NCBI RefSeq assembly: GCF_004634425.1
Contig: NZ_SBJL01000001.1
Location: 903,001 to 967,000 of the forward strand
Direction of reading: 5' to 3'
Length of the DNA: 64,000 nt
From: Vitreimonas flagellata
GTDB taxonomy: Bacteria > Pseudomonadota > Alphaproteobacteria > Caulobacterales > Aquidulcibacteraceae
The position numbers and the translations under genes are program-made. The notes beneath the pieces were generated by a model that saw nothing but the letters and a program-made list of their open reading frames with translations, was not told the origin of the DNA and made no database searches. The stretch's first letter is position 1. Each line of letters begins with the position of its first letter. Of the stretch, positions 1 to 64,000 are shown piece by piece.

Positions 1-657
1 TTTGCGCACGCCATAGCGCGCGCCTTCGCGCAGCATGAAGATCGCGAGCAGCAAAGCGCCCGCGAGAAACACGCGCGCGCCCACTGTGGCCCACGCCGAG
101 CCGACAGCGCCATGCTCCGGCACCCACCACAAATTCAGCGCGAGGTTCACGCCGTTCGCCAGCCACATCACGGCCGTCGAAATGCCGGGCTTCTTGATCG
201 CTTCCAGAAAGTACGTGCCGGCGATGTACATCAAGTGCAGCGGGATTGAGAGGGCAAGCACCGACATCACCGGCGCCGATGGCCCGGCCAAGCTCTCCTC
301 GATGCCAAACACCGTGAAGAGATTTTTGCCCGCGGCCCACATCGCCAACGCCGACACGATGCCGGCGACCACCGCGATCACCAAGCCACGACGCAACGCA
401 ACGCCTGCGCCCTCCGCATGGCCTTCGCCCAACGAGCGCGCAGCCAACACTTGCACGCCTTGCAGCAAGCCAATCGCGGCGACCAAGAACACGGCGGTCG
501 GCGCCCATCCGAGCGCCTGGTGCGGCAGCTCGTCCGGCGCCAATTGGCCGACAACGACCACGTCCACCAACGCCATGCCGATAATGCCGAGCCGCGCGAG
601 CGCGGTCGGTCCGGCAATGCGCAGCAAAGGCGCGACGTATGAGCGTGTCGACCGCAT
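1..657 (-). CDS. MATE family efflux transporter (N-terminal part, runs off the window)
   Basis: The reverse strand is open from an ATG at 657 to the window edge, giving 219 residues without a stop. The start reads MRSTRSYVAPLLRIAGPTAL, followed by a hydrophobic segment and a VDVVVVGQL stretch. Several further helices follow, with short polar loops such as ARSLGEGHAEGAG and YFLEAIKKPG. This is the layout of the first half of NorM/DinF-type multidrug and toxin extrusion exporters, inner-membrane Na+ or H+ antiporters of 12 helices and about 450 residues. The C-terminal half lies outside the window. Substrate cannot be told from sequence. The neighbour at 700-1569 is on the same strand, 42 bases upstream. 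Confidence 0.8.
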   Translation of the reverse strand, partial: MRSTRSYVAPLLRIAGPTALARLGIIGMALVDVVVVGQLAPDELPHQALGWAPTAVFLVAAIGLLQGVQVLAARSLGEGHAEGAGVALRRGLVIAVVAGIVSALAMWAAGKNLFTVFGIEESLAGPSAPVMSVLALSIPLHLMYIAGTYFLEAIKKPGISTAVMWLANGVNLALNLWWVPEHGAVGSAWATVGARVFLAGALLLAIFMLREGARYGVRK

Positions 658-699
658 GGGGAGGCGCCGTTTAGCTGAACGGCGAGAGTCGGTCGAGGC

Positions 700-1569
700 T
701 TAAGCGGCGGATTGCTGCGCCGCAGCAGGCTTTAGGCCGCGATACAAATACGTCGAAAGCCCTGCTTCGAGTGAGGAATAGAGGGCGAAGGTTATGAAGC
801 TCGTCACGAACACGTAGCCGATAAAGAGCACTGGATTGCTCTGCGCGACGGCGGCCGTCGCCATCGGGTCCAGCGCGTTGATGCCGGCGATGGCGGCGAC
901 AACGTAATCAAGCGCCGCGACCAGCACATAGGCTGGCCCAAGCAACATCAGCCGCGCTGCCGTGATGCGCAGCATCGAGCCTTTGGTCCACGCCCATGTT
1001 TCAAACGTGAGAATGCGCCCGGCTTCGACGCTTGCAGGCGCCGCCAGATAGAGGCGCGATGTGAGCAATATCCACACGATTGTGTAGAAGAGCGCAAAGC
1101 TCACGAGCGCACCCGGCTGCTCTTGAACGAAGCGCGTCATGACCGAAATCACCGCCGCCTGATCCGAACCAGCGCGCTCAAGATCGCCGATATAAGGCGC
1201 CATCGGTCCGGCGAAGAGTGCGATCATCCCGGGGATCAGCAGCACGAACATGACGATGCACATGAAGAAGCCGACGACCGCCATCGCCGCCCACACGCGC
1301 AAGCCGTCATTCAGAACACGTTGCTGTGCGCTTGCGGCGAGGCCGAAGGCCGCCACGATAAACGCGGCGTAGGTGATCGCGCGCACGAACATCGCGCCAA
1401 CCGCCGTCAGCAGGCCGACCTGCGGCACGAACAACGCCAACCCGGTCACCAAGGCGAGCACAAGCGCGCAGATCAACGAGGCGCTCAGCACGAACCGCAG
1501 GTTCGACCGCACGCTCGCCAGAGCCGCCCCAACGCTTTCCTGAACTGGCACCGCGCCGCCTTCGGCCAT
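700..1569 (-). CDS. Polytopic membrane protein of unknown function
   Basis: A 289-residue protein with ATG at 1569 and a purine-rich AAGGGAG ribosome binding site just upstream. I see about six hydrophobic segments (roughly residues 25-50, 55-80, 90-120, 150-170, 205-230 and 245-270), a polar N-terminus and a short cytosolic-looking tail. No catalytic motif is visible. The layout resembles the many alphaproteobacterial glycerophosphodiesterase-membrane-domain-like or DUF-type proteins, but I do not recognise a family. It is divergent from trmFO, with an 89-base gap holding both 5' regions, and lies upstream of the MATE gene on the same strand, so the two may be co-transcribed. Confidence 0.6.
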   Translation of the reverse strand: MAEGGAVPVQESVGAALASVRSNLRFVLSASLICALVLALVTGLALFVPQVGLLTAVGAMFVRAITYAAFIVAAFGLAASAQQRVLNDGLRVWAAMAVVGFFMCIVMFVLLIPGMIALFAGPMAPYIGDLERAGSDQAAVISVMTRFVQEQPGALVSFALFYTIVWILLTSRLYLAAPASVEAGRILTFETWAWTKGSMLRITAARLMLLGPAYVLVAALDYVVAAIAGINALDPMATAAVAQSNPVLFIGYVFVTSFITFALYSSLEAGLSTYLYRGLKPAAAQQSAA

Positions 1570-1658
1570 GATTTTTCTCCCTTACGAGGCGCTTATGCCT
1601 GCATTTGCCGCCGCCCGCGAGGCTTGAAGGCGCTGGCCCGGCGCGGCATGTGATCGCC

Positions 1659-3053
1659 ATGAAACCTGTTCACGTCGTCGGCGGCGGTATGGCCGGATCG
1701 GAAGCCGCTTGGGCGCTGGCGAATGCTGGCGTGCCGGTGGTGCTGCACGAGATGCGGCCGGTGGTAAAAACCGACGCGCACCATACCGATAAGTTCGCGG
1801 AACTGGTCTGCTCCAATTCGTTCCGCAGCGACGATTGGCGAGGCAATGCCGTCGGCCTGTTGCACGAGGAAATGCGCCGCCTGGGCTCGCTGGTGATGGC
1901 GAGTGCAGGTCCCGCGCAAGTGCCGGCGGGCAGTGCGCTGGCGGTGGACCGCGATGTGTTCAGCGATGCGGTGACCGCCGCACTGACGGCGCACGAATTG
2001 ATCAGTGTGGAGCGCGACGAGGTGAAGTCGCTGGATGCATTGCTGACCAGCGACGACGCGAGCGTGATCTTCGCCACCGGCCCGCTCACCTCACCGGCGC
2101 TAGCGGATTCCATCCGCAATCTCACCGGCGAGGACTCCCTCGCCTTCTTCGACGCCATCGCGCCGATCGTGCATGCAGACTCGATCAATTTCGACATCGC
2201 CTGGAAGCAATCGCGCTACGACAAAGAGGGCCCCGGCGGCGACAAGGCCGCCTACGTCAACTGCCCGATGGACAAGGCGCAGTACGAAACTTTCATCGCC
2301 GCTCTCAATGCCGGCGCGAAGACTGAGTTCAAGGACTGGGAAAAGAACACGCCCTATTTCGAAGGCTGCTTGCCGATCGAAGTGATGGCGGAGCGCGGGC
2401 CGGAGACATTGCGCTTCGGGCCGATGAAGCCTGTCGGCTTGATGGACGCGCGCGTCGGCACACGGCCCTACGCCGTCGTGCAACTGCGCCAAGACAACAA
2501 GCTCGGCACGCTCTTCAACATGGTCGGCTTCCAGACCAAGCTGAAATACGGCGCGCAGGAAGAGATCTTCCGCATGATCCCCGGCCTTGAGAACGCGCGT
2601 TTCGCGCGTCTCGGCGGCATTCATCGCAACACGTTCCTGAACTCACCGCGCCTGCTCGATTCAACATTGCGTTTGAAGGCCGAACCGCGCGTGCGCTTCG
2701 CCGGCCAAGTGACGGGCGTTGAAGGCTATGTCGAAAGCGCCGCGATGGGCATGCTTGCTGGCCGTTTCGCTGCCGCCGAACGCTTAGGCCGCGCCATCGA
2801 ACCGCCGCCGCACACAACAGCACTCGGCGCGTTGGTGGCCCACGTCACCGGCGGCCACATCACGGACGGCAAAGGCTCGTTCCAGCCGATGAACGTGAAC
2901 TTCGGCCTCTTCCCGCCGATCGACGCGCCGACGCACGGGCCTGATGGGAAGAAACTCAAAGGCGAAGAACGCGGGAGAGCGAAGAAGCTGGCGATGGCGG
3001 AGCGGGCGCTGGAGGATTTGGCGGGATGGTTGGACGGCGCCTCATTGCGCTGA
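1659..3053 (+). CDS. trmFO: Methylenetetrahydrofolate-tRNA-(uracil-54-C5)-methyltransferase TrmFO
   Basis: TrmFO makes ribothymidine at position 54 of the tRNA T-loop, using methylene-THF as carbon donor and FAD as reductant. The protein opens with an FAD-binding Rossmann signature ([13 protein letters not shown]), followed by HEMRP and the [11 protein letters not shown] segment typical of the GidA/TrmFO superfamily. The C-terminal part carries [15 protein letters not shown] and FGLFPP. From the ATG at 1659 the length is 464 residues, normal for the family. A TTG at 1605 in frame would add 18 poorly conserved residues, so I rejected it. The gene converges on thiG with a hairpin between them. 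Confidence 0.95.
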
Positions 3054-3076
3054 CGACGGAGCTATCCCTCACCCTG

Positions 3077-3100
3077 CCCTCTCCCCTCTCGGGGAGAGGG
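3077..3100. terminator. Hairpin between convergent trmFO and thiG
   Basis: CCCTCTCCCC, a TCTC loop and GGGGAGAGGG form a perfect 10-bp stem in the 52-base gap between the 3' ends of trmFO and thiG. It could end transcription from both sides, but there is no long T-run. The surrounding CCCTCACCCTGCCCTCTCCCC is also a common intergenic repeat type in proteobacteria, so this may be a repeat that serves as a terminator. Confidence 0.5.
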
Positions 3101-3105
3101 TTCTC

Positions 3106-3894
3106 TCAAATCAAGCCACCCAGCGGGCTGCTCGGATCAGCGTATTTCTTCTTCCCCATCCGCCCGGCCAGATACGCTTCGCGCCCCGCGATCACGGCGT
3201 GCTTCATCGCTTTCGCCATGCGGATTGGGTCTTTGGCTTCGGCGATGGCGGTGTTCATCAGCACGCCGTCGACACCCAGCTCCATCGCGATCGCCGCATC
3301 GCTTGCGGTGCCGACGCCGGCGTCCACGATCACCGGCACGCGCGCTTGCTCCACGATCAAGCGAATGCCGACAGGGTTTTGCACGCCCAGCCCCGAGCCG
3401 ATCAGCGAGCCCAGCGGCATGATCGCGACGCAGCCCGCATCCTCAAGCTTGCGCGCATAAACGGGATCGTCGCTGCAATAGACCATCACAGAGAAGCCCT
3501 CGGCGACGAGCACTTTCGCGGCCTTCAGCGTCTCTTCCATCTCGGGATAGAGCGTCTTCTGATCGGCCAACACTTCAAGCTTCACCAGCTTCCAACCGCC
3601 CGCCTCGCGCGCAAGGCGCAGCGTGCGCAACGCATCATCGGCCGTGAAGCAGCCGGCGGTGTTGGGCAGAAATTCCACCTTCTTTGGATCGATGTGATCG
3701 GTGAGGCGTTCCTTGGTCGGATCGCTCAAATTCACCCGCCGCACCGCAACCGTGACAATCTCCGCCCCGCTGGCTTCCAGTGCCGCCGCATTCTCCGCGT
3801 ACGACTTATATTTGCCGGTGCCGATGATGAGGCGCGAATTATAGCTCTTGCCGGCGATGGTGAGGGTGTCAGCGGTCAATTGAGTTTCTCCCAA
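3106..3894 (-). CDS. thiG: Thiazole synthase ThiG
   Basis: ThiG builds the thiazole phosphate of thiamine from deoxyxylulose-5-phosphate, dehydroglycine/iminoglycine and ThiS thiocarboxylate. The 262-residue protein has the family's (beta/alpha)8 layout with [10 protein letters not shown] near the start. The Schiff-base lysine is in WKLVKLEVL at about residue 103, and the phosphate-binding loops are in [11 protein letters not shown] and [12 protein letters not shown]. Length and motifs are normal. The start codon lies inside the 3' end of the upstream gene at 3876-4328 (19-base overlap), so translation is probably coupled in a thiS-orf-thiG unit. The other thiamine genes are not in the window. 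Confidence 0.95.
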
Positions 3895-4328
3895 CCCTCT
3901 GGGGTCAGTTCGTAAGTGAGCCCGTGTTCACGATCCCAATCAGGGCCAACGTAAACGGCTGCGCTACAATCATCAGCGACCGAGAGCTGTCGCGGGCTCA
4001 GAAAGTTGTGAAGCTCGCTGCGTTGCAACTCTGCAGGCACGCCGCATTCCTCTCGCCACCAGCGCCCCTTGGGATCATCACGCAGCGCTGTGTATTCATC
4101 AAAGATCATCTGCGCGGCCAGTTCTCGATCCTGTTCGAAACGCTCAATCAATCTGGCAGCGGCATGAAGCATCTCCGACGATGGCGATTGGTCCATCTTT
4201 ACGTCGAGGCAGACGACGAAATCGCCTACCGGCGACGGCGCCGGGGTGGGATGCTCGTAACTGTCGAAAAGACACGGGCCGCGCGGGATCAGGACAAACT
4301 CATCGAGAAGCAGGATGCCCACGCTCAC
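3876..4328 (-). CDS. Unknown protein between thiS and thiG
   Basis: The GTG at 4326-4328 overlaps the thiS stop in a GTGA arrangement, and the 3' end overlaps the thiG start by 19 bases. The gene is therefore tightly coupled on both sides. The product is 150 residues and soluble-looking: a hydrophobic start ([16 protein letters not shown]), a helical middle ([23 protein letters not shown]) and a C-terminal [20 protein letters not shown]. The WDxEHGL motif recalls DUF6985-type and immunity-like proteins of unknown function, a family suggestion made from memory. I know of no thiamine enzyme with this sequence. A longer reading from ATG 4391 would overlap thiS by 67 bases and is less likely. Confidence 0.7.
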
Positions 4329-4525
4329 CCGCCCCCCACGAACTGAACAATCTCCAGCTGGTCCCCGTCTTGCAGGCTGGTACTCGCCCACAGGCTCTTG
4401 GGCGCGATCTCGCGGTTGCGTTCGACGGCCACGCGGGCGCCCTCGATCTCCAGGGAGGCGAGCAGATCGGCGATGGTCGCCGAATCGGGCGCCTCGCGCA
4501 TTTCTCCGTTGACCGTCAGACGCAT
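4325..4525 (-). CDS. thiS: Sulfur carrier protein ThiS
   Basis: A 66-residue ubiquitin-fold protein ending in the Gly-Gly tail (QFVGGG) that is adenylated and thiocarboxylated to give sulfur to ThiG. The start [13 protein letters not shown] matches the first beta strand of ThiS. ATG 4525 gives the usual family length. An upstream in-frame start at 4573 would add 16 residues with no counterpart in the family. It is the first gene of the thiS-orf-thiG unit and is divergent from aroQ. The 80 bases between them must hold both promoters. I see no THI-box riboswitch there, although such an element may be too short or diverged to spot by eye. Confidence 0.92.
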
Positions 4526-4605
4526 AAGCCTTCCTATCCGCCCCGACTTAAAGCCCCCCTGGGCCGGGTTCAACGCCCGCCACCCTCCAGCCGCGCAAAG
4601 GGACC

Positions 4606-5064
4606 ATGCCGGACCGGAAACCGATCTACGTGCTTAACGGCCCTAATCTCAATCTGTTAGGCACGCGCGAGCCGCATATCTACGGCCACGCCACCCTGGC
4701 CGACATTGAGCAAGCCTGCGTCGCGCGGGCGGGCCAATTGGGCTTTACCGTCGATTTCCGCCAATCGAACATCGAGGGCGAGTTGGTGAATTGGCTGCAA
4801 GAAGCCCGCGACAACGCGGGCGCGGTTGTTCTAAACGCCGGCGCCTACACCCACACCTCGGTCGCCCTTCATGACGCGATCAAGGCCATCTCCATTCCGG
4901 TGATCGAAACTCACCTCTCCAACCCCGCAACGCGTGAGGACTTCCGTCACGTTTCGTTAGTGGGCAAAGCCGCAAAGGGCGTGATCGCCGGCTTTGGGGC
5001 GACCTCGTATCTACTGGCCATCGAGGCGGCAGCCTTGTTGGCGAATGAAAGCAAAGGCGCGTGA
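4606..5064 (+). CDS. aroQ: 3-dehydroquinate dehydratase, type II
   Basis: This enzyme catalyses the third step of the shikimate pathway, dehydrating 3-dehydroquinate to 3-dehydroshikimate. The 152-residue protein shows all type II landmarks. These are [21 protein letters not shown] with the active-site Tyr/Arg loop, [15 protein letters not shown], the [16 protein letters not shown] substrate loop, and [17 protein letters not shown] with the catalytic His. Length is typical (about 150). The accB reading frame follows at once, as is common in alphaproteobacteria where aroQ, accB and accC form an operon. Confidence 0.96.
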
Positions 5065-5081
5065 GCAGGAAACCGCAGACA

Positions 5082-5567
5082 ATGAGCGAGAAGAAGACTC
5101 AAGCGATCGATCCCGATCTTGTGCGCGAATTGGCCTCGATCCTTTCGGATAGCGGCCTGAGCGAAATCGAAGTTGAGCATGGCGAGTTGCGCCTGCGTCT
5201 GGCGCGCACCTTGGTCGCGGCCGCCGCACCCGTGCACACGCACGTCGTGGCCACAGCGCCGACCCATGTGGCGGCACCCGCGGCGCCGCCGCCAGCCGCC
5301 GCCCCTGCGCCGGCCGCCGAGGCCGCGTCGCATCCGGGCGCTGTGTCCTCCCCGATGGTCGGCACCGCCTATCTCTCACCCGAGCCGGGTGCGGCGACCT
5401 TCATCAAGGTTGGCGACAGCGTCAGCGCCGGTCAGACCTTGATGGTCGTCGAGGCGATGAAGACGTTCAATCCGATCCCGGCGCCGCGCGCGGGCAAAGT
5501 CGTCGCCATTCTCGTCGCCGATTCTCAACCCGTCGAATACGGCGAGCCACTGGTGATTTTGGAATGA
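5082..5567 (+). CDS. accB: Acetyl-CoA carboxylase biotin carboxyl carrier protein
   Basis: AccB carries biotin between the carboxylase and transferase half-reactions of malonyl-CoA synthesis. It has a helical N-terminal segment (DLVRELASILSDSGLSEIEVEHG), then an Ala/Pro-rich flexible linker at about residues 45-90. The biotinyl domain has the VVEAMKTFN motif whose Lys is biotinylated. The C-terminus VEYGEPLVILE is typical. I chose ATG 5082 (161 residues). An in-frame GTG at 5061 overlaps the aroQ stop and would add seven residues, and cannot be excluded. It is transcribed with aroQ, and accC follows after a palindromic repeat. Confidence 0.95.
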   Translation: MSEKKTQAIDPDLVRELASILSDSGLSEIEVEHGELRLRLARTLVAAAAPVHTHVVATAPTHVAAPAAPPPAAAPAPAAEAASHPGAVSSPMVGTAYLSPEPGAATFIKVGDSVSAGQTLMVVEAMKTFNPIPAPRAGKVVAILVADSQPVEYGEPLVILE

Positions 5568-5586
5568 GCACGGCGCTGCGTAACTG

Positions 5587-5713
5587 CTCACCCGCTTGCG
5601 GGGGAGCTGTCAGCGCGCGTAGCGCGATGACTGAGGGGGGACGGCGCGACGTTGGCCCGACTTTCCCCCTCCCCCTCGCTTCGCTCGGGACCTCCCCCGT
5701 GAACGGGGGAGGA
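5587..5713. repeat. Palindromic intergenic repeat, copy 1 (~125 bp)
   Basis: The 156-base accB-accC gap is almost filled by a composite palindrome. It starts with CACCCGCTTGCGGGGGAG, continues through AGCTGTC and GACTGAGGGGGG, and ends with CGCTTCGCTCGGGACCTCC and CCCCCGTGAACGGGGGAGG. Its reverse complement matches 15293-15417 along its whole length, with the stem bases and the GAGGGGG and GCTTCGCTC blocks conserved. The final GGGGGAGGAG lies 9 to 18 bases before the accC ATG, so the repeat appears to supply the accC ribosome binding site. Repeats of this style are frequent between genes in Caulobacterales-like genomes. Confidence 0.85.
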
Positions 5714-5723
5714 GTTGCGCATC

Positions 5724-7079
5724 ATGTTTGAAAAAGTTCTCATCGCGAACCGCGGCGAAATTGCATTGCGCGTACACCGCGCGTGCAAGGAAATGGGCAT
5801 CGCCACCGTTGCGGTGCACTCCACCGCGGACGCGGACGCCATGCATGTGCGCCTCGCCGACGAGAGCGTGTGCATCGGCCCGCCGCCAGCCGGCAAATCG
5901 TACCTGCACATTCCGAGCATCATCGCCGCCGCCGAAATCACCGGCGCGCAAGCGATCCATCCGGGCTACGGCTTTCTTTCCGAAAACGCCAAGTTCGCCG
6001 AGATCGTCACGCAGCATGGCATGACGTTCATCGGCCCCACAGCCGAGCACATCCGGCTGATGGGCGACAAGATCGCCGCCAAACAAGCCGCGATCGACAC
6101 TGGCATGCCGGTTGTGCCGGGTTCTGACGGCGGCATCGCCACCGAAGAAGACGCCAAGAAGTGGGGCAAGAAGATCGGCTATCCAGTGCTGATCAAGGCC
6201 GCCGCTGGCGGCGGCGGACGCGGCATGAAAGTCGCGCGTACCGCGGATGACGTCGTTGAAGCTTTCTCCACCGCACGCGCCGAAGCGAAGGCCGCGTTCG
6301 GCAATGACGACGTCTATATGGAGAAATATCTCACCAAGCCGCGTCACATCGAAATTCAGGTCGTCGCCGACAGCCACGGCAACGTCATCCATCTGGGTGA
6401 GCGCGATTGCTCGCTGCAACGCCGCCACCAGAAAGTGCTCGAAGAAGCCCCGTCGCCGGCCCTCAATGCCGACGAACGCGCGCGCATCGGCAAAATCACG
6501 GCGGATGCGATCGAGAAGCTCGGCTATCTCGGCGTCGGCACGGTTGAGTACCTCTACGAAGACGGCGAATTCTATTTCATCGAAATGAACACGCGTCTGC
6601 AGGTCGAGCATCCGGTCACCGAGATGATCACCGGCATCGATCTCGTGCGCGAACAGATCCGCATCGCCGACGGCGCGCCGCTTTCGGTGAAGCAGAAAGA
6701 CGTGAAGTTCAACGGCCACGCCATTGAATGCCGCGTCAATGCCGAGAACCCGCGCACCTTCGCGCCCTCGCCTGGCAAGATCACCGGCTATCACCCGCCG
6801 GGCGGCCTCGGCGTGCGCCTCGATAGCGCGATCTACGCCGGCTACTCGATCCCGCCGAATTATGACTCGCTCATCGGCAAGCTCATCGTCCACGGCCGCG
6901 ATCGCTCCGAGTGCCTGATGCGCTTGAAGCGTGCGCTGAACGAGATGGTCATCACCGGCGTCGACACCACGCTGCCGCTCTTCCGCGACCTCGTGAACGA
7001 GCAGGACGTGATCAACGGCGATTATTCGATCCACTGGCTCGAACAAAATCTGAAAGCGAAGACCGACGCGGGAGTCTGA
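5724..7079 (+). CDS. accC: Acetyl-CoA carboxylase, biotin carboxylase subunit
   Basis: This ATP-grasp enzyme carboxylates the biotin of AccB. The 451-residue protein has the N-terminal [20 protein letters not shown] and [16 protein letters not shown]. The glycine-rich ATP loop is [12 protein letters not shown], followed by [20 protein letters not shown] and [16 protein letters not shown] with the catalytic Glu/Arg region. Length is normal. ATG 5724 is preferred over the in-frame TTG at 5715, because the protein begins exactly as family members do and a GGAGG lies about ten bases upstream. The small lipoprotein gene at 7082 follows two bases after the stop, so it is probably in the same transcript. 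Confidence 0.96.
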
Positions 7080-7081
7080 TC

Positions 7082-7540
7082 ATGCGGGCGTTGCTTGTTG
7101 CTGTTGCGTTGAGTGTCGCGGCCTGCACGGAGCCCGCGCCTCCGTCTGACCCAGCCGCGCCCGCAGCGCCTGAAACGCCATCAGCGGACGCCGCCACGGA
7201 CGCCCTGCTCGCCGTGCTCACGCCGATCGTGTCGGCCGAGATCGGCCAACCCATCCGCTTCGAACCCGAAAATGTCACCATCCGCGACGGATGGGCTTAC
7301 GTGGTTGGGCGTCCGCAACAGCCCGATGGCGCGGCCATCGATTGGACCACCACCGCACTCGCCAGTCGCTATGAACATGGCGCCATGGACACCGGCGGTT
7401 CAACGCACGTGCTGCTCAAGCAGGAGAACAGCGCTTGGCGCGTCGTCACCCACGTGATCGCGCCAACGGACGTGGCTTGGCTGAGCTGGCCGGCGGAGTA
7501 TGGCGTCCCGGCGGATGTGCTTGGCATCCCGGCCGAGTGA
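7082..7540 (+). CDS. Small putative lipoprotein of unknown function
   Basis: ATG 7082 follows the accC stop by two bases. The 152-residue product begins MRALLVAVALSVAACTEP, a signal peptide with a lipobox-like VAAC. A low-complexity Ala/Pro linker (about residues 20-38) leads to a compact domain. That domain includes GQPIRFEPENVTIRDGWAYV and WRVVTHVIAPTDVAWLSWP. These look like beta strands of a small secreted domain seen in other alphaproteobacterial hypothetical proteins. I cannot name a function. Being last in the aroQ-accB-accC transcript may be only read-through. Confidence 0.75.
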   Translation: MRALLVAVALSVAACTEPAPPSDPAAPAAPETPSADAATDALLAVLTPIVSAEIGQPIRFEPENVTIRDGWAYVVGRPQQPDGAAIDWTTTALASRYEHGAMDTGGSTHVLLKQENSAWRVVTHVIAPTDVAWLSWPAEYGVPADVLGIPAE

Positions 7541-7595
7541 GTTAACGGGCGCCGCCCTTGCAGATCGGCCCTCAAATCTCAAGGGCTGATTATTC

Positions 7596-7664
7596 ATGGC
7601 ACAGCACAGCTTCTGGGCGCTTCTCGTGGCGCTCGCCTTCCTGGCGCTCGCGCTCGCCGCTTAA
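7596..7664 (+). CDS. Possible 22-residue hydrophobic mini-protein
   Basis: An ATG at 7596 opens a frame encoding MAQHSFWALLVALAFLALAL plus AA and a TAA stop at 7662. The product would be a single transmembrane helix with a short polar start. It lies alone between the lipoprotein gene and aat, in a 165-base gap. A run of this composition can arise by chance in GC-rich DNA, and the upstream sequence has only a weak ribosome binding site (AAGGGCTG). Treat it as a candidate for a small membrane protein. Confidence 0.25.
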   Translation: MAQHSFWALLVALAFLALALAA

Positions 7665-7705
7665 TCCCGTTTCCAGACGCACCAGGCTTTGGCATTCTGG
7701 CGCGC

Positions 7706-8353
7706 GTGAAGCCATTCACCACCGATGACCTCTTGGCGTGCTACCGGCGCGGCGTCTTCCCGATGGCGGAAAGCCGCGAAGACGACGGCTTTTTCATCGT
7801 CGATCCTGAATGGCGCTGCATCTTCCCGCTGGATCAATTCCACGTGCCGCGCCGCCTCGCCCGCACGCTGCGCGGCGACCAATTCAGTTTCACCATCAAT
7901 CGCGCCTTCGCCGCCGTGATAGATGGCTGCGCCGCCCCTGGCCCGGATCGCGAAGACACCTGGATCAATCCAGACATCCGCGCGCTCTATCTCGACCTCC
8001 ACCGCAAGGGTGTAGCCCACAGCGTCGAGGCGCGCATTGATGGTGAATTGGTCGGCGGCCTATACGGCGTCGCCATCGGGGGCGCTTTCTTCGGCGAAAG
8101 CATGTTCTCGCGCGCCACCGACGCCAGCAAAGCCGCCCTCATTCATCTCGCCGCGCGGCTGCGCTTCGGCGGCTTCAAATTGCTAGACGCCCAATTCATC
8201 ACGCCGCACCTCGCGCAATTCGGCGCCCAAACACTGCCGCGCCGGATCTTTCAGGGGCTGCTGAGCGTCGCGCTGGAGACGAAGGCGGATTTCCGGGCAT
8301 TACCCGAGGACACCCCGGGCGCAACGCTGGTCTCCATCCTCGCAGCGCGCTAG
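7706..8353 (+). CDS. aat: Leucyl/phenylalanyl-tRNA-protein transferase
   Basis: Aat attaches Leu or Phe from aminoacyl-tRNA to N-terminal Arg/Lys of proteins, marking them for ClpAP through the N-end rule. The 215-residue protein contains the family blocks DLLACYRRGVFPMA, VDPEWRCIFPLDQFHVPRRL and DTWINPDIRALYLDLHRKG. Further blocks are HSVEARIDGELVGGLYGVAIGG, FFGESMFSR and LLDAQFITPHLAQFGA. The start is GTG at 7706, and the sequence from there aligns with the family from its first residues. It stands alone in its transcription unit, with the DUF7010-like gene 26 bases downstream. Confidence 0.95.
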   Translation: MKPFTTDDLLACYRRGVFPMAESREDDGFFIVDPEWRCIFPLDQFHVPRRLARTLRGDQFSFTINRAFAAVIDGCAAPGPDREDTWINPDIRALYLDLHRKGVAHSVEARIDGELVGGLYGVAIGGAFFGESMFSRATDASKAALIHLAARLRFGGFKLLDAQFITPHLAQFGAQTLPRRIFQGLLSVALETKADFRALPEDTPGATLVSILAAR

Positions 8354-8379
8354 CGTCGTCACTCAGACGGGGGACGCCA

Positions 8380-10358
<1,979 letters not shown>

Positions 10359-10395
10359 TTAGCCGAACCGCGCGGCCAATTCTACGGGGCCGATT

Positions 10396-11223
10396 CTACG
10401 GGGCCGGCGGCGTAACCGCTGTCCCGGCCTCTTCCTTGGCGCGCGTCCGCTCCATCGCCGCCACGATCCAGATCGAGATTTCGTAGAGCAGGTAAACCGG
10501 CACGGCCATGACGAACATCGAGATCACGTCATTGGGCGTGACCAGCGCCGAGAAAGCGGCGATGCCGACGATGGCGTAACGGCGGCCCTGCTGGAGCAGC
10601 TTGCTTGAAACGATGCCAACCTTGCCCAGCAACGAGAGCACCACCGGCAGCTGGAACATGAGCCCGAACGCCAGAACCAGCGTCGTCACCAGGCCCATAT
10701 ATTCTTCGACCTTAGGCAGATACGTCACCCGCACCGGGCCGTCGGTGACTTCCTGAGTCAGCGCGAAATTCAGCGCGAACGGCATCGCGACGTAGAACAC
10801 GAACGCGGCGCCCAGCGCGAACATCACGGGCGACGCGATCATAAAGGGCGCCACCGCCATGCGTTCGCGTTTGTAAAGTCCGGGCGCTATGAAGGCATAC
10901 ACTTGCCAAGCCACCACCGGGAACGCGAGCACGATGCCGCCGAACAATGCGATCTGCATCTTTACCGAGAAGAAGCCGAACGCGCCCGTGTTGATCAGCT
11001 CAATCGCCTCGCCCGCGCGCTCGGGATGCGCCACCGCCATTGCCGTCTGAAACGGCTGCGCAAGAAACATGAACAACGGGTCGACGAAAATGAAGCAGAC
11101 GATGAAGCCCACGACGACAGCCGCAATCGACCGTACAAGCCGGTCGCGCAGCTCCATCAAATGATCCATCAAAGGCGCGCGAGACGCCTCGACTTCATCG
11201 TCGTCGGATTGAGCAGCGGTCAC
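10396..11223 (-). CDS. tatC: Twin-arginine translocase subunit TatC
   Basis: TatC is the inner-membrane receptor for RR signal peptides on folded exported proteins. The 275-residue protein has the N-terminal MDHLMELRDRLVRSI signature, a conserved cytosolic region before helix 1. Six helices and the PGLYKRER loop follow. The TatC-typical GLMFQLPVVLSLLGKVGIVS and ALVTPNDVISM segments are present. Its ATG overlaps the tatB stop (ATGA), so translation is coupled. The acidic N-terminal tail and the ~20-residue charged C-terminus are usual in alphaproteobacteria. Confidence 0.97.
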   Translation of the reverse strand: MTAAQSDDDEVEASRAPLMDHLMELRDRLVRSIAAVVVGFIVCFIFVDPLFMFLAQPFQTAMAVAHPERAGEAIELINTGAFGFFSVKMQIALFGGIVLAFPVVAWQVYAFIAPGLYKRERMAVAPFMIASPVMFALGAAFVFYVAMPFALNFALTQEVTDGPVRVTYLPKVEEYMGLVTTLVLAFGLMFQLPVVLSLLGKVGIVSSKLLQQGRRYAIVGIAAFSALVTPNDVISMFVMAVPVYLLYEISIWIVAAMERTRAKEEAGTAVTPPAP

Positions 11224-11684
11224 GGCGCGCTCCGCGCGATCGGCGCAGGCTTGATTTCCTCGGCGAGCGGCGCTGCCGCATCACCACTCGCGTTCGCGGC
11301 TTCCGGCGCTGCAGCGCGATCAACAGGCGCAGCGCTCGGCCCGCGCCCTGGCGACGCCGTTGTCGTCGGCGCTTCAAGCTGCTTCGGCGGCGACGCGACG
11401 CCCGCGTAATCCTCAAGCGTCGGCAACGGCCTGGTCAGTTCGCGATTGATCTCTTGCAGCGACGTTGTGCGACGCAGCGCATCAACTTCGCGCTTCAGCT
11501 CATCCAACTCGGCCTGGCGCGCCAGTTCATCGAACCCGGTACGAAACTCCTGCGCCATGCCGCGCAGTTTCGCGGTCCACTTGCCAAGCTTGCGAAACAG
11601 CAACGGCAAATCTTTCGGCCCCACGACCACAAGGGCGAGGATGCCGAGAATGATGATCTCGTTGAAGCCGAGGCTCGGAAGCAT
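11220..11684 (-). CDS. tatB: Twin-arginine translocase subunit TatB
   Basis: TatB partners TatC in substrate recognition. The start MLPSLGFNEIIILGILALVVVGPKDLPLLFRKLGKWTAK has the single N-terminal helix, Glu at position 9 and the GPKDLP hinge typical of TatB. The amphipathic helix and a coiled-coil-like region (FDELARQAELDELKREVDAL) follow. The last ~50 residues are Ala/Pro/Thr-rich and probably disordered. At 154 residues it is in the normal range. Confidence 0.95.
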   Translation of the reverse strand: MLPSLGFNEIIILGILALVVVGPKDLPLLFRKLGKWTAKLRGMAQEFRTGFDELARQAELDELKREVDALRRTTSLQEINRELTRPLPTLEDYAGVASPPKQLEAPTTTASPGRGPSAAPVDRAAAPEAANASGDAAAPLAEEIKPAPIARSAP

Positions 11685-11705
11685 GGACCTACTATCCCGC
11701 TGCGC

Positions 11706-11918
11706 TTATTGCGCGCGGTCGGAATTCTGGTCGCGGACTTGGGCCGGCGGCGCTTCGGGATTCGCCGGCGTTTGCTCGGGCTCTGTCAGCCCCTTGCGGA
11801 AGCCTTTGATGCCCTTGCCCAGATCTTCCATGAGGCCCGAGATGCGGCCCGGACGGCTGAACAGCAGGAACGCCAACCCCAGCACGATCAGGAGCGGAAT
11901 CAGCCCTGGCATATGCAT
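11706..11918 (-). CDS. tatA: Twin-arginine translocase subunit TatA
   Basis: TatA forms the ring-like channel of the Tat system. The 70-residue protein has one N-terminal helix (PGLIPLLIVLGLAFLLF), then the amphipathic helix GRISGLMEDLGKGIKGFRKG with the conserved FRKG, and a polar tail. The first ATG (11918) is preferred over the one two codons later, because GGAG lies nine bases before it. First gene of tatABC, 42 bases after the scpB stop. Confidence 0.95.
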   Translation of the reverse strand: MHMPGLIPLLIVLGLAFLLFSRPGRISGLMEDLGKGIKGFRKGLTEPEQTPANPEAPPAQVRDQNSDRAQ

Positions 11919-11960
11919 TTGAATTCACTCCAACTCAGCGGGCGGCTCGCCAAACGGCGC

Positions 11961-12695
11961 TTATTCGCCCTCTTCCATATGATCCACGAAAAAGCTTGCC
12001 GCGTCGTCACCTTCCGACAGCGGTTCTTCGTCACTCTCCAAGTCCTCGCTCGGACGCGGCACGTCAATCACCGACGCTGCGCGCGGGTCGAGCAGACCCA
12101 GACTCTTGAGATCGTCCTTGCCCGGCAGAGCGTCAAGCGAGGCCAGACCGAATTGACCTAGGAATACGTCCGTCGTCCCAAAGGTCAGCGGCCTGCCGGG
12201 CGTGCGGCGGCGCCCGCGCGGGCGAATCCAACCGATCTCCAGCAGCAGCTCCATCGAGCCGCGCGACAGGCTAACCCCTCGAATTTCCTCAATTTCCGCC
12301 CGCGTCACCGGCTGGTGGTAGGCAATAACCGCAAGCGTTTCCATCGCCGCCTTGGGCAACCGCTTCGGCGCCTCGCGGGTCTCGGTAAAGAGGCCAGCCA
12401 AATCGGGCGCGGATTGGAACCGCCACCCGGCCCCGGTCTCCACCAGCTGCACGCCGCGCTCGGCATAATCAGCTTTCAGCTTCATGAGCACGGCAGCGAC
12501 GTCCACCGCCGGCCCCAGCTTTGCGCCCAAATCCTTGGCCGAGATCGGCTCGCCGCCGGCGAACAACAGCGCCTCAGCGGCGCGGATCGCATCCTGTGAC
12601 GGCTCAGCGCGCACGCGGCCCTCGCCACCCTCAACGAAGGCGTCCTCGATCCGGCGCATAGCGTCGGCGAGCGGGGGATCGTTCTCAGCGCTCAC
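11961..12695 (-). CDS. scpB: Segregation and condensation protein ScpB
   Basis: ScpB is the winged-helix partner that, with ScpA and SMC, forms the condensin complex for chromosome segregation. After an acidic N-terminal tail, residues from about 35 on carry the first winged helix (AIRAAEALLFAGGEPISAKDLG). The second holds LPKAAMETLAVIAYHQPVTRAEIEEIRGVSLSRG, a ScpB hallmark. An acidic C-terminal tail follows. I chose GTG 12695 (244 residues), which overlaps the scpA stop by 11 bases. Longer readings add a basic stretch antisense-like in composition. An internal Met 12 codons in is an alternative start. Confidence 0.9.
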   Translation of the reverse strand: MSAENDPPLADAMRRIEDAFVEGGEGRVRAEPSQDAIRAAEALLFAGGEPISAKDLGAKLGPAVDVAAVLMKLKADYAERGVQLVETGAGWRFQSAPDLAGLFTETREAPKRLPKAAMETLAVIAYHQPVTRAEIEEIRGVSLSRGSMELLLEIGWIRPRGRRRTPGRPLTFGTTDVFLGQFGLASLDALPGKDDLKSLGLLDPRAASVIDVPRPSEDLESDEEPLSEGDDAASFFVDHMEEGE

Positions 12696-13509
12696 GGCCG
12701 TCTTCCTGCACCGGCTTGGCGCGCACGAATAGCGGCGCGAACGCTTCCGCTTGTCGCAGCTCCATGCGGCCCTCGCGGGCAAACTCCAGCGCCGCGCCAA
12801 ACGTGGACGCGATATAACTCTCGCGCGGCGGCGCTTCGGGGCCGCTCTCGTCGCTCGCGGGCGCGACGGCTTCGATCGCTGTCCATTCTTCGAGCTTCAC
12901 CAAAGCCTGCTCAAGCTTCTTGCGCGCTGTTTCCAGCGGATACGCGCGGCGGACAAAGGTTTTGAACGCGCGCTTGCGCACGCTCTTGGAGCGCTCAGCG
13001 CAATAGACGTTCAGCAATTCATACAAATCGGCGCGCCATGTCGTCGTCTTCGTCAGCACGGTGGTTTGCGGCTGGCCGTTCAAGAACACGTCGCGATCGA
13101 GTTGCGGCAATTCTTCGAGCTTCTTCGCCGCCATGCGCGCGGTGGCGAGGTTCATCAGCTTTTGCCGCAGCGCCTCTTCCATCTGCTCGGGATCGGGCTC
13201 ATCGGCCGGCAATTGAGGCTTCGGGATGAGCAGGCGCGATTTGAGCAACGCCAGCCACGCCGCCATCACCAGATAATCGCCAGCGATCTCCATGTTGTGA
13301 GCGCGCGCTTCGGCGATGAAAGCGAGATATTGATCGGCGATCTCGGCGATCGAGACTTTCGCAATGTCGATCTTCTTCGCCCGCGCCAGCTCCAACAGCG
13401 CGTGCAGCGGGCCCTCGAATGCATCGAGCGCAACCACGAGCGCCTCTCGCCCCTCCGCCTCTTCGGCGGCGGCGAGATCGAACTCGAGTTGGTCTTCGTC
13501 GTTGCTCAT
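12685..13509 (-). CDS. scpA: Segregation and condensation protein ScpA (kleisin)
   Basis: ScpA bridges the SMC heads. The 274-residue protein has the family's N-terminal block ALDAFEGPLHALLELARAKKIDIAKVSIAEIADQYL, with the FEGPL signature. This is followed by AGDYLVMAAWLALLKSRLLIP and a C-terminal winged-helix region ending ALEFAREGRMELRQAEAFAPLFV. Length is normal. It sits between nagZ and scpB in the conserved alphaproteobacterial order, and the scpB start lies within its last codons. Confidence 0.95.
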   Translation of the reverse strand: MSNDEDQLEFDLAAAEEAEGREALVVALDAFEGPLHALLELARAKKIDIAKVSIAEIADQYLAFIAEARAHNMEIAGDYLVMAAWLALLKSRLLIPKPQLPADEPDPEQMEEALRQKLMNLATARMAAKKLEELPQLDRDVFLNGQPQTTVLTKTTTWRADLYELLNVYCAERSKSVRKRAFKTFVRRAYPLETARKKLEQALVKLEEWTAIEAVAPASDESGPEAPPRESYIASTFGAALEFAREGRMELRQAEAFAPLFVRAKPVQEDGRER

Positions 13510-13532
13510 AAAATGGGAACCGCTCGCGCGGC

Positions 13533-14552
13533 CTAATTGCTCACAAGCTGCTTGTAGCGCGCCCAGCCGGCCTCGGCATCGAATTCGTCAGTGGGGCGTT
13601 TGCCGAACGCCTCCACCGCTCGCGCCCGCACCAGCGAGAGCCCCCCCAGCGCACGGCAGCCAGAAGCCGCTTCCTGCATCTCTTTCAGCACGCCCGAGCA
13701 TTGCAGCACCACGTCGCAGCCAGCGCCCAAAGCCGCCTCGGCGCGCTCTTTCAGGCCGCCATTCAGTGCGTATTGGAGTGCTTTCATATCCAGATCGTCG
13801 CTCATCAGCAGACCCTGAAAGCCGATGCGGCCACGGATGATGGTGTCGATCACGATTGGTGAGCACGTCGCAGGCCGGTCGGCGTCCCACGCATCGAACA
13901 CGATGTGCGCCGTCATCGCCGCCTCAGCGTCGGCCAGCGCCGCGAACGGCGCCACATCGTTGGCCAGTTCCGCTTCGCTCGCCGTCACGCGCGGCAGCGC
14001 CAAATGAGAATCCGCCGTGGCGCGGCCATGCCCCGGCATGTGCTTGATGCAGCCTGCAACACCGCCCGCGTGCAAACCTTCCAACGCCGCACGCGCCAGG
14101 GTCGCGACATTTTTCGGGTCAGCTGAGAACGCGCGATCGCCGACGATTTTGTCGCTGCCTGCGACCGGCACATCCAGCACCGGCGCGAAATCCGCATCCA
14201 CGCCCATGCTCTTCAGCTCATGCGCCATCAAGCGATGCCCAAGCCGCGCCGCTTCCAGCCCCGCGATCGCATTGCGTTCAAACACTTCGCCATAGCGCGC
14301 AGCCGGCGGCCATGTCGGCCATTCCGGCGGCTTCAAGCGCGCAACGCGCCCGCCTTCCTGATCGATCCAGACCAACGCGTCGCGCCCCGCCGCGTCACGT
14401 AGCTCCGCGCACAACGCCCGCACCTGCTCGCGGCTCACGCACGCTTCGCGAAACAGGATAAAACTCCACGGCCGCGCATCTCGAAAAAACGCGCGCGTCT
14501 CCGCGTCGAGCTTAGGTTGGCGCAGGCCGAGAGAGCACGCGAGCATGGACAT
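13533..14552 (-). CDS. nagZ: Beta-N-acetylhexosaminidase NagZ (GH3)
   Basis: NagZ is a cytosolic glycoside hydrolase that removes GlcNAc from anhydromuropeptides in peptidoglycan recycling, feeding the signal that induces AmpC in many bacteria. Residues VWIDQEGGRVARL, ADFAPVLDVP and the catalytic loop CIKHMPGHGRATADSH (acid/base His-Asp) are clear. The nucleophile Asp lies in GLLMSDDLDMKAL. Length 339 is normal. It lies 11 bases downstream of the SPOR gene, an association seen across alphaproteobacteria. Confidence 0.96.
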   Translation of the reverse strand: MSMLACSLGLRQPKLDAETRAFFRDARPWSFILFREACVSREQVRALCAELRDAAGRDALVWIDQEGGRVARLKPPEWPTWPPAARYGEVFERNAIAGLEAARLGHRLMAHELKSMGVDADFAPVLDVPVAGSDKIVGDRAFSADPKNVATLARAALEGLHAGGVAGCIKHMPGHGRATADSHLALPRVTASEAELANDVAPFAALADAEAAMTAHIVFDAWDADRPATCSPIVIDTIIRGRIGFQGLLMSDDLDMKALQYALNGGLKERAEAALGAGCDVVLQCSGVLKEMQEAASGCRALGGLSLVRARAVEAFGKRPTDEFDAEAGWARYKQLVSN

Positions 14553-14563
14553 CGGCGCTGTTT

Positions 14564-15187
14564 CTAGCGCGTCGTCACGATGCAGTCCTGGCCCATTTGC
14601 CGGATGCGTTCGCAGAAACGGGATGCGTTGGCGCGATCGGCGAAATACCCGGCGCGAATGCGGTGATAGACGCCGCGTTGACCGAGATCAGCACGCTCCA
14701 CATCAAGCCGGGCCGACGCAAACAATTGCGGCGCACGCGACGACAAACGCGCCCACGCCTGCTGCACAGCCTCTTCTGATTGCAGCGCTGCCAATTGCGC
14801 GACGTAAGGGCCATTTGAAACAAACGTCGGATCAGCCGCCAATTGCGGCGCACCTGCGGGCATCGCTTCCTCGGCGGGCGCCGCGACTTGCTCCGGGCCA
14901 GCGCGCGGCGTGGCTTCCGCCGTTTCAGTGCGACCTTCGAGCGTATCGTTGAACGCGCCTTGCTCGACGCGATCCGGCGCATTCGCGGCTTCCGGTGGCG
15001 GCTGAATTTTGTACGGCCCGCTTGGCGCCGAAATGCGCGGCACTTCCGGCTCGCTATAGAGCTGCCAAAGGAAGCCGCCAAACGCGAGCGCCACCACGAG
15101 CATCAAAATATAGACCATGCCCGCGTGACGCGATTGGTCGTCATAGGCGTGACCGCCGCGGGGATCGTATCGAGAGTTCAAGGCCAT
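14564..15187 (-). CDS. SPOR-domain membrane protein
   Basis: A bitopic inner-membrane protein. It has a cytosolic N-terminus of ~25 residues, one helix (MVYILMLVVALAFGGFLWQL), a Pro/Ala/Glu-rich periplasmic linker (residues 50-130) and a C-terminal SPOR domain. That domain includes GPYVAQLAALQSEEAVQQAW, YHRIRAGYFADRANASRFCE and QDCIVTTR. SPOR domains bind peptidoglycan stripped of stem peptides at the division septum. In other alphaproteobacteria this gene sits between argS and nagZ. Here the upstream gap to dgt (15188-15428) holds a repeat and no argS. Confidence 0.92.
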   Translation of the reverse strand: MALNSRYDPRGGHAYDDQSRHAGMVYILMLVVALAFGGFLWQLYSEPEVPRISAPSGPYKIQPPPEAANAPDRVEQGAFNDTLEGRTETAEATPRAGPEQVAAPAEEAMPAGAPQLAADPTFVSNGPYVAQLAALQSEEAVQQAWARLSSRAPQLFASARLDVERADLGQRGVYHRIRAGYFADRANASRFCERIRQMGQDCIVTTR

Positions 15188-15292
15188 GCTCCGGAATCAA
15201 AGCGCAGATTACCACGCCCCCGCCTTCACCCGCGCTTAACGAGATGAAATTGCAGCCCTGCGGAATCCATAATTTCGCAAGTGTTACGAAAC

Positions 15293-15417
15293 TCCTCCCC
15301 CGCAAGCGGGGGAGGTGGCGAGCGAAGCGAGCCGGAGGGGGCAAGTCCGGTAGACAATCGCGCGCCCTCGCCCCCCTCAGTCGCTTACGCGACAGCTCCC
15401 CCGTGCACGGGGGAGCA
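15293..15417. repeat. Palindromic intergenic repeat, copy 2 (inverted relative to copy 1)
   Basis: CTCCCCCGCAAGCGGGGGAG, then GGCGAGCGAAGCGAGCC, GCCCCCCTCAGTCGC and CAGCTCCCCCGTGCACGGGG make a chain of hairpins. Read in reverse complement it aligns with 5587-5713 from end to end. Stem sequences vary by compensating changes, for example CCGTGCACGG against CCGCTTGCGG. It fills most of the 241-base gap between the dgt 3' end and the SPOR gene and may act as a terminator for dgt. I see no other gene in the gap. Confidence 0.85.
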
Positions 15418-15428
15418 CCTTCGAGGAT

Positions 15429-16670
15429 TTAGCGCTCCAGACGGAACAAGCGTTTATGTTCATCGATGGCGAAATCGTCGGTCATGCCGGCGATATAGTC
15501 GCACACGCGGCGCGCCGTACGCGGCCCGTTGGCGCCGTCGCCACCCTGTTGCCAGTCCGGTGGCAAAAGCTCCGGTTCGCCAATGAACAGGTCGAACAAG
15601 TCTTTCAGAATGCGCTTGGCGTGACTGCGCGAGCGATTGACCTTCCAGTGCCGGTACATGCGCGCCATCAGAAAGCGCCGCAGCACGGCTTGGTTCTCGT
15701 TCATGACGTCCGAGAAACCCACGAGCGGCTTACCCGCCGCGCGCACATCTTCCACCGATTGCGGATTGGCCGCCGCGATGCGGTTGCCCGATTCCCAAAC
15801 CAGATCGTCGATCCATACACCGATCAGACGCCGGATCGTCTCCGCGCCCAAGCGATCATCATCCAACCCCGCATGATCGCGCTCCACAGTCACCAGCACA
15901 CGCTCAAACATCGGCACTTCGCGACGCAGCTCTTCAATCGTGAAAAGCCCCGCGTGCAGGCCGTCATCGATGTCGTGATTGTTGTAAGCAATGTCGTCCG
16001 CGTGCGCGGCGACTTGCGCTTCTAAGCTTGGCCACGAGTCCAGCTCTAGATCATGCGTCGCGACATATTCCTGTATGGCGATCGGCAAATCCTTCAGCGT
16101 CGCGCCATAACGGATGAGCGGCCCGTTGTGTTTGACGACGCCTTCCAGCGTCTCCCACGTCAGATTGAGCCCGTCGAAATTTGGATACTTGCGCTCAAGC
16201 TTCGTCAGCACGCGCAGCGTCTGCGCGTTGTGATCGAAGCCCTGATAATGCTCCATGCAGGCGTCGAGCACGTCTTCCCCCGTGTGCCCGAATGGCGGGT
16301 GGCCAAGATCGTGCGCGATGCCGAGGCACTCGGCCAAATCGTCATCGAGCCCCATCTGCCGCGCCACAGCGCGCGCGATCTGGGCCACTTCCAAGGAATG
16401 CGTCAGGCGGGTGCGGTAATGGTCGCCCTCATGGGCCACGAACACTTGCGTCTTGCCCCGCAGCCGTCGGAAGGCGCTCGCGTGGACAATCCTATCCCGG
16501 TCGCGTTCAAACGGCGTCCGGGTGCGGCTTTCGGGTTCCGGGTGCAGCCGGCCGCGGGATTTGGCCGGGTCCGTGGCGTAAATCGCCCGGCCGGGGCGCA
16601 CATAGGCGGCCTCGTCCGGCTTGGACGGTTTCGCCTTGTTGGCTGTAGCTGTTGGTTTCTGCCCGTCGGC
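15429..16670 (-). CDS. dgt: Deoxyguanosinetriphosphate triphosphohydrolase-like protein
   Basis: An HD-superfamily enzyme expected to cleave dNTPs to deoxynucleoside and triphosphate. Visible motifs are RTPFERDRDRIVHASAFRRLRGKTQVF, then the HD residues in RTRLTHSLEVAQIARAVAR and CLGIAHDLGHPPFGHTGE. A later AHADDIAYNNHDIDDGLHAG completes the metal site. The 413-residue reading starts at GTG 16670, with AGGAG nine bases upstream. A TTG at 16724 would add 18 residues and has no such site. The gene is divergent from erpA, and both promoters lie in 16671-16756. Confidence 0.92.
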   Translation of the reverse strand, partial: ADGQKPTATANKAKPSKPDEAAYVRPGRAIYATDPAKSRGRLHPEPESRTRTPFERDRDRIVHASAFRRLRGKTQVFVAHEGDHYRTRLTHSLEVAQIARAVARQMGLDDDLAECLGIAHDLGHPPFGHTGEDVLDACMEHYQGFDHNAQTLRVLTKLERKYPNFDGLNLTWETLEGVVKHNGPLIRYGATLKDLPIAIQEYVATHDLELDSWPSLEAQVAAHADDIAYNNHDIDDGLHAGLFTIEELRREVPMFERVLVTVERDHAGLDDDRLGAETIRRLIGVWIDDLVWESGNRIAAANPQSVEDVRAAGKPLVGFSDVMNENQAVLRRFLMARMYRHWKVNRSRSHAKRILKDLFDLFIGEPELLPPDWQQGGDGANGPRTARRVCDYIAGMTDDFAIDEHKRLFRLER

Positions 16671-16756
16671 CACGTGCCGGCTTCTCCTCTTGCCCTGGAT
16701 GAGACCATATATGGGGCCGAGCAACTTGAGAAAGCGTCTCAGGAGATCGTTAACGC

Positions 16757-17083
16757 ATGTCCAGTGTTGGCCTTACCGCCGCCGCCGCCGAGCGGATCAA
16801 ATCCGTGGTCGCCGCTGAACCAGCGGGCGCGGGCCTGCGCGTGGCGGTCGAGGGCGGCGGCTGCTCCGGCTTCCAATACGAGATCGCGGTCGATAAAACC
16901 GCCAAGGCCGACGACCTCGTCATCGAGCGCGACGGCGCCAAGCTGTTCGTCGATCCCGTCTCGCTCCCCTTCCTGTTGGGCTCCGAGGTCGATTGGGTCG
17001 ATGAGCTGATCGGCGCGGCGTTCAAAGTCAAAAACCCGAACGCAAAAACCAGCTGCGGCTGCGGCGTCAGCTTTTCGGTCTGA
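16757..17083 (+). CDS. erpA: Iron-sulfur cluster insertion protein ErpA (A-type carrier)
   Basis: A-type carriers pass Fe-S clusters to apo-enzymes. The 108-residue protein has the three invariant cysteines: GGGCSGFQYEI and the C-terminal TSCGCGVSF. It also carries the family's LLGSEVDWVDELIGAAFKVKNPNA. In alphaproteobacteria this gene is usually divergent from dgt, as here. Two bases separate it from the Sel1 gene, so they form an operon with the nitroreductase. Confidence 0.94.
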   Translation: MSSVGLTAAAAERIKSVVAAEPAGAGLRVAVEGGGCSGFQYEIAVDKTAKADDLVIERDGAKLFVDPVSLPFLLGSEVDWVDELIGAAFKVKNPNAKTSCGCGVSFSV

Positions 17084-17085
17084 CC

Positions 17086-17718
17086 ATGTTCGGCCTCGGC
17101 GCTTCAAAACTCGACCGGGGTCTCGACGCTTTCGAAAAAGGCGAATGGAAGCGCGCGCGCCGCACACTTGAAGACGCGCTGATGGATGATGAGAACGCCA
17201 ACGGCTTCTATCATCTGGGCGTCCTCTATTGGCGGGGCCTGGGCGGTGATCGCGACAAACGCGCGGCCGCGGATTGCTTCGCGCGCGCTGCGGACGTCGG
17301 CCATGCCGGCGCGCAGACGGCCTATGGCATCGCGTTGCGCTCAGGCGCTGGCGTCGAGAAGGATATCGAGGCCGCGCGCGCAAACTTCCGCGCCGCCGCC
17401 GGCGCCGGCGATTGCGAAGCGATGGTGCAGATCGCCACCATGTGCGAGCCGGACGAACATCGCCGCTGGCTCTTGCGCGCCTCCGAACTCGGCTACGCGC
17501 CGGCCATGCGCCACCTCTCCGACGCGCTGATGCGCTACGATCCGATCGAAGCGCTGTCGTGGCTTTACGCTGCGGTGGCCTTGTCGGCCGACGAAGCCGC
17601 GCGCAAGCGCGCCGGCGCCCTCGCACGCGAGATGTCCGCTGCGGAAATTGACGCCGCCCAAAAAGCTGGCCGACAATACGCCAAGGATATCCAGCAGCGG
17701 GCGCGGGAAAGACGATGA
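17086..17718 (+). CDS. Sel1-repeat (TPR-like) protein
   Basis: A 210-residue helical-repeat protein. Units such as NGFYHLGVLYWRGLGGDRDK, AAADCFARAADVGHAGAQTA and YGIALRSGAGVEKDIEAARA match Sel1-like repeats of about 36 residues, at least four of them between residues 15 and 165. No signal peptide is present, so it is probably cytosolic. Such proteins act as protein-protein adaptors and no specific partner can be named. It overlaps the nitroreductase start by four bases and follows erpA closely. Confidence 0.85.
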   Translation: MFGLGASKLDRGLDAFEKGEWKRARRTLEDALMDDENANGFYHLGVLYWRGLGGDRDKRAAADCFARAADVGHAGAQTAYGIALRSGAGVEKDIEAARANFRAAAGAGDCEAMVQIATMCEPDEHRRWLLRASELGYAPAMRHLSDALMRYDPIEALSWLYAAVALSADEAARKRAGALAREMSAAEIDAAQKAGRQYAKDIQQRARERR

Positions 17719-18374
17719 ATGTTGACGAAGCTCTGAAAGCCCGCGTCTCGATCCGCGCCTTCAAGCCCGATGCCGTCTCCGAAGCGCAAGTGCGCGATAT
17801 TCTCGATGTCGCGCGCTACGCGCCGTCCGGCGGCAATCTCCAACCTTGGAAAGTGATCGCCGTCGCCGGCGATGCGCGCCAGGAGGTGCTCGACATCGCC
17901 AAGGCAAACCTGCCTGGCCATATCGGCGAACGCTTCATCTATCCCGCCGATCTCTGGGAGCCCTATCGCTCACGCCGTTTCAAAGTCGGCGAGGATATGT
18001 ACGCGTTGCTCGGCGTGCCGCGCGACAACAAGATGGGCCGCCTCCAGCAATTCGCGCGCAATTACGAATTTTTCGGCGCGCCTGTCGGGCTGTTCATCGT
18101 CATCGATGAACGCATGGGCTACGGCCAATGGGCGCATCTTGGCATGTTCATGCAATCGATTGCGCTCGCCGCGACCGAACGCGGCCTCGCCACCTGCATG
18201 CAGGAAGCCTGGGCCACACTGCGCACGCCGCTCAAAGCGCATTTCGGCTTGGAAGAGCAAGAGATGATCTATTGCGCCATCGCGCTGGGCTACGCCGACA
18301 TGAGCGCGCCCGTAAACGCTCTCCGCAGCGATCGCGCGCCAGTGGATGAGATTGCGACGTTCAAGGGCTTCTAG
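17715..18374 (+). CDS. Nitroreductase-family FMN oxidoreductase
   Basis: A 219-residue protein of the NfsB/NADH-oxidase fold. The N-terminal VDEALKARVSIRAFKPDAVS and ARYAPSGGNLQPWKVIAV segments form the FMN phosphate site (Arg-Ser-x-Arg and PSGGNxQPW). AHLGMFMQSIALAATERGLATCMQEAW and MIYCAIALGYAD are the family's C-terminal signatures. It reduces quinones or nitroaromatics with NAD(P)H, and the true substrate is unknown. ATGA overlap with the Sel1 gene shows coupling. Confidence 0.92.
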   Translation: MNVDEALKARVSIRAFKPDAVSEAQVRDILDVARYAPSGGNLQPWKVIAVAGDARQEVLDIAKANLPGHIGERFIYPADLWEPYRSRRFKVGEDMYALLGVPRDNKMGRLQQFARNYEFFGAPVGLFIVIDERMGYGQWAHLGMFMQSIALAATERGLATCMQEAWATLRTPLKAHFGLEEQEMIYCAIALGYADMSAPVNALRSDRAPVDEIATFKGF

Positions 18375-18703
18375 TTCCCGGCTTCGCGCGTATTGCCGAG
18401 GATGCCGTCCTCCACGAAATCCACGATCGCGAACACGAGCCCCATCACCAGCAGCCACGCGATCGGCGCGATCAGCATCGGCATGGCCAGATGGTGGCCC
18501 TCGCTGTAAGCGCGCCACGCAGCGCTCGCGGCTATGAACGCCACGATCGGATAAATCCAGCACAGCAGCTCCGCGATCAGCAGCGCCACCGGCGAACGCC
18601 ACAGCGCCCGTTCCTCCGCCGTCAACAACCGCACCGCCAGCCCCAAGCTCGCCGCGCTCACCACAAGATGGAACAGGGTGAAGGCCCAAAGGATTACAAT
18701 CAT
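18371..18703 (-). CDS. Small four-helix membrane protein of unknown function
   Basis: A 110-residue protein with four hydrophobic segments at about residues 2-25, 38-60, 74-95 and 85-102. It has a short polar loop (WRAYSEGHH) and a polar C-terminus (EDGILGNTREAGN). No known family was recognised. It converges on the nitroreductase gene, overlapping its stop by four bases. Composition is like that of its neighbours. Confidence 0.6.
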   Translation of the reverse strand: MIVILWAFTLFHLVVSAASLGLAVRLLTAEERALWRSPVALLIAELLCWIYPIVAFIAASAAWRAYSEGHHLAMPMLIAPIAWLLVMGLVFAIVDFVEDGILGNTREAGN

Positions 18704-18797
18704 GTCGCCTCTCTAGCATGGCGGCCGCCAAAAGGCTTTCCCTCGGAGCCAATCAGGCGGAAAATGTCGATCGCGGGGGCGCTTAGGAGGTTGTCTC

Positions 18798-18950
18798 ATG
18801 ACCGCTCGCAAAGTCGGCGAACACGTCGAAATTCCACAGGACGAGGCCCGCGCCGGCGAGACCGGCCACCATGTCCGCTACATCCTCGCCGCTGGCATCG
18901 TGCTGGTCGTGCTTGGCTTTGGCGCGATGGCGATGGGCTGGTTTGGTTGA
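18798..18950 (+). CDS. 50-residue single-pass membrane protein
   Basis: TTAGGAGGTTGTCTC before the ATG at 18798 is a near-perfect Shine-Dalgarno site, the strongest I noticed in the window. The product has a charged N-terminus of about 27 residues (MTARKVGEHVEIPQDEARAG plus ETGHHVR). One C-terminal helix follows (YILAAGIVLVVLGFGAMAMG) and it ends WFG. The organisation suggests a tail-anchored small protein with a soluble cytosolic head. No function is recognised. It lies 31 bases before xthA on the same strand and may be co-transcribed with it. Confidence 0.75.
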   Translation: MTARKVGEHVEIPQDEARAGETGHHVRYILAAGIVLVVLGFGAMAMGWFG

Positions 18951-18981
18951 GCTTGAGCCCGCGCGAGGCTAAGCCTCGCGC

Positions 18982-19764
18982 ATGGCTTTGAAAATCGCGA
19001 CCTGGAACGTCAACTCGATTCTCGCCCGTCTGCCGACGGCGATGAAGGTGTTCGAGGAAGTGAACGCCGACGTCTGGTGCTTGCAGGAAATCAAATGCGA
19101 AGACCCGCGCTTCCCGCGCTTTGAGCTGGAAGCGATGGGCTTCAATATCGAGACGTTCGGGCAGAAGAGCTATAATGGCGTCGCCATTCTCTCCAAGCAC
19201 CGCATTGAAGAATTTGTTCGCGGCGTGCCGGGCTTGGAGCACGAGCAGTCCCGCTACATCGAAGCCGTGATTGCCGCACCGGATGGACCAGTGCGTGTGG
19301 CGTCAATCTATGCGCCGAACGGCAATCCGATCGGCACGGAGAAATTCAGCTTCAAACTCCAATTCATGGAAGCGCTGCAAGCGCACGCTCGTGAATTGCT
19401 GAAGAACGAAGAACGCTTTGTGCTCTGCGGCGATTACAATGTGATCCCGCGCGAGGTCGATTGCTGGGATCCATCTGTTTGGACCGGCGACGCGCTCTTC
19501 CAACCCGAAACCCGCGCCGCCTATCGCGCGCTGGAAAATCTGGGCCTCACCGACGCCTTCATAGCCGTTGATGGCGCCGCGCACCGCTACACGTTCTGGG
19601 ATTACCAAGCCGGCGCCTGGCAGAAAGACCACGGCATCCGCATCGATCATTTCCTGCTCTCACCGCAGGCGGCTGATCTACTCACCGGCGTGCAAATCTT
19701 CAAGAAAGCGCGCGGCCTGGAGAAAGCCAGCGACCACGTGCCCGTGATCGCCAACTTCGGCTAG
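18982..19764 (+). CDS. xthA: Exodeoxyribonuclease III
   Basis: This EEP-fold enzyme cuts AP sites and trims 3' ends in base excision repair. The 260-residue protein has KIATWNVNSILARLP, WCLQEIKCED with the metal-binding Glu, and YNGVAILSK. SIYAPNGNPIGTEKF, LCGDYNVIPREVDCWDP and the C-terminal IRIDHFLLSPQAADLL with KASDHVPVIANF complete the motif set. Length is typical. Confidence 0.95.
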   Translation: MALKIATWNVNSILARLPTAMKVFEEVNADVWCLQEIKCEDPRFPRFELEAMGFNIETFGQKSYNGVAILSKHRIEEFVRGVPGLEHEQSRYIEAVIAAPDGPVRVASIYAPNGNPIGTEKFSFKLQFMEALQAHARELLKNEERFVLCGDYNVIPREVDCWDPSVWTGDALFQPETRAAYRALENLGLTDAFIAVDGAAHRYTFWDYQAGAWQKDHGIRIDHFLLSPQAADLLTGVQIFKKARGLEKASDHVPVIANFG

Positions 19765-19797
19765 GAACTGAGCGCGCCACTCAGCGGTTGCACGCAC

Positions 19798-20190
19798 ATG
19801 GCTACGCAATCCGTCTTCGAACCCTTTGTCGCGCGCCTGCGTTCACGCGATGTCGCCGACACGTCCGACATCCGCCAGCTCGCCGAATGGCTCGACACAC
19901 GCTTCGAGATTCCCGGCACGAAAATCCGCTTTGGCTTCGACTCGATCATCGGCCTCATCCCCGGCATCGGCGATCTCGCGACCACCGTGCTCGGCGCCTA
20001 TATCGTCATCCGCGCACGCGAGCTCGGCGCGCCGCCGCTGCTGCAAGCGCGCATGGTGCTCAATCTGGCGATCGACGCGCTCGTCGGCGCCATCCCACTC
20101 GTCGGCGATATTTTCGACTTGGCCTTCAAATCGCATGTGCGCAACGTGCGCATTTTGCTGCGCCATTTGGACGATCCGCGCCGCGTTTAG
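19798..20190 (+). CDS. DUF4112 family protein
   Basis: A 130-residue protein. The RQLAEWLDTRFEIPGTKIRFGFDSIIGLIPGIGDL segment, followed by AIDALVGAIPLVGDIFDLAFKSHVRNVRIL, matches the DUF4112 family. The two GxIPxxGD repeats lie in re-entrant hydrophobic stretches. Family members are membrane-associated and of unknown function. The stop overlaps the yacG stop on the opposite strand by three bases. Confidence 0.88.
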   Translation: MATQSVFEPFVARLRSRDVADTSDIRQLAEWLDTRFEIPGTKIRFGFDSIIGLIPGIGDLATTVLGAYIVIRARELGAPPLLQARMVLNLAIDALVGAIPLVGDIFDLAFKSHVRNVRILLRHLDDPRRV

Positions 20191-20357
20191 CGCTCCGTCG
20201 GCGGCATCTCGTCTTCGCCTGGATCGTCTTCTTCGACCGCCGGAATGGCGTACCCGCCGCTCAGCCAACGGTTGAGATCAACGTCAGCGCATCGCTTTGA
20301 ACAAAACGGCCGATAGTTCGGGTCTTGCGGCTTGCCGCAGATCGCGCACTTGCTCAT
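20187..20357 (-). CDS. yacG: Zinc-binding DNA gyrase inhibitor YacG
   Basis: A 56-residue protein with the four zinc-ligand cysteines in CAICGKP and FCSKRCADVDLNRWL, the YacG signature. An acidic C-terminal tail (EEDDPGEDEMPPTER) follows. In E. coli YacG binds GyrB and blocks gyrase activity. Its ATG (20357) overlaps the 3' end of the RNase E/G-like gene by four bases, in the conserved alphaproteobacterial order infA-maf-RNase-yacG. Confidence 0.93.
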   Translation of the reverse strand: MSKCAICGKPQDPNYRPFCSKRCADVDLNRWLSGGYAIPAVEEDDPGEDEMPPTER

Positions 20358-21436
20358 AGCGCCCTCGCATCAATGCGTTCGCGCGGCGCCGGCGTGGAAT
20401 CGATCGCCCAGCGCATGCCAATCCGGCTCGACAGCTCCGTGCGCCAATCGATCTCGCCAGCATCCAGCCAAGCTTTCACTTCAGGCGAGACCGTGCACGC
20501 AATCTGGCGCCCGCCCTGCGCCCGCGCTTCGCGCTCGATCGCACGCAACGCCATCAGCGCCACCGTTTCAACGCTCAAGCGCCCATCCGGATCGCGCATC
20601 TGTTCATGCAAAGGCGTACGCAATTGCGAGCGCGCCAGGTCAAACACGCCGAACCGTGACAACGCGCCAAACTGCACGCTCCACGGATCGCCCGCGAACG
20701 CCGCACGCACCGCCTCTTCCAATTGCTTGTTGTGGCCTTTTGAGCGCAACGACACGAAATCAATCGCAATCACACCGCCCAGCCCGCGCAACCTGATCTG
20801 CCGCGCGGCCTCCTTCGCGGCCGCGATGTTAAGATCGAGCGCGAATTTCTCCGGATCGCCCGAACCGGCGCGGCCGCCCGCGTCCACATCGATCGCCACC
20901 AGCGCCGATGTCGGCTCAATGGTCAGCACACCGCCGCCGGGGATCGGCGCAATGCGCGCCAGAGCATCCTCGATCGCCGCGTCCAGTTTGCCGCGCATCA
21001 GCGGGTCAGCGGGCTTGGCGAGCACCAATTCCTCATCCGCATCGTGGCGCCCAATCAGATGCGGCGCCTCACCATCGTGGCCGACCTCTTGCAGATCAAC
21101 GACCGGGTTCTTGCTTCGTGCGGCCTCACGCGTCACGGAGACGACCACGCCTTGCCCCTCGCGCAGCGCCACACGCTCGCGCCGCATCCGCACTTTGCCG
21201 TCTTCGCCGAGCGGCATGAAACCGAACTGGTCGCGCAATCCCAAATCCAGATAGGCGCCGCGCCGGCGCCGATCCAATTCCCGCACCCGTGCGCAATAGA
21301 GCTCACCCCAGCGCGCGCGACGGCCGTCATCGGTCTTTCGCGCCACGCGCAGCGCGATCGGCTTGCCGCTGCGCACCAACGCTTCGCGCGTTTCGCCAAT
21401 CGCGGCGTCGATCCAAGTCTCCAGCGGCTCACTCAT
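20354..21436 (-). CDS. Ribonuclease E/G family protein (short form)
   Basis: A 360-residue protein. [20 protein letters not shown] and the [12 protein letters not shown] segment form the reduced S1-like N-terminal part. The two metal-binding aspartates of the RNase E/G catalytic core appear in [12 protein letters not shown] and [16 protein letters not shown] see no CPxCxG zinc-link, which in RNase E joins protomers, and no C-terminal scaffold. The protein ends soon after the DNase-I-like domain. Short copies in this position, between maf and yacG, are known in alphaproteobacteria. A full-length rne gene is presumably elsewhere in the genome. Confidence 0.85.
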
Positions 21437-21987
21437 CGCGCGCCCTCAAGCAGCAGCGCCGTTTCATAAAGCGGCAAGCCGACGACGGAGGAGTAAGAGC
21501 CAATGATCGAAATGATGTAGCGCGCCGCCACCCCCTGCACAGCATAGCCGCCCGCCTTGCCGCGCCATTCGTCGCTGGCGATGTAAGCGTCGATTTCTTC
21601 AGCGGTAAGCCGTTTGAACGCAACGCGCGTTTCAACAAGGCGCTCGCTTACCTTGCCGTCATGACGCAGCGCCACACCGGTATAGACTCTGTGCGATCGT
21701 CCCGAGAGCAGCGCCAAGCAATCGCGCGCTTCGGCTTCTGTCTCCGCCTTCGGCAAAATCCGACGTCCGACAGCCACTACCGTATCCGCCGCCAACACCA
21801 GCGCATCATCCGCACGCGCGGCTTCGGCTTTGGATCGAGCCAGACGCAACGCCAGCAAGCGCGCCGTCTCGCCCTTCAGCAGCGTTTCATCGATGTCGGT
21901 TGAGATCACATCGTCCGGCTTCACGCCGATCTGCGCCAAGAGCGCCAGCCGGCGCGGACTCGCGCTGGCAAGCACCAAACGCGTCAT
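21433..21987 (-). CDS. maf: Maf-like nucleoside triphosphate pyrophosphatase
   Basis: Maf proteins hydrolyse non-canonical or dTTP/UTP nucleotides. The 184-residue protein begins with the signature [18 protein letters not shown]. It also shows [20 protein letters not shown] with the catalytic Asp, and the Arg/Lys-containing [19 protein letters not shown]-like [13 protein letters not shown] and [17 protein letters not shown] follow. The stop overlaps the RNase E/G start and its own start overlaps the stop of the SDR gene upstream. Confidence 0.93.
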
Positions 21988-22856
21988 GTGCGCTTCGTCA
22001 GCCCCAGGCGTCTGGCGATGATATTGTCCACCGTGCGCGGCGGCAGCATACGCGGCAGCGCCGCATCCATGAGCGGCTTCCGCAGAATCTCATACCGGAC
22101 CTTCGGCTTCGGATCGCTCAAGCAATGCCAGATCAGATCGCCTACGTCGGACGGCGGCAAACCTTGCTTGCCTTGCGCAAGCATATAATCGGCCACGCGC
22201 TCAACGGCCGGCGCATAATCGGTGTTCGAGAAGCGCTTCAGATCTTCGCCCTCCGCCTTGTCCCAGATCGGCGTCGCGATCGCGCCTGGCCCAATGACGA
22301 TCACGTCGATGCCGTAGAGCATCAATTCGCGGCGTAGCGATTGCGAGTAGCCTTCGAGGGCGAACTTCGACGCCGAATACGGGCCAACGAACGGCGATCC
22401 GTTCCGCCCGCCCACCGACGAAATCATCACGATGCGGCCGGGCTTGCCGGTGCGATCCTTGTCGGCGCCCAGCAAATCCGCGAACGCCCGCGTCACGTTA
22501 TGCACGCCGAACAGATTGATCTCGAATTGGCGGCGCAAATCGTCCGTGTCGAGATGCAGCAACGGCCCTGGCACGGCGATGCCTGCATTGTTCACAAGGC
22601 CATAGAGCCTCTTGGCGCCAAGCGCGGCCGAAACTTGCGCAGCGCCCGCACGAACAGCGACCTCATCGGCCACATCGAACAGCAACGGCGTCACGCTCGC
22701 GCCAAACTCGCCGCGCAAGCTCTCCGCATCCGCCTCTTTACGCACGCTGGCGAAAACATGCGCGCCTTCGCGCACGGCTTTCGCGACAGCAGCGCGGCCA
22801 ATGCCAGTGGAGGCGCCGGTTATAACGATGGCGCGGTCGAGCGAGTTCTGTGTCAT
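21984..22856 (-). CDS. Short-chain dehydrogenase/reductase
   Basis: A 290-residue NAD(P)-dependent oxidoreductase of the classical SDR type. It has the cofactor loop [15 protein letters not shown] in [11 protein letters not shown], the catalytic Ser in [10 protein letters not shown] and the Tyr/Lys pair in [19 protein letters not shown]. The ~40 residues after the core suggest an RDH/SDR with bulky substrate. It sits between maf and infA with four-base overlaps on both sides. In related genomes those two genes are usually next to each other, so this may be an inserted member of the operon. Confidence 0.9.
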
Positions 22857-23071
22857 TTGAACCTGTACGTGATGCGCCCCTTGGTCAGATCATAGGGCGT
22901 CATTTCGACAAGCACTTTGTCGCCGGCCAGCACGCGGATGCGGTTCTTGCGCATCTTGCCGGCGGTGTGGGCGATGATCTCGTGATCATTCTCGAGCTTC
23001 ACCAGGAACGTCGCATTGGGCAGCAGCTCAACCACGGTTCCCGCGAATTCCAATAATTCTTCCTTTGCCAT
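22853..23071 (-). CDS. infA: Translation initiation factor IF-1
   Basis: IF-1 occupies the ribosomal A site during initiation. The 72-residue OB-fold protein is almost canonical: [40 protein letters not shown], then [20 protein letters not shown]. An AGGAGAGAG site directly precedes the ATG. The 60-base gap upstream (23072-23131) is the most likely promoter site for infA and the genes after it. Confidence 0.97.
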
Positions 23072-23131
23072 TCTCTCTCCTGGGGCCCTTGCTGAATCGG
23101 GCCGGGCGCGCCGCCTTATAGGCGCTCGAAC

Positions 23132-23590
23132 CTAGCCCGTCGACGGGCGGACGAAGCGGGACGCAATACGCTTATCAAGCGTGTCCCGCACCGCCCGGTA
23201 TTCCATAAGCACTTGATCTCGCGAGCCTTCCGCCAGGGATGGATCGAAGGTCGGCCAATACTCGGCAGCCAGGCCAAGCGCAGGGATCATGTCCAACGCC
23301 CGGTGATGGGCCTCGGGGCTCAACGTGACGATGAGGTCAAACGGGCCTTCCTCGGCCTCTTCAAAAGCGTTTAGCCCCTTCGGTCTCAGCTTTGAGATAT
23401 CGCCGCCACGCTCGTCCACCACGAACGCGGCCATCGCCGACACCTCCTCGTGCGGGCGCACGCCGGCGCTATCGACCCGCACCAACGGCCCGAAGCGCAG
23501 CCGCATCAACTCCGCCGCCATCGGCGAGCGAATGGCATTGTGGGTGCACATGAACAGCACCGACCCCGGCAGGGTCTCAGGCCCGGACAT
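23132..23590 (-). CDS. Low-molecular-weight phosphatase / ArsC-like protein
   Basis: A 152-residue protein with the P-loop C-x5-R-S signature in VLFMCTHNAIRSPMAAELM and the later DLIVTLSPEAHHRA and EYWPTFDPSLAEG. The latter includes the Asp of the DP motif used as general acid. The fold is shared by tyrosine phosphatases and thioredoxin-type arsenate reductases. The extra resolving cysteines of arsenate reductase are not obvious, so the substrate is unclear. In alphaproteobacteria the gene is regularly found next to UPF0262 and infA, and that context suggests a housekeeping role. Confidence 0.88.
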   Translation of the reverse strand: MSGPETLPGSVLFMCTHNAIRSPMAAELMRLRFGPLVRVDSAGVRPHEEVSAMAAFVVDERGGDISKLRPKGLNAFEEAEEGPFDLIVTLSPEAHHRALDMIPALGLAAEYWPTFDPSLAEGSRDQVLMEYRAVRDTLDKRIASRFVRPSTG

Positions 23591-24050
23591 GCAGCGCGCA
23601 AACCAGAGTGAACAGCCGCCGCCCGGTTTCCAGGTCGATCTCGATCTTGCCGGCCAGCGCTTCCATCAGCACTTCGCCGGCTTCGTTGTGTAACCCACGT
23701 CGTCCCATATCGATGGCTTCGATCTGGCTCGGCGCTGCGGTGCGGATGGCGTTGTTATAGCTGTCGCAGATCATCAGATAATCTTTGACCAGCTTGCGCA
23801 TCGCCGACATCGGCAAATGGTGCAGCACCACGCGCTCACCGGCTTCGTCGGTGACATCGAACGCAAGCCGCCCATCCGATTGTGCGAGCAGCAACAGATA
23901 TGGCCCACGGTCCTCACCCGCGATCGCGAACGAATTGCTCTCTTTCAGATCGAACAGCGCAATGCGGCGTTCGTGTTCGGCATTGGGGCTGGCGGGCGCA
24001 AGCGAGGCTTCGTCCAAGATCACATCGGCGAGGCGATTGCGCTCACTCAT
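23577..24050 (-). CDS. UPF0262 family protein
   Basis: A 157-residue protein. Conserved UPF0262 blocks are ERRIALFDLKESNSFAI, GPYLLLLAQSDGRLAFDV and LPMSAMRKLVKDYLMICDSY. The characteristic helix AAPSQIEAIDMGRRGLHNEAG is also present. No catalytic site is known. It overlaps the phosphatase gene by 14 bases, so the pair is probably translated together. In many relatives hisD lies just upstream. Here DUF2948 does. Confidence 0.9.
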   Translation of the reverse strand: MSERNRLADVILDEASLAPASPNAEHERRIALFDLKESNSFAIAGEDRGPYLLLLAQSDGRLAFDVTDEAGERVVLHHLPMSAMRKLVKDYLMICDSYNNAIRTAAPSQIEAIDMGRRGLHNEAGEVLMEALAGKIEIDLETGRRLFTLVCALHVRA

Positions 24051-24056
24051 CGGACG

Positions 24057-24494
24057 TCAGCCGCGTTCGTGATCGGGTCGGCGCGGCGTCGGCCACACTG
24101 GCCCGATATCCACCAGCACAGCGTCGAGACACTCAACCGCAACGGCGATCTCGCCGCCACCGGCCAACACGATGCGCACCGTGCCGGAAGGCGGCTCAGC
24201 GTCCGCCTCGAACGTCACCGACAACACCGAGGCCAACGCGTCATCGATATCTTGGCGCACGCGCTTGCTTTTCACGCCCATCACGCCGTCGAAGGAAAGC
24301 GCCGCGCGCACGCGCTCATATGGGCCACGCTCGCCGGCGCTTTCCCAGCGAAACCGATTGAGCATAGCCGTGAAGCGGCGTGCTTTTCTATCGACGCTGA
24401 TTTCGCCGACGCGCACGAGCGCGTCCTGAACCGCCGCCCCGATGATGTCGAGGTCGGCCTCGTCCTCGGCCATCAGTTTCAGCATGCCGCTCAT
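24057..24494 (-). CDS. DUF2948 family protein
   Basis: A 145-residue protein. LMAEDEADLDIIGAAVQDALVRVGEISVDRKARRF and RFRWE belong to DUF2948. SFDGVMGVKSKRVRQDIDDALASVLSV and VECLDAVLVDIGPVW also fit, and the family is almost confined to alphaproteobacteria downstream of murA. I chose ATG 24494. In-frame Met codons three and eight residues later are possible, while the open frame back to 24545 overlaps murA. Function unknown. Confidence 0.88.
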   Translation of the reverse strand: MSGMLKLMAEDEADLDIIGAAVQDALVRVGEISVDRKARRFTAMLNRFRWESAGERGPYERVRAALSFDGVMGVKSKRVRQDIDDALASVLSVTFEADAEPPSGTVRIVLAGGGEIAVAVECLDAVLVDIGPVWPTPRRPDHERG

Positions 24495-24502
24495 CAGCCC
24501 GC

Positions 24503-25780
24503 TTACGCCTGTTCTTCCTTCTCGCGCACGATGCGCGCGCCGCACGCCGAAAGCTTGCCCTCCAAGCCCTCAAAGCCGCGATCCAAATGGTACACGCGGT
24601 TGACGATCGTATCACCCTCAGCCGCAAGGCCGGCGATCACCAAGCTCACCGACGCCCGCAAATCCGTCGCCATCACCGGGGCGCCAATCAAACGATCAAC
24701 GCCGGTCACGACCGCTTCGTTGCCGTGCACCGCGATCTGCGCGCCGAGACGCGCGAGTTCCGGCGCGTGCATGAAGCGATTCTCGAAAATGGTTTCGCGA
24801 ATCCGCGATTGGCCGTCCGCGAAACACAGCATCGCCATCGTCTGCGCCTGCAAATCGGTGGGGAAGCCGGGGAACGGCTCGGTTTCGAAATCGACGGGCT
24901 TCAGGCGCTTGCTCGCATCGCGTTTGATCCGCAGCCCGCGATCCTCAGCCCTCACCTCAACGCCGGCAGCTTTCATCACATCGATCAGAGCACCCAAATG
25001 CTCCGCACGCGCGCCGCTCAGCAGCACATCGCCGCCCGCCGTCGCCGCCGCCAACGCATATGTGCCGGCCTCGATCCGATCGCCCACCACCGGGTGCTTC
25101 GTACCCTTCAGCGACGTGACACCCTTGATGCGAATTTCGCTTGTGCCCGCCCCTTCGACCCGCGCGCCCATCGCGTTCAGGCAATCGGCCAAGTCGGCGA
25201 TCTCCGGCTCGCGTGCGGAATTCTTCAACACGGTATCGCCCTGCGCCAGCACGGCCGCCAGCATCGCGTGCTCAGTCGCGCCCACGGATACGAACGGAAA
25301 CTCGATCTCGGCGCCTCTCAAGCCGCGCAGCGCCGCCGCTTTCACATAGCCCTGCTCGATGACGATATCGGCGCCCATCGCCTCGAACGCCTTCAAGTGC
25401 AAATCGACCGGCCGCGCGCCGATCGCGCAGCCGCCCGGCAACGACACGGTCGCATGGCCGACGCGCGCCAGAAGCGGCCCCAGCACGTTGAACGAAGCGC
25501 GCATCTTCCGCACTTGATCGTACGGGGCGATGGTCGAGGCGATCTCGGCCGCGTGCATGCGCAGCGTGCGCGTTTCCTTGATCCAGGTGATCTCGACGCC
25601 CAGCGAAGCCAGCAGCTGCACCATGAAGCGCGTGTCGGCCAGGTCCGGCATGTTTTCGAGGATCAGCGGATCGCCACACAGCAAAGCCGCCGCCTGCAGT
25701 TTCAGCGCCGAATTCTTGGCCCCGTAAATCGGGATGATTCCATTGAGCGGCGACCCGCCCGAAATAACGATGCGATCCAT
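24503..25780 (-). CDS. murA: UDP-N-acetylglucosamine 1-carboxyvinyltransferase MurA
   Basis: MurA transfers enolpyruvate to UDP-GlcNAc, the first committed step of peptidoglycan synthesis. The 425-residue protein has [20 protein letters not shown] and the [20 protein letters not shown] catalytic loop, with the fosfomycin-sensitive Cys in [38 protein letters not shown] and a CGARI tail complete it. ATG 25780 begins exactly as other MurA proteins do. An open reading frame 48 codons longer runs into the upstream intergenic region and is not credible. Confidence 0.97.
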
Positions 25781-25880
25781 ATGGCTCTTTCGACGGCGGC
25801 CCCCGCCTTTGGCCGGGTTATGGGGGGCGGGAACGGCGTAAGCAAGGCGCGGGACAACCGCCCCAGGCCTTTGTTGGCGC

Positions 25881-25994
25881 CTATTTTTTGTCCGCCGGCT
25901 TCGAGGCAGCCTTACGGCGGGCAATGTTGCGCTTCAGCGCCTCCGCAGCGCGCTTTTCCCGGTCCTTTTGCGGTGGAGGCGGCTTGCCCTGCAT
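25881..25994 (-). CDS. 37-residue Lys/Arg/Ala-rich small protein
   Basis: On the reverse strand an ATG at 25994 opens a 37-residue frame ([20 protein letters not shown] then [17 protein letters not shown], stop TAG at 25881). Highly basic, alpha-helical small proteins of this kind occur upstream of murA in other alphaproteobacteria. The codon bias and charge are unlike random GC-rich DNA. Its start is 54 bases from the divergent DUF898 gene, so the murA promoter may lie between the two. Confidence 0.65.
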
Positions 25995-26047
25995 CTCTGG
26001 AATCGACCCTGGCGTGCAACGTCGCTAGGTTGGCGACGGGGGATTTC

Positions 26048-27166
26048 ATGACGCTAGAAGCAGCGCCAACACAAGCCTTCGCCCACAGCGGCAAGTTGGG
26101 CAATGTCCTGGGGCTGGCGTTCAAGAACGCCGGGCTGACCCTGGCCACGCTCACGCTTTACCGTTTCTGGGCCCGAACCTCGATGCGCCGCCGGCTCTGG
26201 TCGCGCGTTTGGGTGATGGGGGACCCGCTCGAATATACCGGCTCCGCCTGGGAGCTCTTCCGCGGTTTCCTGATCTCGCTGCCCTGCTTTTTCCTGCCGG
26301 CGATCTTCATCTTCTATATCGCACCGCTGATGATGGACCCGGTGGCCGCGACGTGGCTTGCCATCGCCTTCTATATCATCGCCAATCCGCTGATCGCCGC
26401 CGCGCGCTATCTGATGCGCCGCTACCAACTCTCGCGCACGCGTTGGCGCGGCATCCGCTTCGGGCTTGCCGGCTCGTCGGCGCGCTACGCGTTCGCCTCG
26501 TTTGGCTGGACGATCCTGCAGACGCTCTCGCTTGGCTGGTACACGCCAGCCGCACGCATGAACCGCGCCAAGCTGATGTGGGACAATGCCCGCTTCGGCG
26601 ATCAGCCCTTTCAATTCGTCGATGACGGCGAAAGCCCGCAGAAGGGCATGTGGTGGCCGTTCGCGATGGGCTGGTTCGGCTCGCTGCTCGCAATGTTCGT
26701 CGCCTACTTTATCGTCTTCATGATCGCGTTTGCGGCAGGCCTCGGCGAATACATCAGCCAGAGCGCGGAATCCTCCGAGCAAGCGGCGATGATCTTCGTC
26801 GGCATTGGTATCGCCTCGCTTGTGTTGGGCTTGTTGCTGATGACCTTGGCTTGGGCGCCCTACAACGCCGCCGCCATGAACCGCATCGCGTCGCTCATCG
26901 AACTAGACGGCGCGCGTTTCAAACTCAAAGCCAAAACCTTCTCTCTCTTCGGCATCACGCTCGCCGGCTGGCTCATCACCATCTTTTCGCTGACGCTGCT
27001 GGCGCCCGTCGCCGGCTTCTTGCAGGTCCGCTACGTGATCAACCGGCTAGAAGTGATCGGCGCGCCGAAATTCTCCGAAATCGGCCAAGGCATTGTGCCT
27101 GAGGGTTCGTCCGGCGAAGGTTTGGGCGATGCGTTCGACCTCGACATGGGAGTGGGCGTCGTATGA
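26048..27166 (+). CDS. DUF898 polytopic membrane protein
   Basis: A 372-residue protein. TLATLTLYRFWARTSMRRRLW then GDPLEYTGSAWELFRGF is the DUF898 (YjgN-like) N-terminal signature. It recurs in the middle as TLSLGWYTPAARMNRAKLMW and the ending MNRIASLIELDG, suggesting an internal repeat of the same unit. About eight hydrophobic segments are visible. The stop overlaps the start of the M48 protease by ATGA. This pair is common in alphaproteobacteria (YjgN family plus protease) and implies a joint envelope function. Confidence 0.88.
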   Translation: MTLEAAPTQAFAHSGKLGNVLGLAFKNAGLTLATLTLYRFWARTSMRRRLWSRVWVMGDPLEYTGSAWELFRGFLISLPCFFLPAIFIFYIAPLMMDPVAATWLAIAFYIIANPLIAAARYLMRRYQLSRTRWRGIRFGLAGSSARYAFASFGWTILQTLSLGWYTPAARMNRAKLMWDNARFGDQPFQFVDDGESPQKGMWWPFAMGWFGSLLAMFVAYFIVFMIAFAAGLGEYISQSAESSEQAAMIFVGIGIASLVLGLLLMTLAWAPYNAAAMNRIASLIELDGARFKLKAKTFSLFGITLAGWLITIFSLTLLAPVAGFLQVRYVINRLEVIGAPKFSEIGQGIVPEGSSGEGLGDAFDLDMGVGVV

Positions 27167-28437
27167 TCCTCGCGCGCTACGCCGACGGCCGCGCCGCGGT
27201 CACGCATGACGCCCAGGTTGAACTCGGGCCCGACTCGCTGACGATCCAAGTCGGCGATCAAGCGCACGTTTGGGTTTATGCCGAGCTCCGCCGCGCCGAT
27301 GATGGCTCCGGCCGCATCATGCTGAAGCGCAAGCCCGATACAGGTGAGCGCCTGATGCTGGAGCAGAGCTCCGATTTACAAAGTGCGGCGCCCGAGCTCT
27401 TCAAGCCACGCGCTTTCGGCATCGAAGGCCGCGTCGTGGTTGGCGGTTTGGTCACCGCCGCTTGGAGCATCGCCGCAATCTTTCTGATTGGCATCCCGCT
27501 CGCTGCGGCGCCCATCGCGGACATGATCCCAGAGCGCCAGCGCAACCAGATCGCGGACATCTCCTGGTCGCAAGTGAACGCGTTCACCGATTATTGCGAC
27601 GACAGCGACGAGGCCGCGCGCATCCTCAATGACGTCGCCTATCGCATGATGGAGCGTTCCAACGTCGCGCGCCGTGATGACATCTGGATCACCATCGTCG
27701 ATGCGCCATTCCCCAACGCGTTCGCGCTGCCGGATTATTCAATCATCGTCACCGACGATTTGATCGAGATGGCCGAGAGCCCGGACGAGGTGACCGGCGT
27801 GATCGCACACGAGATCGCGCACATCGAACACAACCACGTCATGAAGAACATCATCCGCAATGTCGGCGCGGGCGTGTTCTTCGACATCGTGTTCGGCGGT
27901 GCGGGCGCCGGCCAAGCCATCGCCATCGCCTCGGTCAACCTCACCGGGCTGCGCTACAGTCGCGACGACGAAACCGACGCCGACCTGCGCGGCTTCGAAT
28001 ACATGGATGCGGCCGGAATCGACACGGGCGGCGTCGCCCGCCTTTTCGCCCGCTTCACCGAAATGGCCGAAGAACAAGGCGGCGGCGATATCCCCACGCT
28101 GCTTTCAAGCCACCCCGCCAGCGCCGAACGCGCCGCCACCGCCCGCGCCCGTTCGCGGCCGGGCTTGGCGCCCTCCATCAGCGACGCCGATTGGCGGATC
28201 GTGCGCGCCGCATGCGGCGGGCTGGAGGATGAACCAGCCGAGATCCCGCCCACCGAGACGCCGGAATCGGACGAAACCCCACCTACGCCTCCGGCCCCGG
28301 CGCCCACAAACCCCACGCCGCCGCTCGACGGCGGCGCCGGCAAGCCGGAAGGCCCCGGCCCGATGCCAAAGCCGGCCGACGCCAAGGCCATCGCGCCGCG
28401 CACCGGCGGGCTTCCATCCCTGAGCCGGGCAAGCTAG
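27163..28437 (+). CDS. M48 family metalloprotease
   Basis: A 424-residue protein. The N-terminal ~85 residues form a small beta domain (ADGRAAVTHDAQVELGPDSL), followed by one transmembrane helix at about 88-110. The zinc site is HEIAH in GVIAHEIAHIEHNHVMKN, with the third ligand Glu in DDETDADLRGFEYM. LPDYSIIVTDDLIEMAESPDE is the typical M48 pre-catalytic strand. A Pro-rich C-terminal tail of ~70 residues is probably disordered. It acts on membrane or periplasmic proteins, with substrates unknown. It is translationally coupled to the DUF898 gene upstream. Confidence 0.9.
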   Translation: MILARYADGRAAVTHDAQVELGPDSLTIQVGDQAHVWVYAELRRADDGSGRIMLKRKPDTGERLMLEQSSDLQSAAPELFKPRAFGIEGRVVVGGLVTAAWSIAAIFLIGIPLAAAPIADMIPERQRNQIADISWSQVNAFTDYCDDSDEAARILNDVAYRMMERSNVARRDDIWITIVDAPFPNAFALPDYSIIVTDDLIEMAESPDEVTGVIAHEIAHIEHNHVMKNIIRNVGAGVFFDIVFGGAGAGQAIAIASVNLTGLRYSRDDETDADLRGFEYMDAAGIDTGGVARLFARFTEMAEEQGGGDIPTLLSSHPASAERAATARARSRPGLAPSISDADWRIVRAACGGLEDEPAEIPPTETPESDETPPTPPAPAPTNPTPPLDGGAGKPEGPGPMPKPADAKAIAPRTGGLPSLSRAS

Positions 28438-28458
28438 AAGCGCCGCTTCCTGGGAATC

Positions 28459-28533
28459 GCCGCGGTAGCTCAGTGGTAGAGCGCACCCTTGGTAAGGGTG
28501 AGGTCGAGAGTTCAATCCTCTCCCGTGGCACCA
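28459..28533 (+). tRNA. tRNA-Thr (anticodon GGT)
   Basis: A full cloverleaf is visible. The acceptor stem is GCCGCGG pairing with CCGTGGC (one G-U pair), and the D arm is GCTCAGTGGTAGAGC. The anticodon stem is CACCC/GGGTG around loop TTGGTAA with anticodon GGT at 28491-28493, and the T arm is GAGAG-TTCAATC-CTCTC. The CCA end is encoded. The anticodon reads ACC/ACU codons for threonine. Confidence 0.97.
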
Positions 28534-28590
28534 GCCTACGCTCGCATGGCGAGCTCCGGATGACTCACGCAGCCCCCATTTTTCAGACGC

Positions 28591-31500
28591 TTAGCTGCCG
28601 CCTAGCTTGGCGAGCGCGGCCTGGTAATTCGCCAGCTGCGCGCTGAGATACGCGGGCGGTGTGGCGCTGGCGGCGGCGGCGCGGCGCGCTTCGAGCGCCC
28701 TCTCTTCTTCGGTCAGCGCCTTCGCATTCGGATTGAGCAGCGCATCATAGGCGATGCGCACAATCGAGATCGCCGCCGAGATCTCGGCTTTGGTCTTGGC
28801 GATGTTTTCAGCGGTGTCGAGCTTCAGCTCCGAGGCGATCATACCCAGGCCATAGGTCTGCAGTCCCGCTCGACCGGCGCTCGCATTGCTCGCCACCACG
28901 CCTTGAATGAGCCCCAGCGCAGGCAACGCGTTTTTGCCATCGCGGCCTGCGTCGAGGCGCACGGCCTTGTCGCCGCTCGGCGTGATCTCGATGCGCTCGA
29001 CGCCGTCGGCCTTCACGATCGTTGCGCGCCCCGCGCCAGAGATCGCGCGATTGATCGAGGCTGCGAGCGTCGAAAGCGTGTCCTTATCTGTGATCTTGAT
29101 CGTCGTCAGCCTGCGCCCATCCACGCCGATCTGAAACTCATCGCCAACACGCAAGCCGCTGCGATTCACCAGCAGCCCGGAATCGTTCGACGCCACCACA
29201 CCTTGCGGCAGCCCCAGAATGTCCAGCGCCGATGCGCCGCTTTCATCCACCGCCATCGTCGTCAGCGTGAGTTGGCCGGCCGACGAGCTGAACGAGCGCA
29301 TCCAATCGACTTCGCCGGCGCCATCCAGGCGCGAGATAAAACTCGTCGCCGATTTCGACGCGCCTTGCCCAGCGATCAAGCCGCCGGAGACGCCAGACGC
29401 GTAAACATCGCCGTCCACGATGGCGATGCTCTTCACGATGTCGTCCTGCGACGAGCCAAGGTAGCTGGCGCGATCGAGGGCGGTGGAAACGAGCCCCACA
29501 TCCAGGCGCGCGACGAAGCCCTCTTTGCCCGCCACCGAAGCGCGGCCCGTCGCGCCCAAAGTCAGACGATCGGCGACGATCTGGCCACCGACGTAGAGCG
29601 ATGCGCCATCCGCTGCGAGCGAGGTGATTGAGCCCTCGTGGAAATTGCCGAGATCGCGCGTCGCGCCGGTGCTGAAGCCGGCCGTCGAAGAATAGGTGAA
29701 GCTACGGAGCACGCCGCGATTGTTTTCAACGCCGCCGGTGACGATGTCGATGCCGCCGGAGCCATTGTCGCGCACGAGCAGCGCTGTCGCCGCATCCGCG
29801 CCGCCCGTGCCGAATTGGCGCGTAAACGTCTCAACACCGCTCGGATTGTAGCCGCGCACATAAGCGTCGACGCCGCCCAACGCGATCGCGCCGGTGAGCA
29901 CGGATGAGGTCTGCCCGACGACGACCAAGCTGCCGTCTGATGCAAAGGCGATATCGTTGACCTGATCGTCCGCCGTCGCGCCGCGTCGCGCCGTCCAGAG
30001 CTCTTTGCCGCTCGCGTCGAACACTGTGACGAAGGAATCGTCCTTGCCCTTCACGCTCGTGCCGGACAGCACGCCTTCGACAGAGCCCGCGACGGCGACT
30101 TTGCCATCCGCCGAAACCGCGAGCGCAAAACCGTTCGCCTCTTCCACAGCGCCCAGCATTTGCGTGAACACAAGCTTGCCGGCGGAATCGTACTTGATCA
30201 GCGCGACATCGCGCGAACCGCGCACGGCCGTGTTGGCGCCGTCGTCATTGAGATCGGCCAACACGTAAACTGAGCCATCCGGCCCAGTCGCCACATCGCG
30301 CGCGGTCGCGACCTTCGCGCCGCCGCCCACGCTGATGTCAAACGCGCGCCCCGGAAACCACGCCGCGGAATTGGAGGTTGGCGACGTAAACGTGGAGGCC
30401 GAGGGCTGCACTTCCGTGATCGTGGCCCCGCGCGAGGCGCGGTCATACACACGCAGCGCGCCCACTGGATTGTTCACATGCGAGACCGCGTCGATCGGAT
30501 CGAGCGTCACGTTCTCGACCTCACCGCCCAGATTGATCGCGCTCACGCCGCGCACTGTGTGCGACGCGCCCGTGACGACGCGCAACCCTGCGCCACCGTC
30601 AGACAACGCCGTCGCCGCGACGCCGACGTCATAGCCTTGCGCTGCAAGCGCCTCGTTCAGGCGCAGCGCCGCACTTTCCAACGTACGCGGGTCGCCCGGC
30701 TCAAGAGCCGCACTGATCGTGCGCTCGCCCCAGATGGTGTTGATCGTGATGGACACATTGTCATCGCTCAACAGCGAGGTCACGTCATCGGCAACGCCGG
30801 TCGCCGCCTGCGAGGACGTGAAGCTGCGCTCCGCCGTGAAGGCGCCGCCAAGGCCCAAAGTTGGCGCGTCAGCTTCGAGCGCTACCGCGTCGCCATTGAC
30901 GGTGACAGACAACAAGCGCTGCCCCGAACCTTCAGCGATCTGCCACGAACTCAGATCACCACCAGGTGCTGCGAGATACACGCCCGCTTCGTTGAGCGCC
31001 GCATTCAGGCGGTCCTGCAGCACCGCATTCCATTCGCCGGGTCCAGCATCCGGATTGTCCAAGCGCTCCTGCGCCGTCACAGAAACGCTCACCGTTTTCT
31101 GGCCCGTCGGCGTGCCAACGACGATCTGCAGATCAAGCGCGTCCGTATGCGTGAGCAGAGGCGAAGACGCAGCATTGTAGGTGCGGATGGAATTGGCGAA
31201 GAGTTCACCCGGTCCGCTTACCGGCAAGCCGCCATTTGCCCAAGCGCCCGGCGCTTGGATGATTGTGTCGTTGTCGGTGTCATTCAACACTGCGCTGACA
31301 CCGATCACGTCGTGCAAGGCATCGACGCGGAAATCGAGCGCGCCGCCATTGTCATCGAGATAAGCCGCGGCCGCGATGCCGTTGGAGCGCAGCTGCTCGT
31401 TGAGCTTTTCCATCAACGTCTCAGCGTCGATGCCATCCTCGCCGCCATCAATGACGATCGAGTGCGTGGTCGTGGCCGTCGTGAACACGAACGTCTGCTT

Positions 31501-33039
31501 GTCGACAAACAAATCCGATGTCGCAGCAACGCCATTGGCGCCGTAGCGGCGCGCGAACACGCCATCATTCAAACCGCCGATGGAGCCCGGATTAGCTGTG
31601 GTTTCGAAGACGACGGATTTGCCGCCAATGCTCAAATTGGAAACGCGCAAGCCGTCGACAGAGAAGACGGAAAGGCCATATTGCCCATCATCTTCCCAAA
31701 CATCGACACCCGCCGCGACGCCCTGCTCGTGCAGCAATTGCGTCAAACGCTCGGCGACATCGTTGAGCATCGCCGCGTTCGCGCCTTCGCCCGTCAACGT
31801 GCGCCACTGCTCTTGATCGCCGCTGCGCCACGCCGTGCTCACGCTCAGCACGCGGCCGTCACCCATGTCGAGCTTCAGCACCGCTTCGCCGGCCTTGTTG
31901 AGCAAATCTTCGTATGAGGTCGTGACGCCATCGTCGTCCGACACGAGCGCGTTGCTGCGCTGCTCGATTGCGCCCGCAGGCGCTGGGCCATCGACGCCGT
32001 ACCAGCCTGTCGAAATCCACGCGCCGATTGGATCGTCGGTCGCGACCGGGCGCGTCAGCCAAACAGGCTGGCCTGCGGCCTCGCCGACATCTTCGATCTT
32101 GATCAAGCGTGTGCTGCTGCCGGTGGAGCCCAGCGCATAGAACGCCGGCACGCCATGGACGGCCTTGAACTCAACCTTCTCGCTCGCGCGCACATCGACC
32201 TTCAGCGCGTATTGCTTCGGCCCCGTGTAACGGCTTTCGATCGCCTTGCCGCCAAGCACGATCGTGTTGGTCTTCGGCGTCTGATCCACCGTCTCGATGC
32301 GCGACGAGGCGCCAGCGGCGGAGAGCTTGCCATTGATGAAGCTGACCACATTGCTCAGCGTACGCGTGATCGAACCCATCTCGGACAAATCGATCGCAAC
32401 ATTGCGCACCGTGCCGGACGACGACGTCGCCACGATCTCAAATTCCGCATTCGGATCGAGGCCGGAGATTTTGTCGTAGAGCCCGCCCTTGTGAATGATG
32501 CCAGTGGTGTAATCCTCAGTCTTCACTGGCAGCCCGAGCGTGCTTTGCGCTTTGTCGACACGGTCACCTTGGGCAAGGCGCATGTCATCGAATTGCTGTT
32601 GGCGGAAGAACGCTTCGAGCTCGGTCATCCCGCGACCGAACGCGGTCGCCGTTTGCGTTTTCTGGAGCGCCGAAAGCCCGTCCTCGCCCGCGCGCGCAGC
32701 GAGCGCGTTCAGCGTTGAGAGCCCGGAATAGAGTGCGAAGAGCTTCTGATAATCGCCGGTGGCGCCGAGATCGCTGTAGAGCTTCGAGCTTGTGTCGAAG
32801 AAGGCCTTGTTGGTGAGCGCCCGCTGCACCAGCACTTCCGCGCTTGGCGAAATGCCCGGCTGCCAAACCGGCGCCAGCGGCGCATTCGGATCTTGTGTCG
32901 CGGTGGCGGTATTCACGCCAATGCCGGCCTTCGACTGCGCCCAAGCCGCAAGCAAGTCAGCGCCAACGCCGGTTGTCGCCGTCGTCGAGGTCGACCCGAA
33001 CAAGGCCGTGACCATAGAGGAGCTGACTGAACTGACCAA
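28591..33039 (-). CDS. Giant repeat protein, flagellar FlaEY-like with SBBP beta-propeller
   Basis: A 1482-residue protein. The start is MVSSVSSSMVTALFGSTSTT (TTG codon, GGAG six bases upstream), a Ser/Thr-rich beginning like that of several flagellar proteins. The middle (~150-860) has repeated small beta units with Asn/Asp-rich turns. From ~900 to ~1300 there are propeller-type strands (e.g. DVALIKYDSAGKLVFTQMLG then GFALAVSADGKVAVAGSV) that fit the SBBP repeat. Near the C-terminus are LGLPQGVVASN and LGLIQGVVASN repeats and an IN-type stretch (LSTLAASINRAIS) like flagellin-hook IN motifs. A Caulobacter FlaEY-like identity is my suggestion and is not verified. An ATG at 33015 is an alternative start. 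Confidence 0.7.
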   Translation of the reverse strand: MVSSVSSSMVTALFGSTSTTATTGVGADLLAAWAQSKAGIGVNTATATQDPNAPLAPVWQPGISPSAEVLVQRALTNKAFFDTSSKLYSDLGATGDYQKLFALYSGLSTLNALAARAGEDGLSALQKTQTATAFGRGMTELEAFFRQQQFDDMRLAQGDRVDKAQSTLGLPVKTEDYTTGIIHKGGLYDKISGLDPNAEFEIVATSSSGTVRNVAIDLSEMGSITRTLSNVVSFINGKLSAAGASSRIETVDQTPKTNTIVLGGKAIESRYTGPKQYALKVDVRASEKVEFKAVHGVPAFYALGSTGSSTRLIKIEDVGEAAGQPVWLTRPVATDDPIGAWISTGWYGVDGPAPAGAIEQRSNALVSDDDGVTTSYEDLLNKAGEAVLKLDMGDGRVLSVSTAWRSGDQEQWRTLTGEGANAAMLNDVAERLTQLLHEQGVAAGVDVWEDDGQYGLSVFSVDGLRVSNLSIGGKSVVFETTANPGSIGGLNDGVFARRYGANGVAATSDLFVDKQTFVFTTATTTHSIVIDGGEDGIDAETLMEKLNEQLRSNGIAAAAYLDDNGGALDFRVDALHDVIGVSAVLNDTDNDTIIQAPGAWANGGLPVSGPGELFANSIRTYNAASSPLLTHTDALDLQIVVGTPTGQKTVSVSVTAQERLDNPDAGPGEWNAVLQDRLNAALNEAGVYLAAPGGDLSSWQIAEGSGQRLLSVTVNGDAVALEADAPTLGLGGAFTAERSFTSSQAATGVADDVTSLLSDDNVSITINTIWGERTISAALEPGDPRTLESAALRLNEALAAQGYDVGVAATALSDGGAGLRVVTGASHTVRGVSAINLGGEVENVTLDPIDAVSHVNNPVGALRVYDRASRGATITEVQPSASTFTSPTSNSAAWFPGRAFDISVGGGAKVATARDVATGPDGSVYVLADLNDDGANTAVRGSRDVALIKYDSAGKLVFTQMLGAVEEANGFALAVSADGKVAVAGSVEGVLSGTSVKGKDDSFVTVFDASGKELWTARRGATADDQVNDIAFASDGSLVVVGQTSSVLTGAIALGGVDAYVRGYNPSGVETFTRQFGTGGADAATALLVRDNGSGGIDIVTGGVENNRGVLRSFTYSSTAGFSTGATRDLGNFHEGSITSLAADGASLYVGGQIVADRLTLGATGRASVAGKEGFVARLDVGLVSTALDRASYLGSSQDDIVKSIAIVDGDVYASGVSGGLIAGQGASKSATSFISRLDGAGEVDWMRSFSSSAGQLTLTTMAVDESGASALDILGLPQGVVASNDSGLLVNRSGLRVGDEFQIGVDGRRLTTIKITDKDTLSTLAASINRAISGAGRATIVKADGVERIEITPSGDKAVRLDAGRDGKNALPALGLIQGVVASNASAGRAGLQTYGLGMIASELKLDTAENIAKTKAEISAAISIVRIAYDALLNPNAKALTEEERALEARRAAAASATPPAYLSAQLANYQAALAKLGGS

Positions 33040-33102
33040 AACGCACTCCGCGAAGCGTCCAGCTTCGCAGAGCGTCGTAAACGCCGCGTTTGCACTTGAA
33101 GG

Positions 33103-33957
33103 TTAACGGCTGGCGAAAAACTGCGTCAGGATCGGCTCGTCCAGCAGTTTGGGCCAGAGCTGAATGCCCTGCCAAATCGACAGCGAAATCACGAGCACCG
33201 CGGCGGCCCCCAGAAGCAGCCGCGCCGGCGCGATTTTGGTGACATACCCGGCCAAGGGCGCCGCGACCAAGCCACCCAGCACCAGCCCACCGAGCGCCGC
33301 GAGCGCGTGTCCGATGCCGCCTTCGATGACCATGCGCCCGGTCATCATCGTCCAGATGAATGTCGCTGATATCGCAACCGTAACAAAAAACTCAGCCGTG
33401 TTGACCGAGCCGATCGCATAACGCGGCGCATGTCCGCGGCCGAGCAAGGTCGTCGTCACGATCGGGCCCCAACCGCCGCCGCCGCTCGCATCGAGAAAGC
33501 CGCCGGCGACGCCAAGCGGAATCACGTGCTTCAGATGCGGCGGCTCCTCGCGGGGCCCGCGGATCGCGCGAAAGAGCAGGAAAAGTCCCAAAATGCCGAG
33601 ATAGGCGACAATGAAGGCTTTGATGAAAGTCGGCTCAAAGCCCGTTAGCAAATACGCGCCAATGACGCCGCCGACGATACCAGCTGGCGCCAAGCGTAAC
33701 AGCAAACGCCAATCGACGTTCTTGTGCAGCAGATGCGATGTGCCGGAAGCGCCGGTGGTGAAGCACTCGGCGGCGTGGATGGTGGCGGAGACCTGCGCCG
33801 GCGGCACACCAAACGCCAACAGCACGCTCGAAGAAATCACGCCATAGGCCATGCCGACGGCCCCATCGACCAATTGGGCGAAGAAGCCGACCAGCAGGAA
33901 AAGGCCAAACGTCGCCAAAAGCGCCGGCCAGAGTTCAGGCGGAATTTCCAACAACAC
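33103..33957 (-). CDS. TauE/SafE-family anion permease
   Basis: A 284-residue inner-membrane protein of the sulfite exporter family. The N-terminus has FLLVGFFAQLVDGAVGMAYGV, a TauE hallmark. Further helices carry HAAECFTTGASGTSH and PLGVAGGFLDASGGGGWGPI with the repeated GGxxGG/GGGGWGP motif. Seven to eight helices are visible. It probably moves sulfonates, sulfite or a similar organic anion. Substrate is unknown and no sulfur-oxidation genes are nearby. Confidence 0.88.
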   Translation of the reverse strand: MLLEIPPELWPALLATFGLFLLVGFFAQLVDGAVGMAYGVISSSVLLAFGVPPAQVSATIHAAECFTTGASGTSHLLHKNVDWRLLLRLAPAGIVGGVIGAYLLTGFEPTFIKAFIVAYLGILGLFLLFRAIRGPREEPPHLKHVIPLGVAGGFLDASGGGGWGPIVTTTLLGRGHAPRYAIGSVNTAEFFVTVAISATFIWTMMTGRMVIEGGIGHALAALGGLVLGGLVAAPLAGYVTKIAPARLLLGAAAVLVISLSIWQGIQLWPKLLDEPILTQFFASR

Positions 33958-34049
33958 CCTCGATCAGCTCGCAAGCGATCATAGCCCTTCGCAGCCCAAT
34001 GCGGCCAGATCAGGGAGGTTCCCTTTAACCAATGACTACAGCGTCAGCT

Positions 34050-34652
34050 TTAATCTGCCGGTTTCAGGCCCAAATCGCCTTCCACGCGCGCGACCCAAGC
34101 CTTCACGGCCGGGTATTGGCCAAGGTCGAAGCCGCCGCGATGGGCGACGCGGGTGTAAGCGACAAGCGCCACATCCGCCAGCGTCAGGCCTTGCCCGACG
34201 AGATAGCTGGTCTGCGCCAATTGCAGCTCCAACCGCGCCAGCGCCGCATTCCCCTTGGTCAGCAACGCCGGATCAAGCTCCGCGTCACTCATGCCCAGAT
34301 AATGTTTGCGCGCGATCCGCACCGCGATCGTCGGCTCGTGGCTGTATTGCTCCCAGAACATCCACTCGAACATTTTCGCGCGCGCGAAGGCGTCTCTCGG
34401 CACAAGCGCACTGCCCTCGGCCAGATGCAGCATGATCGCATTCGATTGCGCGAGTGCGCGACCGTCGGGATATACGATCACCGGCGCTTGGCCCGCTGGA
34501 TTGAGTTTCAGAAATTCCGGCGTGCGCGTTTCGCCATTGAACGTGTTCACCTCCACCCAACGAAACGGAATGCCCAGCTTATCGGCCACCCATTTCGGCT
34601 TCAGCGAATTGCCGCTCGATGAGCTGCCGTACAGCGTAAATGCATCAGACAT
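34050..34652 (-). CDS. Glutathione S-transferase family protein
   Basis: A 200-residue protein with an N-terminal thioredoxin-like domain (FTLYGSSSSGNSLKPKWVADKL, FLKLNPAGQAPVIVYPDGRALAQSNAIMLHLAEG). A helical C-terminal domain with LVGQGLTLADVALVAYTRVA follows. SSSSGN is at the usual place of the catalytic Ser/Tyr. I chose ATG 34652 because GGAGGGAG lies just before it. The open frame continues to 34739 without conservation. It detoxifies electrophiles or acts as a peroxidase, without a named substrate. Confidence 0.88.
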   Translation of the reverse strand: MSDAFTLYGSSSSGNSLKPKWVADKLGIPFRWVEVNTFNGETRTPEFLKLNPAGQAPVIVYPDGRALAQSNAIMLHLAEGSALVPRDAFARAKMFEWMFWEQYSHEPTIAVRIARKHYLGMSDAELDPALLTKGNAALARLELQLAQTSYLVGQGLTLADVALVAYTRVAHRGGFDLGQYPAVKAWVARVEGDLGLKPAD

Positions 34653-34737
34653 GCGTACTCCCTCCGCCTGTGATGCCCTGACGGCGCAGACATAGGGACG
34701 GGGCACACGGAGTGCGAGCGCGCTCATGGAAATCCGC

Positions 34738-34777
34738 AAACAAAAAGGGCTGTGTGGGTTTCATCCCACACAGCCCC
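34738..34777 (-). terminator. Rho-independent terminator for the M28 peptidase gene
   Basis: GGGCTGTGTGGG (34747-34758), loop TTTCAT and CCCACACAGCCC (34765-34776) form a perfect 12-bp stem. Read on the reverse strand it is followed by TTTTTGTTT, the classic layout. It lies 22 bases after the peptidase stop at 34798. The loop is six bases. Confidence 0.9.
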
Positions 34778-34797
34778 AATCATTCGTTTGCTTTGGC

Positions 34798-36483
34798 TTA
34801 GCGGCCCGACGCCGTGCGCGCGGCGCGGAATTCCGCGTTCTCGCGCCATTGCGGCCATTCATTGCCATCGGCGAGGCGACGGCCCACCGCGTAGAGCAAT
34901 TCGAGGTCTTGCGCGCCGCCGCTCATATCCCAATCGGCCGTCACTTCGTCCGACGGCTTGTGATAATTGTTGGCGGTGTAGGCCTCGTTGATGGCGCGGC
35001 CGCGCGCCACGCCGCCATCGACCATATCAATGCCATTCGACGTGTAGAGCACCGGAATGCCCAGTTGCGCGAAATGCAGATGGTCCGAACGATAGAAATA
35101 GCCGGCTTCCGGCGCTGAATCCGGTTCAACGCGACGACCCTGCGCGCGCGCCGCCTCGACAATCAGATCATCCATTTCGCTCTTACCGAAGCCGACAACT
35201 TCGATGTCGCGCGTCAGGCCGGCATTGTTGATGCCGTCCATATTGATTGCCGCCACCGTGTTGCGCGCCGGGAAGATCGGGTTTTGCATGTAATAGAGCG
35301 CGCCCAAAAGGCCCTGCTCTTCAGCCGTCAGCGCAATGAACGCCACTGACCGCTCCGGCGCACCCTGCGTGTGATAGCGACGCGCAAGCTCGATCAAGGC
35401 CGACGTCCCGGTCGCGTTGTCGAGCGCGCCGTTGCAGATGTCGTCGCCGTCGATCGCTGGGCAACGGCCGAGGTGATCCCAGTGCGCCGAATAGAGAATG
35501 GTCTCATCCGGACGCGTACGGCCCGGCAACACACCGACAATGTTCGACGTGGTGCGCGTTTCCACGGTCGTTTCTAGGCGCACTGAGCCAGAGAGGTTCA
35601 TCGGCACCGCACGGAAACCGCGCTGTTGTGCGCGCGCTTTCAGCTGGTTGAAATCGAGACCCGCACGACGGAACGTTTCCATCGCCACCTCATTGTTCAT
35701 CCAACCTTCAAAGCCCGCGCGATCCGCGCCGCCATTGGCGCGCACGACGTCCCATCGCGCACTTCCAGTCGAGCTTTGGATCACGGCCCACGGGTAAGAG
35801 GCCGGCGCTGTTTCGTGCACAATCAGCGCACCGGCAGCACCCTGACGGCCAGCCTCTTCGAACTTGTAGGTCCAACGACCATAATACGTCATTGCGCGAC
35901 CGCCGAAGCCCCGATCATCGCCGGTTTCGAAATCCGGATCGTTGATCAGGATGACAACGATCTTGCCGCGCACATCAACGCCTTCGTAATCGTTCCAGCC
36001 AAGCTCTGGCGCGTTGACGCCGTAGCCGACGAACACGAGTTCGGCGCTCTCGATGTTGATCGTCGGCTCAAGACGGCGCGTCCACGCCGAAAATTGTGTC
36101 GCGTACGCATAGTCGCGCGCGCCATCGCGGCCGCGCAGCGTCAACGTCGGCGTGTTGGTGAGCGTGGCTGCGCTCAATTGCGTTTCTTGCACCCACGACC
36201 GCGTGCCGTCCGGCAAAGTGACGCCCGGCTCCAGACCCGCAGCTGCAAACGAGCGCGAGACATAATCCACCGTCAGGCGCTCGCCATTGGTGCCCGGCGC
36301 GCGACCTTCGAATTCATCCGACGCCAGCGTGCGCGTGTGCTCTAGCAACGCTGCCGCCGACAACGGCGGCGCGGCGAATGCCGTCGCGTTTGGCGGCGGC
36401 GGCAGAGTCTCTGTGGTTTGGCTCGCGCTGGCGCAGGCGGCCAACGCGAACACGGCCGCAAGTGCGACGTGGCGTAGTCTCAT
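34798..36483 (-). CDS. M28 family metallopeptidase, predicted lipoprotein
   Basis: A 561-residue exported protein. MRLRHVALAAVFALAACASASQ is a signal peptide with a lipobox-like LAAC. The region around 130-270 looks like a PA (protease-associated) domain inserted before the catalytic core. The zinc ligands and base appear in ILYSAHWDHLG (His), CNGALDNATGTS (Asp), FIALTAEEQGLLG (Glu), INMDGI (Asp) and FYRSDHLHFAQLG (His). M28 enzymes are aminopeptidases or carboxypeptidases, and the exact specificity is unclear. It is flanked by a clear terminator and stands alone between cysK and GST. Confidence 0.92.
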   Translation of the reverse strand: MRLRHVALAAVFALAACASASQTTETLPPPPNATAFAAPPLSAAALLEHTRTLASDEFEGRAPGTNGERLTVDYVSRSFAAAGLEPGVTLPDGTRSWVQETQLSAATLTNTPTLTLRGRDGARDYAYATQFSAWTRRLEPTINIESAELVFVGYGVNAPELGWNDYEGVDVRGKIVVILINDPDFETGDDRGFGGRAMTYYGRWTYKFEEAGRQGAAGALIVHETAPASYPWAVIQSSTGSARWDVVRANGGADRAGFEGWMNNEVAMETFRRAGLDFNQLKARAQQRGFRAVPMNLSGSVRLETTVETRTTSNIVGVLPGRTRPDETILYSAHWDHLGRCPAIDGDDICNGALDNATGTSALIELARRYHTQGAPERSVAFIALTAEEQGLLGALYYMQNPIFPARNTVAAINMDGINNAGLTRDIEVVGFGKSEMDDLIVEAARAQGRRVEPDSAPEAGYFYRSDHLHFAQLGIPVLYTSNGIDMVDGGVARGRAINEAYTANNYHKPSDEVTADWDMSGGAQDLELLYAVGRRLADGNEWPQWRENAEFRAARTASGR

Positions 36484-36566
36484 AAAGCGTTCCCCCCAAA
36501 TGGATTGAGCGGCAATCTAGACCGCACACCCCACGAGGGAAGCCAAAAAGCGACGAAGCGCGAGCT

Positions 36567-37568
36567 TCAGCCCAGCCAGGGCGGCGTCGGTAAATCCTTC
36601 GAGCGCAGGAATTCTGGATTGAAGAGCTTGCCCATATAGCGATTGCCGTAATCGCAGAGGATGGTGACGATCGTCTTGCCGGGCCCCAGCTTCTTCGCCA
36701 GCTCGATCGCACCCAGAACATTCAGCGCCGACGAGCCGCCCACGCTCAGGCCCTCGTCCTGCACGAGGCTATACATCACCGGCAGCCAATCCTTGTCCTC
36801 GATGCGAAACGCCTCATCGACCACGACGCCTTCCAGGTTCGCGGTGATGCGGCCTTGGCCAATGCCTTCTGTGATCGATGTGCCTTCGGCCTTCAGCGCG
36901 CCGTGCTTGTAATAATTGAAGAGCGCGGCGCCACCGGGATCAGCAATACCAATCACCACATCCTTGTTCTTCGCCTTCAAGCCCATGCTCACGCCGCCGA
37001 GCGTGCCGCCTGAGCCTACCGCGCAGATAAAGCCGTCGACCTTGCCTTGCGTGTCGTTCCAGATTTCGGGCGCGGTCGTATCGATGTGGCCCTGGCGATT
37101 GGCGACGTTGTCGAATTGATTGGCCCAGATCGCGCCGTTCGGCTCGGTTTTCGCCTTCTCTTCGGCGATCCGACGCGCGACTTTCGGATAATGGTTCTCG
37201 TTGGCGGCCGGCACGGCGTCGACTTCAACAAGCTCGGCGCCCAGCGCGCGCACGGCGTCTTTCTTTTCCTGGCTCTGCGTACGCGGCATCACAACGATCG
37301 TGCGATAGCCAAGCGCGCCGCCCACGAGCGCCAGACCAATGCCCGTGTTGCCGGCCGTGCCCTCCACGATCACGCCGCCCGGCTTCAGCAAGCCCTTCGC
37401 CTCGGCGTCCTTCACGATGGCGAGCGCTGCGCGGTCTTTCACCGATTGGCCGGGGTTCAGAAACTCCGCCTTGCCCAGGATGGTGCAGCCAGTCTCTTCC
37501 GAGGCGCGCTTCAACTTAATCAGCGGCGTATTGCCAATGGAATCGAGAACCGAATTGTAGATCGCCAT
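36567..37568 (-). CDS. cysK: Cysteine synthase A
   Basis: O-acetylserine sulfhydrylase, the last step of cysteine synthesis. The 333-residue PLP enzyme has NSVLDSIGNTPLIKLKRASE and NPGQSVKDRAALAIVKDAE with the PLP lysine in SVKDRA. VEGTAGNTGIGLALVGGALG, ICAVGSGGTLGGVS, EGIGQGRITAN and a DEGLSVGGSSALN phosphate loop follow. ATG 37568 has GAGGAG six bases upstream and begins like the family. An earlier in-frame start would add 19 residues. Confidence 0.96.
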   Translation of the reverse strand: MAIYNSVLDSIGNTPLIKLKRASEETGCTILGKAEFLNPGQSVKDRAALAIVKDAEAKGLLKPGGVIVEGTAGNTGIGLALVGGALGYRTIVVMPRTQSQEKKDAVRALGAELVEVDAVPAANENHYPKVARRIAEEKAKTEPNGAIWANQFDNVANRQGHIDTTAPEIWNDTQGKVDGFICAVGSGGTLGGVSMGLKAKNKDVVIGIADPGGAALFNYYKHGALKAEGTSITEGIGQGRITANLEGVVVDEAFRIEDKDWLPVMYSLVQDEGLSVGGSSALNVLGAIELAKKLGPGKTIVTILCDYGNRYMGKLFNPEFLRSKDLPTPPWLG

Positions 37569-37679
37569 AGAGGGCTCCTCACGCGCGTACGCCGACCATG
37601 TGGCGCGTTTTGGCCCGCCATCCAAGTCAGGATCGCGTCGCGTTCGGCTAAAGTCTCAGTTTAGTCAGCCTGAACGGTC

Positions 37680-38300
37680 TCAGCGCGCGACCGGAAGCAG
37701 CCCCATTCGCCGCGCATTGATGATCGCCTCGACCCGATTGCGGGCCCCGGTCGTGCGCAACAGGCTCTGCACGTGGAATTTCACGGTCGCCAGCCAGAGC
37801 CCCAGATCACGCGCGATCACCTTGTTGGAGCCGCCCTGTTCGATGCGGTGCAAGATTTCCATCTCGCGCCGGCTCAAGCTGTGCGCCGAGCGCGCGGCGG
37901 AGCGGTCCGCCGCCATCAGCGGCAACGCCTGCGTGGGATAGCAGGCGCCGCCATTGAGCACCAATGCGACCGCGCCGACGATCGCCTGGCCGCGCATCGT
38001 CTTGACGATATAGCCATGCGCACCGGCCGCCAGCGCTTGGCGTGCGATGTCGTCGTTGAGACTGGCTGACGTGATTATCACCGGCGCCTCGCCCGCTGCG
38101 CGGATCGCGCCGCCAATGTCGACGCGCTTCAGCGTCTCGGCATTGATCAGCGCAACATCGAAGCCCCCTTTGTTCAAATCATCGAGCGCGCCTTCGGCGT
38201 CGAATGCGCAGACCGCGCCTTCGCCCCACGCCTCCGTCAGCACAGCGCAGAGCGCGTCGCGAAATAAGGGTTGCCCATCGAGCACAAACAGACGCGCCAT
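37680..38300 (-). CDS. NarL/LuxR-type response regulator with degenerate receiver
   Basis: A 206-residue protein. Receiver domain residues 1-115 start MARLFVLDGQPLFRDALCAV, and a LuxR HTH follows (SLSRREMEILHRIEQGGSNK then VIARDLGLWLATVKFHVQSLL). In the usual FDVxLLD position the sequence reads FDVALINAETL, so the phospho-acceptor Asp is Asn-53. The acidic pair (normally DD) is DG at 8-9. The conserved Lys in GYIVKTMRG is kept. It cannot be phosphorylated at the usual place. ATG 38300 has AGGAGAGAGG upstream. Its start is three bases from the stop of the kinase-like gene, so the two are co-transcribed. Confidence 0.9.
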   Translation of the reverse strand: MARLFVLDGQPLFRDALCAVLTEAWGEGAVCAFDAEGALDDLNKGGFDVALINAETLKRVDIGGAIRAAGEAPVIITSASLNDDIARQALAAGAHGYIVKTMRGQAIVGAVALVLNGGACYPTQALPLMAADRSAARSAHSLSRREMEILHRIEQGGSNKVIARDLGLWLATVKFHVQSLLRTTGARNRVEAIINARRMGLLPVAR

Positions 38301-38302
38301 GA

Positions 38303-39472
38303 TCAACCTCTCTCCTGCAAAGGACAATGTATCTGTAGCGTGAACACGCTGCCCTTGCCCAATTCACTGCGCGCACTCAGCTCGCCATTGAGCTGCTTGG
38401 CGAGCGTACGCGCCACCATCAACCCGAAGCCCGGCCCACCGCGATCGCGCATCTCCGTCATGGCGCCATCGCCGAACAGGCGCGCAAGCTGCGCGCTACT
38501 GAGGCCAATACCGGTGTCGCGCACGTCGAATGTGACGACATCCTCGCCCAACCCCCGCGTGTGCGACATGCGCACTTCGACATCGCCGTCCACGGTGAAG
38601 CGCGCGGCGTTGCGCAACAGAATGTGCAAGCAGCGCCCAAGCTTTTCCGAATCCGTGAACACGGGCGGCACCACGCCGAACACTTTGATGTTCACGCGCC
38701 GGCTCGCCGCTTCCTCGCGCACGATTTCAACCGCGGCGCCCACCACGACGGCAGGGTCAATCACATCAAAGCCTGCGGCGGCATCAGTCTGCACTCGCGC
38801 CACTTCCAGCAGCCCGTTGATCAACCGCCGCAGACGCTCGCCGGAGCGGATGACGTGGTTCAGATCATCGGTCGTGCTGAGCTGCGGCGGCAAATCTTCG
38901 AGGATGAGCTCGGCGTAGCCAATAATCACATTCAAAGGCGTGCGCAGATCATCGCCAAGGCCCGCAAAGAAGCGCGCTCGCGCCGTGCTCTCCGCATCTG
39001 CGGCGTCCAGATAAGCAGAGAGCACGATGCTGATGTCCAGCATCGCGCATTTCAGCAAAGCCGTGACCGTTCGCGCACGCATGTCCGCCGCGATCGCAGC
39101 GTTCCGCAACAACGCACGCACCAACTCGGCGAGCACCAGCGCATATCCGCCAATGTAAAAGCCATGATCCAGGCCAATGCGCGCGTGCGCCTCGCCGATC
39201 CGTTTGGCGCGTTCAGCATGGGTTGCGCCGAATTCACCCGCGACGAGCCAGCGCCAATGATTCAATTGCCCGGCGCGTGCGCGCTGCAGGTGCGGCTCGT
39301 CTACGAACTTGCCCAAAGCCGGCGCGTGTCGGCGCATATCGTCGTAGAGCAGGTCGACCGCATGCGGCAGCGCCGCCTCAAGCGTGACGCGCCCCGCCGC
39401 CAACGCCGCGCGCTCGTCTTCGTCGATGCGCAGAAAGTGCGCCAACGCCGCAACATCGCTCCTCGGCCCCAT
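38303..39472 (-). CDS. Globin-coupled histidine-kinase-like protein lacking the phospho-acceptor His
   Basis: A 389-residue cytosolic protein. Residues ~10-155 resemble a protoglobin sensor, with the proximal His in the EAHARIGLDHGFYIGGY segment (about H96). After ~160 comes a dimerisation/phosphotransfer helix reading FFAGLGDDLRTPLNVIIGYAEL. Normal kinases have SHELRTPLN, and here the His is Asp-174. The ATPase motifs are intact (LLRNAARFT, DVRDTGIGLS, GGPGFGLMVART). I expect a heme-gas sensor that binds ATP but cannot autophosphorylate in the standard way. ATG 39472 is chosen. The open frame extends to 39568 but includes the intergenic operator region. Coupled to the degenerate regulator downstream. 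Confidence 0.9.
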   Translation of the reverse strand: MGPRSDVAALAHFLRIDEDERAALAAGRVTLEAALPHAVDLLYDDMRRHAPALGKFVDEPHLQRARAGQLNHWRWLVAGEFGATHAERAKRIGEAHARIGLDHGFYIGGYALVLAELVRALLRNAAIAADMRARTVTALLKCAMLDISIVLSAYLDAADAESTARARFFAGLGDDLRTPLNVIIGYAELILEDLPPQLSTTDDLNHVIRSGERLRRLINGLLEVARVQTDAAAGFDVIDPAVVVGAAVEIVREEAASRRVNIKVFGVVPPVFTDSEKLGRCLHILLRNAARFTVDGDVEVRMSHTRGLGEDVVTFDVRDTGIGLSSAQLARLFGDGAMTEMRDRGGPGFGLMVARTLAKQLNGELSARSELGKGSVFTLQIHCPLQERG

Positions 39473-39509
39473 CGCGATGCCCACCCCAAAATACAACCCA
39501 CAAGTGTGT

Positions 39510-39539
39510 TTGTCGCAATCAAGGCAAAGATCGCGACAA
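39510..39539. promoter_or_regulatory. Inverted repeat TTGTCGC-N16-GCGACAA upstream of the globin kinase gene
   Basis: TTGTCGC at 39510-39516 and GCGACAA at 39533-39539 are perfect 7-bp inverted arms with 16 bases between. They lie 37 bases upstream of the kinase start and about 50 bases before the FNR-type box at 39590. It may be an operator for the degenerate NarL-type regulator or a further factor. This is inference from symmetry. Confidence 0.4.
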
Positions 39540-39589
39540 CCTGACACGTACGTAAGGCAGAGTCGCAATGATCAGCATCAAAAGACGGA

Positions 39590-39603
39590 GTGATCTACAT
39601 CAA
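39590..39603. promoter_or_regulatory. FNR/FixK-type box between the globin kinase and crp/fnr genes
   Basis: GTGATCTACATCAA matches TTGATNNNNATCAA at nine of ten defined positions. It lies 82 bases before the chosen start of the crp/fnr gene on the plus strand and 118 bases before the kinase start on the minus strand. A 10-bp palindrome, GTGACGTCAC, follows at 39616-39625. Both could make this divergent promoter region respond to FNR-family regulators. Confidence 0.55.
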
Positions 39604-39684
39604 TACACTTTATCAGTGACGTCACAGTCAGGTTTCTTACTTAGTTTGTACTTGTTGCCTGCGCTTCAAAGAATGAGGTACCAG

Positions 39685-40461
39685 ATGTTCCTTGGCGGCA
39701 CGCATGAATTGCGCGCGCCTTCTCCCATCCGTGATGAAAAGGTGCAGAACGTGCCGAGCCAAGCCGATTGCAATACATGCAAGATCGGCGCGCTCACGAT
39801 CTACGCGCCGACATTCGCGCAATCACCGCAGACGATTTGCGGACTGCGCAAACAAGTCGTGCGCTATCGCGCGCATCAAACAATTCAGCGCGCCGGTGAA
39901 GTGCCTTCACGCGCTTATACTCTATTCAAAGGCTGGGCTTGCCGCGCGATTCACTTCCCTGACGGGCGACGACAAATCTTGTCGGTGCTGTTGCCGGGCG
40001 ACACGATCTGCATCGAGAACATCTGGGTCGACAATTACAAAGTGCCGTTCACCGTGCGCTCGCTGACGGACGTCGTGCTGTGCGCCTTCGAGCCGCGCGA
40101 TCTGTTGGAGATCGTCGATGCGAACATGCCTCAACAGCGGATGTTCTCCACACACGTGCAACACATGATAAATCAAGCGGAACGGCGCTTGGTTGATATT
40201 GGCCGCCGTCGCGCGGTCGCGCGCATCGCGCGTCTTGTGTTGGATATTCACTCAACTCTGCGTGAGCGTGGCCTCGTCGAAGGCGAGACGTTCGAGTTCC
40301 CATTGCGCCAGGAGGATCTCGCCGACGCGCTCGGCATCACCACCGCGCACACCAACCGGACGTTGCTGACTCTACGTCGCCTGGGCGCTCTCGAAATCCG
40401 ACTAGGCCAAGCGCGCCTGCTCGACATTGAAGCCCTGAAGCGTATCGGCGCGAACGAATAA
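39685..40461 (+). CDS. Crp/Fnr-family regulator with unusual cysteine spacing
   Basis: A 258-residue protein: N-terminal extension (~40 residues), cyclic-nucleotide-type beta-roll, long dimerisation helix and winged HTH. The HTH reads LRQEDLADALGITTAHTNRTL, so the recognition part has TAHTNR instead of the FNR VETISR. Cysteines occur as CNTC (29 and 32) with the next at 52, and others at WAC and TICIE. That is not the FNR spacing (C-x2-C-x5-C), so a [4Fe-4S] cluster is possible but not shown. I chose ATG 39685, with GAGG eight bases upstream. ATG 39673 is an alternative. Confidence 0.85.
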   Translation: MFLGGTHELRAPSPIRDEKVQNVPSQADCNTCKIGALTIYAPTFAQSPQTICGLRKQVVRYRAHQTIQRAGEVPSRAYTLFKGWACRAIHFPDGRRQILSVLLPGDTICIENIWVDNYKVPFTVRSLTDVVLCAFEPRDLLEIVDANMPQQRMFSTHVQHMINQAERRLVDIGRRRAVARIARLVLDIHSTLRERGLVEGETFEFPLRQEDLADALGITTAHTNRTLLTLRRLGALEIRLGQARLLDIEALKRIGANE

Positions 40462-40466
40462 ATCGC

Positions 40467-40607
40467 CTACTCGTCGTCGATGAGAATGCGATGCGCGGCG
40501 CCGTCGAGATCTTCGTATTGGCCCGACCGCAAACTCCAAAAGAACGCGCCAAGTCCGATTGCGCCCATCAGCACGGCCGCGGGGATCAAGAAAATCATGA
40601 TGTCCAT
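40467..40607 (-). CDS. ccoS: Cbb3-type oxidase assembly protein CcoS
   Basis: A 46-residue protein: MDIMIFLIPAAVLMGAIGLG (one helix), then AFFWSLRSGQYEDLDGAAHR and ILIDDE. The SGQYEDLDGAxxRIL signature is diagnostic of CcoS/FixS, needed for cofactor insertion into cbb3 oxidase. The ATG lies inside the 3' end of ccoI (13-base overlap). It is the last gene of the operon, five bases from the convergent crp/fnr stop. Confidence 0.95.
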   Translation of the reverse strand: MDIMIFLIPAAVLMGAIGLGAFFWSLRSGQYEDLDGAAHRILIDDE

Positions 40608-42865
40608 GAGCGGCCCTCCCATTGCAGACGCAACGCGTTGAGCGTCACCACGAGCGACGAACCAGACATCGCCAGCGCCGCGACCAGCGGCGTCAAGAAG
40701 CCAAGCGCCGCCATCGGCGCCGCAACCAGATTATAGATTGCCGAGAATTGCAGGTTTTCGATCGCCCGCCTGCGCGCGGCGTTGGCGACATCAATGGCTT
40801 CGACCAGTGGCAGAAGTCCCGCGCCCTGGATCACAATGTCCGACGCGGCTTGGCTCGCCTCAAGCGCCGTGCCCGGCGAAGCCGAAGCGTAGGCGGCGGC
40901 GAGTGCGGCGGCGTCGTTCAGGCCGTCCCCAACCATGAGCGGCTTCTTGCCCTGCGCCCGCAGCGTACGGAGACGCGCGACCTTGTCGCCGGGCGCCGCA
41001 CCACCGACCCAGGTTTCGATACCGGCGGCCCACGCCGCCGTTTCGGCGGCAATCGGCCGATCGCCAGAGATCATCTCCACCGAGATGCCGCGCTTCTTCA
41101 GCGCTACGATCGTCTCCGCTGCATCGGCGCGCAGCGCATCCGTGAAGGCAAAGCGCGTTGGCGCAGCGTCACCACGCGCGAACCAGAGCTCAGCGCTGCC
41201 ATCTGCAACATCCTGCGCATTCGGCGCAGCGAAGGCGCGTCGCCCAAGCCGCACGCGCGCGCCATCGATCTCGGCTTCGATGCCTTCACCCGGCAGCTCA
41301 CGCACGCCCTTGATCGCGACGCCTGGACCAGCCGCCTCAACGAGCGCGCGCGACAGCGGGTGTCGCGAAGTGCGCGCCAACGCCGCTGCGGCTTGCAGCG
41401 TATCCACATCGACCAAACTGATGAGCCTCGGCTTGCCGAGCGTCAGCGTGCCCGTCTTGTCGAACACAACCACGTCGACGTGCGCCAGCCGCTCCAGCGC
41501 ATCGCCGGACTTCACCAGAACGCCGCGCTTAAACAACCGTCCCGTCGCCACGACTTGCACCGCCGGCACAGCCAACCCCAACGCGCAAGGGCACGTGATG
41601 ATCAGCACCGCCACGGCGTTCATCAACGCCACACGGAAGCCGACATCGACAAACTCAAGCCCGGCCATACGCAAAAGCGCAGGCCCGAAGAACCAGCCAA
41701 GGAACGTCAGCGCCGCCAGCGAGTGGACCACCGGCACATACATTTGCGCCGCCTTATCGGCGAGGCGCACAAACTTGGCGCGGCTCTGCTCGCCCGTTTC
41801 GATCAGGCGCGCGAGTTCGGCGACGGCAGAGTCCTGCACACGCGCTATGGCGCGCATCACGACTCGCTGCGTCAGATTGATCGCACCCGCATGCACCCTC
41901 ACGCCAGCGCGCGCGGCTTGCGGGAGCGTCTCGCCTGTCAGCATCGAGCAATCAATTTCGGACACGCCGTCCTCGATGACGCCATCCACCGGCGCGCGGT
42001 CACCCGCCGCCAATTGCAGTCGATCGCCGATGGCGATTTCGCGCGCGGCGACCGATTTTACGTGGCCGTTCGCATCGATCCGTGACGCCGTCACCGCTTG
42101 CAGCGCCAACAGATCGCGCGCGGCCGTACGCGCCCGCTCGCGCAGCCTGTGATCGAGATAGCGCCCGATCAGCAGGAAGAAGAGCAGCATGGTGATGCCG
42201 TCGAAATAGGCGTGCTCACCCTGTTGCAAGGTCTCGGCCACGCTGATGCCGAGCGTCAGAAAGACGGCCAGCGAGATCGGTACGTCCATATTGGCGCGGC
42301 GTACGCGCAGCGCGCTCAACGCCGATTTGAAGAAGGGTTGCGCCGCATAAAGTGCGGCCGGAATGGCGATGATTGCCGACACCCAGTGCAGCAAGGTGCG
42401 CGTGCCTTCGCCCATCTCGCCGTGCCCCGACCACACCGGCACCGAGAACATCATGATGTTCATCGCCGCAAAGCCTGAAACGGCGAGATAGCGCAGCAGC
42501 TTGCGGCCTTCTTCGTCGGTCTGTTGCTTCGCGGCTTCCGGATCGAACGCGGCGGCATTGTAGCCGAGCTTCGCTAATGTCTCCGTCACCTGCCCAGCGC
42601 GCAGCACGCCTGGAGTCCAGGCGACGCTCAGCCGCCCAGTGGAAAGATTAAGCCGCGCGTCCTCCACGCCCGGCATCGCGAGCAGCCCGCCCTCTATCTT
42701 CTTGATGCAGCCCGCGCACTTTGCGCCCTGCACCATGAGCTCGATCGACTCGCGGCCCTGCTTATCCGTACGCACGAACGCGGCCGGATTGGCGCGATTG
42801 TCGTTCTCAGGCGGCGGCGCAAGCCCCGACGGGCAGCCGGCTTCGCTTAACGCTGGTTCGCCCAT
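40595..42865 (-). CDS. ccoI: Copper-translocating P1B-type ATPase CcoI
   Basis: CcoI (FixI) moves copper across the inner membrane for the CuB site of cbb3 oxidase. The 756-residue protein has a short N-terminal tail and a heavy-metal domain with GAKCAGCIKK (Cys 50 and 53). Eight helices include the CPC motif in ITCPCALGLAVPAVQ. The phosphorylation site is DKTGTLTLG and the HP site is SRHPLSRALVEAAG. VGDGLNDAAALAAA is the hinge. It overlaps ccoH upstream by 19 bases. Confidence 0.95.
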   Translation of the reverse strand: MGEPALSEAGCPSGLAPPPENDNRANPAAFVRTDKQGRESIELMVQGAKCAGCIKKIEGGLLAMPGVEDARLNLSTGRLSVAWTPGVLRAGQVTETLAKLGYNAAAFDPEAAKQQTDEEGRKLLRYLAVSGFAAMNIMMFSVPVWSGHGEMGEGTRTLLHWVSAIIAIPAALYAAQPFFKSALSALRVRRANMDVPISLAVFLTLGISVAETLQQGEHAYFDGITMLLFFLLIGRYLDHRLRERARTAARDLLALQAVTASRIDANGHVKSVAAREIAIGDRLQLAAGDRAPVDGVIEDGVSEIDCSMLTGETLPQAARAGVRVHAGAINLTQRVVMRAIARVQDSAVAELARLIETGEQSRAKFVRLADKAAQMYVPVVHSLAALTFLGWFFGPALLRMAGLEFVDVGFRVALMNAVAVLIITCPCALGLAVPAVQVVATGRLFKRGVLVKSGDALERLAHVDVVVFDKTGTLTLGKPRLISLVDVDTLQAAAALARTSRHPLSRALVEAAGPGVAIKGVRELPGEGIEAEIDGARVRLGRRAFAAPNAQDVADGSAELWFARGDAAPTRFAFTDALRADAAETIVALKKRGISVEMISGDRPIAAETAAWAAGIETWVGGAAPGDKVARLRTLRAQGKKPLMVGDGLNDAAALAAAYASASPGTALEASQAASDIVIQGAGLLPLVEAIDVANAARRRAIENLQFSAIYNLVAAPMAALGFLTPLVAALAMSGSSLVVTLNALRLQWEGRSWTS

Positions 42866-43344
42866 GTCAGCTCCGCTTCGAAATCGAGTGATCCGCTGTC
42901 ACGCTCAGCATGCGCGCGCAGGCGCCAGCGGCCAGGGTGCAAATCACCAAGTTGCGCGACGTAGCGCCCATCGCCGCGCACCTCGAACGTGGCCGCGCGA
43001 TCGAAACTATCCGTCGTCGGCCATTGCAGTTCGCCGCTCAAAGTGGCCCCGTCGATCGGCACGCCATCGCGGTCGCGCAGCACCACCTCCAGCACAGCAC
43101 CCTCGGCGTTCGGCGCCAGCGCCGCACTGGCTTGCCAGCCGAGCGCCGCCTGCTGACGCCGTTGCGCCAGAGTGTCGTTGTACTGGATGCCTTGCAGATA
43201 CGAGCGCCGCACATCCTCGCCAGGGAAGGATTGCACCGCGATCACGGCGAACACCACGTTCACAGCGATCACCGCTCCGAAGAAGGCCAGCATCATCGCC
43301 AGCACGTGCCAGCCGCGAATGCGAAACTCCGTTGCCGTGCTCAT
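42847..43344 (-). CDS. ccoH: Cbb3 oxidase assembly/maturation protein CcoH (FixH)
   Basis: A 165-residue protein with one N-terminal helix (WHVLAMMLAFFGAVIAVNVV) and a periplasmic domain containing SYLQGIQYNDTLAQRRQQAALGW. This is the characteristic FixH stretch, and the C-terminal beta region has HPGRWRLRAHAER. CcoH helps stabilise CcoNOP during assembly. It overlaps the ccoG stop by four bases, so the assembly genes are translated as a unit. Confidence 0.93.
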   Translation of the reverse strand: MSTATEFRIRGWHVLAMMLAFFGAVIAVNVVFAVIAVQSFPGEDVRRSYLQGIQYNDTLAQRRQQAALGWQASAALAPNAEGAVLEVVLRDRDGVPIDGATLSGELQWPTTDSFDRAATFEVRGDGRYVAQLGDLHPGRWRLRAHAERDSGSLDFEAELTWANQR

Positions 43345-44822
43345 GGCGTTGCTCCTGCCAGGAAGGCCGACTCGCTCGTGGCGACATCGCCGCTATCCAA
43401 ATCGCGAATGGTGAAGGTGAGGTCGTGCGAGCCTTGGCCGACGCTGTTGGGCACGACCACATGCATGCGCACATTGGTGACGCTATCGGCCTGCGCGGTG
43501 GCGACGAAGCGATCGCCGTCCGCCAAAGCCGGCGCCTGCAAGTGCGCGCCGTCCAGACCGCTCACCTCGATCACCAAGCGACGCTCTTGGTTCGTCATGT
43601 TGATCAGCTTCAAAGCATAATCATTGCGGAATGAGCCGTCGGCCAAGCGCACGAAAGGCGGGCTGCGGTCGCGGATGACGTTCAAATCCAGAGTCTGGCG
43701 CGTTGCGAGCCCATAGATCATCAGCACGCCAACCAATGCGAACAACGCGCCGTACAGCATCGTGCGCGGCCGGATCAACCGAATGCGCGCTGGCTTGCGC
43801 TGCGCACGCCGCGTCTCGTTGGCGTAGCTGTCATACGCGATCAGCCCGGTCGGGCGCCCGACTTTGCGCATAATGTCGTCGCACGCATCGATGCAGAGCG
43901 CGCAATTGATGCATTCGAGCTGATCGCCGTCGCGGATGTCGATGCCCTGCGGGCAGACGGCGACGCATTGGCGGCAATCGATGCAATCGCCGCGCCCTTC
44001 CCAGCTTTCGCCCTTCTTGTGCGGCCCGCGCGGCTCGCCGCGATCGACGCGATAGGTGACGCTCAGCGCGTCTTTATCCATCATCGCCGCCTGAATCCGC
44101 GGCCACGGGCACATATAAGTGCACACCTGCTCGCGCATCGTGCCGGCGAGCGCATATGTCGTGAACGTCAGCAGACCGATCGAGATATACGCAGTGACAT
44201 CGGCCCGGCCCGCGAAAATGTCGAAGAACAAGGTCGGCGCGTCGGCGAAGTAAAACACCCACGCCCCGCCCGTGGCCGCGGCGATCAACAGCCAGATGAA
44301 GTGCTTCGAGACCTTCTTTGTCGCCTTGTCCAGCGACATTGGCGCTTTATCGAGCCGCATGCGCGCATTGCGATCGCCTTCGATCATGCGCTCCACATAA
44401 ATGTAGAGATCAGTCCACACCGTCTGCGGGCAGGCATAGCCGCACCACACACGACCAAACAGCGCTGACGAAAGGAAGATGCCGAAAGCGGCCAGGATCA
44501 GCAGGCCGGTGATGTAATACACCTCCTGTGGCCAGAGCTCGATGAAGAAGAAATAGAAGCGCCGACCCTCAAAATCGATCAGCACGGCTTGATCGGGCCG
44601 CCCGACGCCGCGATCCCAGCGCAGCCACGGCGTGATGTAATAGATCGCCAGCAGGGCAACCATCGCCGCCCATTTCAGGTTTCGGAAGAAACCCTGCGCC
44701 AGCTTCGGATAGATTTGAACGCGCTTCTTATAGAGAGCGCGCGCTTCCTTCGAATTGACCGCGCTTGCGTCAATGGTGTGCTCGCCGTTGGCGCGCTTAT
44801 CGATCAGCGTAACTTTGGTCAT
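43341..44822 (-). CDS. ccoG: Ferredoxin-like cbb3 assembly protein CcoG (FixG)
   Basis: A 493-residue polytopic membrane protein. After an N-terminal leader (SKEARALYKKRVQIYPKLAQ) there are five or so helices, with RVWCGYACPQTVWTDLYIYVE and QVCTYMCPWPRIQAAMMDKD. Two 4Fe-4S ferredoxin motifs follow (CIDCRQCVAVCPQGID, CINCALCIDACDDIM), then a periplasmic C-terminal beta domain with GSHDLTFTIRD. CcoG is a copper reductase linked to CuB assembly. ATG 44822 was chosen because it begins as in the family. The open frame continues upstream into the ccoP-ccoG hairpin region without conservation. Confidence 0.95.
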   Translation of the reverse strand: MTKVTLIDKRANGEHTIDASAVNSKEARALYKKRVQIYPKLAQGFFRNLKWAAMVALLAIYYITPWLRWDRGVGRPDQAVLIDFEGRRFYFFFIELWPQEVYYITGLLILAAFGIFLSSALFGRVWCGYACPQTVWTDLYIYVERMIEGDRNARMRLDKAPMSLDKATKKVSKHFIWLLIAAATGGAWVFYFADAPTLFFDIFAGRADVTAYISIGLLTFTTYALAGTMREQVCTYMCPWPRIQAAMMDKDALSVTYRVDRGEPRGPHKKGESWEGRGDCIDCRQCVAVCPQGIDIRDGDQLECINCALCIDACDDIMRKVGRPTGLIAYDSYANETRRAQRKPARIRLIRPRTMLYGALFALVGVLMIYGLATRQTLDLNVIRDRSPPFVRLADGSFRNDYALKLINMTNQERRLVIEVSGLDGAHLQAPALADGDRFVATAQADSVTNVRMHVVVPNSVGQGSHDLTFTIRDLDSGDVATSESAFLAGATP

Positions 44823-44845
44823 CAGCGGAGGCTCTCCCAACCTCC

Positions 44846-44869
44846 GCCCCCTCCCGCGAAGGAGGGGGC
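44846..44869. repeat. Hairpin between ccoP and ccoG
   Basis: GCCCCCTCC, loop CGCGAA and GGAGGGGGC form a 9-bp perfect stem in the 61-base ccoP-ccoG gap. Its CCCCCTCC/GGAGGGGG arms resemble the arms of the ~125-bp repeats elsewhere in the window. It could stabilise the upstream ccoNOQP message or partly attenuate reading into ccoG. Confidence 0.55.
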
Positions 44870-44883
44870 CATTGGTCGTGCTC

Positions 44884-45852
44884 TCAACGTAGCGGCGTGT
44901 TCGCCGGTGCGTTTTGAGCTGGCGCAGGCGCGGCTGCGTCATTTGTCGCAGGCGCCGGCGGCGGTGCGTCGGGCTCACCACCACCCATTTCGTGGACGTA
45001 GTAAGCCAGTGCGCGCAGCGTGCCCGGATCGAACCGCGCTTCCCACGATGGCATCACGCCGCCACGGCCAAGCTCGATCTGACGCCGGATCTCTTCGCGC
45101 GAACCGCCATAGAGCCAGACATCATCCGTGAGGCTCGGCGCACCGAATGCACGATCACCCGCGCCGGTTGCACCGTGACACGCCGCGCACTGCTCTTGGA
45201 AAATGACCGCGCCGCGCGCAGCTGCGCCCACGTTCGCCTCAAGCCGGCTGTTCGCCGCCGAAATCGCGATCACGTGCTCCGTTACGTCGCCAATCTGCGC
45301 GGGCGTCAGCAAACCATCACGGCCATAGGCCGGCATTTGCGAGACGCGCGTCTCGGAATGGTCGGCGCGAATGCCGACGCGCAGCGAGTGCTCGATGTCA
45401 GCCATCGAACCACCCCAGATCCATACGTCGTCGGCCAGCACCGGATAGCCCGGCGCACCCGCGCCGCCGGCGCCGTGGCAGGTGCGGCAATAATCACCGA
45501 ACACAGACTCACCCGCCGCACGGGCAAACTCCTGCAGCTCCGGATCGGCGGCGATGTCGGCAACGCTGGCATTGGCCAAGCGCTCAAACATCGGCGTGCG
45601 CGCCGAGCGCAAATTCTGCACGTCGGCCGCCACGTTCACGCGATCAGAAAACCCGAGCGTGCCGCGCGTATAGCCGTTCACAAGCGGCCAGGCCGGCATC
45701 AGCACCCAATAGACGACCGAGAAAACGATCGTGGCGTAGAAGATGTAGAGCCACCACCGCGGCAGCGGCGTATCGAGCTCCTTGATGCCATCCCATTCGT
45801 GGCCAGTGGTTTCAGTGCCGCTGACCTCGTCGCGTTCGCGTTTATCGGCCAT
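44884..45852 (-). CDS. ccoP: Cbb3-type cytochrome c oxidase, diheme subunit CcoP
   Basis: Diheme c-type cytochrome that feeds electrons to CcoN. The 322-residue protein has a cytosolic N-terminus (HEWDGIKELDTPLPRWW), one helix (WLYIFYATIVFSVVYWV) and two heme-binding motifs (CRTCH and CAACH). These lie in the family's GYPVLADDVWIWGG and APSLTDDVWLYGG contexts. A Pro/Ala-rich ~40-residue tail ends it. ATG 45852 overlaps the ccoQ stop. Longer readings start at 45864 or 45879. Confidence 0.95.
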   Translation of the reverse strand: MADKRERDEVSGTETTGHEWDGIKELDTPLPRWWLYIFYATIVFSVVYWVLMPAWPLVNGYTRGTLGFSDRVNVAADVQNLRSARTPMFERLANASVADIAADPELQEFARAAGESVFGDYCRTCHGAGGAGAPGYPVLADDVWIWGGSMADIEHSLRVGIRADHSETRVSQMPAYGRDGLLTPAQIGDVTEHVIAISAANSRLEANVGAAARGAVIFQEQCAACHGATGAGDRAFGAPSLTDDVWLYGGSREEIRRQIELGRGGVMPSWEARFDPGTLRALAYYVHEMGGGEPDAPPPAPATNDAAAPAPAQNAPANTPLR

Positions 45853-46006
45853 CGTCGTCCCCATCATTGAGCGGCGCATGTGCTGCGCGATTGAATTTGT
45901 CGCGGTTGCTGGGCCAGAGCGCGTACGCCACGGCTAACGCGAAGCTCACGGTAAGAAGCCCGAGCCCCCAGGTTTGCGCGAAATGAGTCGCTTGTTCGTA
46001 GCTCAT
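45842..46006 (-). CDS. ccoQ: Cbb3-type cytochrome oxidase subunit CcoQ
   Basis: A 54-residue single-pass protein. MSYEQATHFAQTWGLGLLTV opens it, then SFALAVAYALWPSNRDKFNR and a polar acidic tail (AAHAPLNDGDDDGR). The ALWPSNRDKFNRAA segment is diagnostic of CcoQ, which stabilises the core complex. It starts five bases after the ccoO stop and overlaps the ccoP start by 11 bases. Confidence 0.95.
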   Translation of the reverse strand: MSYEQATHFAQTWGLGLLTVSFALAVAYALWPSNRDKFNRAAHAPLNDGDDDGR

Positions 46007-46011
46007 GGCGA

Positions 46012-46746
46012 CTACCTCTGATTTTCAGGCGCGTCGGCCTGATAGGTTTCGAAGTCCACGCCCGTACCGAGCATTTGCAGATACGCGATCAGCGCATCCA
46101 TCTCGGTGACGCGCGAGGGATCGCCGTCGAAATCGCGCACGCTCGCGGTCGGATAGCGCTCTTGGAAGTCGTAGGCGTGTTCGCCCATCGGCTCGGCTTG
46201 CGCTTGTGCGTCGATCGCGGCGTTGGCCAATTGCTCATCCGTGTAAGGCACACTGAGCAGACGATTGGCGCGGAGGTGATCGGGCATCAGCGACGTGTTC
46301 ACCTCGGCGTTCGCGAGGAACGCATAAGGCGGCATCACCGATTCAGGCACCACCGAACGCGGATCGGCCAAGTGCGCACGGTGCCATTCGTCCGAATAGC
46401 GCCCGCCGACACGTGCGAGGTCCGGCCCCGTCCGCTTCGAGCCCCATTGGAATGGGTGGTCGTACATGCTCTCGGCCGCGAGCGAATAATGGCCGTAGCG
46501 TTCGACCTCATCGCGCAGCGGGCGGATCATCTGCGAGTGGCACGTGTAGCAGCCCTCGCGGATATAGACTTGTCGACCCGCCAGCTCGAGCGGCGTGTAG
46601 GGGCGAACGCCCTGCACGCGCTCGATCGTGCTCTCGATGAAGAAGAGCGGCGTGATCTGCACCAGGCCGCCGATCGAAACGACGACCAAGATGCCAACCA
46701 GAAGAATGAGCGTGTGACGCTCAAACCATTTGTGAAAGTTCCACAT
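46012..46746 (-). CDS. ccoO: Cbb3-type oxidase, monoheme subunit CcoO
   Basis: A 244-residue protein with an N-terminal helix ([20 protein letters not shown]). The heme c site lies in [56 protein letters not shown] is the characteristic CcoO block that carries the axial Met region. CcoO passes electrons from CcoP to the heme b of CcoN. It is 12 bases from ccoN. Confidence 0.96.
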
Positions 46747-46758
46747 AAGCGCGCCCCC

Positions 46759-48405
46759 TTATTCAGCCGCGACGGCTTGCGCCGGGACGTCGGCGGCGCG
46801 GTCGACGCTGGGCTCTTTGCCCGTCGCCGTACGCCACAGATTGTAAGCCATGATCAGCGCGCCGAGCAGGAACAGAACGCCGCCCAAGGCACGGATCGCG
46901 TAGTATGGATGCATCGCCTCGACGCTTTCGACGAACGAGTATTCGAGGAAGCCGAACTCGTTGTACGCGCGCCACATCAGGCCCTGCATGATGCCCGCGA
47001 CCCACATCGACGTGATGTAGAGCACGATGCCGATGGTCGAGAGCCAGAAGTGCCACTCGACAAGCGCATGGTTCACCTGGCGCTTTCTCCAGAGCCACGG
47101 CGTCAAGCAATAGAGCGCGCCGAAGCTGACGAAGCCGACCCAACCGAGCGCGCCCGAATGCACGTGACCGATGGTCCAATCCGTGTAGTGCGACAGCGAG
47201 TTGACGGCGCGGATCGACATCACCGGGCCTTCAAAGGTCGACATGCCGTAGAACGCCACCGAGACAACAAGCATGCGCAACACGGGGTCCGTGCGCAGCT
47301 TGTCCCACGCGCCCGAGAGCGTCATGAGGCCGTTGATCATGCCGCCCCAGCTCGGCATCCACAGCATGAGCGAGAAAGTCATGCCGAGCGTCTGCGCCCA
47401 TTGGGGCAACGCCGTGTAGTGCAGATGGTGCGGACCCGCCCAGATGTAGAGGAAGATCAGCGCCCAGAAGTGGATGATCGAAAGCCGATACGAATAGACC
47501 GGGCGATCCGCCTGCTTCGGGATGAAATAATACATGATCCCGAGGAAGCCGGCGGTGAGGAAGAAGCCGACGGCGTTGTGGCCGTACCACCATTGCGTCA
47601 GCGCATCCTGCACGCCCGCGAAGGCGGAGTAGCTGAACCAGCCGCTGAAGCTCACCGGGATCGCCAGATTGTTGACGAGATGCAGCATCGCGATGGTGAC
47701 GATGAACGCCAGATAGAACCAATTGGCGACGTAGATGTGCTGCTCTTGCCGCTTCCAGATCGTGCCGAGGAAAACCAGCAGATAGGCGACCCACACGATG
47801 GTGAGCCAAATGTCCGTGTACCACGGCAACTCCGCATATTCGCGGCCTTGCGTGACGCCGAGCAGATAGCCCGTGCCCGCAAGCAGGATCACGAGCTGGA
47901 AGCCCCAGAACACGAACCACGGCCACAAGCCGCCGGCCAGACGCGCGCGGCAGGTGCGCTGCACGACGTAGAACGACGTCGCGATCAGCACGTTGCCGCC
48001 GAACGCGAAGATCACCGCGTTGGTATGCAACGGCCGCAGGCGGCCGAAGTTGAGCCAGCCGAAATCTTCGAAATAGAGAATGTTCGGGAACGCGAGCTGG
48101 GCCGCGATGATCACGCCGACCAAGAAGCCCGCGACCCCCCAGAACATGGACGCGATCACACCGGCCTTGATCACGCCGTTCTCATAGCGCGAGCCATGGT
48201 CAGCCGGATTGGGATTGACGACGCTGCCGACCAGCAGCACGCCGCCCACAATGAAGGCCGCCAACGCTGTCCACATTTGGATCGCGAAAGCGCGGTCCGT
48301 GGCGTGCGCGGCGCCCCAAAGCGCATAAAAGGCGCCCAAAACAACGATCGCAAGAATAGCGAGGGCGTCGATGCGCCATTCTTGCTTTGTGATTGCAGCA
48401 CTCAT
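46759..48405 (-). CDS. ccoN: Cbb3-type cytochrome c oxidase, catalytic subunit CcoN
   Basis: The heme-copper catalytic subunit, which reduces oxygen at very low concentrations while pumping protons. The 548-residue, ~12-helix protein has [20 protein letters not shown] (low-spin heme His) and the active-site block [22 protein letters not shown] (CuB His with the cross-linked Tyr). [17 protein letters not shown] carries the CuB ligands and [16 protein letters not shown] the heme ligands. It is the first gene of ccoNOQP-GHIS. A FixK-type box lies 86 bases upstream of the ATG. Confidence 0.97.
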
Positions 48406-48490
48406 TCGCCGCTCCCCAACCGGCGCACCCGCGCGCCGAGCGATTCCTGGAAATCTGTTGAGGCGGTACCAGCGAGGCGGTCAGCGGCTC

Positions 48491-48504
48491 TTGATCTCGG
48501 TCAA
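48491..48504. promoter_or_regulatory. FixK/FNR box upstream of ccoN and a divergent small gene
   Basis: TTGATCTCGGTCAA matches TTGATNNNNRTCAA. Its centre is about 92 bases from the ccoN ATG on the minus strand and about 58 bases from the small plus-strand gene at 48556. If the site sits at -41.5, the plus-strand start would be near 48539, with TAATGA at 48527-48532 as a -10. The minus-strand start would then be near 48456. It may act in both directions. Confidence 0.8.
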
Positions 48505-48555
48505 GATGTGCTGCGGCGCAGCCGGCTAATGACGAGATGTCGCGGGAGATCGCAG

Positions 48556-48822
48556 ATGAGTCTCGACTTGAAACGTATGGGTGCAGCTTCTTTCCTGGCC
48601 GGCGCGGGCGCGCTCTGGCCTGCGGCCTTCTGCGCCGTCACCGATGCGATGCTGACGCCCTACCAACGCGCGCTCAGCGGCGCGTGGTGCGGCGCTGGCG
48701 AACCTGCGTTCGAGTTTCTCGGCCATTGCCCCGCCTGTTGGGCGGGTGCGGCGGCGTTTCTGATCGCCGCCGCGATGATACTTGCGCCTAGCCGCCAGCT
48801 TCGTCGGCAAGCCGCAGCCTGA
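48556..48822 (+). CDS. Small membrane protein (88 aa) divergent from ccoN
   Basis: ATG 48556 with GGAG eight to eleven bases upstream. The product has two hydrophobic helices (~10-30 and ~55-77). A central GAGEPAFEFLGHCPACWAGA contains a Cys pair, and the C-terminus (SRQLRRQAAA) is basic. GHCPACWAG looks like a metal or thiol motif, but I do not recognise a family. Its 3' end overlaps the META-domain gene tail-to-tail by 35 bases. Placement beside the FixK box suggests low-oxygen induction together with cbb3 oxidase. Confidence 0.6.
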   Translation: MSLDLKRMGAASFLAGAGALWPAAFCAVTDAMLTPYQRALSGAWCGAGEPAFEFLGHCPACWAGAAAFLIAAAMILAPSRQLRRQAAA

Positions 48823-49213
48823 CCAGCGCCTCCGCGCCTTCCTCGCGTGGCAGCAATTCCAGCGAGCGGCCATTGCGCACATAACGCGTCACTGACGGCA
48901 GCACGCCCAAGAACCGCGCCTCGTCCGTCGCCGCCGCTTCGCTCGGGCATTCGCCCGGCTCTTCCGTCACCGGCGCAAAGCTCAAACCAGCGCCAAGTTC
49001 AGTGATTGTGGAGGTGAACGCGTTGCAGCCCGTGAAACCGCTGACCGCGTGCGTCGCCGGATCGATCTCGACCCAGAGATAAATCCCGTCCCCCAACGAA
49101 GCGCCGGCGACCTGTTGCACCTCCCAACGCCCGCCCAGCTCGCTTGGCTGTTGCGGCGGCTCAGCACATGCGGCCAACGCCAACAGCGCCGCACTCATCG
49201 TCCATTTCATCAT
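48788..49213 (-). CDS. META-domain (HslJ-like) lipoprotein
   Basis: A 141-residue exported protein with MMKWTMSAALLALAACAEPP, a signal peptide with LAAC lipobox. One META domain follows, starting LGGRWEVQQVAGASL. It contains the typical GFTGCNAFTSTITELGAGLSFA and ends ELLPREEGAEALVRLR. HslJ-type META proteins are outer-membrane or periplasmic and linked to stress resistance, with no known activity. Translation overlaps the upstream 146-residue membrane protein by four bases. Confidence 0.88.
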   Translation of the reverse strand: MMKWTMSAALLALAACAEPPQQPSELGGRWEVQQVAGASLGDGIYLWVEIDPATHAVSGFTGCNAFTSTITELGAGLSFAPVTEEPGECPSEAAATDEARFLGVLPSVTRYVRNGRSLELLPREEGAEALVRLRLADEAGG

Positions 49214-49650
49214 GGTTCACTCCTCGGCGCCTGCAGCGCCACGATCAGCGGCATCGCCGCGAAAACGATCAGGGTCGCAATGTAAATGAGCCCTGCGGGC
49301 GTCGCGAAATAGGCGAGCTGATCGCCCACAGTCATGCCGCGCAGACCAAAACCCACGGCCAGATCAGCCACTTGCTGCATGGCCAACGCAAAGAGCCCCA
49401 TCGCCAGACGCCGCCGCCAGCCCGGCTCAAGTTTCGCCCATGCCGGCGCCCAGCGCGCGCCGAACCACATCGCCACGGTCAGCAACGGCGCTTCGCACAA
49501 CACCGCCAACGTGCGCCCAAGCCACGGCTCCAGCCACAGCACGCGCGCCGGCCCCAGCAGCAAGCCGACGGCGAACACCAGCACAAAATAGAGCGCCGCC
49601 GCGCTCAACACACGCCGCCAAGTTCCATTGGAGGCGGGCGTCTCATTCAT
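49210..49650 (-). CDS. Four-helix membrane protein of unknown function
   Basis: A 146-residue protein with four hydrophobic segments at about 13-33, 48-66, 84-103 and 118-137, a polar N-terminus (MNETPASNGTWRR) and short loops (WAPAWAKLEPGWRRRL). No family is recognised. Its start overlaps the SDR stop by four bases and its end overlaps the META gene. It is therefore part of one tightly packed minus-strand unit (usp-usp-SDR-this-META). Confidence 0.65.
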   Translation of the reverse strand: MNETPASNGTWRRVLSAAALYFVLVFAVGLLLGPARVLWLEPWLGRTLAVLCEAPLLTVAMWFGARWAPAWAKLEPGWRRRLAMGLFALAMQQVADLAVGFGLRGMTVGDQLAYFATPAGLIYIATLIVFAAMPLIVALQAPRSEP

Positions 49651-50414
49651 TGCGCGGTATAACCGCCATCGATGACGAGCTCGGCGCCTGTCACGAATTT
49701 GGATTCGTCAGACGCGAGGTAGAGCACCCCGTAGGCAATATCGTCCGGCTCGCCCAGATGATTGACCGGGTGCAGGCTCGCTACCAACGCCTTCGCCGCC
49801 GCCGGATCAGGTTGGTGCGCAAGATGCGCCTCCACCATCGGCGTCCAGATATAGCCCGGATGGATCGAGTTCACGCGGATGTTGAGACCAGCCTTGGCGC
49901 AATAGAGCGCCGCCGACTTCGTAAAAATGCGCACACCGCCTTTACTGGCGTTGTACGCAGCCAGATTGGCGTCGCCGATCAGGCCTTCGATCGAAGAAAG
50001 GTTGATAATCGAACCACCGCTCGGCTTCATCGCCTCGATCGCGCGCTTTGTGCCCAGAAACACGCCGTCGAGATTGATCGACATGAGCCAGCGCCAATCC
50101 TCCAGCGTCGTGTGCTCCACATCGCCGCCCAGCGCGACGCCGGCATTGTTCACCAGGATCTGCAGCCCGCCGAAGCGCTCCACCGTCGCGCGCACGACGC
50201 GATCCCACTCGGCTTCGCTGGCGACGTCATGGTGCAGGAACATCGCCTCGCCGCCTGAATCCACGATCTCGTCGGCAACCTTGGCGCCTTCCTTATCCTT
50301 CACATCGCCGACAACGACCTTCGCGCCCTCCCGCGCCAGCATGAGCGCAGCGGCGCGCCCAAGCCCCAGACCGCCGCCTGTAACAAGCGCCACCTTTCCA
50401 GCAACACGGCCCAC
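49647..50414 (-). CDS. Short-chain dehydrogenase/reductase (classical, glucose dehydrogenase-like)
   Basis: A 255-residue SDR with all classical motifs. VALVTGGGLGLGRAAALML is the cofactor loop, and LVNNAGVALGGDV holds the NNAG motif. IINLSSIEGLIGDA (Ser) and YNASKGGVRIFTKS (Tyr-Lys) are catalytic. VNSIHPGYIWTPM and TGAELVIDGGYTAQ close it. Residues VVGDVKD after the second strand favour NAD. Substrate unknown. Placed downstream of two usp genes. Confidence 0.93.
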   Translation of the reverse strand: MGRVAGKVALVTGGGLGLGRAAALMLAREGAKVVVGDVKDKEGAKVADEIVDSGGEAMFLHHDVASEAEWDRVVRATVERFGGLQILVNNAGVALGGDVEHTTLEDWRWLMSINLDGVFLGTKRAIEAMKPSGGSIINLSSIEGLIGDANLAAYNASKGGVRIFTKSAALYCAKAGLNIRVNSIHPGYIWTPMVEAHLAHQPDPAAAKALVASLHPVNHLGEPDDIAYGVLYLASDESKFVTGAELVIDGGYTAQ

Positions 50415-50425
50415 TCACGCCTCCC

Positions 50426-51262
50426 TCAATGCGCCATCAGCAACGGCAAAGGCGAGCCCAGCAGCATTTCGCGGGTGACACCGCCAAAAACGAACTCACT
50501 CGCGCGCGACCGCCCGTAGGCGCCAAGCACCATCACGTCCGCGCCGAAGCCTTGTGCTTCATCCAGCAACGCGCGCGCCTCGGAGCGCCCCATGCTATCG
50601 AGATTGCGTACCTCGACATCGACTCCATGCCGCGCCAGATAAGCCGCCAACTCGCGCCCCGGCGCTTGGCCGTGGCCGCTGCGGCTGGGCATTGCGTCCA
50701 CCGTCGCCACCGCCACGGCGTCAGCGCGTTTCAGCAACGGCAGCGCCGCGCTCACCGCGCGCATCGCTTGCGCCTTTGCGTTCCAGCCGATCAGCGCCCG
50801 CTTCCATGCGCGCGGCTTCTTGGGTGCGCTTGGCACGAGGAGCAGAGGACGCCCTGCATCGAACAACACGTGCTCGCCAAGCGCCCGGCGCGCATGCGCA
50901 TGCGTCTCGGCCCGCGCCATCACCACAAGGTCCGTAACCCGCGCGTGTGCGAGCACCTCGTTTTGATCGACCGCCGCCTCAATGGTGAGATCGCGCACTT
51001 CGAAATCGTGGATGGCGGCCTCTAGCCAATCGGCGATCTTCGCCCGTTCCTGCGCTGCGGCGTTGTGCGCGCCCTTGGCGATGTCAGCCAACACTTCCGA
51101 GAAGGGGCGCTGGTCGTCCGCGAAGGCGGAAGCAATGTGCACGGCCACAATGAGCGCGGTGGCGCGTGTGCCGAACATATGCGCCAGTTCCGCCGCCGCA
51201 TTGAGCGCGGCTTCATCGGCGTCCAACGTGATAACCGGCGCGAGAATGTCCTTATACGCCAT
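50426..51262 (-). CDS. Universal stress protein with two Usp domains
   Basis: A 278-residue protein with two tandem UspA-like folds (~1-140 and ~150-278). MAYKDILAPVITLDADEAAL opens the first. The second contains WKRALIGWNAKAQAMRAVSAAL and ends DVMVLGAYGRSRASEFVFGGVTREML. The latter carries the GxYGxSRxxExxxGGVT nucleotide-binding type signature. ATG 51262 has GGAG upstream. Tandem Usp proteins near cbb3 genes are part of the low-oxygen response in many alphaproteobacteria. Confidence 0.92.
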   Translation of the reverse strand: MAYKDILAPVITLDADEAALNAAAELAHMFGTRATALIVAVHIASAFADDQRPFSEVLADIAKGAHNAAAQERAKIADWLEAAIHDFEVRDLTIEAAVDQNEVLAHARVTDLVVMARAETHAHARRALGEHVLFDAGRPLLLVPSAPKKPRAWKRALIGWNAKAQAMRAVSAALPLLKRADAVAVATVDAMPSRSGHGQAPGRELAAYLARHGVDVEVRNLDSMGRSEARALLDEAQGFGADVMVLGAYGRSRASEFVFGGVTREMLLGSPLPLLMAH

Positions 51263-51272
51263 GTGGCTGCTC

Positions 51273-52097
51273 CTAATGGGCGAGGAGGAGATGTGGCGCG
51301 GCTTCGGCCTGCACCAGAGTCCGCGTCGTGCCGCCAAGCACCATCTCATAGAGGCGCGGCCGACCATAGGCGCCGGATATGAGCAGGTCGCATTTTTCCG
51401 CGCGCACCGCCTCCAGAAGCGACGGCGCAACACGATCGCCGGAGATGTCGTGCGTTGCGACGCTTTTCACGCCGTGGCGCGCAAGATATTCGGCTAACGC
51501 CGCAGGGCTGGCCGCGTGGTCGTCCAGACCCTCATCCTCCGTGTTGCGCAGCACCAGCACTTTCGACGCCAGCTGCAACAAGGGCAGCGCGGCGCGCACT
51601 GCCCGTCCGGCCTGCGCGCTGCCGTCCCAGGCGATCGCCCCACACGCAAACGCGTCAGAGGCCCCATTCACAATCAGGCATGGCGCGCGCGTCGAAATCA
51701 GCGTCTCGGCGAACACACCGTTGAGCGCGCCGCGCGCCGCAGCGCCGTGAAACACAGTGACGTCGGCGAGCACTGCCGCGTTGGCCACAGCAATCGCGGG
51801 CACCAAGTCACGCGCCGCAACATTCAATTTGGCGTTCTTCGCGGAAGCCGCCGCACGCGCCGCCGCCTCGATCTTTTCCTGCCGCTCGCGTTCGGACGCC
51901 ACGACACGCTCGACCGCCACCTCCGGCAAACTGGCGCCGAGCGTCGCGCCATAATAGATCAAATCCGCCGCCGCATCCGGAAACGCCGGAATCACTTGAA
52001 CGACGCCGTCGCTCCGCGCCGCCAGCGCCGCGCTCACGCCCAGAAGCGCCTCATCCTCCGGGCCGCCCGAAGCCACCGCTACGATTGATTTCAGCAT
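51273..52097 (-). CDS. Universal stress protein with two Usp domains (second copy)
   Basis: A 274-residue homologue of the protein downstream, with the same two-domain layout. MLKSIVAVASGGPEDEALLG opens it. DLLISGAYGRPRLYEMVLGGTTRTLVQ is the C-terminal nucleotide-type motif and CGAIAWDGSAQAGRAVRAAL begins domain 2. ATG 52097 has GGGAG upstream. A longer open frame to 52160 overlaps the FixK box. Co-transcribed with the second usp gene ten bases downstream, so probably a duplicated pair. Confidence 0.92.
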   Translation of the reverse strand: MLKSIVAVASGGPEDEALLGVSAALAARSDGVVQVIPAFPDAAADLIYYGATLGASLPEVAVERVVASERERQEKIEAAARAAASAKNAKLNVAARDLVPAIAVANAAVLADVTVFHGAAARGALNGVFAETLISTRAPCLIVNGASDAFACGAIAWDGSAQAGRAVRAALPLLQLASKVLVLRNTEDEGLDDHAASPAALAEYLARHGVKSVATHDISGDRVAPSLLEAVRAEKCDLLISGAYGRPRLYEMVLGGTTRTLVQAEAAPHLLLAH

Positions 52098-52146
52098 CTC
52101 GATGCTCCCTTCGGCGTTCACCATGACGCCAACAGAGACGGGGGCG

Positions 52147-52160
52147 TTGCGTGCGATCAA
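52147..52160. promoter_or_regulatory. FixK-type box between usp and the flavodoxin-like gene
   Basis: TTGCGTGCGATCAA fits the FixK2-style consensus (TTGC-N6-TCAA, with TTGCG and ATCAA half-sites). It is 50 bases from the usp start on the minus strand and 35 from the oxidoreductase start on the plus strand. A -41.5 centre would give a minus-strand start near 52112, 15 bases before the usp ATG. Confidence 0.7.
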
Positions 52161-52194
52161 TTCGCGCAGGCGCGACTTGGTTTAGCGGTTCAGA

Positions 52195-52767
52195 ATGACC
52201 AACGTTCTCGTCATCGACGGCCATCCAGATCGCGGCCCAGCCCTCTGCCACGCTCTGGCCGAGGCTTACATCGAAGGCGCGCGCCAAGCCGGCCACGAAA
52301 CGCGGCTCATCCGCTTGGCCGACGCGAATTTTCCACTTCTGCGCCGCGCCGCTGATTTCACCACGCCGCCAGACGACCCCACCATCCAGGAAGCGCGCAA
52401 CGACATCCTTTGGGCGTCGCACGTCGTGTTCGTCTTCCCACTCTGGCTAGGCGGCGCGCCATCCTTGCTGCGCGCGTTCCTCGAGCAATGCGCGCGTGGG
52501 CAATTCTTCGCGGAATTGTCGCGCACAGGCCCGCGCGGGAAACTCAAGGGTAAATCGGCGCGCATGATCGTCACGATGGGCGCGCCGTCGCTGTTTTATC
52601 GCATCGTCTATGGCGCTTTCGGCTTGCGCGCGATCGCCAAGAGCATCCTGGGCTTCGCCGGCCTCTCACCGATCCGTTCGACACTGCTCGGCGCCATCGA
52701 AGGACCCAAAGAGGCGCAAAAGCACCGAATTGCGCGCGTCCGCGATCTCGGTATCGCGGCCGCCTAG
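52195..52767 (+). CDS. NAD(P)H-dependent flavodoxin-fold oxidoreductase
   Basis: A 190-residue protein of the NQO/MdaB type: TNVLVIDGHPDRGPALCHAL, DILWASHVVFVFPLWLGGAPSLLRAFLEQ and RMIVTMGAPSLFYRIVYGAFGL form the FMN-binding loops. It probably reduces quinones with two electrons. Its start shares a possible FixK box with usp on the other strand. Its end overlaps the fixJ stop by four bases (convergent). Confidence 0.88.
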   Translation: MTNVLVIDGHPDRGPALCHALAEAYIEGARQAGHETRLIRLADANFPLLRRAADFTTPPDDPTIQEARNDILWASHVVFVFPLWLGGAPSLLRAFLEQCARGQFFAELSRTGPRGKLKGKSARMIVTMGAPSLFYRIVYGAFGLRAIAKSILGFAGLSPIRSTLLGAIEGPKEAQKHRIARVRDLGIAAA

Positions 52768-53372
52768 GCGTCGCCGCGCAGCAGCGCCATGCGCACGAGA
52801 TCCGACAGCGTGCGCGCCTGCATCTTGTCCATTACGTTCGCGCGATAGATTTCCACCGTGCGCGGGCTGATGCCGAGCCGGATCGCGGCCGCTTTGTTGG
52901 AATCACCGGCGACCACCGCTTCGAACACATCGTGTTCGCGCGGCGTGAGCTGGCTCAAACGGGCCTCGATCTCCGCGCGCTCCTTCGCCTTGCTCGCTTC
53001 GCCCTCGTCCTTCGCCAGCGCGGCGCGCACCGCGCTGAGCAAATTTTCGTCCTGAAACGGCTTCTCCAGAAAGTCGAGCACGCCCGCCTTCATCGCTTCC
53101 ACCGCGAGCGCCACATCCGCATGCCCCGTCAACACGATCACCGGATGCGTTACGCCCCGCTTCTTCAATTCGCCGACAAGCTCGAGCCCGTTCATCTCCG
53201 GCATACGAATGTCGGTCACGACACAGCCCGACTCCAACTCGCCTACACGCGCCAGCAGCGCATGCGCGCCGTCATAGACGCGCGTCGCGAGGTTTTCCGT
53301 ATCCAGCAGAAACGCCACAGATTCGCGCATCGCTGGATCGTCATCGACAATATGAACGACGGGCTCACTCAT
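52764..53372 (-). CDS. fixJ: FixJ-type response regulator
   Basis: A 202-residue protein. The receiver domain [20 protein letters not shown] has the acidic triad DDD at 10-12, the phospho-acceptor Asp-54 in [31 protein letters not shown] and Lys in EKPFQ. The LuxR HTH is [20 protein letters not shown]. All catalytic residues are present. FixJ-P activates fixK in rhizobia. ATG 53372 starts as in the family. It overlaps the fixL stop by eight bases, so fixLJ is one operon. Confidence 0.94.
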
Positions 53373-54852
53373 CTTTGGGCTCGACCTCTTCCTCACGCGC
53401 GAGGCGCACTGTGAACTTGAACGTGGCGCCGCCATCCGCGTTCGGCTCCGTCCAGATGCGGCCGCCATGCGCTTCAACGATGGTGCGGGAGATGGAAAGG
53501 CCAACGCCCATGCCAGTCGCTTTCGTCGTCACAAATGGCTGAAACAGCTTTGCCGCAGCACTCGGATCAATGCCGGGGCCGGTGTCGCTGACGCTGATCA
53601 GCGCAAAATCATCGGCCGCCGGCGCGGTCGCCACGGACAATTCCCGGCGCGGCTGGTCCTTCATCGCGTCCAACCCGTTGCGCACCAGATTGATGATAAC
53701 CTGCTGAATCGGCACGCGATCAGCGATCACCATGTCCACGCGCGGATCGAGGCTATAGCGCACGCGCACGCCATGCTCTTTGGCGCCCACCAGCGCCAGC
53801 GCACACGCCTCCTGCACCAATTTCGGCAACGACAGCACCTGTCGCTCGCCTTCGCCGCGCGCCAAGAAATCGCGCAAGCGCCGAATGATCTCGCCCGCGC
53901 GTAGCGCCTGCTCGGATGCCTTATCCAACGCTTCCTGAATGCGCGGTTCCGGATGCGGCGTTCGCTCCAACAAACGCCGCGCGCCGCTCATATAATTGTT
54001 CACCGCACTCAGCGGCTGATTGAGCTCATGGGCCAGCGCCGAGGCCATTTCACCCATCGCCGTCAATCGCGACATATGCACGAGTTCGGCTTGCAGCTCC
54101 TGCAACCGCGTTTCCGTTTTCTGTCGCTCGGTCAGATCGCGCACAAAGCCTGTGAACACGCGCCCGCGCTCGGAGCGCACTTCACCGACGGCCAGCTCCA
54201 TCGGAAACGTCGAGCCATCCTTGCGCTCACCCACCACGATGCGGCCAATGCCGATAATGCGGCGCTCGCCCGTGCCGAGATAATGTCCGATATAGCCGTC
54301 ATGATCGCCGCGATAAGGTTGCGGCATAAGCATCTTCACATTGCGCCCAAGCACTTCGGACGCCGTCCAGCCAAACACACGCTCGGCCGCCGCGCTAAAC
54401 GATTGCACCACGCCACGTTCATCAATCACCACCAGCGCGTCCGGCGCTGTGTCGTAGATCGAACGCAAATGCGCTTCGCGTTCAGCCAGCACGCGCGACG
54501 TGCGATCTCCGCGCATCCGATTGCGGAAATACCAATCGCCGGCAAAGCTCACCGCGGCGCCGAGCAGCGCAAACACAAGCGCGCCGCCGCCCGCGTGGCC
54601 CTCGATCCAAGCGCCCAGCCCATAGCCGAGCACGGTCGCAAACAACGCAGGCCAAAGCCCCGCAAACAGCGCGCTGGCGAACACGACCAGCGCCAACGGC
54701 AAAAAGCCGCTCGCATCCGGCGCCGCCATGCGCAGCGCCAGAGTCAGCGCCGCGGCCGCCACGCTCAGCGCCGCCACCGCGCCGTAGACAGCCGCCGGCC
54801 GCCGCGCCTGCAGCGCGTCGCTCAAGCTCCTGAAAACGCCGCTCAATTGCAT
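53365..54852 (-). CDS. fixL: Oxygen-sensing heme kinase FixL
   Basis: A 495-residue protein with N-terminal helices (~20-105), then a heme PAS domain. Its proximal His-184 lies in [17 protein letters not shown] and the distal Arg-204 in [22 protein letters not shown]. These match the FixL FG-loop pattern of Bradyrhizobium (His-200/Arg-220). A coiled linker leads to the H-box [20 protein letters not shown] with His-275. The N-box [19 protein letters not shown] and [18 protein letters not shown] complete the kinase. Oxygen release from heme activates kinase action on FixJ. Confidence 0.95.
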
Positions 54853-54994
54853 GAGCCTTCCTTACCCAACCAGGCCGCCATGGCCAAGCCGCGGGACGCT
54901 ACGCCTTATGTCCTACGGGGTTTCCCTTAAGCGCTCGTCCCGAATTTTGCGCCGCCGCCGAAGCGCGTAGCCCTTCACTCAGGAGGACGAATTC

Positions 54995-55669
54995 ATGCGT
55001 GATCTCGGTATCGAAACGGCAGGCGGCGCGTTGCACGCACAAGTGTCCGACGGCATCGCCCTTGGCCCCGGCGTGGTGCTGCAAGGCACGCGCATGCGCT
55101 TCCAGCGCAACGAAGAAATTTTCGGCGAAGGCGAAAAGGCGGAATACGTGTACCGGGTCGTCTCGGGCGCCGTACGCACCATCCGCTTCAGCGCCGATGG
55201 CCGCCGCCAGATCATGGCCTTCCACCTACCGGGCGATGTGTTCGGCCTCGAGCCCAGCGCCGCGCACACCCTCTCGGCCGAAGCCGTCGGCGACGCGGAA
55301 GTTTCCATGATCCGCCGTTCACTGATCGACCAAGCCGCCGCACAAGACGTGAGCGCCGCGCAAGCCTTGCTGCGCCTCATGTCGAAGGAATTGTCCAACG
55401 CGCAAGAACACGCGCTCGTGCTCGGCCGCAAAGGCGCCGGCGAACGCGTCGCCGCCTTCTTGCTCCAGCTCGCCGATCGCTTCGCGCAACGGCCAGAGAT
55501 CGATCTGCCGATGTCGCGCGCCGACATCGCCGATTATCTCGCGCTGACAATCGAGACCGTCTCCCGCGCCTTCACGCAAATGGAGCGCGAGCACACGATA
55601 GACCTGCCCAGCTCGCGCCACGTCGTCGTCCGCGACCGCTGTGCGCTGGAAACGCTCCAAGCGGCCTAA
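54995..55669 (+). CDS. fixK: FixK-type Crp/Fnr regulator
   Basis: A 224-residue Crp/Fnr protein. The effector-binding roll starts RMRFQRNEEIFGEGEKAEYV. LRLMSKELSNAQEHALVLGR is the dimer helix, and the HTH is ADIADYLALTIETVSRAFTQ. The recognition helix IETVSR keeps the Glu/Ser/Arg that read TTGA half-sites, matching the FixK/FNR group. No N-terminal cysteines, so it does not hold an Fe-S cluster. It is divergent from fixL, with 142 bases between, in which a FixJ-P site would be expected. AGGAGGAC precedes the ATG. Confidence 0.93.
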   Translation: MRDLGIETAGGALHAQVSDGIALGPGVVLQGTRMRFQRNEEIFGEGEKAEYVYRVVSGAVRTIRFSADGRRQIMAFHLPGDVFGLEPSAAHTLSAEAVGDAEVSMIRRSLIDQAAAQDVSAAQALLRLMSKELSNAQEHALVLGRKGAGERVAAFLLQLADRFAQRPEIDLPMSRADIADYLALTIETVSRAFTQMEREHTIDLPSSRHVVVRDRCALETLQAA

Positions 55670-55717
55670 GCCGACAACGCGAAAAGGGCAGACCGCCGGG
55701 ATCGCCCCCGCTAAAGT

Positions 55718-55741
55718 CCCGCCGACGAAGGAGTCGGCGGG
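55718..55741 (+). promoter_or_regulatory. Hairpin with Shine-Dalgarno in its loop before the DUF4956 gene
   Basis: CCCGCCGAC (55718-55726), loop GAAGGA and GTCGGCGGG (55733-55741) form a 9-bp perfect stem. The loop AAGGAG-like site lies 12 bases before the ATG at 55745. This keeps the ribosome site exposed in a loop but close to a stable stem, and may tune translation or act as an intrinsic RNA switch. Confidence 0.45.
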
Positions 55742-55744
55742 GCA

Positions 55745-56500
55745 ATGACGGACGCAACGGAACCACCAAAGCCAGCTGCGCCGGCGCCCAAGCCAGCGAC
55801 GCCCGGCTTGCCCAAGCTGCTGAAGCCCTATCTCTACATCACCGCCTATTATGTGACGGTCACGGCGGCCGTCATTGGCATGCTCGCGCTGCAGCCGCAG
55901 CTGCTTGAGCTCTTACCCGTCGGCGGCGCGGCGAATTTTGGCGCAGTCGGCCAATCGACATTCGAGCAGGCGGATCCCGCGCAAGTGATCCAGCCCGCGG
56001 CCTCCACGCTCGCGGACGGCATCAAGCTCGCGCTCGCGATCGTCTCGTCCTTCATCCTCATGCTGCCCGTCACCTGGATCTGCATGGGCGCACGCAAGCG
56101 CAAGGATGTGAGCCAAAGCTTCATCCAGACCATTCTCGTCCTGCCACTCGTCATCACCGGCATCGTGCACGTAGTGCACAACAGCTTGGCGCTTGCGTTC
56201 AGCCTCGCCGGCATCGTCGCCGGCGTTCGCTTCCGTCACACGCTGAAGGACAGCGCCGAGACCACCTATCTCTTCACCGCCATCGCGGTCGGTGTCGCCT
56301 GTGGCATCCACGCCGTCGAGGTCGCCGCCATAATCTCGATCTTCTTCAATTACACAGTGCTCGGCCTCTGGGCGACGGAGTTCGGGGCCGAGACCACGGG
56401 CAAGCAGATGTTCTCGCGCGAATGGATGGCGGGCGAGCAGGAACCAAAAAAGCGCGATGACCACAAAAAGCACCGCGACGATGATGACGACGACGATTAA
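55745..56500 (+). CDS. DUF4956 family membrane protein
   Basis: A 251-residue protein. A Pro/Ala-rich N-terminus (~25 residues) leads to about five hydrophobic segments. The family signature is the stretch LAGIVAGVRFRHTLKDSAETTYLFTAIAVGVACGIHAVEVAAIISIFF. The C-terminus is a charged, acidic tail with an Asp run (KKHRDDDDDDD). DUF4956 proteins sit near polyphosphate-polymerase (VTC-like) and CotH genes in other bacteria, which suggests a phosphate or polyphosphate role. It overlaps the next gene by 20 bases. Confidence 0.88.
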   Translation: MTDATEPPKPAAPAPKPATPGLPKLLKPYLYITAYYVTVTAAVIGMLALQPQLLELLPVGGAANFGAVGQSTFEQADPAQVIQPAASTLADGIKLALAIVSSFILMLPVTWICMGARKRKDVSQSFIQTILVLPLVITGIVHVVHNSLALAFSLAGIVAGVRFRHTLKDSAETTYLFTAIAVGVACGIHAVEVAAIISIFFNYTVLGLWATEFGAETTGKQMFSREWMAGEQEPKKRDDHKKHRDDDDDDD

Positions 56501-57341
56501 GCGGGCGCTGATCGCCGCCCTGCTGGCTGTCGGCGCATGCGGCCAAGCTTCGCAAACGCCCGCAAACGCACAAACCAGCGCGCCGCCGCCCGGCTCGCTC
56601 TTCGCGGCTGAACCTGATCTCGTATGGCGCCTGCCTAATCAGCTCCGAGAAATCTCCGGGCTCGCCGTCTCGCCCGATGGCCGCCTCTTCGCGCACGACG
56701 ACGAACGTGCCGTCATCTACCAAATCGACATTACGCGCGGCGCGATCGTCAAAAGCTTCACGCTCGGCGAGACACCGCTCGCTGGCGATTACGAGGGCCT
56801 GGCCATCACCGCGGAAGGGGAGTTTTGGATCACCACCAGCGAAGGCCTGGTACATCGCTTCCGGGAGGGCGCCGATGGCGCCCACGTCGCCTATGAAAGC
56901 TTCAACACCAATCTCGGCGATGCTTGCGAGATCGAAGGCCTCGCATTCTCCACAAGCGAAGGCCTCATCTTCGCCTGCAAACGCAACATCGCGCGCGACA
57001 TGCGCAACACGATCGCGCTTTACACATGGCGTCCAAACGCCACCGTACCGCTCTGGCGCACGCTTGCCGAAGCGGACATCGCCAGGCGCGCCGGAATCGA
57101 ACATTTCCGCCCGTCCTCGCTCGAAATTGACCCGCGCACGGGCCGGCTCCTGTTGCTCTCCGCCCGTGACGCTGGACTGGCCGAACTTTCCCCCGAGGGC
57201 GAACTCCTCGCCGCCCGCGCGCTCGGTTCAGGCCATATTCAGGCCGAGGGCGTAGCTGTGTTGGCTGACGGCGCCTTGGCCGTCGCCGATGAAGCCGGAG
57301 ATGCGCGGGCGTTGCTGAGCCGCTATCCTCGAGTGCCATGA
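56481..57341 (+). CDS. SdiA-regulated-type beta-propeller lipoprotein
   Basis: A 286-residue exported protein: a signal with TTTIKRALIAALLAVGACGQ (lipobox VGAC), then a six-bladed propeller pattern. The propeller has LREISGLAVSPDGRLFAHDDE, GAIVKSFTLGETPLAGDYEGLAIT and FRPSSLEIDPRTGRLLLLSA, as in the SdiA-regulated domain. Propellers of this type are close to phytase-like folds. I chose ATG 56481; the frame also opens at 56457. Overlaps DUF4956 by 20 bases and the phosphatase start by four, forming an operon. Confidence 0.82.
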   Translation: MMTTTIKRALIAALLAVGACGQASQTPANAQTSAPPPGSLFAAEPDLVWRLPNQLREISGLAVSPDGRLFAHDDERAVIYQIDITRGAIVKSFTLGETPLAGDYEGLAITAEGEFWITTSEGLVHRFREGADGAHVAYESFNTNLGDACEIEGLAFSTSEGLIFACKRNIARDMRNTIALYTWRPNATVPLWRTLAEADIARRAGIEHFRPSSLEIDPRTGRLLLLSARDAGLAELSPEGELLAARALGSGHIQAEGVAVLADGALAVADEAGDARALLSRYPRVP

Positions 57342-58489
57342 CCCATTTCCAGCGTTTCCTCTCCGCTCTGTTGCTCACGCTGGCGCTGCTCGTAGCGCCA
57401 AGCTTCGCGCGCGCGCAGTCCAGTTGGACGGGCGTCGAGCGCATCGTCGTCATCGGCGATCTTGAAGGCGACTACGAAAAATTCACCGACATGCTCCGCA
57501 CCGCCGGCCTGATCGACACGCGTGGCAATTGGAGCGGCGGGCGGACGCACCTCGTGCAATTGGGCGACATTCCCGATCGCGGCCCGAACAGTCGCATGGT
57601 CATGGATCATTTGATGCGGCTTGAGCCGCAAGCGGAACGCGCTGGCGGTTACGTGCATGCGCTGATCGGCAATCACGAAGCCATGAACGTCGAAGGCGAT
57701 CTGCGCTACGTGCATCCGGGCGAATACGCCGCCTTCGCCGACCGCAACTCCCGCCGCCTGCGCGACGCCTATTATCGCCAGACGCAAGAGTATATGCGCG
57801 CCAATCCGCCGCCGACCGGCGTGCCGGTCTTTGACGACGCCTTCCGCGCGCAATGGGAAGCAGAGCACCCGCTCGGTTACGTCGAACACCGCCAAGCCTG
57901 GTCGCCCCATGGCCGCTACGGTCGCTGGATCGCTTCCCATGAGAGCGTCATCCGCATCAACGACCTGCTCTTCCTGCACGCCGGCATCGGCCCGTCTTAT
58001 CTGCCCGCCGAACGCGACGCGATGAATGAAGCCGTGCGCGATGCGCTGAACGGCCAGCCTGATCCCGCCTTCGCGGACATCCTGACCAACCAAGAAGGCC
58101 CGCTCTGGTATCGCGGCCTCTCGCTCAATCAGGAGCCGAGGGAAGAGCCGCATCTCGCTGCGCTGCTCGCCCGTCACGGCGTGTCGCGCATCATCGTCGG
58201 CCACACCAAGCGCGCCGCCACCGTGCTGCCCCGCTTCGGCGGCCGCGTGATCATCACCGATATCGCCCGGCGCGACGGATATGCCGATCCGCACGCCTTC
58301 CTGATCATCGAGAACGGCGCACTGACCACGATCCATCGCGGCCATCGCGTGCCGCTGAATGTCAGCAACCAAGCCGAGACCTGCGCCTATCTGGATTCAG
58401 TGCTCGCGTTCGAACCACAAGATTCACCGCTGCGCACGACGGCCTCACAATGCCACGCGGCGCTACAATTGCCGGCAACCGCGCCCTAA
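57338..58489 (+). CDS. Secreted metallophosphatase (Shewanella-like/calcineurin type)
   Basis: A 383-residue exported enzyme: signal peptide FLSALLLTLALLVAPSFARA, then the metal-binding motif set RIVVIGDLEGDYEKF, VQLGDIPDRGPNS and HALIGNHEAMNVEGD. FLHAGIGPSYL and RIIVGHTKRAATV follow. The order GDxxG-GDxxDRG-GNHE-H-GH fits PPP/SLP phosphatases. It hydrolyses a phosphoester in the periplasm, with unknown substrate. Start ATG 57338 overlaps the propeller gene. Convergent with the CotH-like gene. Confidence 0.9.
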   Translation: MTHFQRFLSALLLTLALLVAPSFARAQSSWTGVERIVVIGDLEGDYEKFTDMLRTAGLIDTRGNWSGGRTHLVQLGDIPDRGPNSRMVMDHLMRLEPQAERAGGYVHALIGNHEAMNVEGDLRYVHPGEYAAFADRNSRRLRDAYYRQTQEYMRANPPPTGVPVFDDAFRAQWEAEHPLGYVEHRQAWSPHGRYGRWIASHESVIRINDLLFLHAGIGPSYLPAERDAMNEAVRDALNGQPDPAFADILTNQEGPLWYRGLSLNQEPREEPHLAALLARHGVSRIIVGHTKRAATVLPRFGGRVIITDIARRDGYADPHAFLIIENGALTTIHRGHRVPLNVSNQAETCAYLDSVLAFEPQDSPLRTTASQCHAALQLPATAP

Positions 58490-59550
58490 CCGCGGCAGCG
58501 CCGAATGATGGAATTCTGCACCCGCTCCGGATCGTCAATGATTGCGTAGAAGCCCTCGATGAATTGCCGCGCAGTGCGGCGGCGGGCGTCCGTCAATCGC
58601 GTTTCGCCATCGATCAGCGCCAAGATCGCTTCGCGGCGCGCTTGGAAATGCGCGATCGTGGCCGGCACTTGGTCATTGTGGCGGCAGAGGCCGCGATAGA
58701 CCCGCTGGCGCAGATTCTCGACACGCACCTCAGCCGGCAACAACGCATAGGGCGGATCGACGAAACCCGTCATGTCGAAATCGTAGGGCACCGGGATCAG
58801 ATCGCTGCGCGCTTCCGCGCTTGCGCCGATCAGCTTGCCATTGTGGCAGCATTCTTCGCCGGGCACGCCTTCGGTCATGTCCCAATCCAGATTGCCAAGC
58901 ATGAATTGGAACATGGTCACGCGCGCCGCCGCGGCTGGATTGAGCTGCGATGACGTCACCTCATTCGGCAACACCTCCACCGCGCGCCGCTCATTGCGTC
59001 GCGCCATGTCGGATGCGTCTTCGATCAGGAAATTGAACTGCGTTTCCTCGCGACGGCGCCCGTTGGCGTCACGATAGGTGACGCGCGCCGGCCGCACGTT
59101 GAAGCTCATCGGTGTGATCTCGTTGAACATCCGATAGGCGAGCATCTCCAGCACGATCATCTGCTCGTAGCGGTCGCCGCTTCGGCACATCGTGACGAGC
59201 TTTAGTCGGTTCTGACCGCGCCAAGGCGTGCCGCGCATCGCGCTTTGATCGAAATCGAGCCGGAGCGGCGGGAAGCTGCAAATGCCGCGCGTACGCCGAG
59301 AGATGCCGCGCGGCGCGATCTGCAAATCGTAGCGCGTGCTATCGCCGCCTTCGCCGCTCCAAGTCACGCCGCCGGCAAACGGCTCAGTGCTGCGCGGCGC
59401 CGCCCGGACCAAATCCGTGAACGGCGCTTCGAGCAGCAATTGAATTTCGGACTCTTCGGAAAAGAGGCGGGGCTGGGCCGCGGCCGGGGCGATGAAAGCG
59501 ATCGTGGTGAGGAAGAGACCACAGATGGCTGTTCTGATCTTACCCGGCAT
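58486..59550 (-). CDS. Secreted CotH-like (atypical kinase fold) protein
   Basis: A 354-residue exported protein. The signal peptide is MPGKIRTAICGLFLTTIAFI. A beta-rich first half (LQIAPRGISRRTRGICSFPPLRLDF) is similar to the CotH beta region vRGxSSR, and the stretch FQFMLGNLDWDMTEG recalls the CotH catalytic N/D region. VPYDFDMTGFVDPPYALL is like the metal-binding DxD segment. CotH phosphorylates spore-coat proteins in Bacillus. Kinase activity here is not shown. ATG 59550 was chosen over 59571 as it opens the signal peptide. Four-base convergent overlap with the phosphatase gene. Confidence 0.7.
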   Translation of the reverse strand: MPGKIRTAICGLFLTTIAFIAPAAAQPRLFSEESEIQLLLEAPFTDLVRAAPRSTEPFAGGVTWSGEGGDSTRYDLQIAPRGISRRTRGICSFPPLRLDFDQSAMRGTPWRGQNRLKLVTMCRSGDRYEQMIVLEMLAYRMFNEITPMSFNVRPARVTYRDANGRRREETQFNFLIEDASDMARRNERRAVEVLPNEVTSSQLNPAAAARVTMFQFMLGNLDWDMTEGVPGEECCHNGKLIGASAEARSDLIPVPYDFDMTGFVDPPYALLPAEVRVENLRQRVYRGLCRHNDQVPATIAHFQARREAILALIDGETRLTDARRRTARQFIEGFYAIIDDPERVQNSIIRRCRG

Positions 59551-59610
59551 CTGACCCGCTCCCGCCCGCACCGCTTTTGAGGCCTGCGGCTTAGGCTACC
59601 TTATTGCGGA

Positions 59611-59745
59611 TTAGAGCGCTTGGAAGCCAAGTACCGCGAGCACGATCGGCAAAACCATGCCAGCGCCGATGCAGAGCACGAAAACGAGCGCGGATTGCAG
59701 GGTGTTGCGGGCGTCGTGGGCCATTTCGGTCATCGCTGCGGTCAT
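59611..59745 (-). CDS. 44-residue single-pass membrane protein
   Basis: ATG 59745 is preceded by AGAGGAGGAAGACCA, a strong Shine-Dalgarno site. The protein has a short polar start (MTAAMTEMAHDARNTLQ), then one hydrophobic helix (SALVFVLCIGAGMVLPIVLA) and a VLGFQAL end. The small size and strong site support a real gene. A longer in-frame start at 59805 is less credible. It lies upstream of the CotH-like gene on the same strand and may be the first gene of that transcript. Confidence 0.65.
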   Translation of the reverse strand: MTAAMTEMAHDARNTLQSALVFVLCIGAGMVLPIVLAVLGFQAL

Positions 59746-59893
59746 TGGTCTTCCTCCTCTAGGCCCCGGCGTTTCCCGCCCCGGCCATGAGTTGAAGGTA
59801 CCCACACCCCGCCCCGGACGCTGTGTCCCTGGTCACACCCTAGCCAAGACGACCTAGGCCGTGCTTCGGTTCGCAAAACACGAGGACTTCCCG

Positions 59894-61129
59894 ATGACAA
59901 AGACGGCCCTGCCGGACCACGGCGTCCCCTGGAGCGACATCGAGCCGCGCATGCGCGAGATGGGCGCGGGCGATGTGAAATGGCGCGACGGCCGCACTGG
60001 CCTCTACATTTTCAACGCCGGCCCCGAACTCGAGCAGGTGCAAAAGGCCGCCTATGCGATGTTCTCCGCCGAGAATGGCTTGGGCCCTGCGGCCTTCCCG
60101 AGCCTCGCGGAGATGGAGCGCCAAATCGTCGCCACCGGCTTGGCGCTGCTCAGTGCGCCGGAAGGCGCTGCGGGCGGCATGACCAGCGGCGGCACGGAAT
60201 CCATTTTCATGGCCGTCAAAACCGCGCGCGATTATCTGCGCAGCAAAGGCGGCCCGAAGAGCGGGCTCAACATCATCATCCCATCCACCGCGCATCCGGC
60301 CTTCGACAAAGCCGGCATGATCATGGACATCGAAGTCCGCCGCATTCCGGTGCGCGATCTCTTGGCCGATGTCAGTGCGATGGAAGCCGCGATCGATGCG
60401 AACACGCTGATGATCGTCGGCTCCGCGCCGTGTTTTCCCTTCGGCCTGCTCGACCCGATCGAAACTCTAAGCGAGGTGGCGCTGCGCCGAAATGTTTGGC
60501 TGCACGTCGATGCGTGTGTCGGCGGCTATCTCGCGCCCTTCGTGCGCATGAACGGCACGGCTCTGGCGCCCTTCGATTTCGCCGTGCCCGGCGTGCTCTC
60601 GATCTCCGGCGATCTGCACAAATACGGTTACGCCAGCAAAGGCGCGTCCACCGTGTTCTTCCGCAGCAAAGATCTGCACGAACATATGGGGCTAGACGCC
60701 GGCCCCTGGCCGCTCGGCCGCATGGTTACGCCGACGCTCGCGGGCACACGCCCCGGCGGCGCCATCGCTGCGGCTTGGGCGGTGATGCAATATCTCGGCG
60801 TCGACGGCTATCGCGCCAAGCAAAAGCTGGTCACCGACGCGCGTGAGAAGATCGAAGCCGGCGTCAAGAAGCTCGGCTTCCGCGTGCTGGGCCAGCCCCA
60901 GCTTGGCATCATCGCCTTCACGCATGACAGCGTGAACCCGATGAACATCTATGTGCAGATGTACAAGCGCGGCTGGTTCACAGCGACCTTGCTCGAACCG
61001 CCCGCACTCCACTTGATGCTGTCGCCCAAGCACAACGAGGTCGCGCACGAATATCTGGCGGACCTCGAAGCCGCACTCGCCAGCGCCAATGAAGGCGCTG
61101 GCGGTAAAGTTGCGGGTTACGCCGGTTAG
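59894..61129 (+). CDS. PLP-dependent group II decarboxylase / sphingosine-phosphate lyase-like
   Basis: A 411-residue PLP enzyme. AGGMTSGGTESIFMAVKTARDYL is the cofactor phosphate motif, and NVWLHVDACVGGYLAPFVRM has the ring-stacking Asp region. The PLP lysine is in ISGDLHKYGYASKGAST, and a C-terminal small domain follows. The set matches the sphinganine-1-phosphate lyase branch more than amino acid decarboxylases. Substrate is unclear, but alphaproteobacteria of this group often make sphingolipids. ATG 59894 matches the family start. Convergent with the thiolase gene by a four-base overlap. Confidence 0.85.
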   Translation: MTKTALPDHGVPWSDIEPRMREMGAGDVKWRDGRTGLYIFNAGPELEQVQKAAYAMFSAENGLGPAAFPSLAEMERQIVATGLALLSAPEGAAGGMTSGGTESIFMAVKTARDYLRSKGGPKSGLNIIIPSTAHPAFDKAGMIMDIEVRRIPVRDLLADVSAMEAAIDANTLMIVGSAPCFPFGLLDPIETLSEVALRRNVWLHVDACVGGYLAPFVRMNGTALAPFDFAVPGVLSISGDLHKYGYASKGASTVFFRSKDLHEHMGLDAGPWPLGRMVTPTLAGTRPGGAIAAAWAVMQYLGVDGYRAKQKLVTDAREKIEAGVKKLGFRVLGQPQLGIIAFTHDSVNPMNIYVQMYKRGWFTATLLEPPALHLMLSPKHNEVAHEYLADLEAALASANEGAGGKVAGYAG

Positions 61130-62364
61130 ATGCGTTCGATGATGATGGCCGGGGCCATGCCGCCGGCGGCGCACATCGTCACCAGGCCACGCTTCAGGTC
61201 GCGGCGCTCCAATTCATCGAGCACCGTGCCGATCAGGATCGAACCCGTCGCGCCGATCGGGTGCCCCAGCGCCATCGCGCCGCCGTTCACATTGACCTTC
61301 TCGCGATTGAGCTTGAGGTCGCGGATGAATTTCTCGGCGACGACCGCGAACGCTTCATTGATCTCGAAGAGATCGATGTCGTCCACCGTGAGGCCAGCCT
61401 TCTCCAGCACCTTGCGCGCGGCAGGCACCGGCGCGTTGAGCATCAAAGTCGGGCTATCGCCGACATTGGCCGTCGCCACCACGCGCGCACGGGGCTTCAA
61501 GCCATTCTTCTTGGCGTAGTCCGGGGAGGCGAGCAGCACCGCCGCCGCGCCATCAACAACGCCCGACGAATTGCCGGCATGGTGGACGTGATTGATCTTC
61601 AGGTCCGGATAGACTTGGCGGATCAGCGCGCCATAGGTCAGGCCTTCTTCATCCAGTGGAAAGCCCGCGATCGCCTCAAACGACGGCTTCAAGGCCGCGA
61701 GGCCTTCCATCGTGGTCTGCGGGCGCGGGAATTCTTCGTGATCCAGCGCCAGCGCGCCGTCTTCTTTGTAAACCGGCACGACGCTCTTCTTGAAATGGCC
61801 GCCCTTAATCGCGGCATCAGCGCGCTGCTGGCTGACCAAAGCCAATTCATCCACCGCCTGGCGCGAAATGCCTTCGAGCGTCGCGATCGCATCGGCGCAC
61901 ACGCCCTGGTGCGATTGCGGATGCTTGGCGCGCAGGCGCAGATTGCCCTGGTCCATCATCATCGGCTTTTTCGGATCGGCCGTGGCCGCGTTGTAGCTCA
62001 TCATCTCGGTGCCGCCGGCGATGACGAGATCTTCCATGCCCGCCATCACTTGCGCCGCCGCGAGGTTGACGCTGGTGATGCCCGAGCCGCAGAAGCGATC
62101 CAACGTCACAGCGCTCGACTTCACGTCATAGCCCGCATCGAGGGCTGCCATGCGCGCCAGGTCGCCGCCTTGCTTGCCGCGTTGGGACGAGGTGCCCCAG
62201 ATGATGTCGTCGACTTCACCCGTCTTCAGATTGTTGCGTTCGGCGATCGCCTTCAGCACCGAGGAGGCGACTTGCTGCGGGTGAATGTCCGCCAGCGCGC
62301 CCTTGCCCACTTTGCCGATGCCACGCGGCGTACGGCACGCGTCGATGATCCAAGCTTCCGGCAC
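61126..62364 (-). CDS. Acetyl-CoA acetyltransferase / thiolase
   Basis: A 412-residue thiolase. The active-site Cys is in LDRFCGSGITSVNLAAAQ, with NEAFAVVAEKF and the GGAMALGHPIGATGS His block. MCAAGGMAPAIIIERI holds the C-terminal Cys. It takes part in fatty-acid oxidation or polyhydroxybutyrate precursor formation. The N-terminal MPEAWIIDACRTPRGIGKVG is typical of the fadA/pcaF type. It faces gabT divergently; 62365-62531 contains both promoter regions. Confidence 0.95.
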   Translation of the reverse strand: MPEAWIIDACRTPRGIGKVGKGALADIHPQQVASSVLKAIAERNNLKTGEVDDIIWGTSSQRGKQGGDLARMAALDAGYDVKSSAVTLDRFCGSGITSVNLAAAQVMAGMEDLVIAGGTEMMSYNAATADPKKPMMMDQGNLRLRAKHPQSHQGVCADAIATLEGISRQAVDELALVSQQRADAAIKGGHFKKSVVPVYKEDGALALDHEEFPRPQTTMEGLAALKPSFEAIAGFPLDEEGLTYGALIRQVYPDLKINHVHHAGNSSGVVDGAAAVLLASPDYAKKNGLKPRARVVATANVGDSPTLMLNAPVPAARKVLEKAGLTVDDIDLFEINEAFAVVAEKFIRDLKLNREKVNVNGGAMALGHPIGATGSILIGTVLDELERRDLKRGLVTMCAAGGMAPAIIIERI

Positions 62365-62531
62365 TCTGGCCTCCTCTCATTCTGGTTCGAAACCCAACAT
62401 CGCGACGAACGCCAAGACTGAAAAGCCCTGTCGCGACGGCAACAAGCCGCAAGTCTGACAGCGCGGCCGCTCCTCAGGACGCTGCGATATGTGCTAGGAA
62501 AAGCTTCCGCTTGACCGAAGGCGCCAAGATC

Positions 62532-63809
62532 ATGACCACCAACGCCGAACTCCTCGCCCGCCGCGCCAAAGCTGTGCCGCGCGGGGTTTCCACCGCGACA
62601 CCCGTGTTCACCGCGCGCGCCGAGAATGCCCGCCTGTGGGACGTGGAGGGGCGCGAATATATCGACTTCGCCGGCGGCATCGCCGTGCTCAATACCGGCC
62701 ATCGCCATCCCAAAGTGATCGAAGCAGTCCGCGCGCAGCTCGATTGCGTCACGCACACGGCGTTCCAGGTCAGCGCCTACGAGCCCTACATCGCGCTCGC
62801 CGAAAAGCTCAACGCCCGCGCCCCGATCGCAGGCGACGCGAAGACCATCTTCTTCACCACGGGCGCCGAGGCGGTCGAGAACGCCGTGAAGATCGCGCGC
62901 GCCGCAACCGGCCGCACTGGCATCATCTCGTTCACCGGCAGCTTCCACGGCCGCACCACGCTGACGATGGCGATGACTGGCAAGGTCGCGCCCTACAAAC
63001 AGCAATTCGGCCCCTCCGTGCCGGACGTCTTCCACGTGCCGTTCCCGCTCGCGCGCTACGGCGTCGATGTGGAGACCTCGCTGCTCGTGCTCAATCACAT
63101 TCTGCGCGCCGACGTGGAGCCCTCGCGCGTCGCCGCCATCGTGATCGAACCGGTCCAGGGCGAAGGCGGCTTCCACATGGTCCCGCCTGAACTCATGCGC
63201 GCGCTGCGTACGCTCTGCGACACGCACGGCATCCTGCTCATCGCCGACGAAGTGCAAACCGGCTTTGCCCGCACCGGCAAACTCTTCGCGATGGAGCATT
63301 ACGACGTAACGCCCGACCTGATCACGATGGCCAAATCCCTCGCGGGCGGCTTTCCGCTCTCGGGTTTGGTCGGCCGCGCCGACATTATGGACAAAACCGA
63401 TCCAGGCGGCCTTGGCGGCACTTATGGCGGCTCACCGATCGGCTGCGCGGCAGCCCTCGCCGTACTCGACGTGATCGACGGCGAAGGCCTGCTGGCGCGC
63501 GCGAATGCGCTGGGCGAACGCGCCAAAGCCAAGCTCAAGGAAATTCAATCACGCAACGACATGGCCCCGATCGACGACATCCGCGGGCCCGGCTCCATGA
63601 TCGCCTTCGACCTGATCACCGAGCGCGGCGCCAAAGCGCCCGACGGGGCCGCCGCCAAACGCGTCACCACGCGCGCGCTCGAAGAGGGGCTTATCCTGCT
63701 CTCCTGCGGAATCTCCGGCGAAACCATCCGCCTGCTCTATCCGCTCACCATCGAAGACGACCTGTTCGAGCAGGGCTTAAACAAACTGGCAGCGGCGCTG
63801 CGCGTTTGA
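62532..63809 (+). CDS. gabT: 4-aminobutyrate aminotransferase
   Basis: Class III aminotransferase converting GABA to succinic semialdehyde. The 425-residue protein has ELLARRAKAVPRGVSTATPV, GGIAVLNTGHRHPKVIEAVR and IEPVQGEGGFHMVPPELMRAL. GILLIADEVQTGFARTGKLFA and TMAKSLAGGFPLSGLVGRAD hold the PLP Lys. The start at ATG 62532 matches the family. A hairpin (63815-63837) follows the stop. A semialdehyde dehydrogenase (gabD) is not in the window. Confidence 0.94.
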   Translation: MTTNAELLARRAKAVPRGVSTATPVFTARAENARLWDVEGREYIDFAGGIAVLNTGHRHPKVIEAVRAQLDCVTHTAFQVSAYEPYIALAEKLNARAPIAGDAKTIFFTTGAEAVENAVKIARAATGRTGIISFTGSFHGRTTLTMAMTGKVAPYKQQFGPSVPDVFHVPFPLARYGVDVETSLLVLNHILRADVEPSRVAAIVIEPVQGEGGFHMVPPELMRALRTLCDTHGILLIADEVQTGFARTGKLFAMEHYDVTPDLITMAKSLAGGFPLSGLVGRADIMDKTDPGGLGGTYGGSPIGCAAALAVLDVIDGEGLLARANALGERAKAKLKEIQSRNDMAPIDDIRGPGSMIAFDLITERGAKAPDGAAAKRVTTRALEEGLILLSCGISGETIRLLYPLTIEDDLFEQGLNKLAAALRV

Positions 63810-63814
63810 ATGCG

Positions 63815-63837
63815 GGGATAGAGCGGCGCTCTATCCC
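63815..63837 (+). terminator. Hairpin after gabT
   Basis: GGGATAGAGC, loop GGC and GCTCTATCCC make a perfect 10-bp stem six bases after the gabT stop. It lacks a clear T-run (AAACTTCGG follows), so it may be a Rho-dependent stop or a stabilising hairpin. The arms show no mismatch. Confidence 0.6.
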
Positions 63838-63844
63838 AAACTTC

Positions 63845-63939
63845 GGACCGCCGGCTTCCAGCCGGCATTGTCTGAAAGGCCAAGGCCTTCAACGGTGTTG
63901 CACGAGCAAACGAAGATGCCGGCTGAAAGCCGGCGGTCC
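63845..63939. repeat. REP-like inverted pair with GCCGGC hairpins
   Basis: GGACCGCCGGCTTCCAGCCG... at 63845-63868 and its near-perfect reverse complement at 63916-63939 (one mismatch) flank a 47-base spacer. Each arm is itself a hairpin (GCCGGCTTCCAGCCGGC). This is a BIME-like unit after gabT. Such dispersed repeats can be targets for REP-associated transposases. Confidence 0.75.
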
Positions 63940-64000
63940 AGGAAAAAGACTCTATCCGACCGACTTGTGCGCGCACTTACACTGCCGCGCATGAAACACA

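Follow-up and report, generated by a model that had tools for sequence, protein, structure and literature searches.

Proteins of two-component type that work independently of phosphorylation are already known. DivL (PMC4211667, PMC9491836), Osp with its target CckA (PMC9430884) and RitR, which has Asn53 (PMC4395418), are described in this way. In the figures given by a 2025 review, HisKA domains without the phospho-acceptor His (H-less) make up 0.9% (722 of 76,471) and receivers without the phospho-acceptor Asp (D-less) 2.0% (3,111 of 152,269); the same review calls the on/off switching of bacterial pseudo-receivers a mystery, and only 2 of the 20 pseudo-receiver cases it describes are not orphans (PMC12632262). 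Among heme sensors, the globin-coupled histidine kinase AfGcHK is reported to have His99 as the proximal ligand and Tyr45 as the distal O2-recognition residue (PMC8697598).

We have analysed a window of 64,000 nucleotides from Vitreimonas flagellata (assembly GCF_004634425.1, contig NZ_SBJL01000001.1, positions 903,001 to 967,000); the genome assembly is 99.97% complete and consists of 16 contigs. The window carries a globin-coupled sensor gene and a regulator gene in which the phospho-sites are replaced (Table 1). We consider that their products may form a phospho-independent pair of pseudo-kinase and pseudo-receiver, which would be specific to this lineage, made of known parts, placed under Fnr-type control and probably signalling by contact. 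This reading is tentative, and we give it slightly less than an even chance.

Table 1. Features of the sensor-regulator locus and its control region (positions in the window).
Feature	Position	Strand	Basis
Globin-coupled pseudo-histidine kinase, 389 aa	38303..39472	-	Open reading frame and Pfam domains
Protoglobin (heme sensor) domain, residues 6-158	38999..39457	-	Pfam PF11563, 111 bits
Tyr43 codon, predicted distal Tyr	39344..39346	-	Aligns with AfGcHK Tyr45
His96 codon, predicted proximal heme ligand	39185..39187	-	Aligns with AfGcHK His99 (5ohe)
HisKA (DHp) domain, residues 164-228	38789..38983	-	Pfam PF00512, 55.2 bits
Asp174 codon (GAT), phospho-His position	38951..38953	-	His in L009, L010, L011
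HATPase_c domain, residues 274-382	38327..38653	-	72.1 bits; N/G1/G2 boxes intact
NarL-type regulator with pseudo-receiver, 206 aa	37680..38300	-	Open reading frame and Pfam
Receiver domain, residues 5-111, degenerate	37968..38288	-	Response_reg, 30.8 bits
Asp8-Gly9 replacing the acidic pair	38274..38279	-	Asp-Asp in 19/19 homologues
Asn53 codon (AAT), phospho-Asp position	38142..38144	-	Asp in aligned homologues, 18/18 + 19/19
LuxR/GerE DNA-binding domain, residues 140-194	37719..37883	-	53.5 bits
Putative Fnr/FixK-type box, 1 mismatch to TTGATNNNNATCAA	39590..39603	.	Site scan
Second putative Fnr/FixK-type box, 1 mismatch to TTGATNNNNATCAA	39568..39581	.	Site scan
Divergent Crp/Fnr-family regulator	39568..40461	+	Start more likely 39673

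The preliminary description of this DNA had read the sensor as a protoglobin-type protein with a likely heme His, intact ATP-binding boxes and an Asp at the phospho-His position, and the Pfam matches and the alignments agree with that reading. The H-box is GLGDDLRTPLN, in which Asp174 occupies the phospho-His site and, according to the alignment with relatives, the Thr (T178) is retained. The heme residues were mapped by aligning AfGcHK (5ohe) with a profile built from the sensor domains of four globin kinases; the predicted proximal ligand His96 also lies within a matching HemAT motif and is invariant across the alignments made. The G1 box (DTGIG), the G2 box (GGPGFGL) and the N box are intact. 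With the heme-ligand residues and the ATP boxes kept, both the sensor part and the ATP part appear serviceable, whereas the phosphate site does not. Thus, on the one hand, the protein resembles a globin-coupled histidine kinase in its protoglobin domain with a proximal His and in its N, G1 and G2 boxes. On the other hand, its DHp domain lacks the phospho-acceptor His, and as a HisKA/HATPase protein without the His site it falls under the definition of a pseudo-histidine kinase. Without this His, gas-regulated autophosphorylation is not expected.

The regulator gene lies downstream of the sensor gene on the same strand, with 2 nt between the sensor stop codon and the regulator ATG. Its Response_reg score of 30.8 bits is barely above the cut-off of 30.2 and places it 53rd by rank among the 56 receiver matches of the genome, and the Thr/Ser and Lys positions of the receiver look kept in the alignment. 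Comparison with the aligned homologues bore out the earlier claim that Asn-53 stands in place of the phospho-Asp and DG in place of the acidic pair. It had also been claimed that both lesions occur in adjacent genes with intact reading frames, and this holds with the positions of Table 1 and the 2-nt gap; broken or frameshifted genes were ruled out, both frames being open. The two genes are adjacent and on the same strand as in a canonical two-component system, but the receiver has no phospho-Asp, so that the regulator belongs with the aspartate-less receivers, defined as PF00072 matches without this residue. On these residues, His-to-Asp phosphotransfer from the sensor to the regulator would be very unlikely. 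Because each gene lacks its phosphate-passing residue, the pair, if it still signals, must use another route.

We searched for relatives of both proteins; from two match lists that had more entries, 30 loci each were classified. The family was covered by 60 genomes, some of them incomplete and 30 from the same genus. The globin kinase was found in four (this genome, G050, G056 and G042), indicating a patchy distribution of 4 in 30 within the genus, its own genome included and with the incomplete ones counted. No additional globin kinase above the set threshold was found in 398 genomes of the order, and one more, in G309, was found among 385 genomes of the class. All four of these other globin kinases keep the phospho-His, and the identity between the window sensor and its His-bearing relatives is 39-44%. 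As to the regulator, 20 loci made up the first homologue set, of which 18 were aligned after the partial loci L050 and L063 had been left out. The phospho-Asp is present in 37 of 37 aligned homologues (18 and 19 in the two sets), and the acidic pair is Asp-Asp in all 19 of the second set. The full-length homologues share at most 40% identity with the regulator, and some matches to the DNA-binding part only reach 44-45%; no clear orthologue was found among the homologues searched. It had been proposed to ask whether Asp174 and Asn53 are conserved among homologues. Neither is among the homologues aligned: at the former site His stands in 3/3 same-genus relatives and in G309, and at the latter the aligned homologues uniformly have Asp. 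Conservation across relatives was accordingly rejected, each residue having been seen in one genome only. Since all 18 + 19 aligned homologues have Asp, Asn53 appears, within this sample, to be confined to this genome.

The relatives of the sensor are themselves in a varied state. The phospho-His is still present in the G056 kinase (L010, G056:C2:106935-108122), but the G1 and G2 signatures are gone from its ATP domain, which scores low (38 bits) and looks relaxed. Interrupted frames were found in two others, L011 (G042:C72:102988-103959) and L107 (G309:C39:45349-46437); as completeness is 83% for the G042 genome and 77% for that of G309, these interruptions may be assembly faults. With two of the four other globin kinases interrupted and one ATP domain broken, the globin kinase family may be dispensable. 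In G050, G056 and G042, no receiver gene adjoins the globin kinase (0 of 3), and no homologue of the window regulator stands beside it. In G050, the place of the window regulator is occupied by a 138-aa Cro/C1-type DNA-binding protein (L095:6752-7168, G050:C21; HTH_31, 38.7 bits), which is encoded 34 bp downstream of the kinase on the same strand. This arrangement indicates that a globin kinase can precede a transcription factor that is no receiver protein. Judged by one gene, the closest of ten same-genus genomes is G052 (82% identity), which has no full-length globin kinase. In 400 kb of G052 the syntenic locus was not found: a search with 13 window genes at E 1e-20 gave a single match, to an unrelated kinase.

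Further candidates were considered and set aside. The pair has no second copy in the genome, where a single full-length globin kinase was found; the other protoglobin protein of the genome (C2:517k) has a chemoreceptor-type signalling motif by simple motif reading. Plasmid relatives were rejected as well: 1 of 2406 matching records covers at least 80% of the query, and it is a globin-coupled sensor with 25% identity. One scan of genome contigs found no relatives. In a further contig scan, the matches among the 80 of 567 relatives listed start at residue 86 at the least, so none of those listed reaches across the globin domain, and we made no use of them.

The preliminary description had named, as what would speak against it, homologues with intact His and Asp together with signs of decay. 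The intact His and Asp in homologues were indeed found, but the accompanying decay of the window copy was not: the frames are open, the ATP boxes are intact and the rates are like those of the relatives. These rates can be only a rough guide, since the pairwise dN/dS values are saturated at synonymous sites. Comparing the window sensor with G050 gives an omega of 0.28 for residues 80-386 and of 0.26 for the ATP domain. The ATP boxes of G056 are visibly broken, and its ATP domain yields 0.69-0.95 in the three comparisons made with it. With G042, the omega of the ATP domain is 0.55 for the window copy and 0.44 for G050, a small difference to the disadvantage of the window copy. In the DHp domain, the window sensor is 48-49% identical to its relatives, and these are 52-59% identical to each other. 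As far as such rough rates go, the relaxed-looking ATP domain belongs to the G056 copy rather than to the window copy, and the window genes are not visibly decaying. The omega comparison argues against free decay of the window copy, without proving function.

The two putative Fnr-type boxes lie 22 bp apart between the sensor gene and the Fnr-type gene, whose likely start is 39673, and two such sites occurred in none of 2000 mononucleotide shuffles of the intergenic region. In the matching region, G056 has a perfect box and G042 a site that departs from the box at two positions (shuffle fraction 0.02), and the sites of G050 are at chance level. A divergent Crp/Fnr-family gene adjoins the globin kinase in 4/4 same-genus genomes, the other three loci being L009-L011. 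The best NCBIfam match of the window protein is FnrL, with 69 bits, far under the curated cut-off of 300. This protein and its relatives, four in all, have in common a C-x2-C motif near the N-terminus and a central Cys, and these Cys residues may be cluster ligands. A scan for promoters and terminators detected no promoter of sigma-70 type and a single terminator-like site; shuffles gave more of the latter.

The surroundings of the operon fit the earlier statement that it stands beside cbb3 and FixLJK genes, as cbb3, FixL/FixJ-like and divergent Fnr/FixK-type genes are all close. Another Fnr-type site with one mismatch lies at 48491, 86 bp outside the open frame 46759-48405 (-), which encodes a COX1-family oxidase subunit (402 bits); FixO (324 bits) comes next. 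A copper-type P-ATPase and CcoG are encoded in this neighbourhood too. FixL- and FixJ-like proteins, so called by their domain make-up, are encoded about 13 kb away, with His and Asp intact. Control of the operon by low oxygen or NO is supported by this position and by the predicted sites.

To see how unusual the pair is, we counted PF00512 and PF00072 matches in the genome, so that the kinases of this census are those of HisKA type, as distinct from HWE and HisKA_3. The His is missing in 5 of 40 HisKA matches, being replaced by Asp in two (one of them the sensor), Ser in one and Tyr in two. Among the receiver matches the Asp is missing in 5 of 56, which have Asn (the regulator), Thr (two), Glu and Ser. 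Both rates are higher than the published ones. A receiver was counted as a neighbour when its matched stretch starts at most 3 kb away, receivers in the same protein included. In this sense 25 of the 40 HisKA kinases have a receiver nearby. The window sensor alone among these 25 is H-less, and the receiver next to it is D-less; none of the four remaining H-less kinases lies within 3 kb of a receiver, and none of the four remaining D-less receivers within 3 kb of a HisKA kinase. The preliminary description had singled out the paired loss as what stands out, and it does so both by the published rates and by comparison with the other HisKA kinases of this genome that have a receiver as neighbour. 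The coincidence of H-less and D-less partners is striking, and it rests on one pair. Among the titles and abstract openings listed for the terms of our literature search, no H-less kinase that shares an operon with a D-less regulator was found.

The census brought out other members of both classes. Asp also stands at the His site of a HisKA kinase that begins with a hydrophobic N-terminal part (L327:768-2297; G000:C3, about 320267-321796). Orthologues of this kinase are present in 10/10 same-genus genomes searched, and over the 11 sequences the site holds Asp in eight, Ala in two and Ser in one, never His, with the N box and G1 intact. From this alignment, we conclude that it is a conserved pseudo-histidine kinase. 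The remaining H-less HisKA kinases are L209 (G000:C5:26037) with Ser and L213 (C4:366056) and L219 (C5:10052) with Tyr, both of which we take to resemble DivL. The other D-less receivers are L308 (C1:970076) and L319 (C1:873526) with Thr, L313 (C3:294061) with Glu and L316 (C1:276543) with Ser. The last of these shares one 475-aa frame with a normal receiver, presumably as in PleD.

The proposed mode of action is as follows. The sensor and regulator genes, which lie beside the cbb3 region, probably share one transcript under Fnr/FixK-type control. O2 or NO would bind to the heme of the globin domain and shift the DHp/ATP-binding part of the sensor. This shift, or the nucleotide state of a pseudo-kinase that may still bind ATP, would alter its direct binding to the NarL-type regulator. 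The altered binding would then change the dimerisation or the DNA binding of the regulator, with no phosphate being passed.

Other readings of the locus have to be weighed against a pair that signals by contact. The regulator may act alone, its level being set by Fnr-type control of the operon, with the kinase as a passenger that is being lost. This would agree with a GerE domain that is well kept (53.5 bits) compared with the low-scoring receiver (30.8 bits), with the lack of an adjoining regulator homologue in the three relatives, and with a patchy family in which an interrupted frame or a broken ATP domain affects three of the four other copies; pseudo-receivers controlled through their expression are also a model put forward in PMC12632262. 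However, the window copy has a full frame, the N, G1 and G2 boxes and the heme-ligand residues, and the rough rates show no clear relaxation specific to it, and we regard a passenger kinase as unlikely. The kinase might instead serve a different two-component system in trans, such as the FixL/FixJ-like pair, in a heterodimer or as a phosphatase only, with the regulator unrelated to it. T178 of the H-box is retained, HisKA phosphatase activity is stated not to need the His (PMC12632262), the pseudokinase ChrS is described as working via its partner kinase HrrS (PMC9491836), and the nearby FixL- and FixJ-like proteins have their His and Asp. Yet the FixL-like kinase is a distant match to the sensor (E 2.4e-4), the operon neighbour is a pseudo-receiver and nothing ties the kinase to another regulator, and we give action in trans only a small chance.

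Early decay, in which phosphotransfer was lost recently and both genes drift without function, seems to us a little less probable again. Asp174 and Asn53 occur in no aligned homologue, the genome closest by one gene (G052) has no full-length globin kinase and two of the four other globin kinases have interrupted frames, as such decay would allow. On the other side stand the open frames, the intact ATP and heme motifs and rough rates that give no clear sign of relaxation in this copy; also, several changes in the receiver take time, yet the regulator frame has been kept. It is scarcely credible that Asp174 is a base error of the assembly. A single codon is concerned, but the genome is nearly complete, H-less kinases are frequent in it and the partner receiver is independently degenerate: this domain departs at several positions, so a single wrong base would not explain it.

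We return to the contact-signalling pair as the preferred reading. In a bolder form, one lineage would have turned a complete two-component pair into a switch that works by contact only, without phosphate, and is composed of a heme sensor, an ATP-loaded pseudo-kinase and a pseudo-receiver; we consider this form somewhat doubtful. The claim of an established new signalling class is weakened because the substitutions were seen in no relative, while the uniqueness of the pair in its genome makes it still worth a test. With a pseudo-receiver beside an H-less sensor that has a heme domain and an ATP site, the input, a candidate coupler and the output are known. The heme ligand of the sensor can be followed by its spectrum, and the His-bearing relatives are natural comparators. 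If contact signalling is true, signalling without phosphotransfer could be studied cleanly at this locus; if it is false, the locus documents how such a system comes apart.

Compared with described systems, the window sensor shares with AfGcHK (Anaeromyxobacter sp. Fw109-5; 5ohe, 5ohf and 6otd) the protoglobin domain, the proximal His, the distal Tyr and a sensor-kinase layout in which other sensor domains are absent. As described in PMC8697598, AfGcHK autophosphorylates at His183 and passes the phosphate to its regulator, whereas the window proteins have Asp174 and, in the neighbour, Asn53. RitR and the aspartate-less receivers resemble the window regulator in Asn53, in the altered acidic pair and in the kept DNA-binding domain (PMC4395418, PMC12632262). 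RitR is reported to be under redox control through a linker Cys (PMC4395418), whereas the window regulator has as its neighbour a sensor without its His. Osp is likewise a receiver-like protein, and it affects a kinase transmitter by binding to it directly, but it is a single-domain protein and is described as inhibiting an active kinase, CckA (PMC9430884). The window pair may work partly like DivL, Osp-CckA or RitR-type proteins, by analogy with them. DivL has Tyr at the site across its orthologues, carries PAS sensors and acts on CckA/DivK, whereas the window protein has a globin as its sensor, and its missing His has been observed in a single genome. As expected of the window sensor, DivL of Caulobacter, also a HisKA/HATPase protein, has no role as a kinase (PMC4211667). 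The pair stands outside both the canonical two-component systems and the active globin kinases, as the defining phospho-sites are replaced. Judged from its genes, what appears to distinguish this locus from the described systems is that a pseudo-histidine kinase and an aspartate-less receiver are joined in one putative operon with a recognisable heme sensor.
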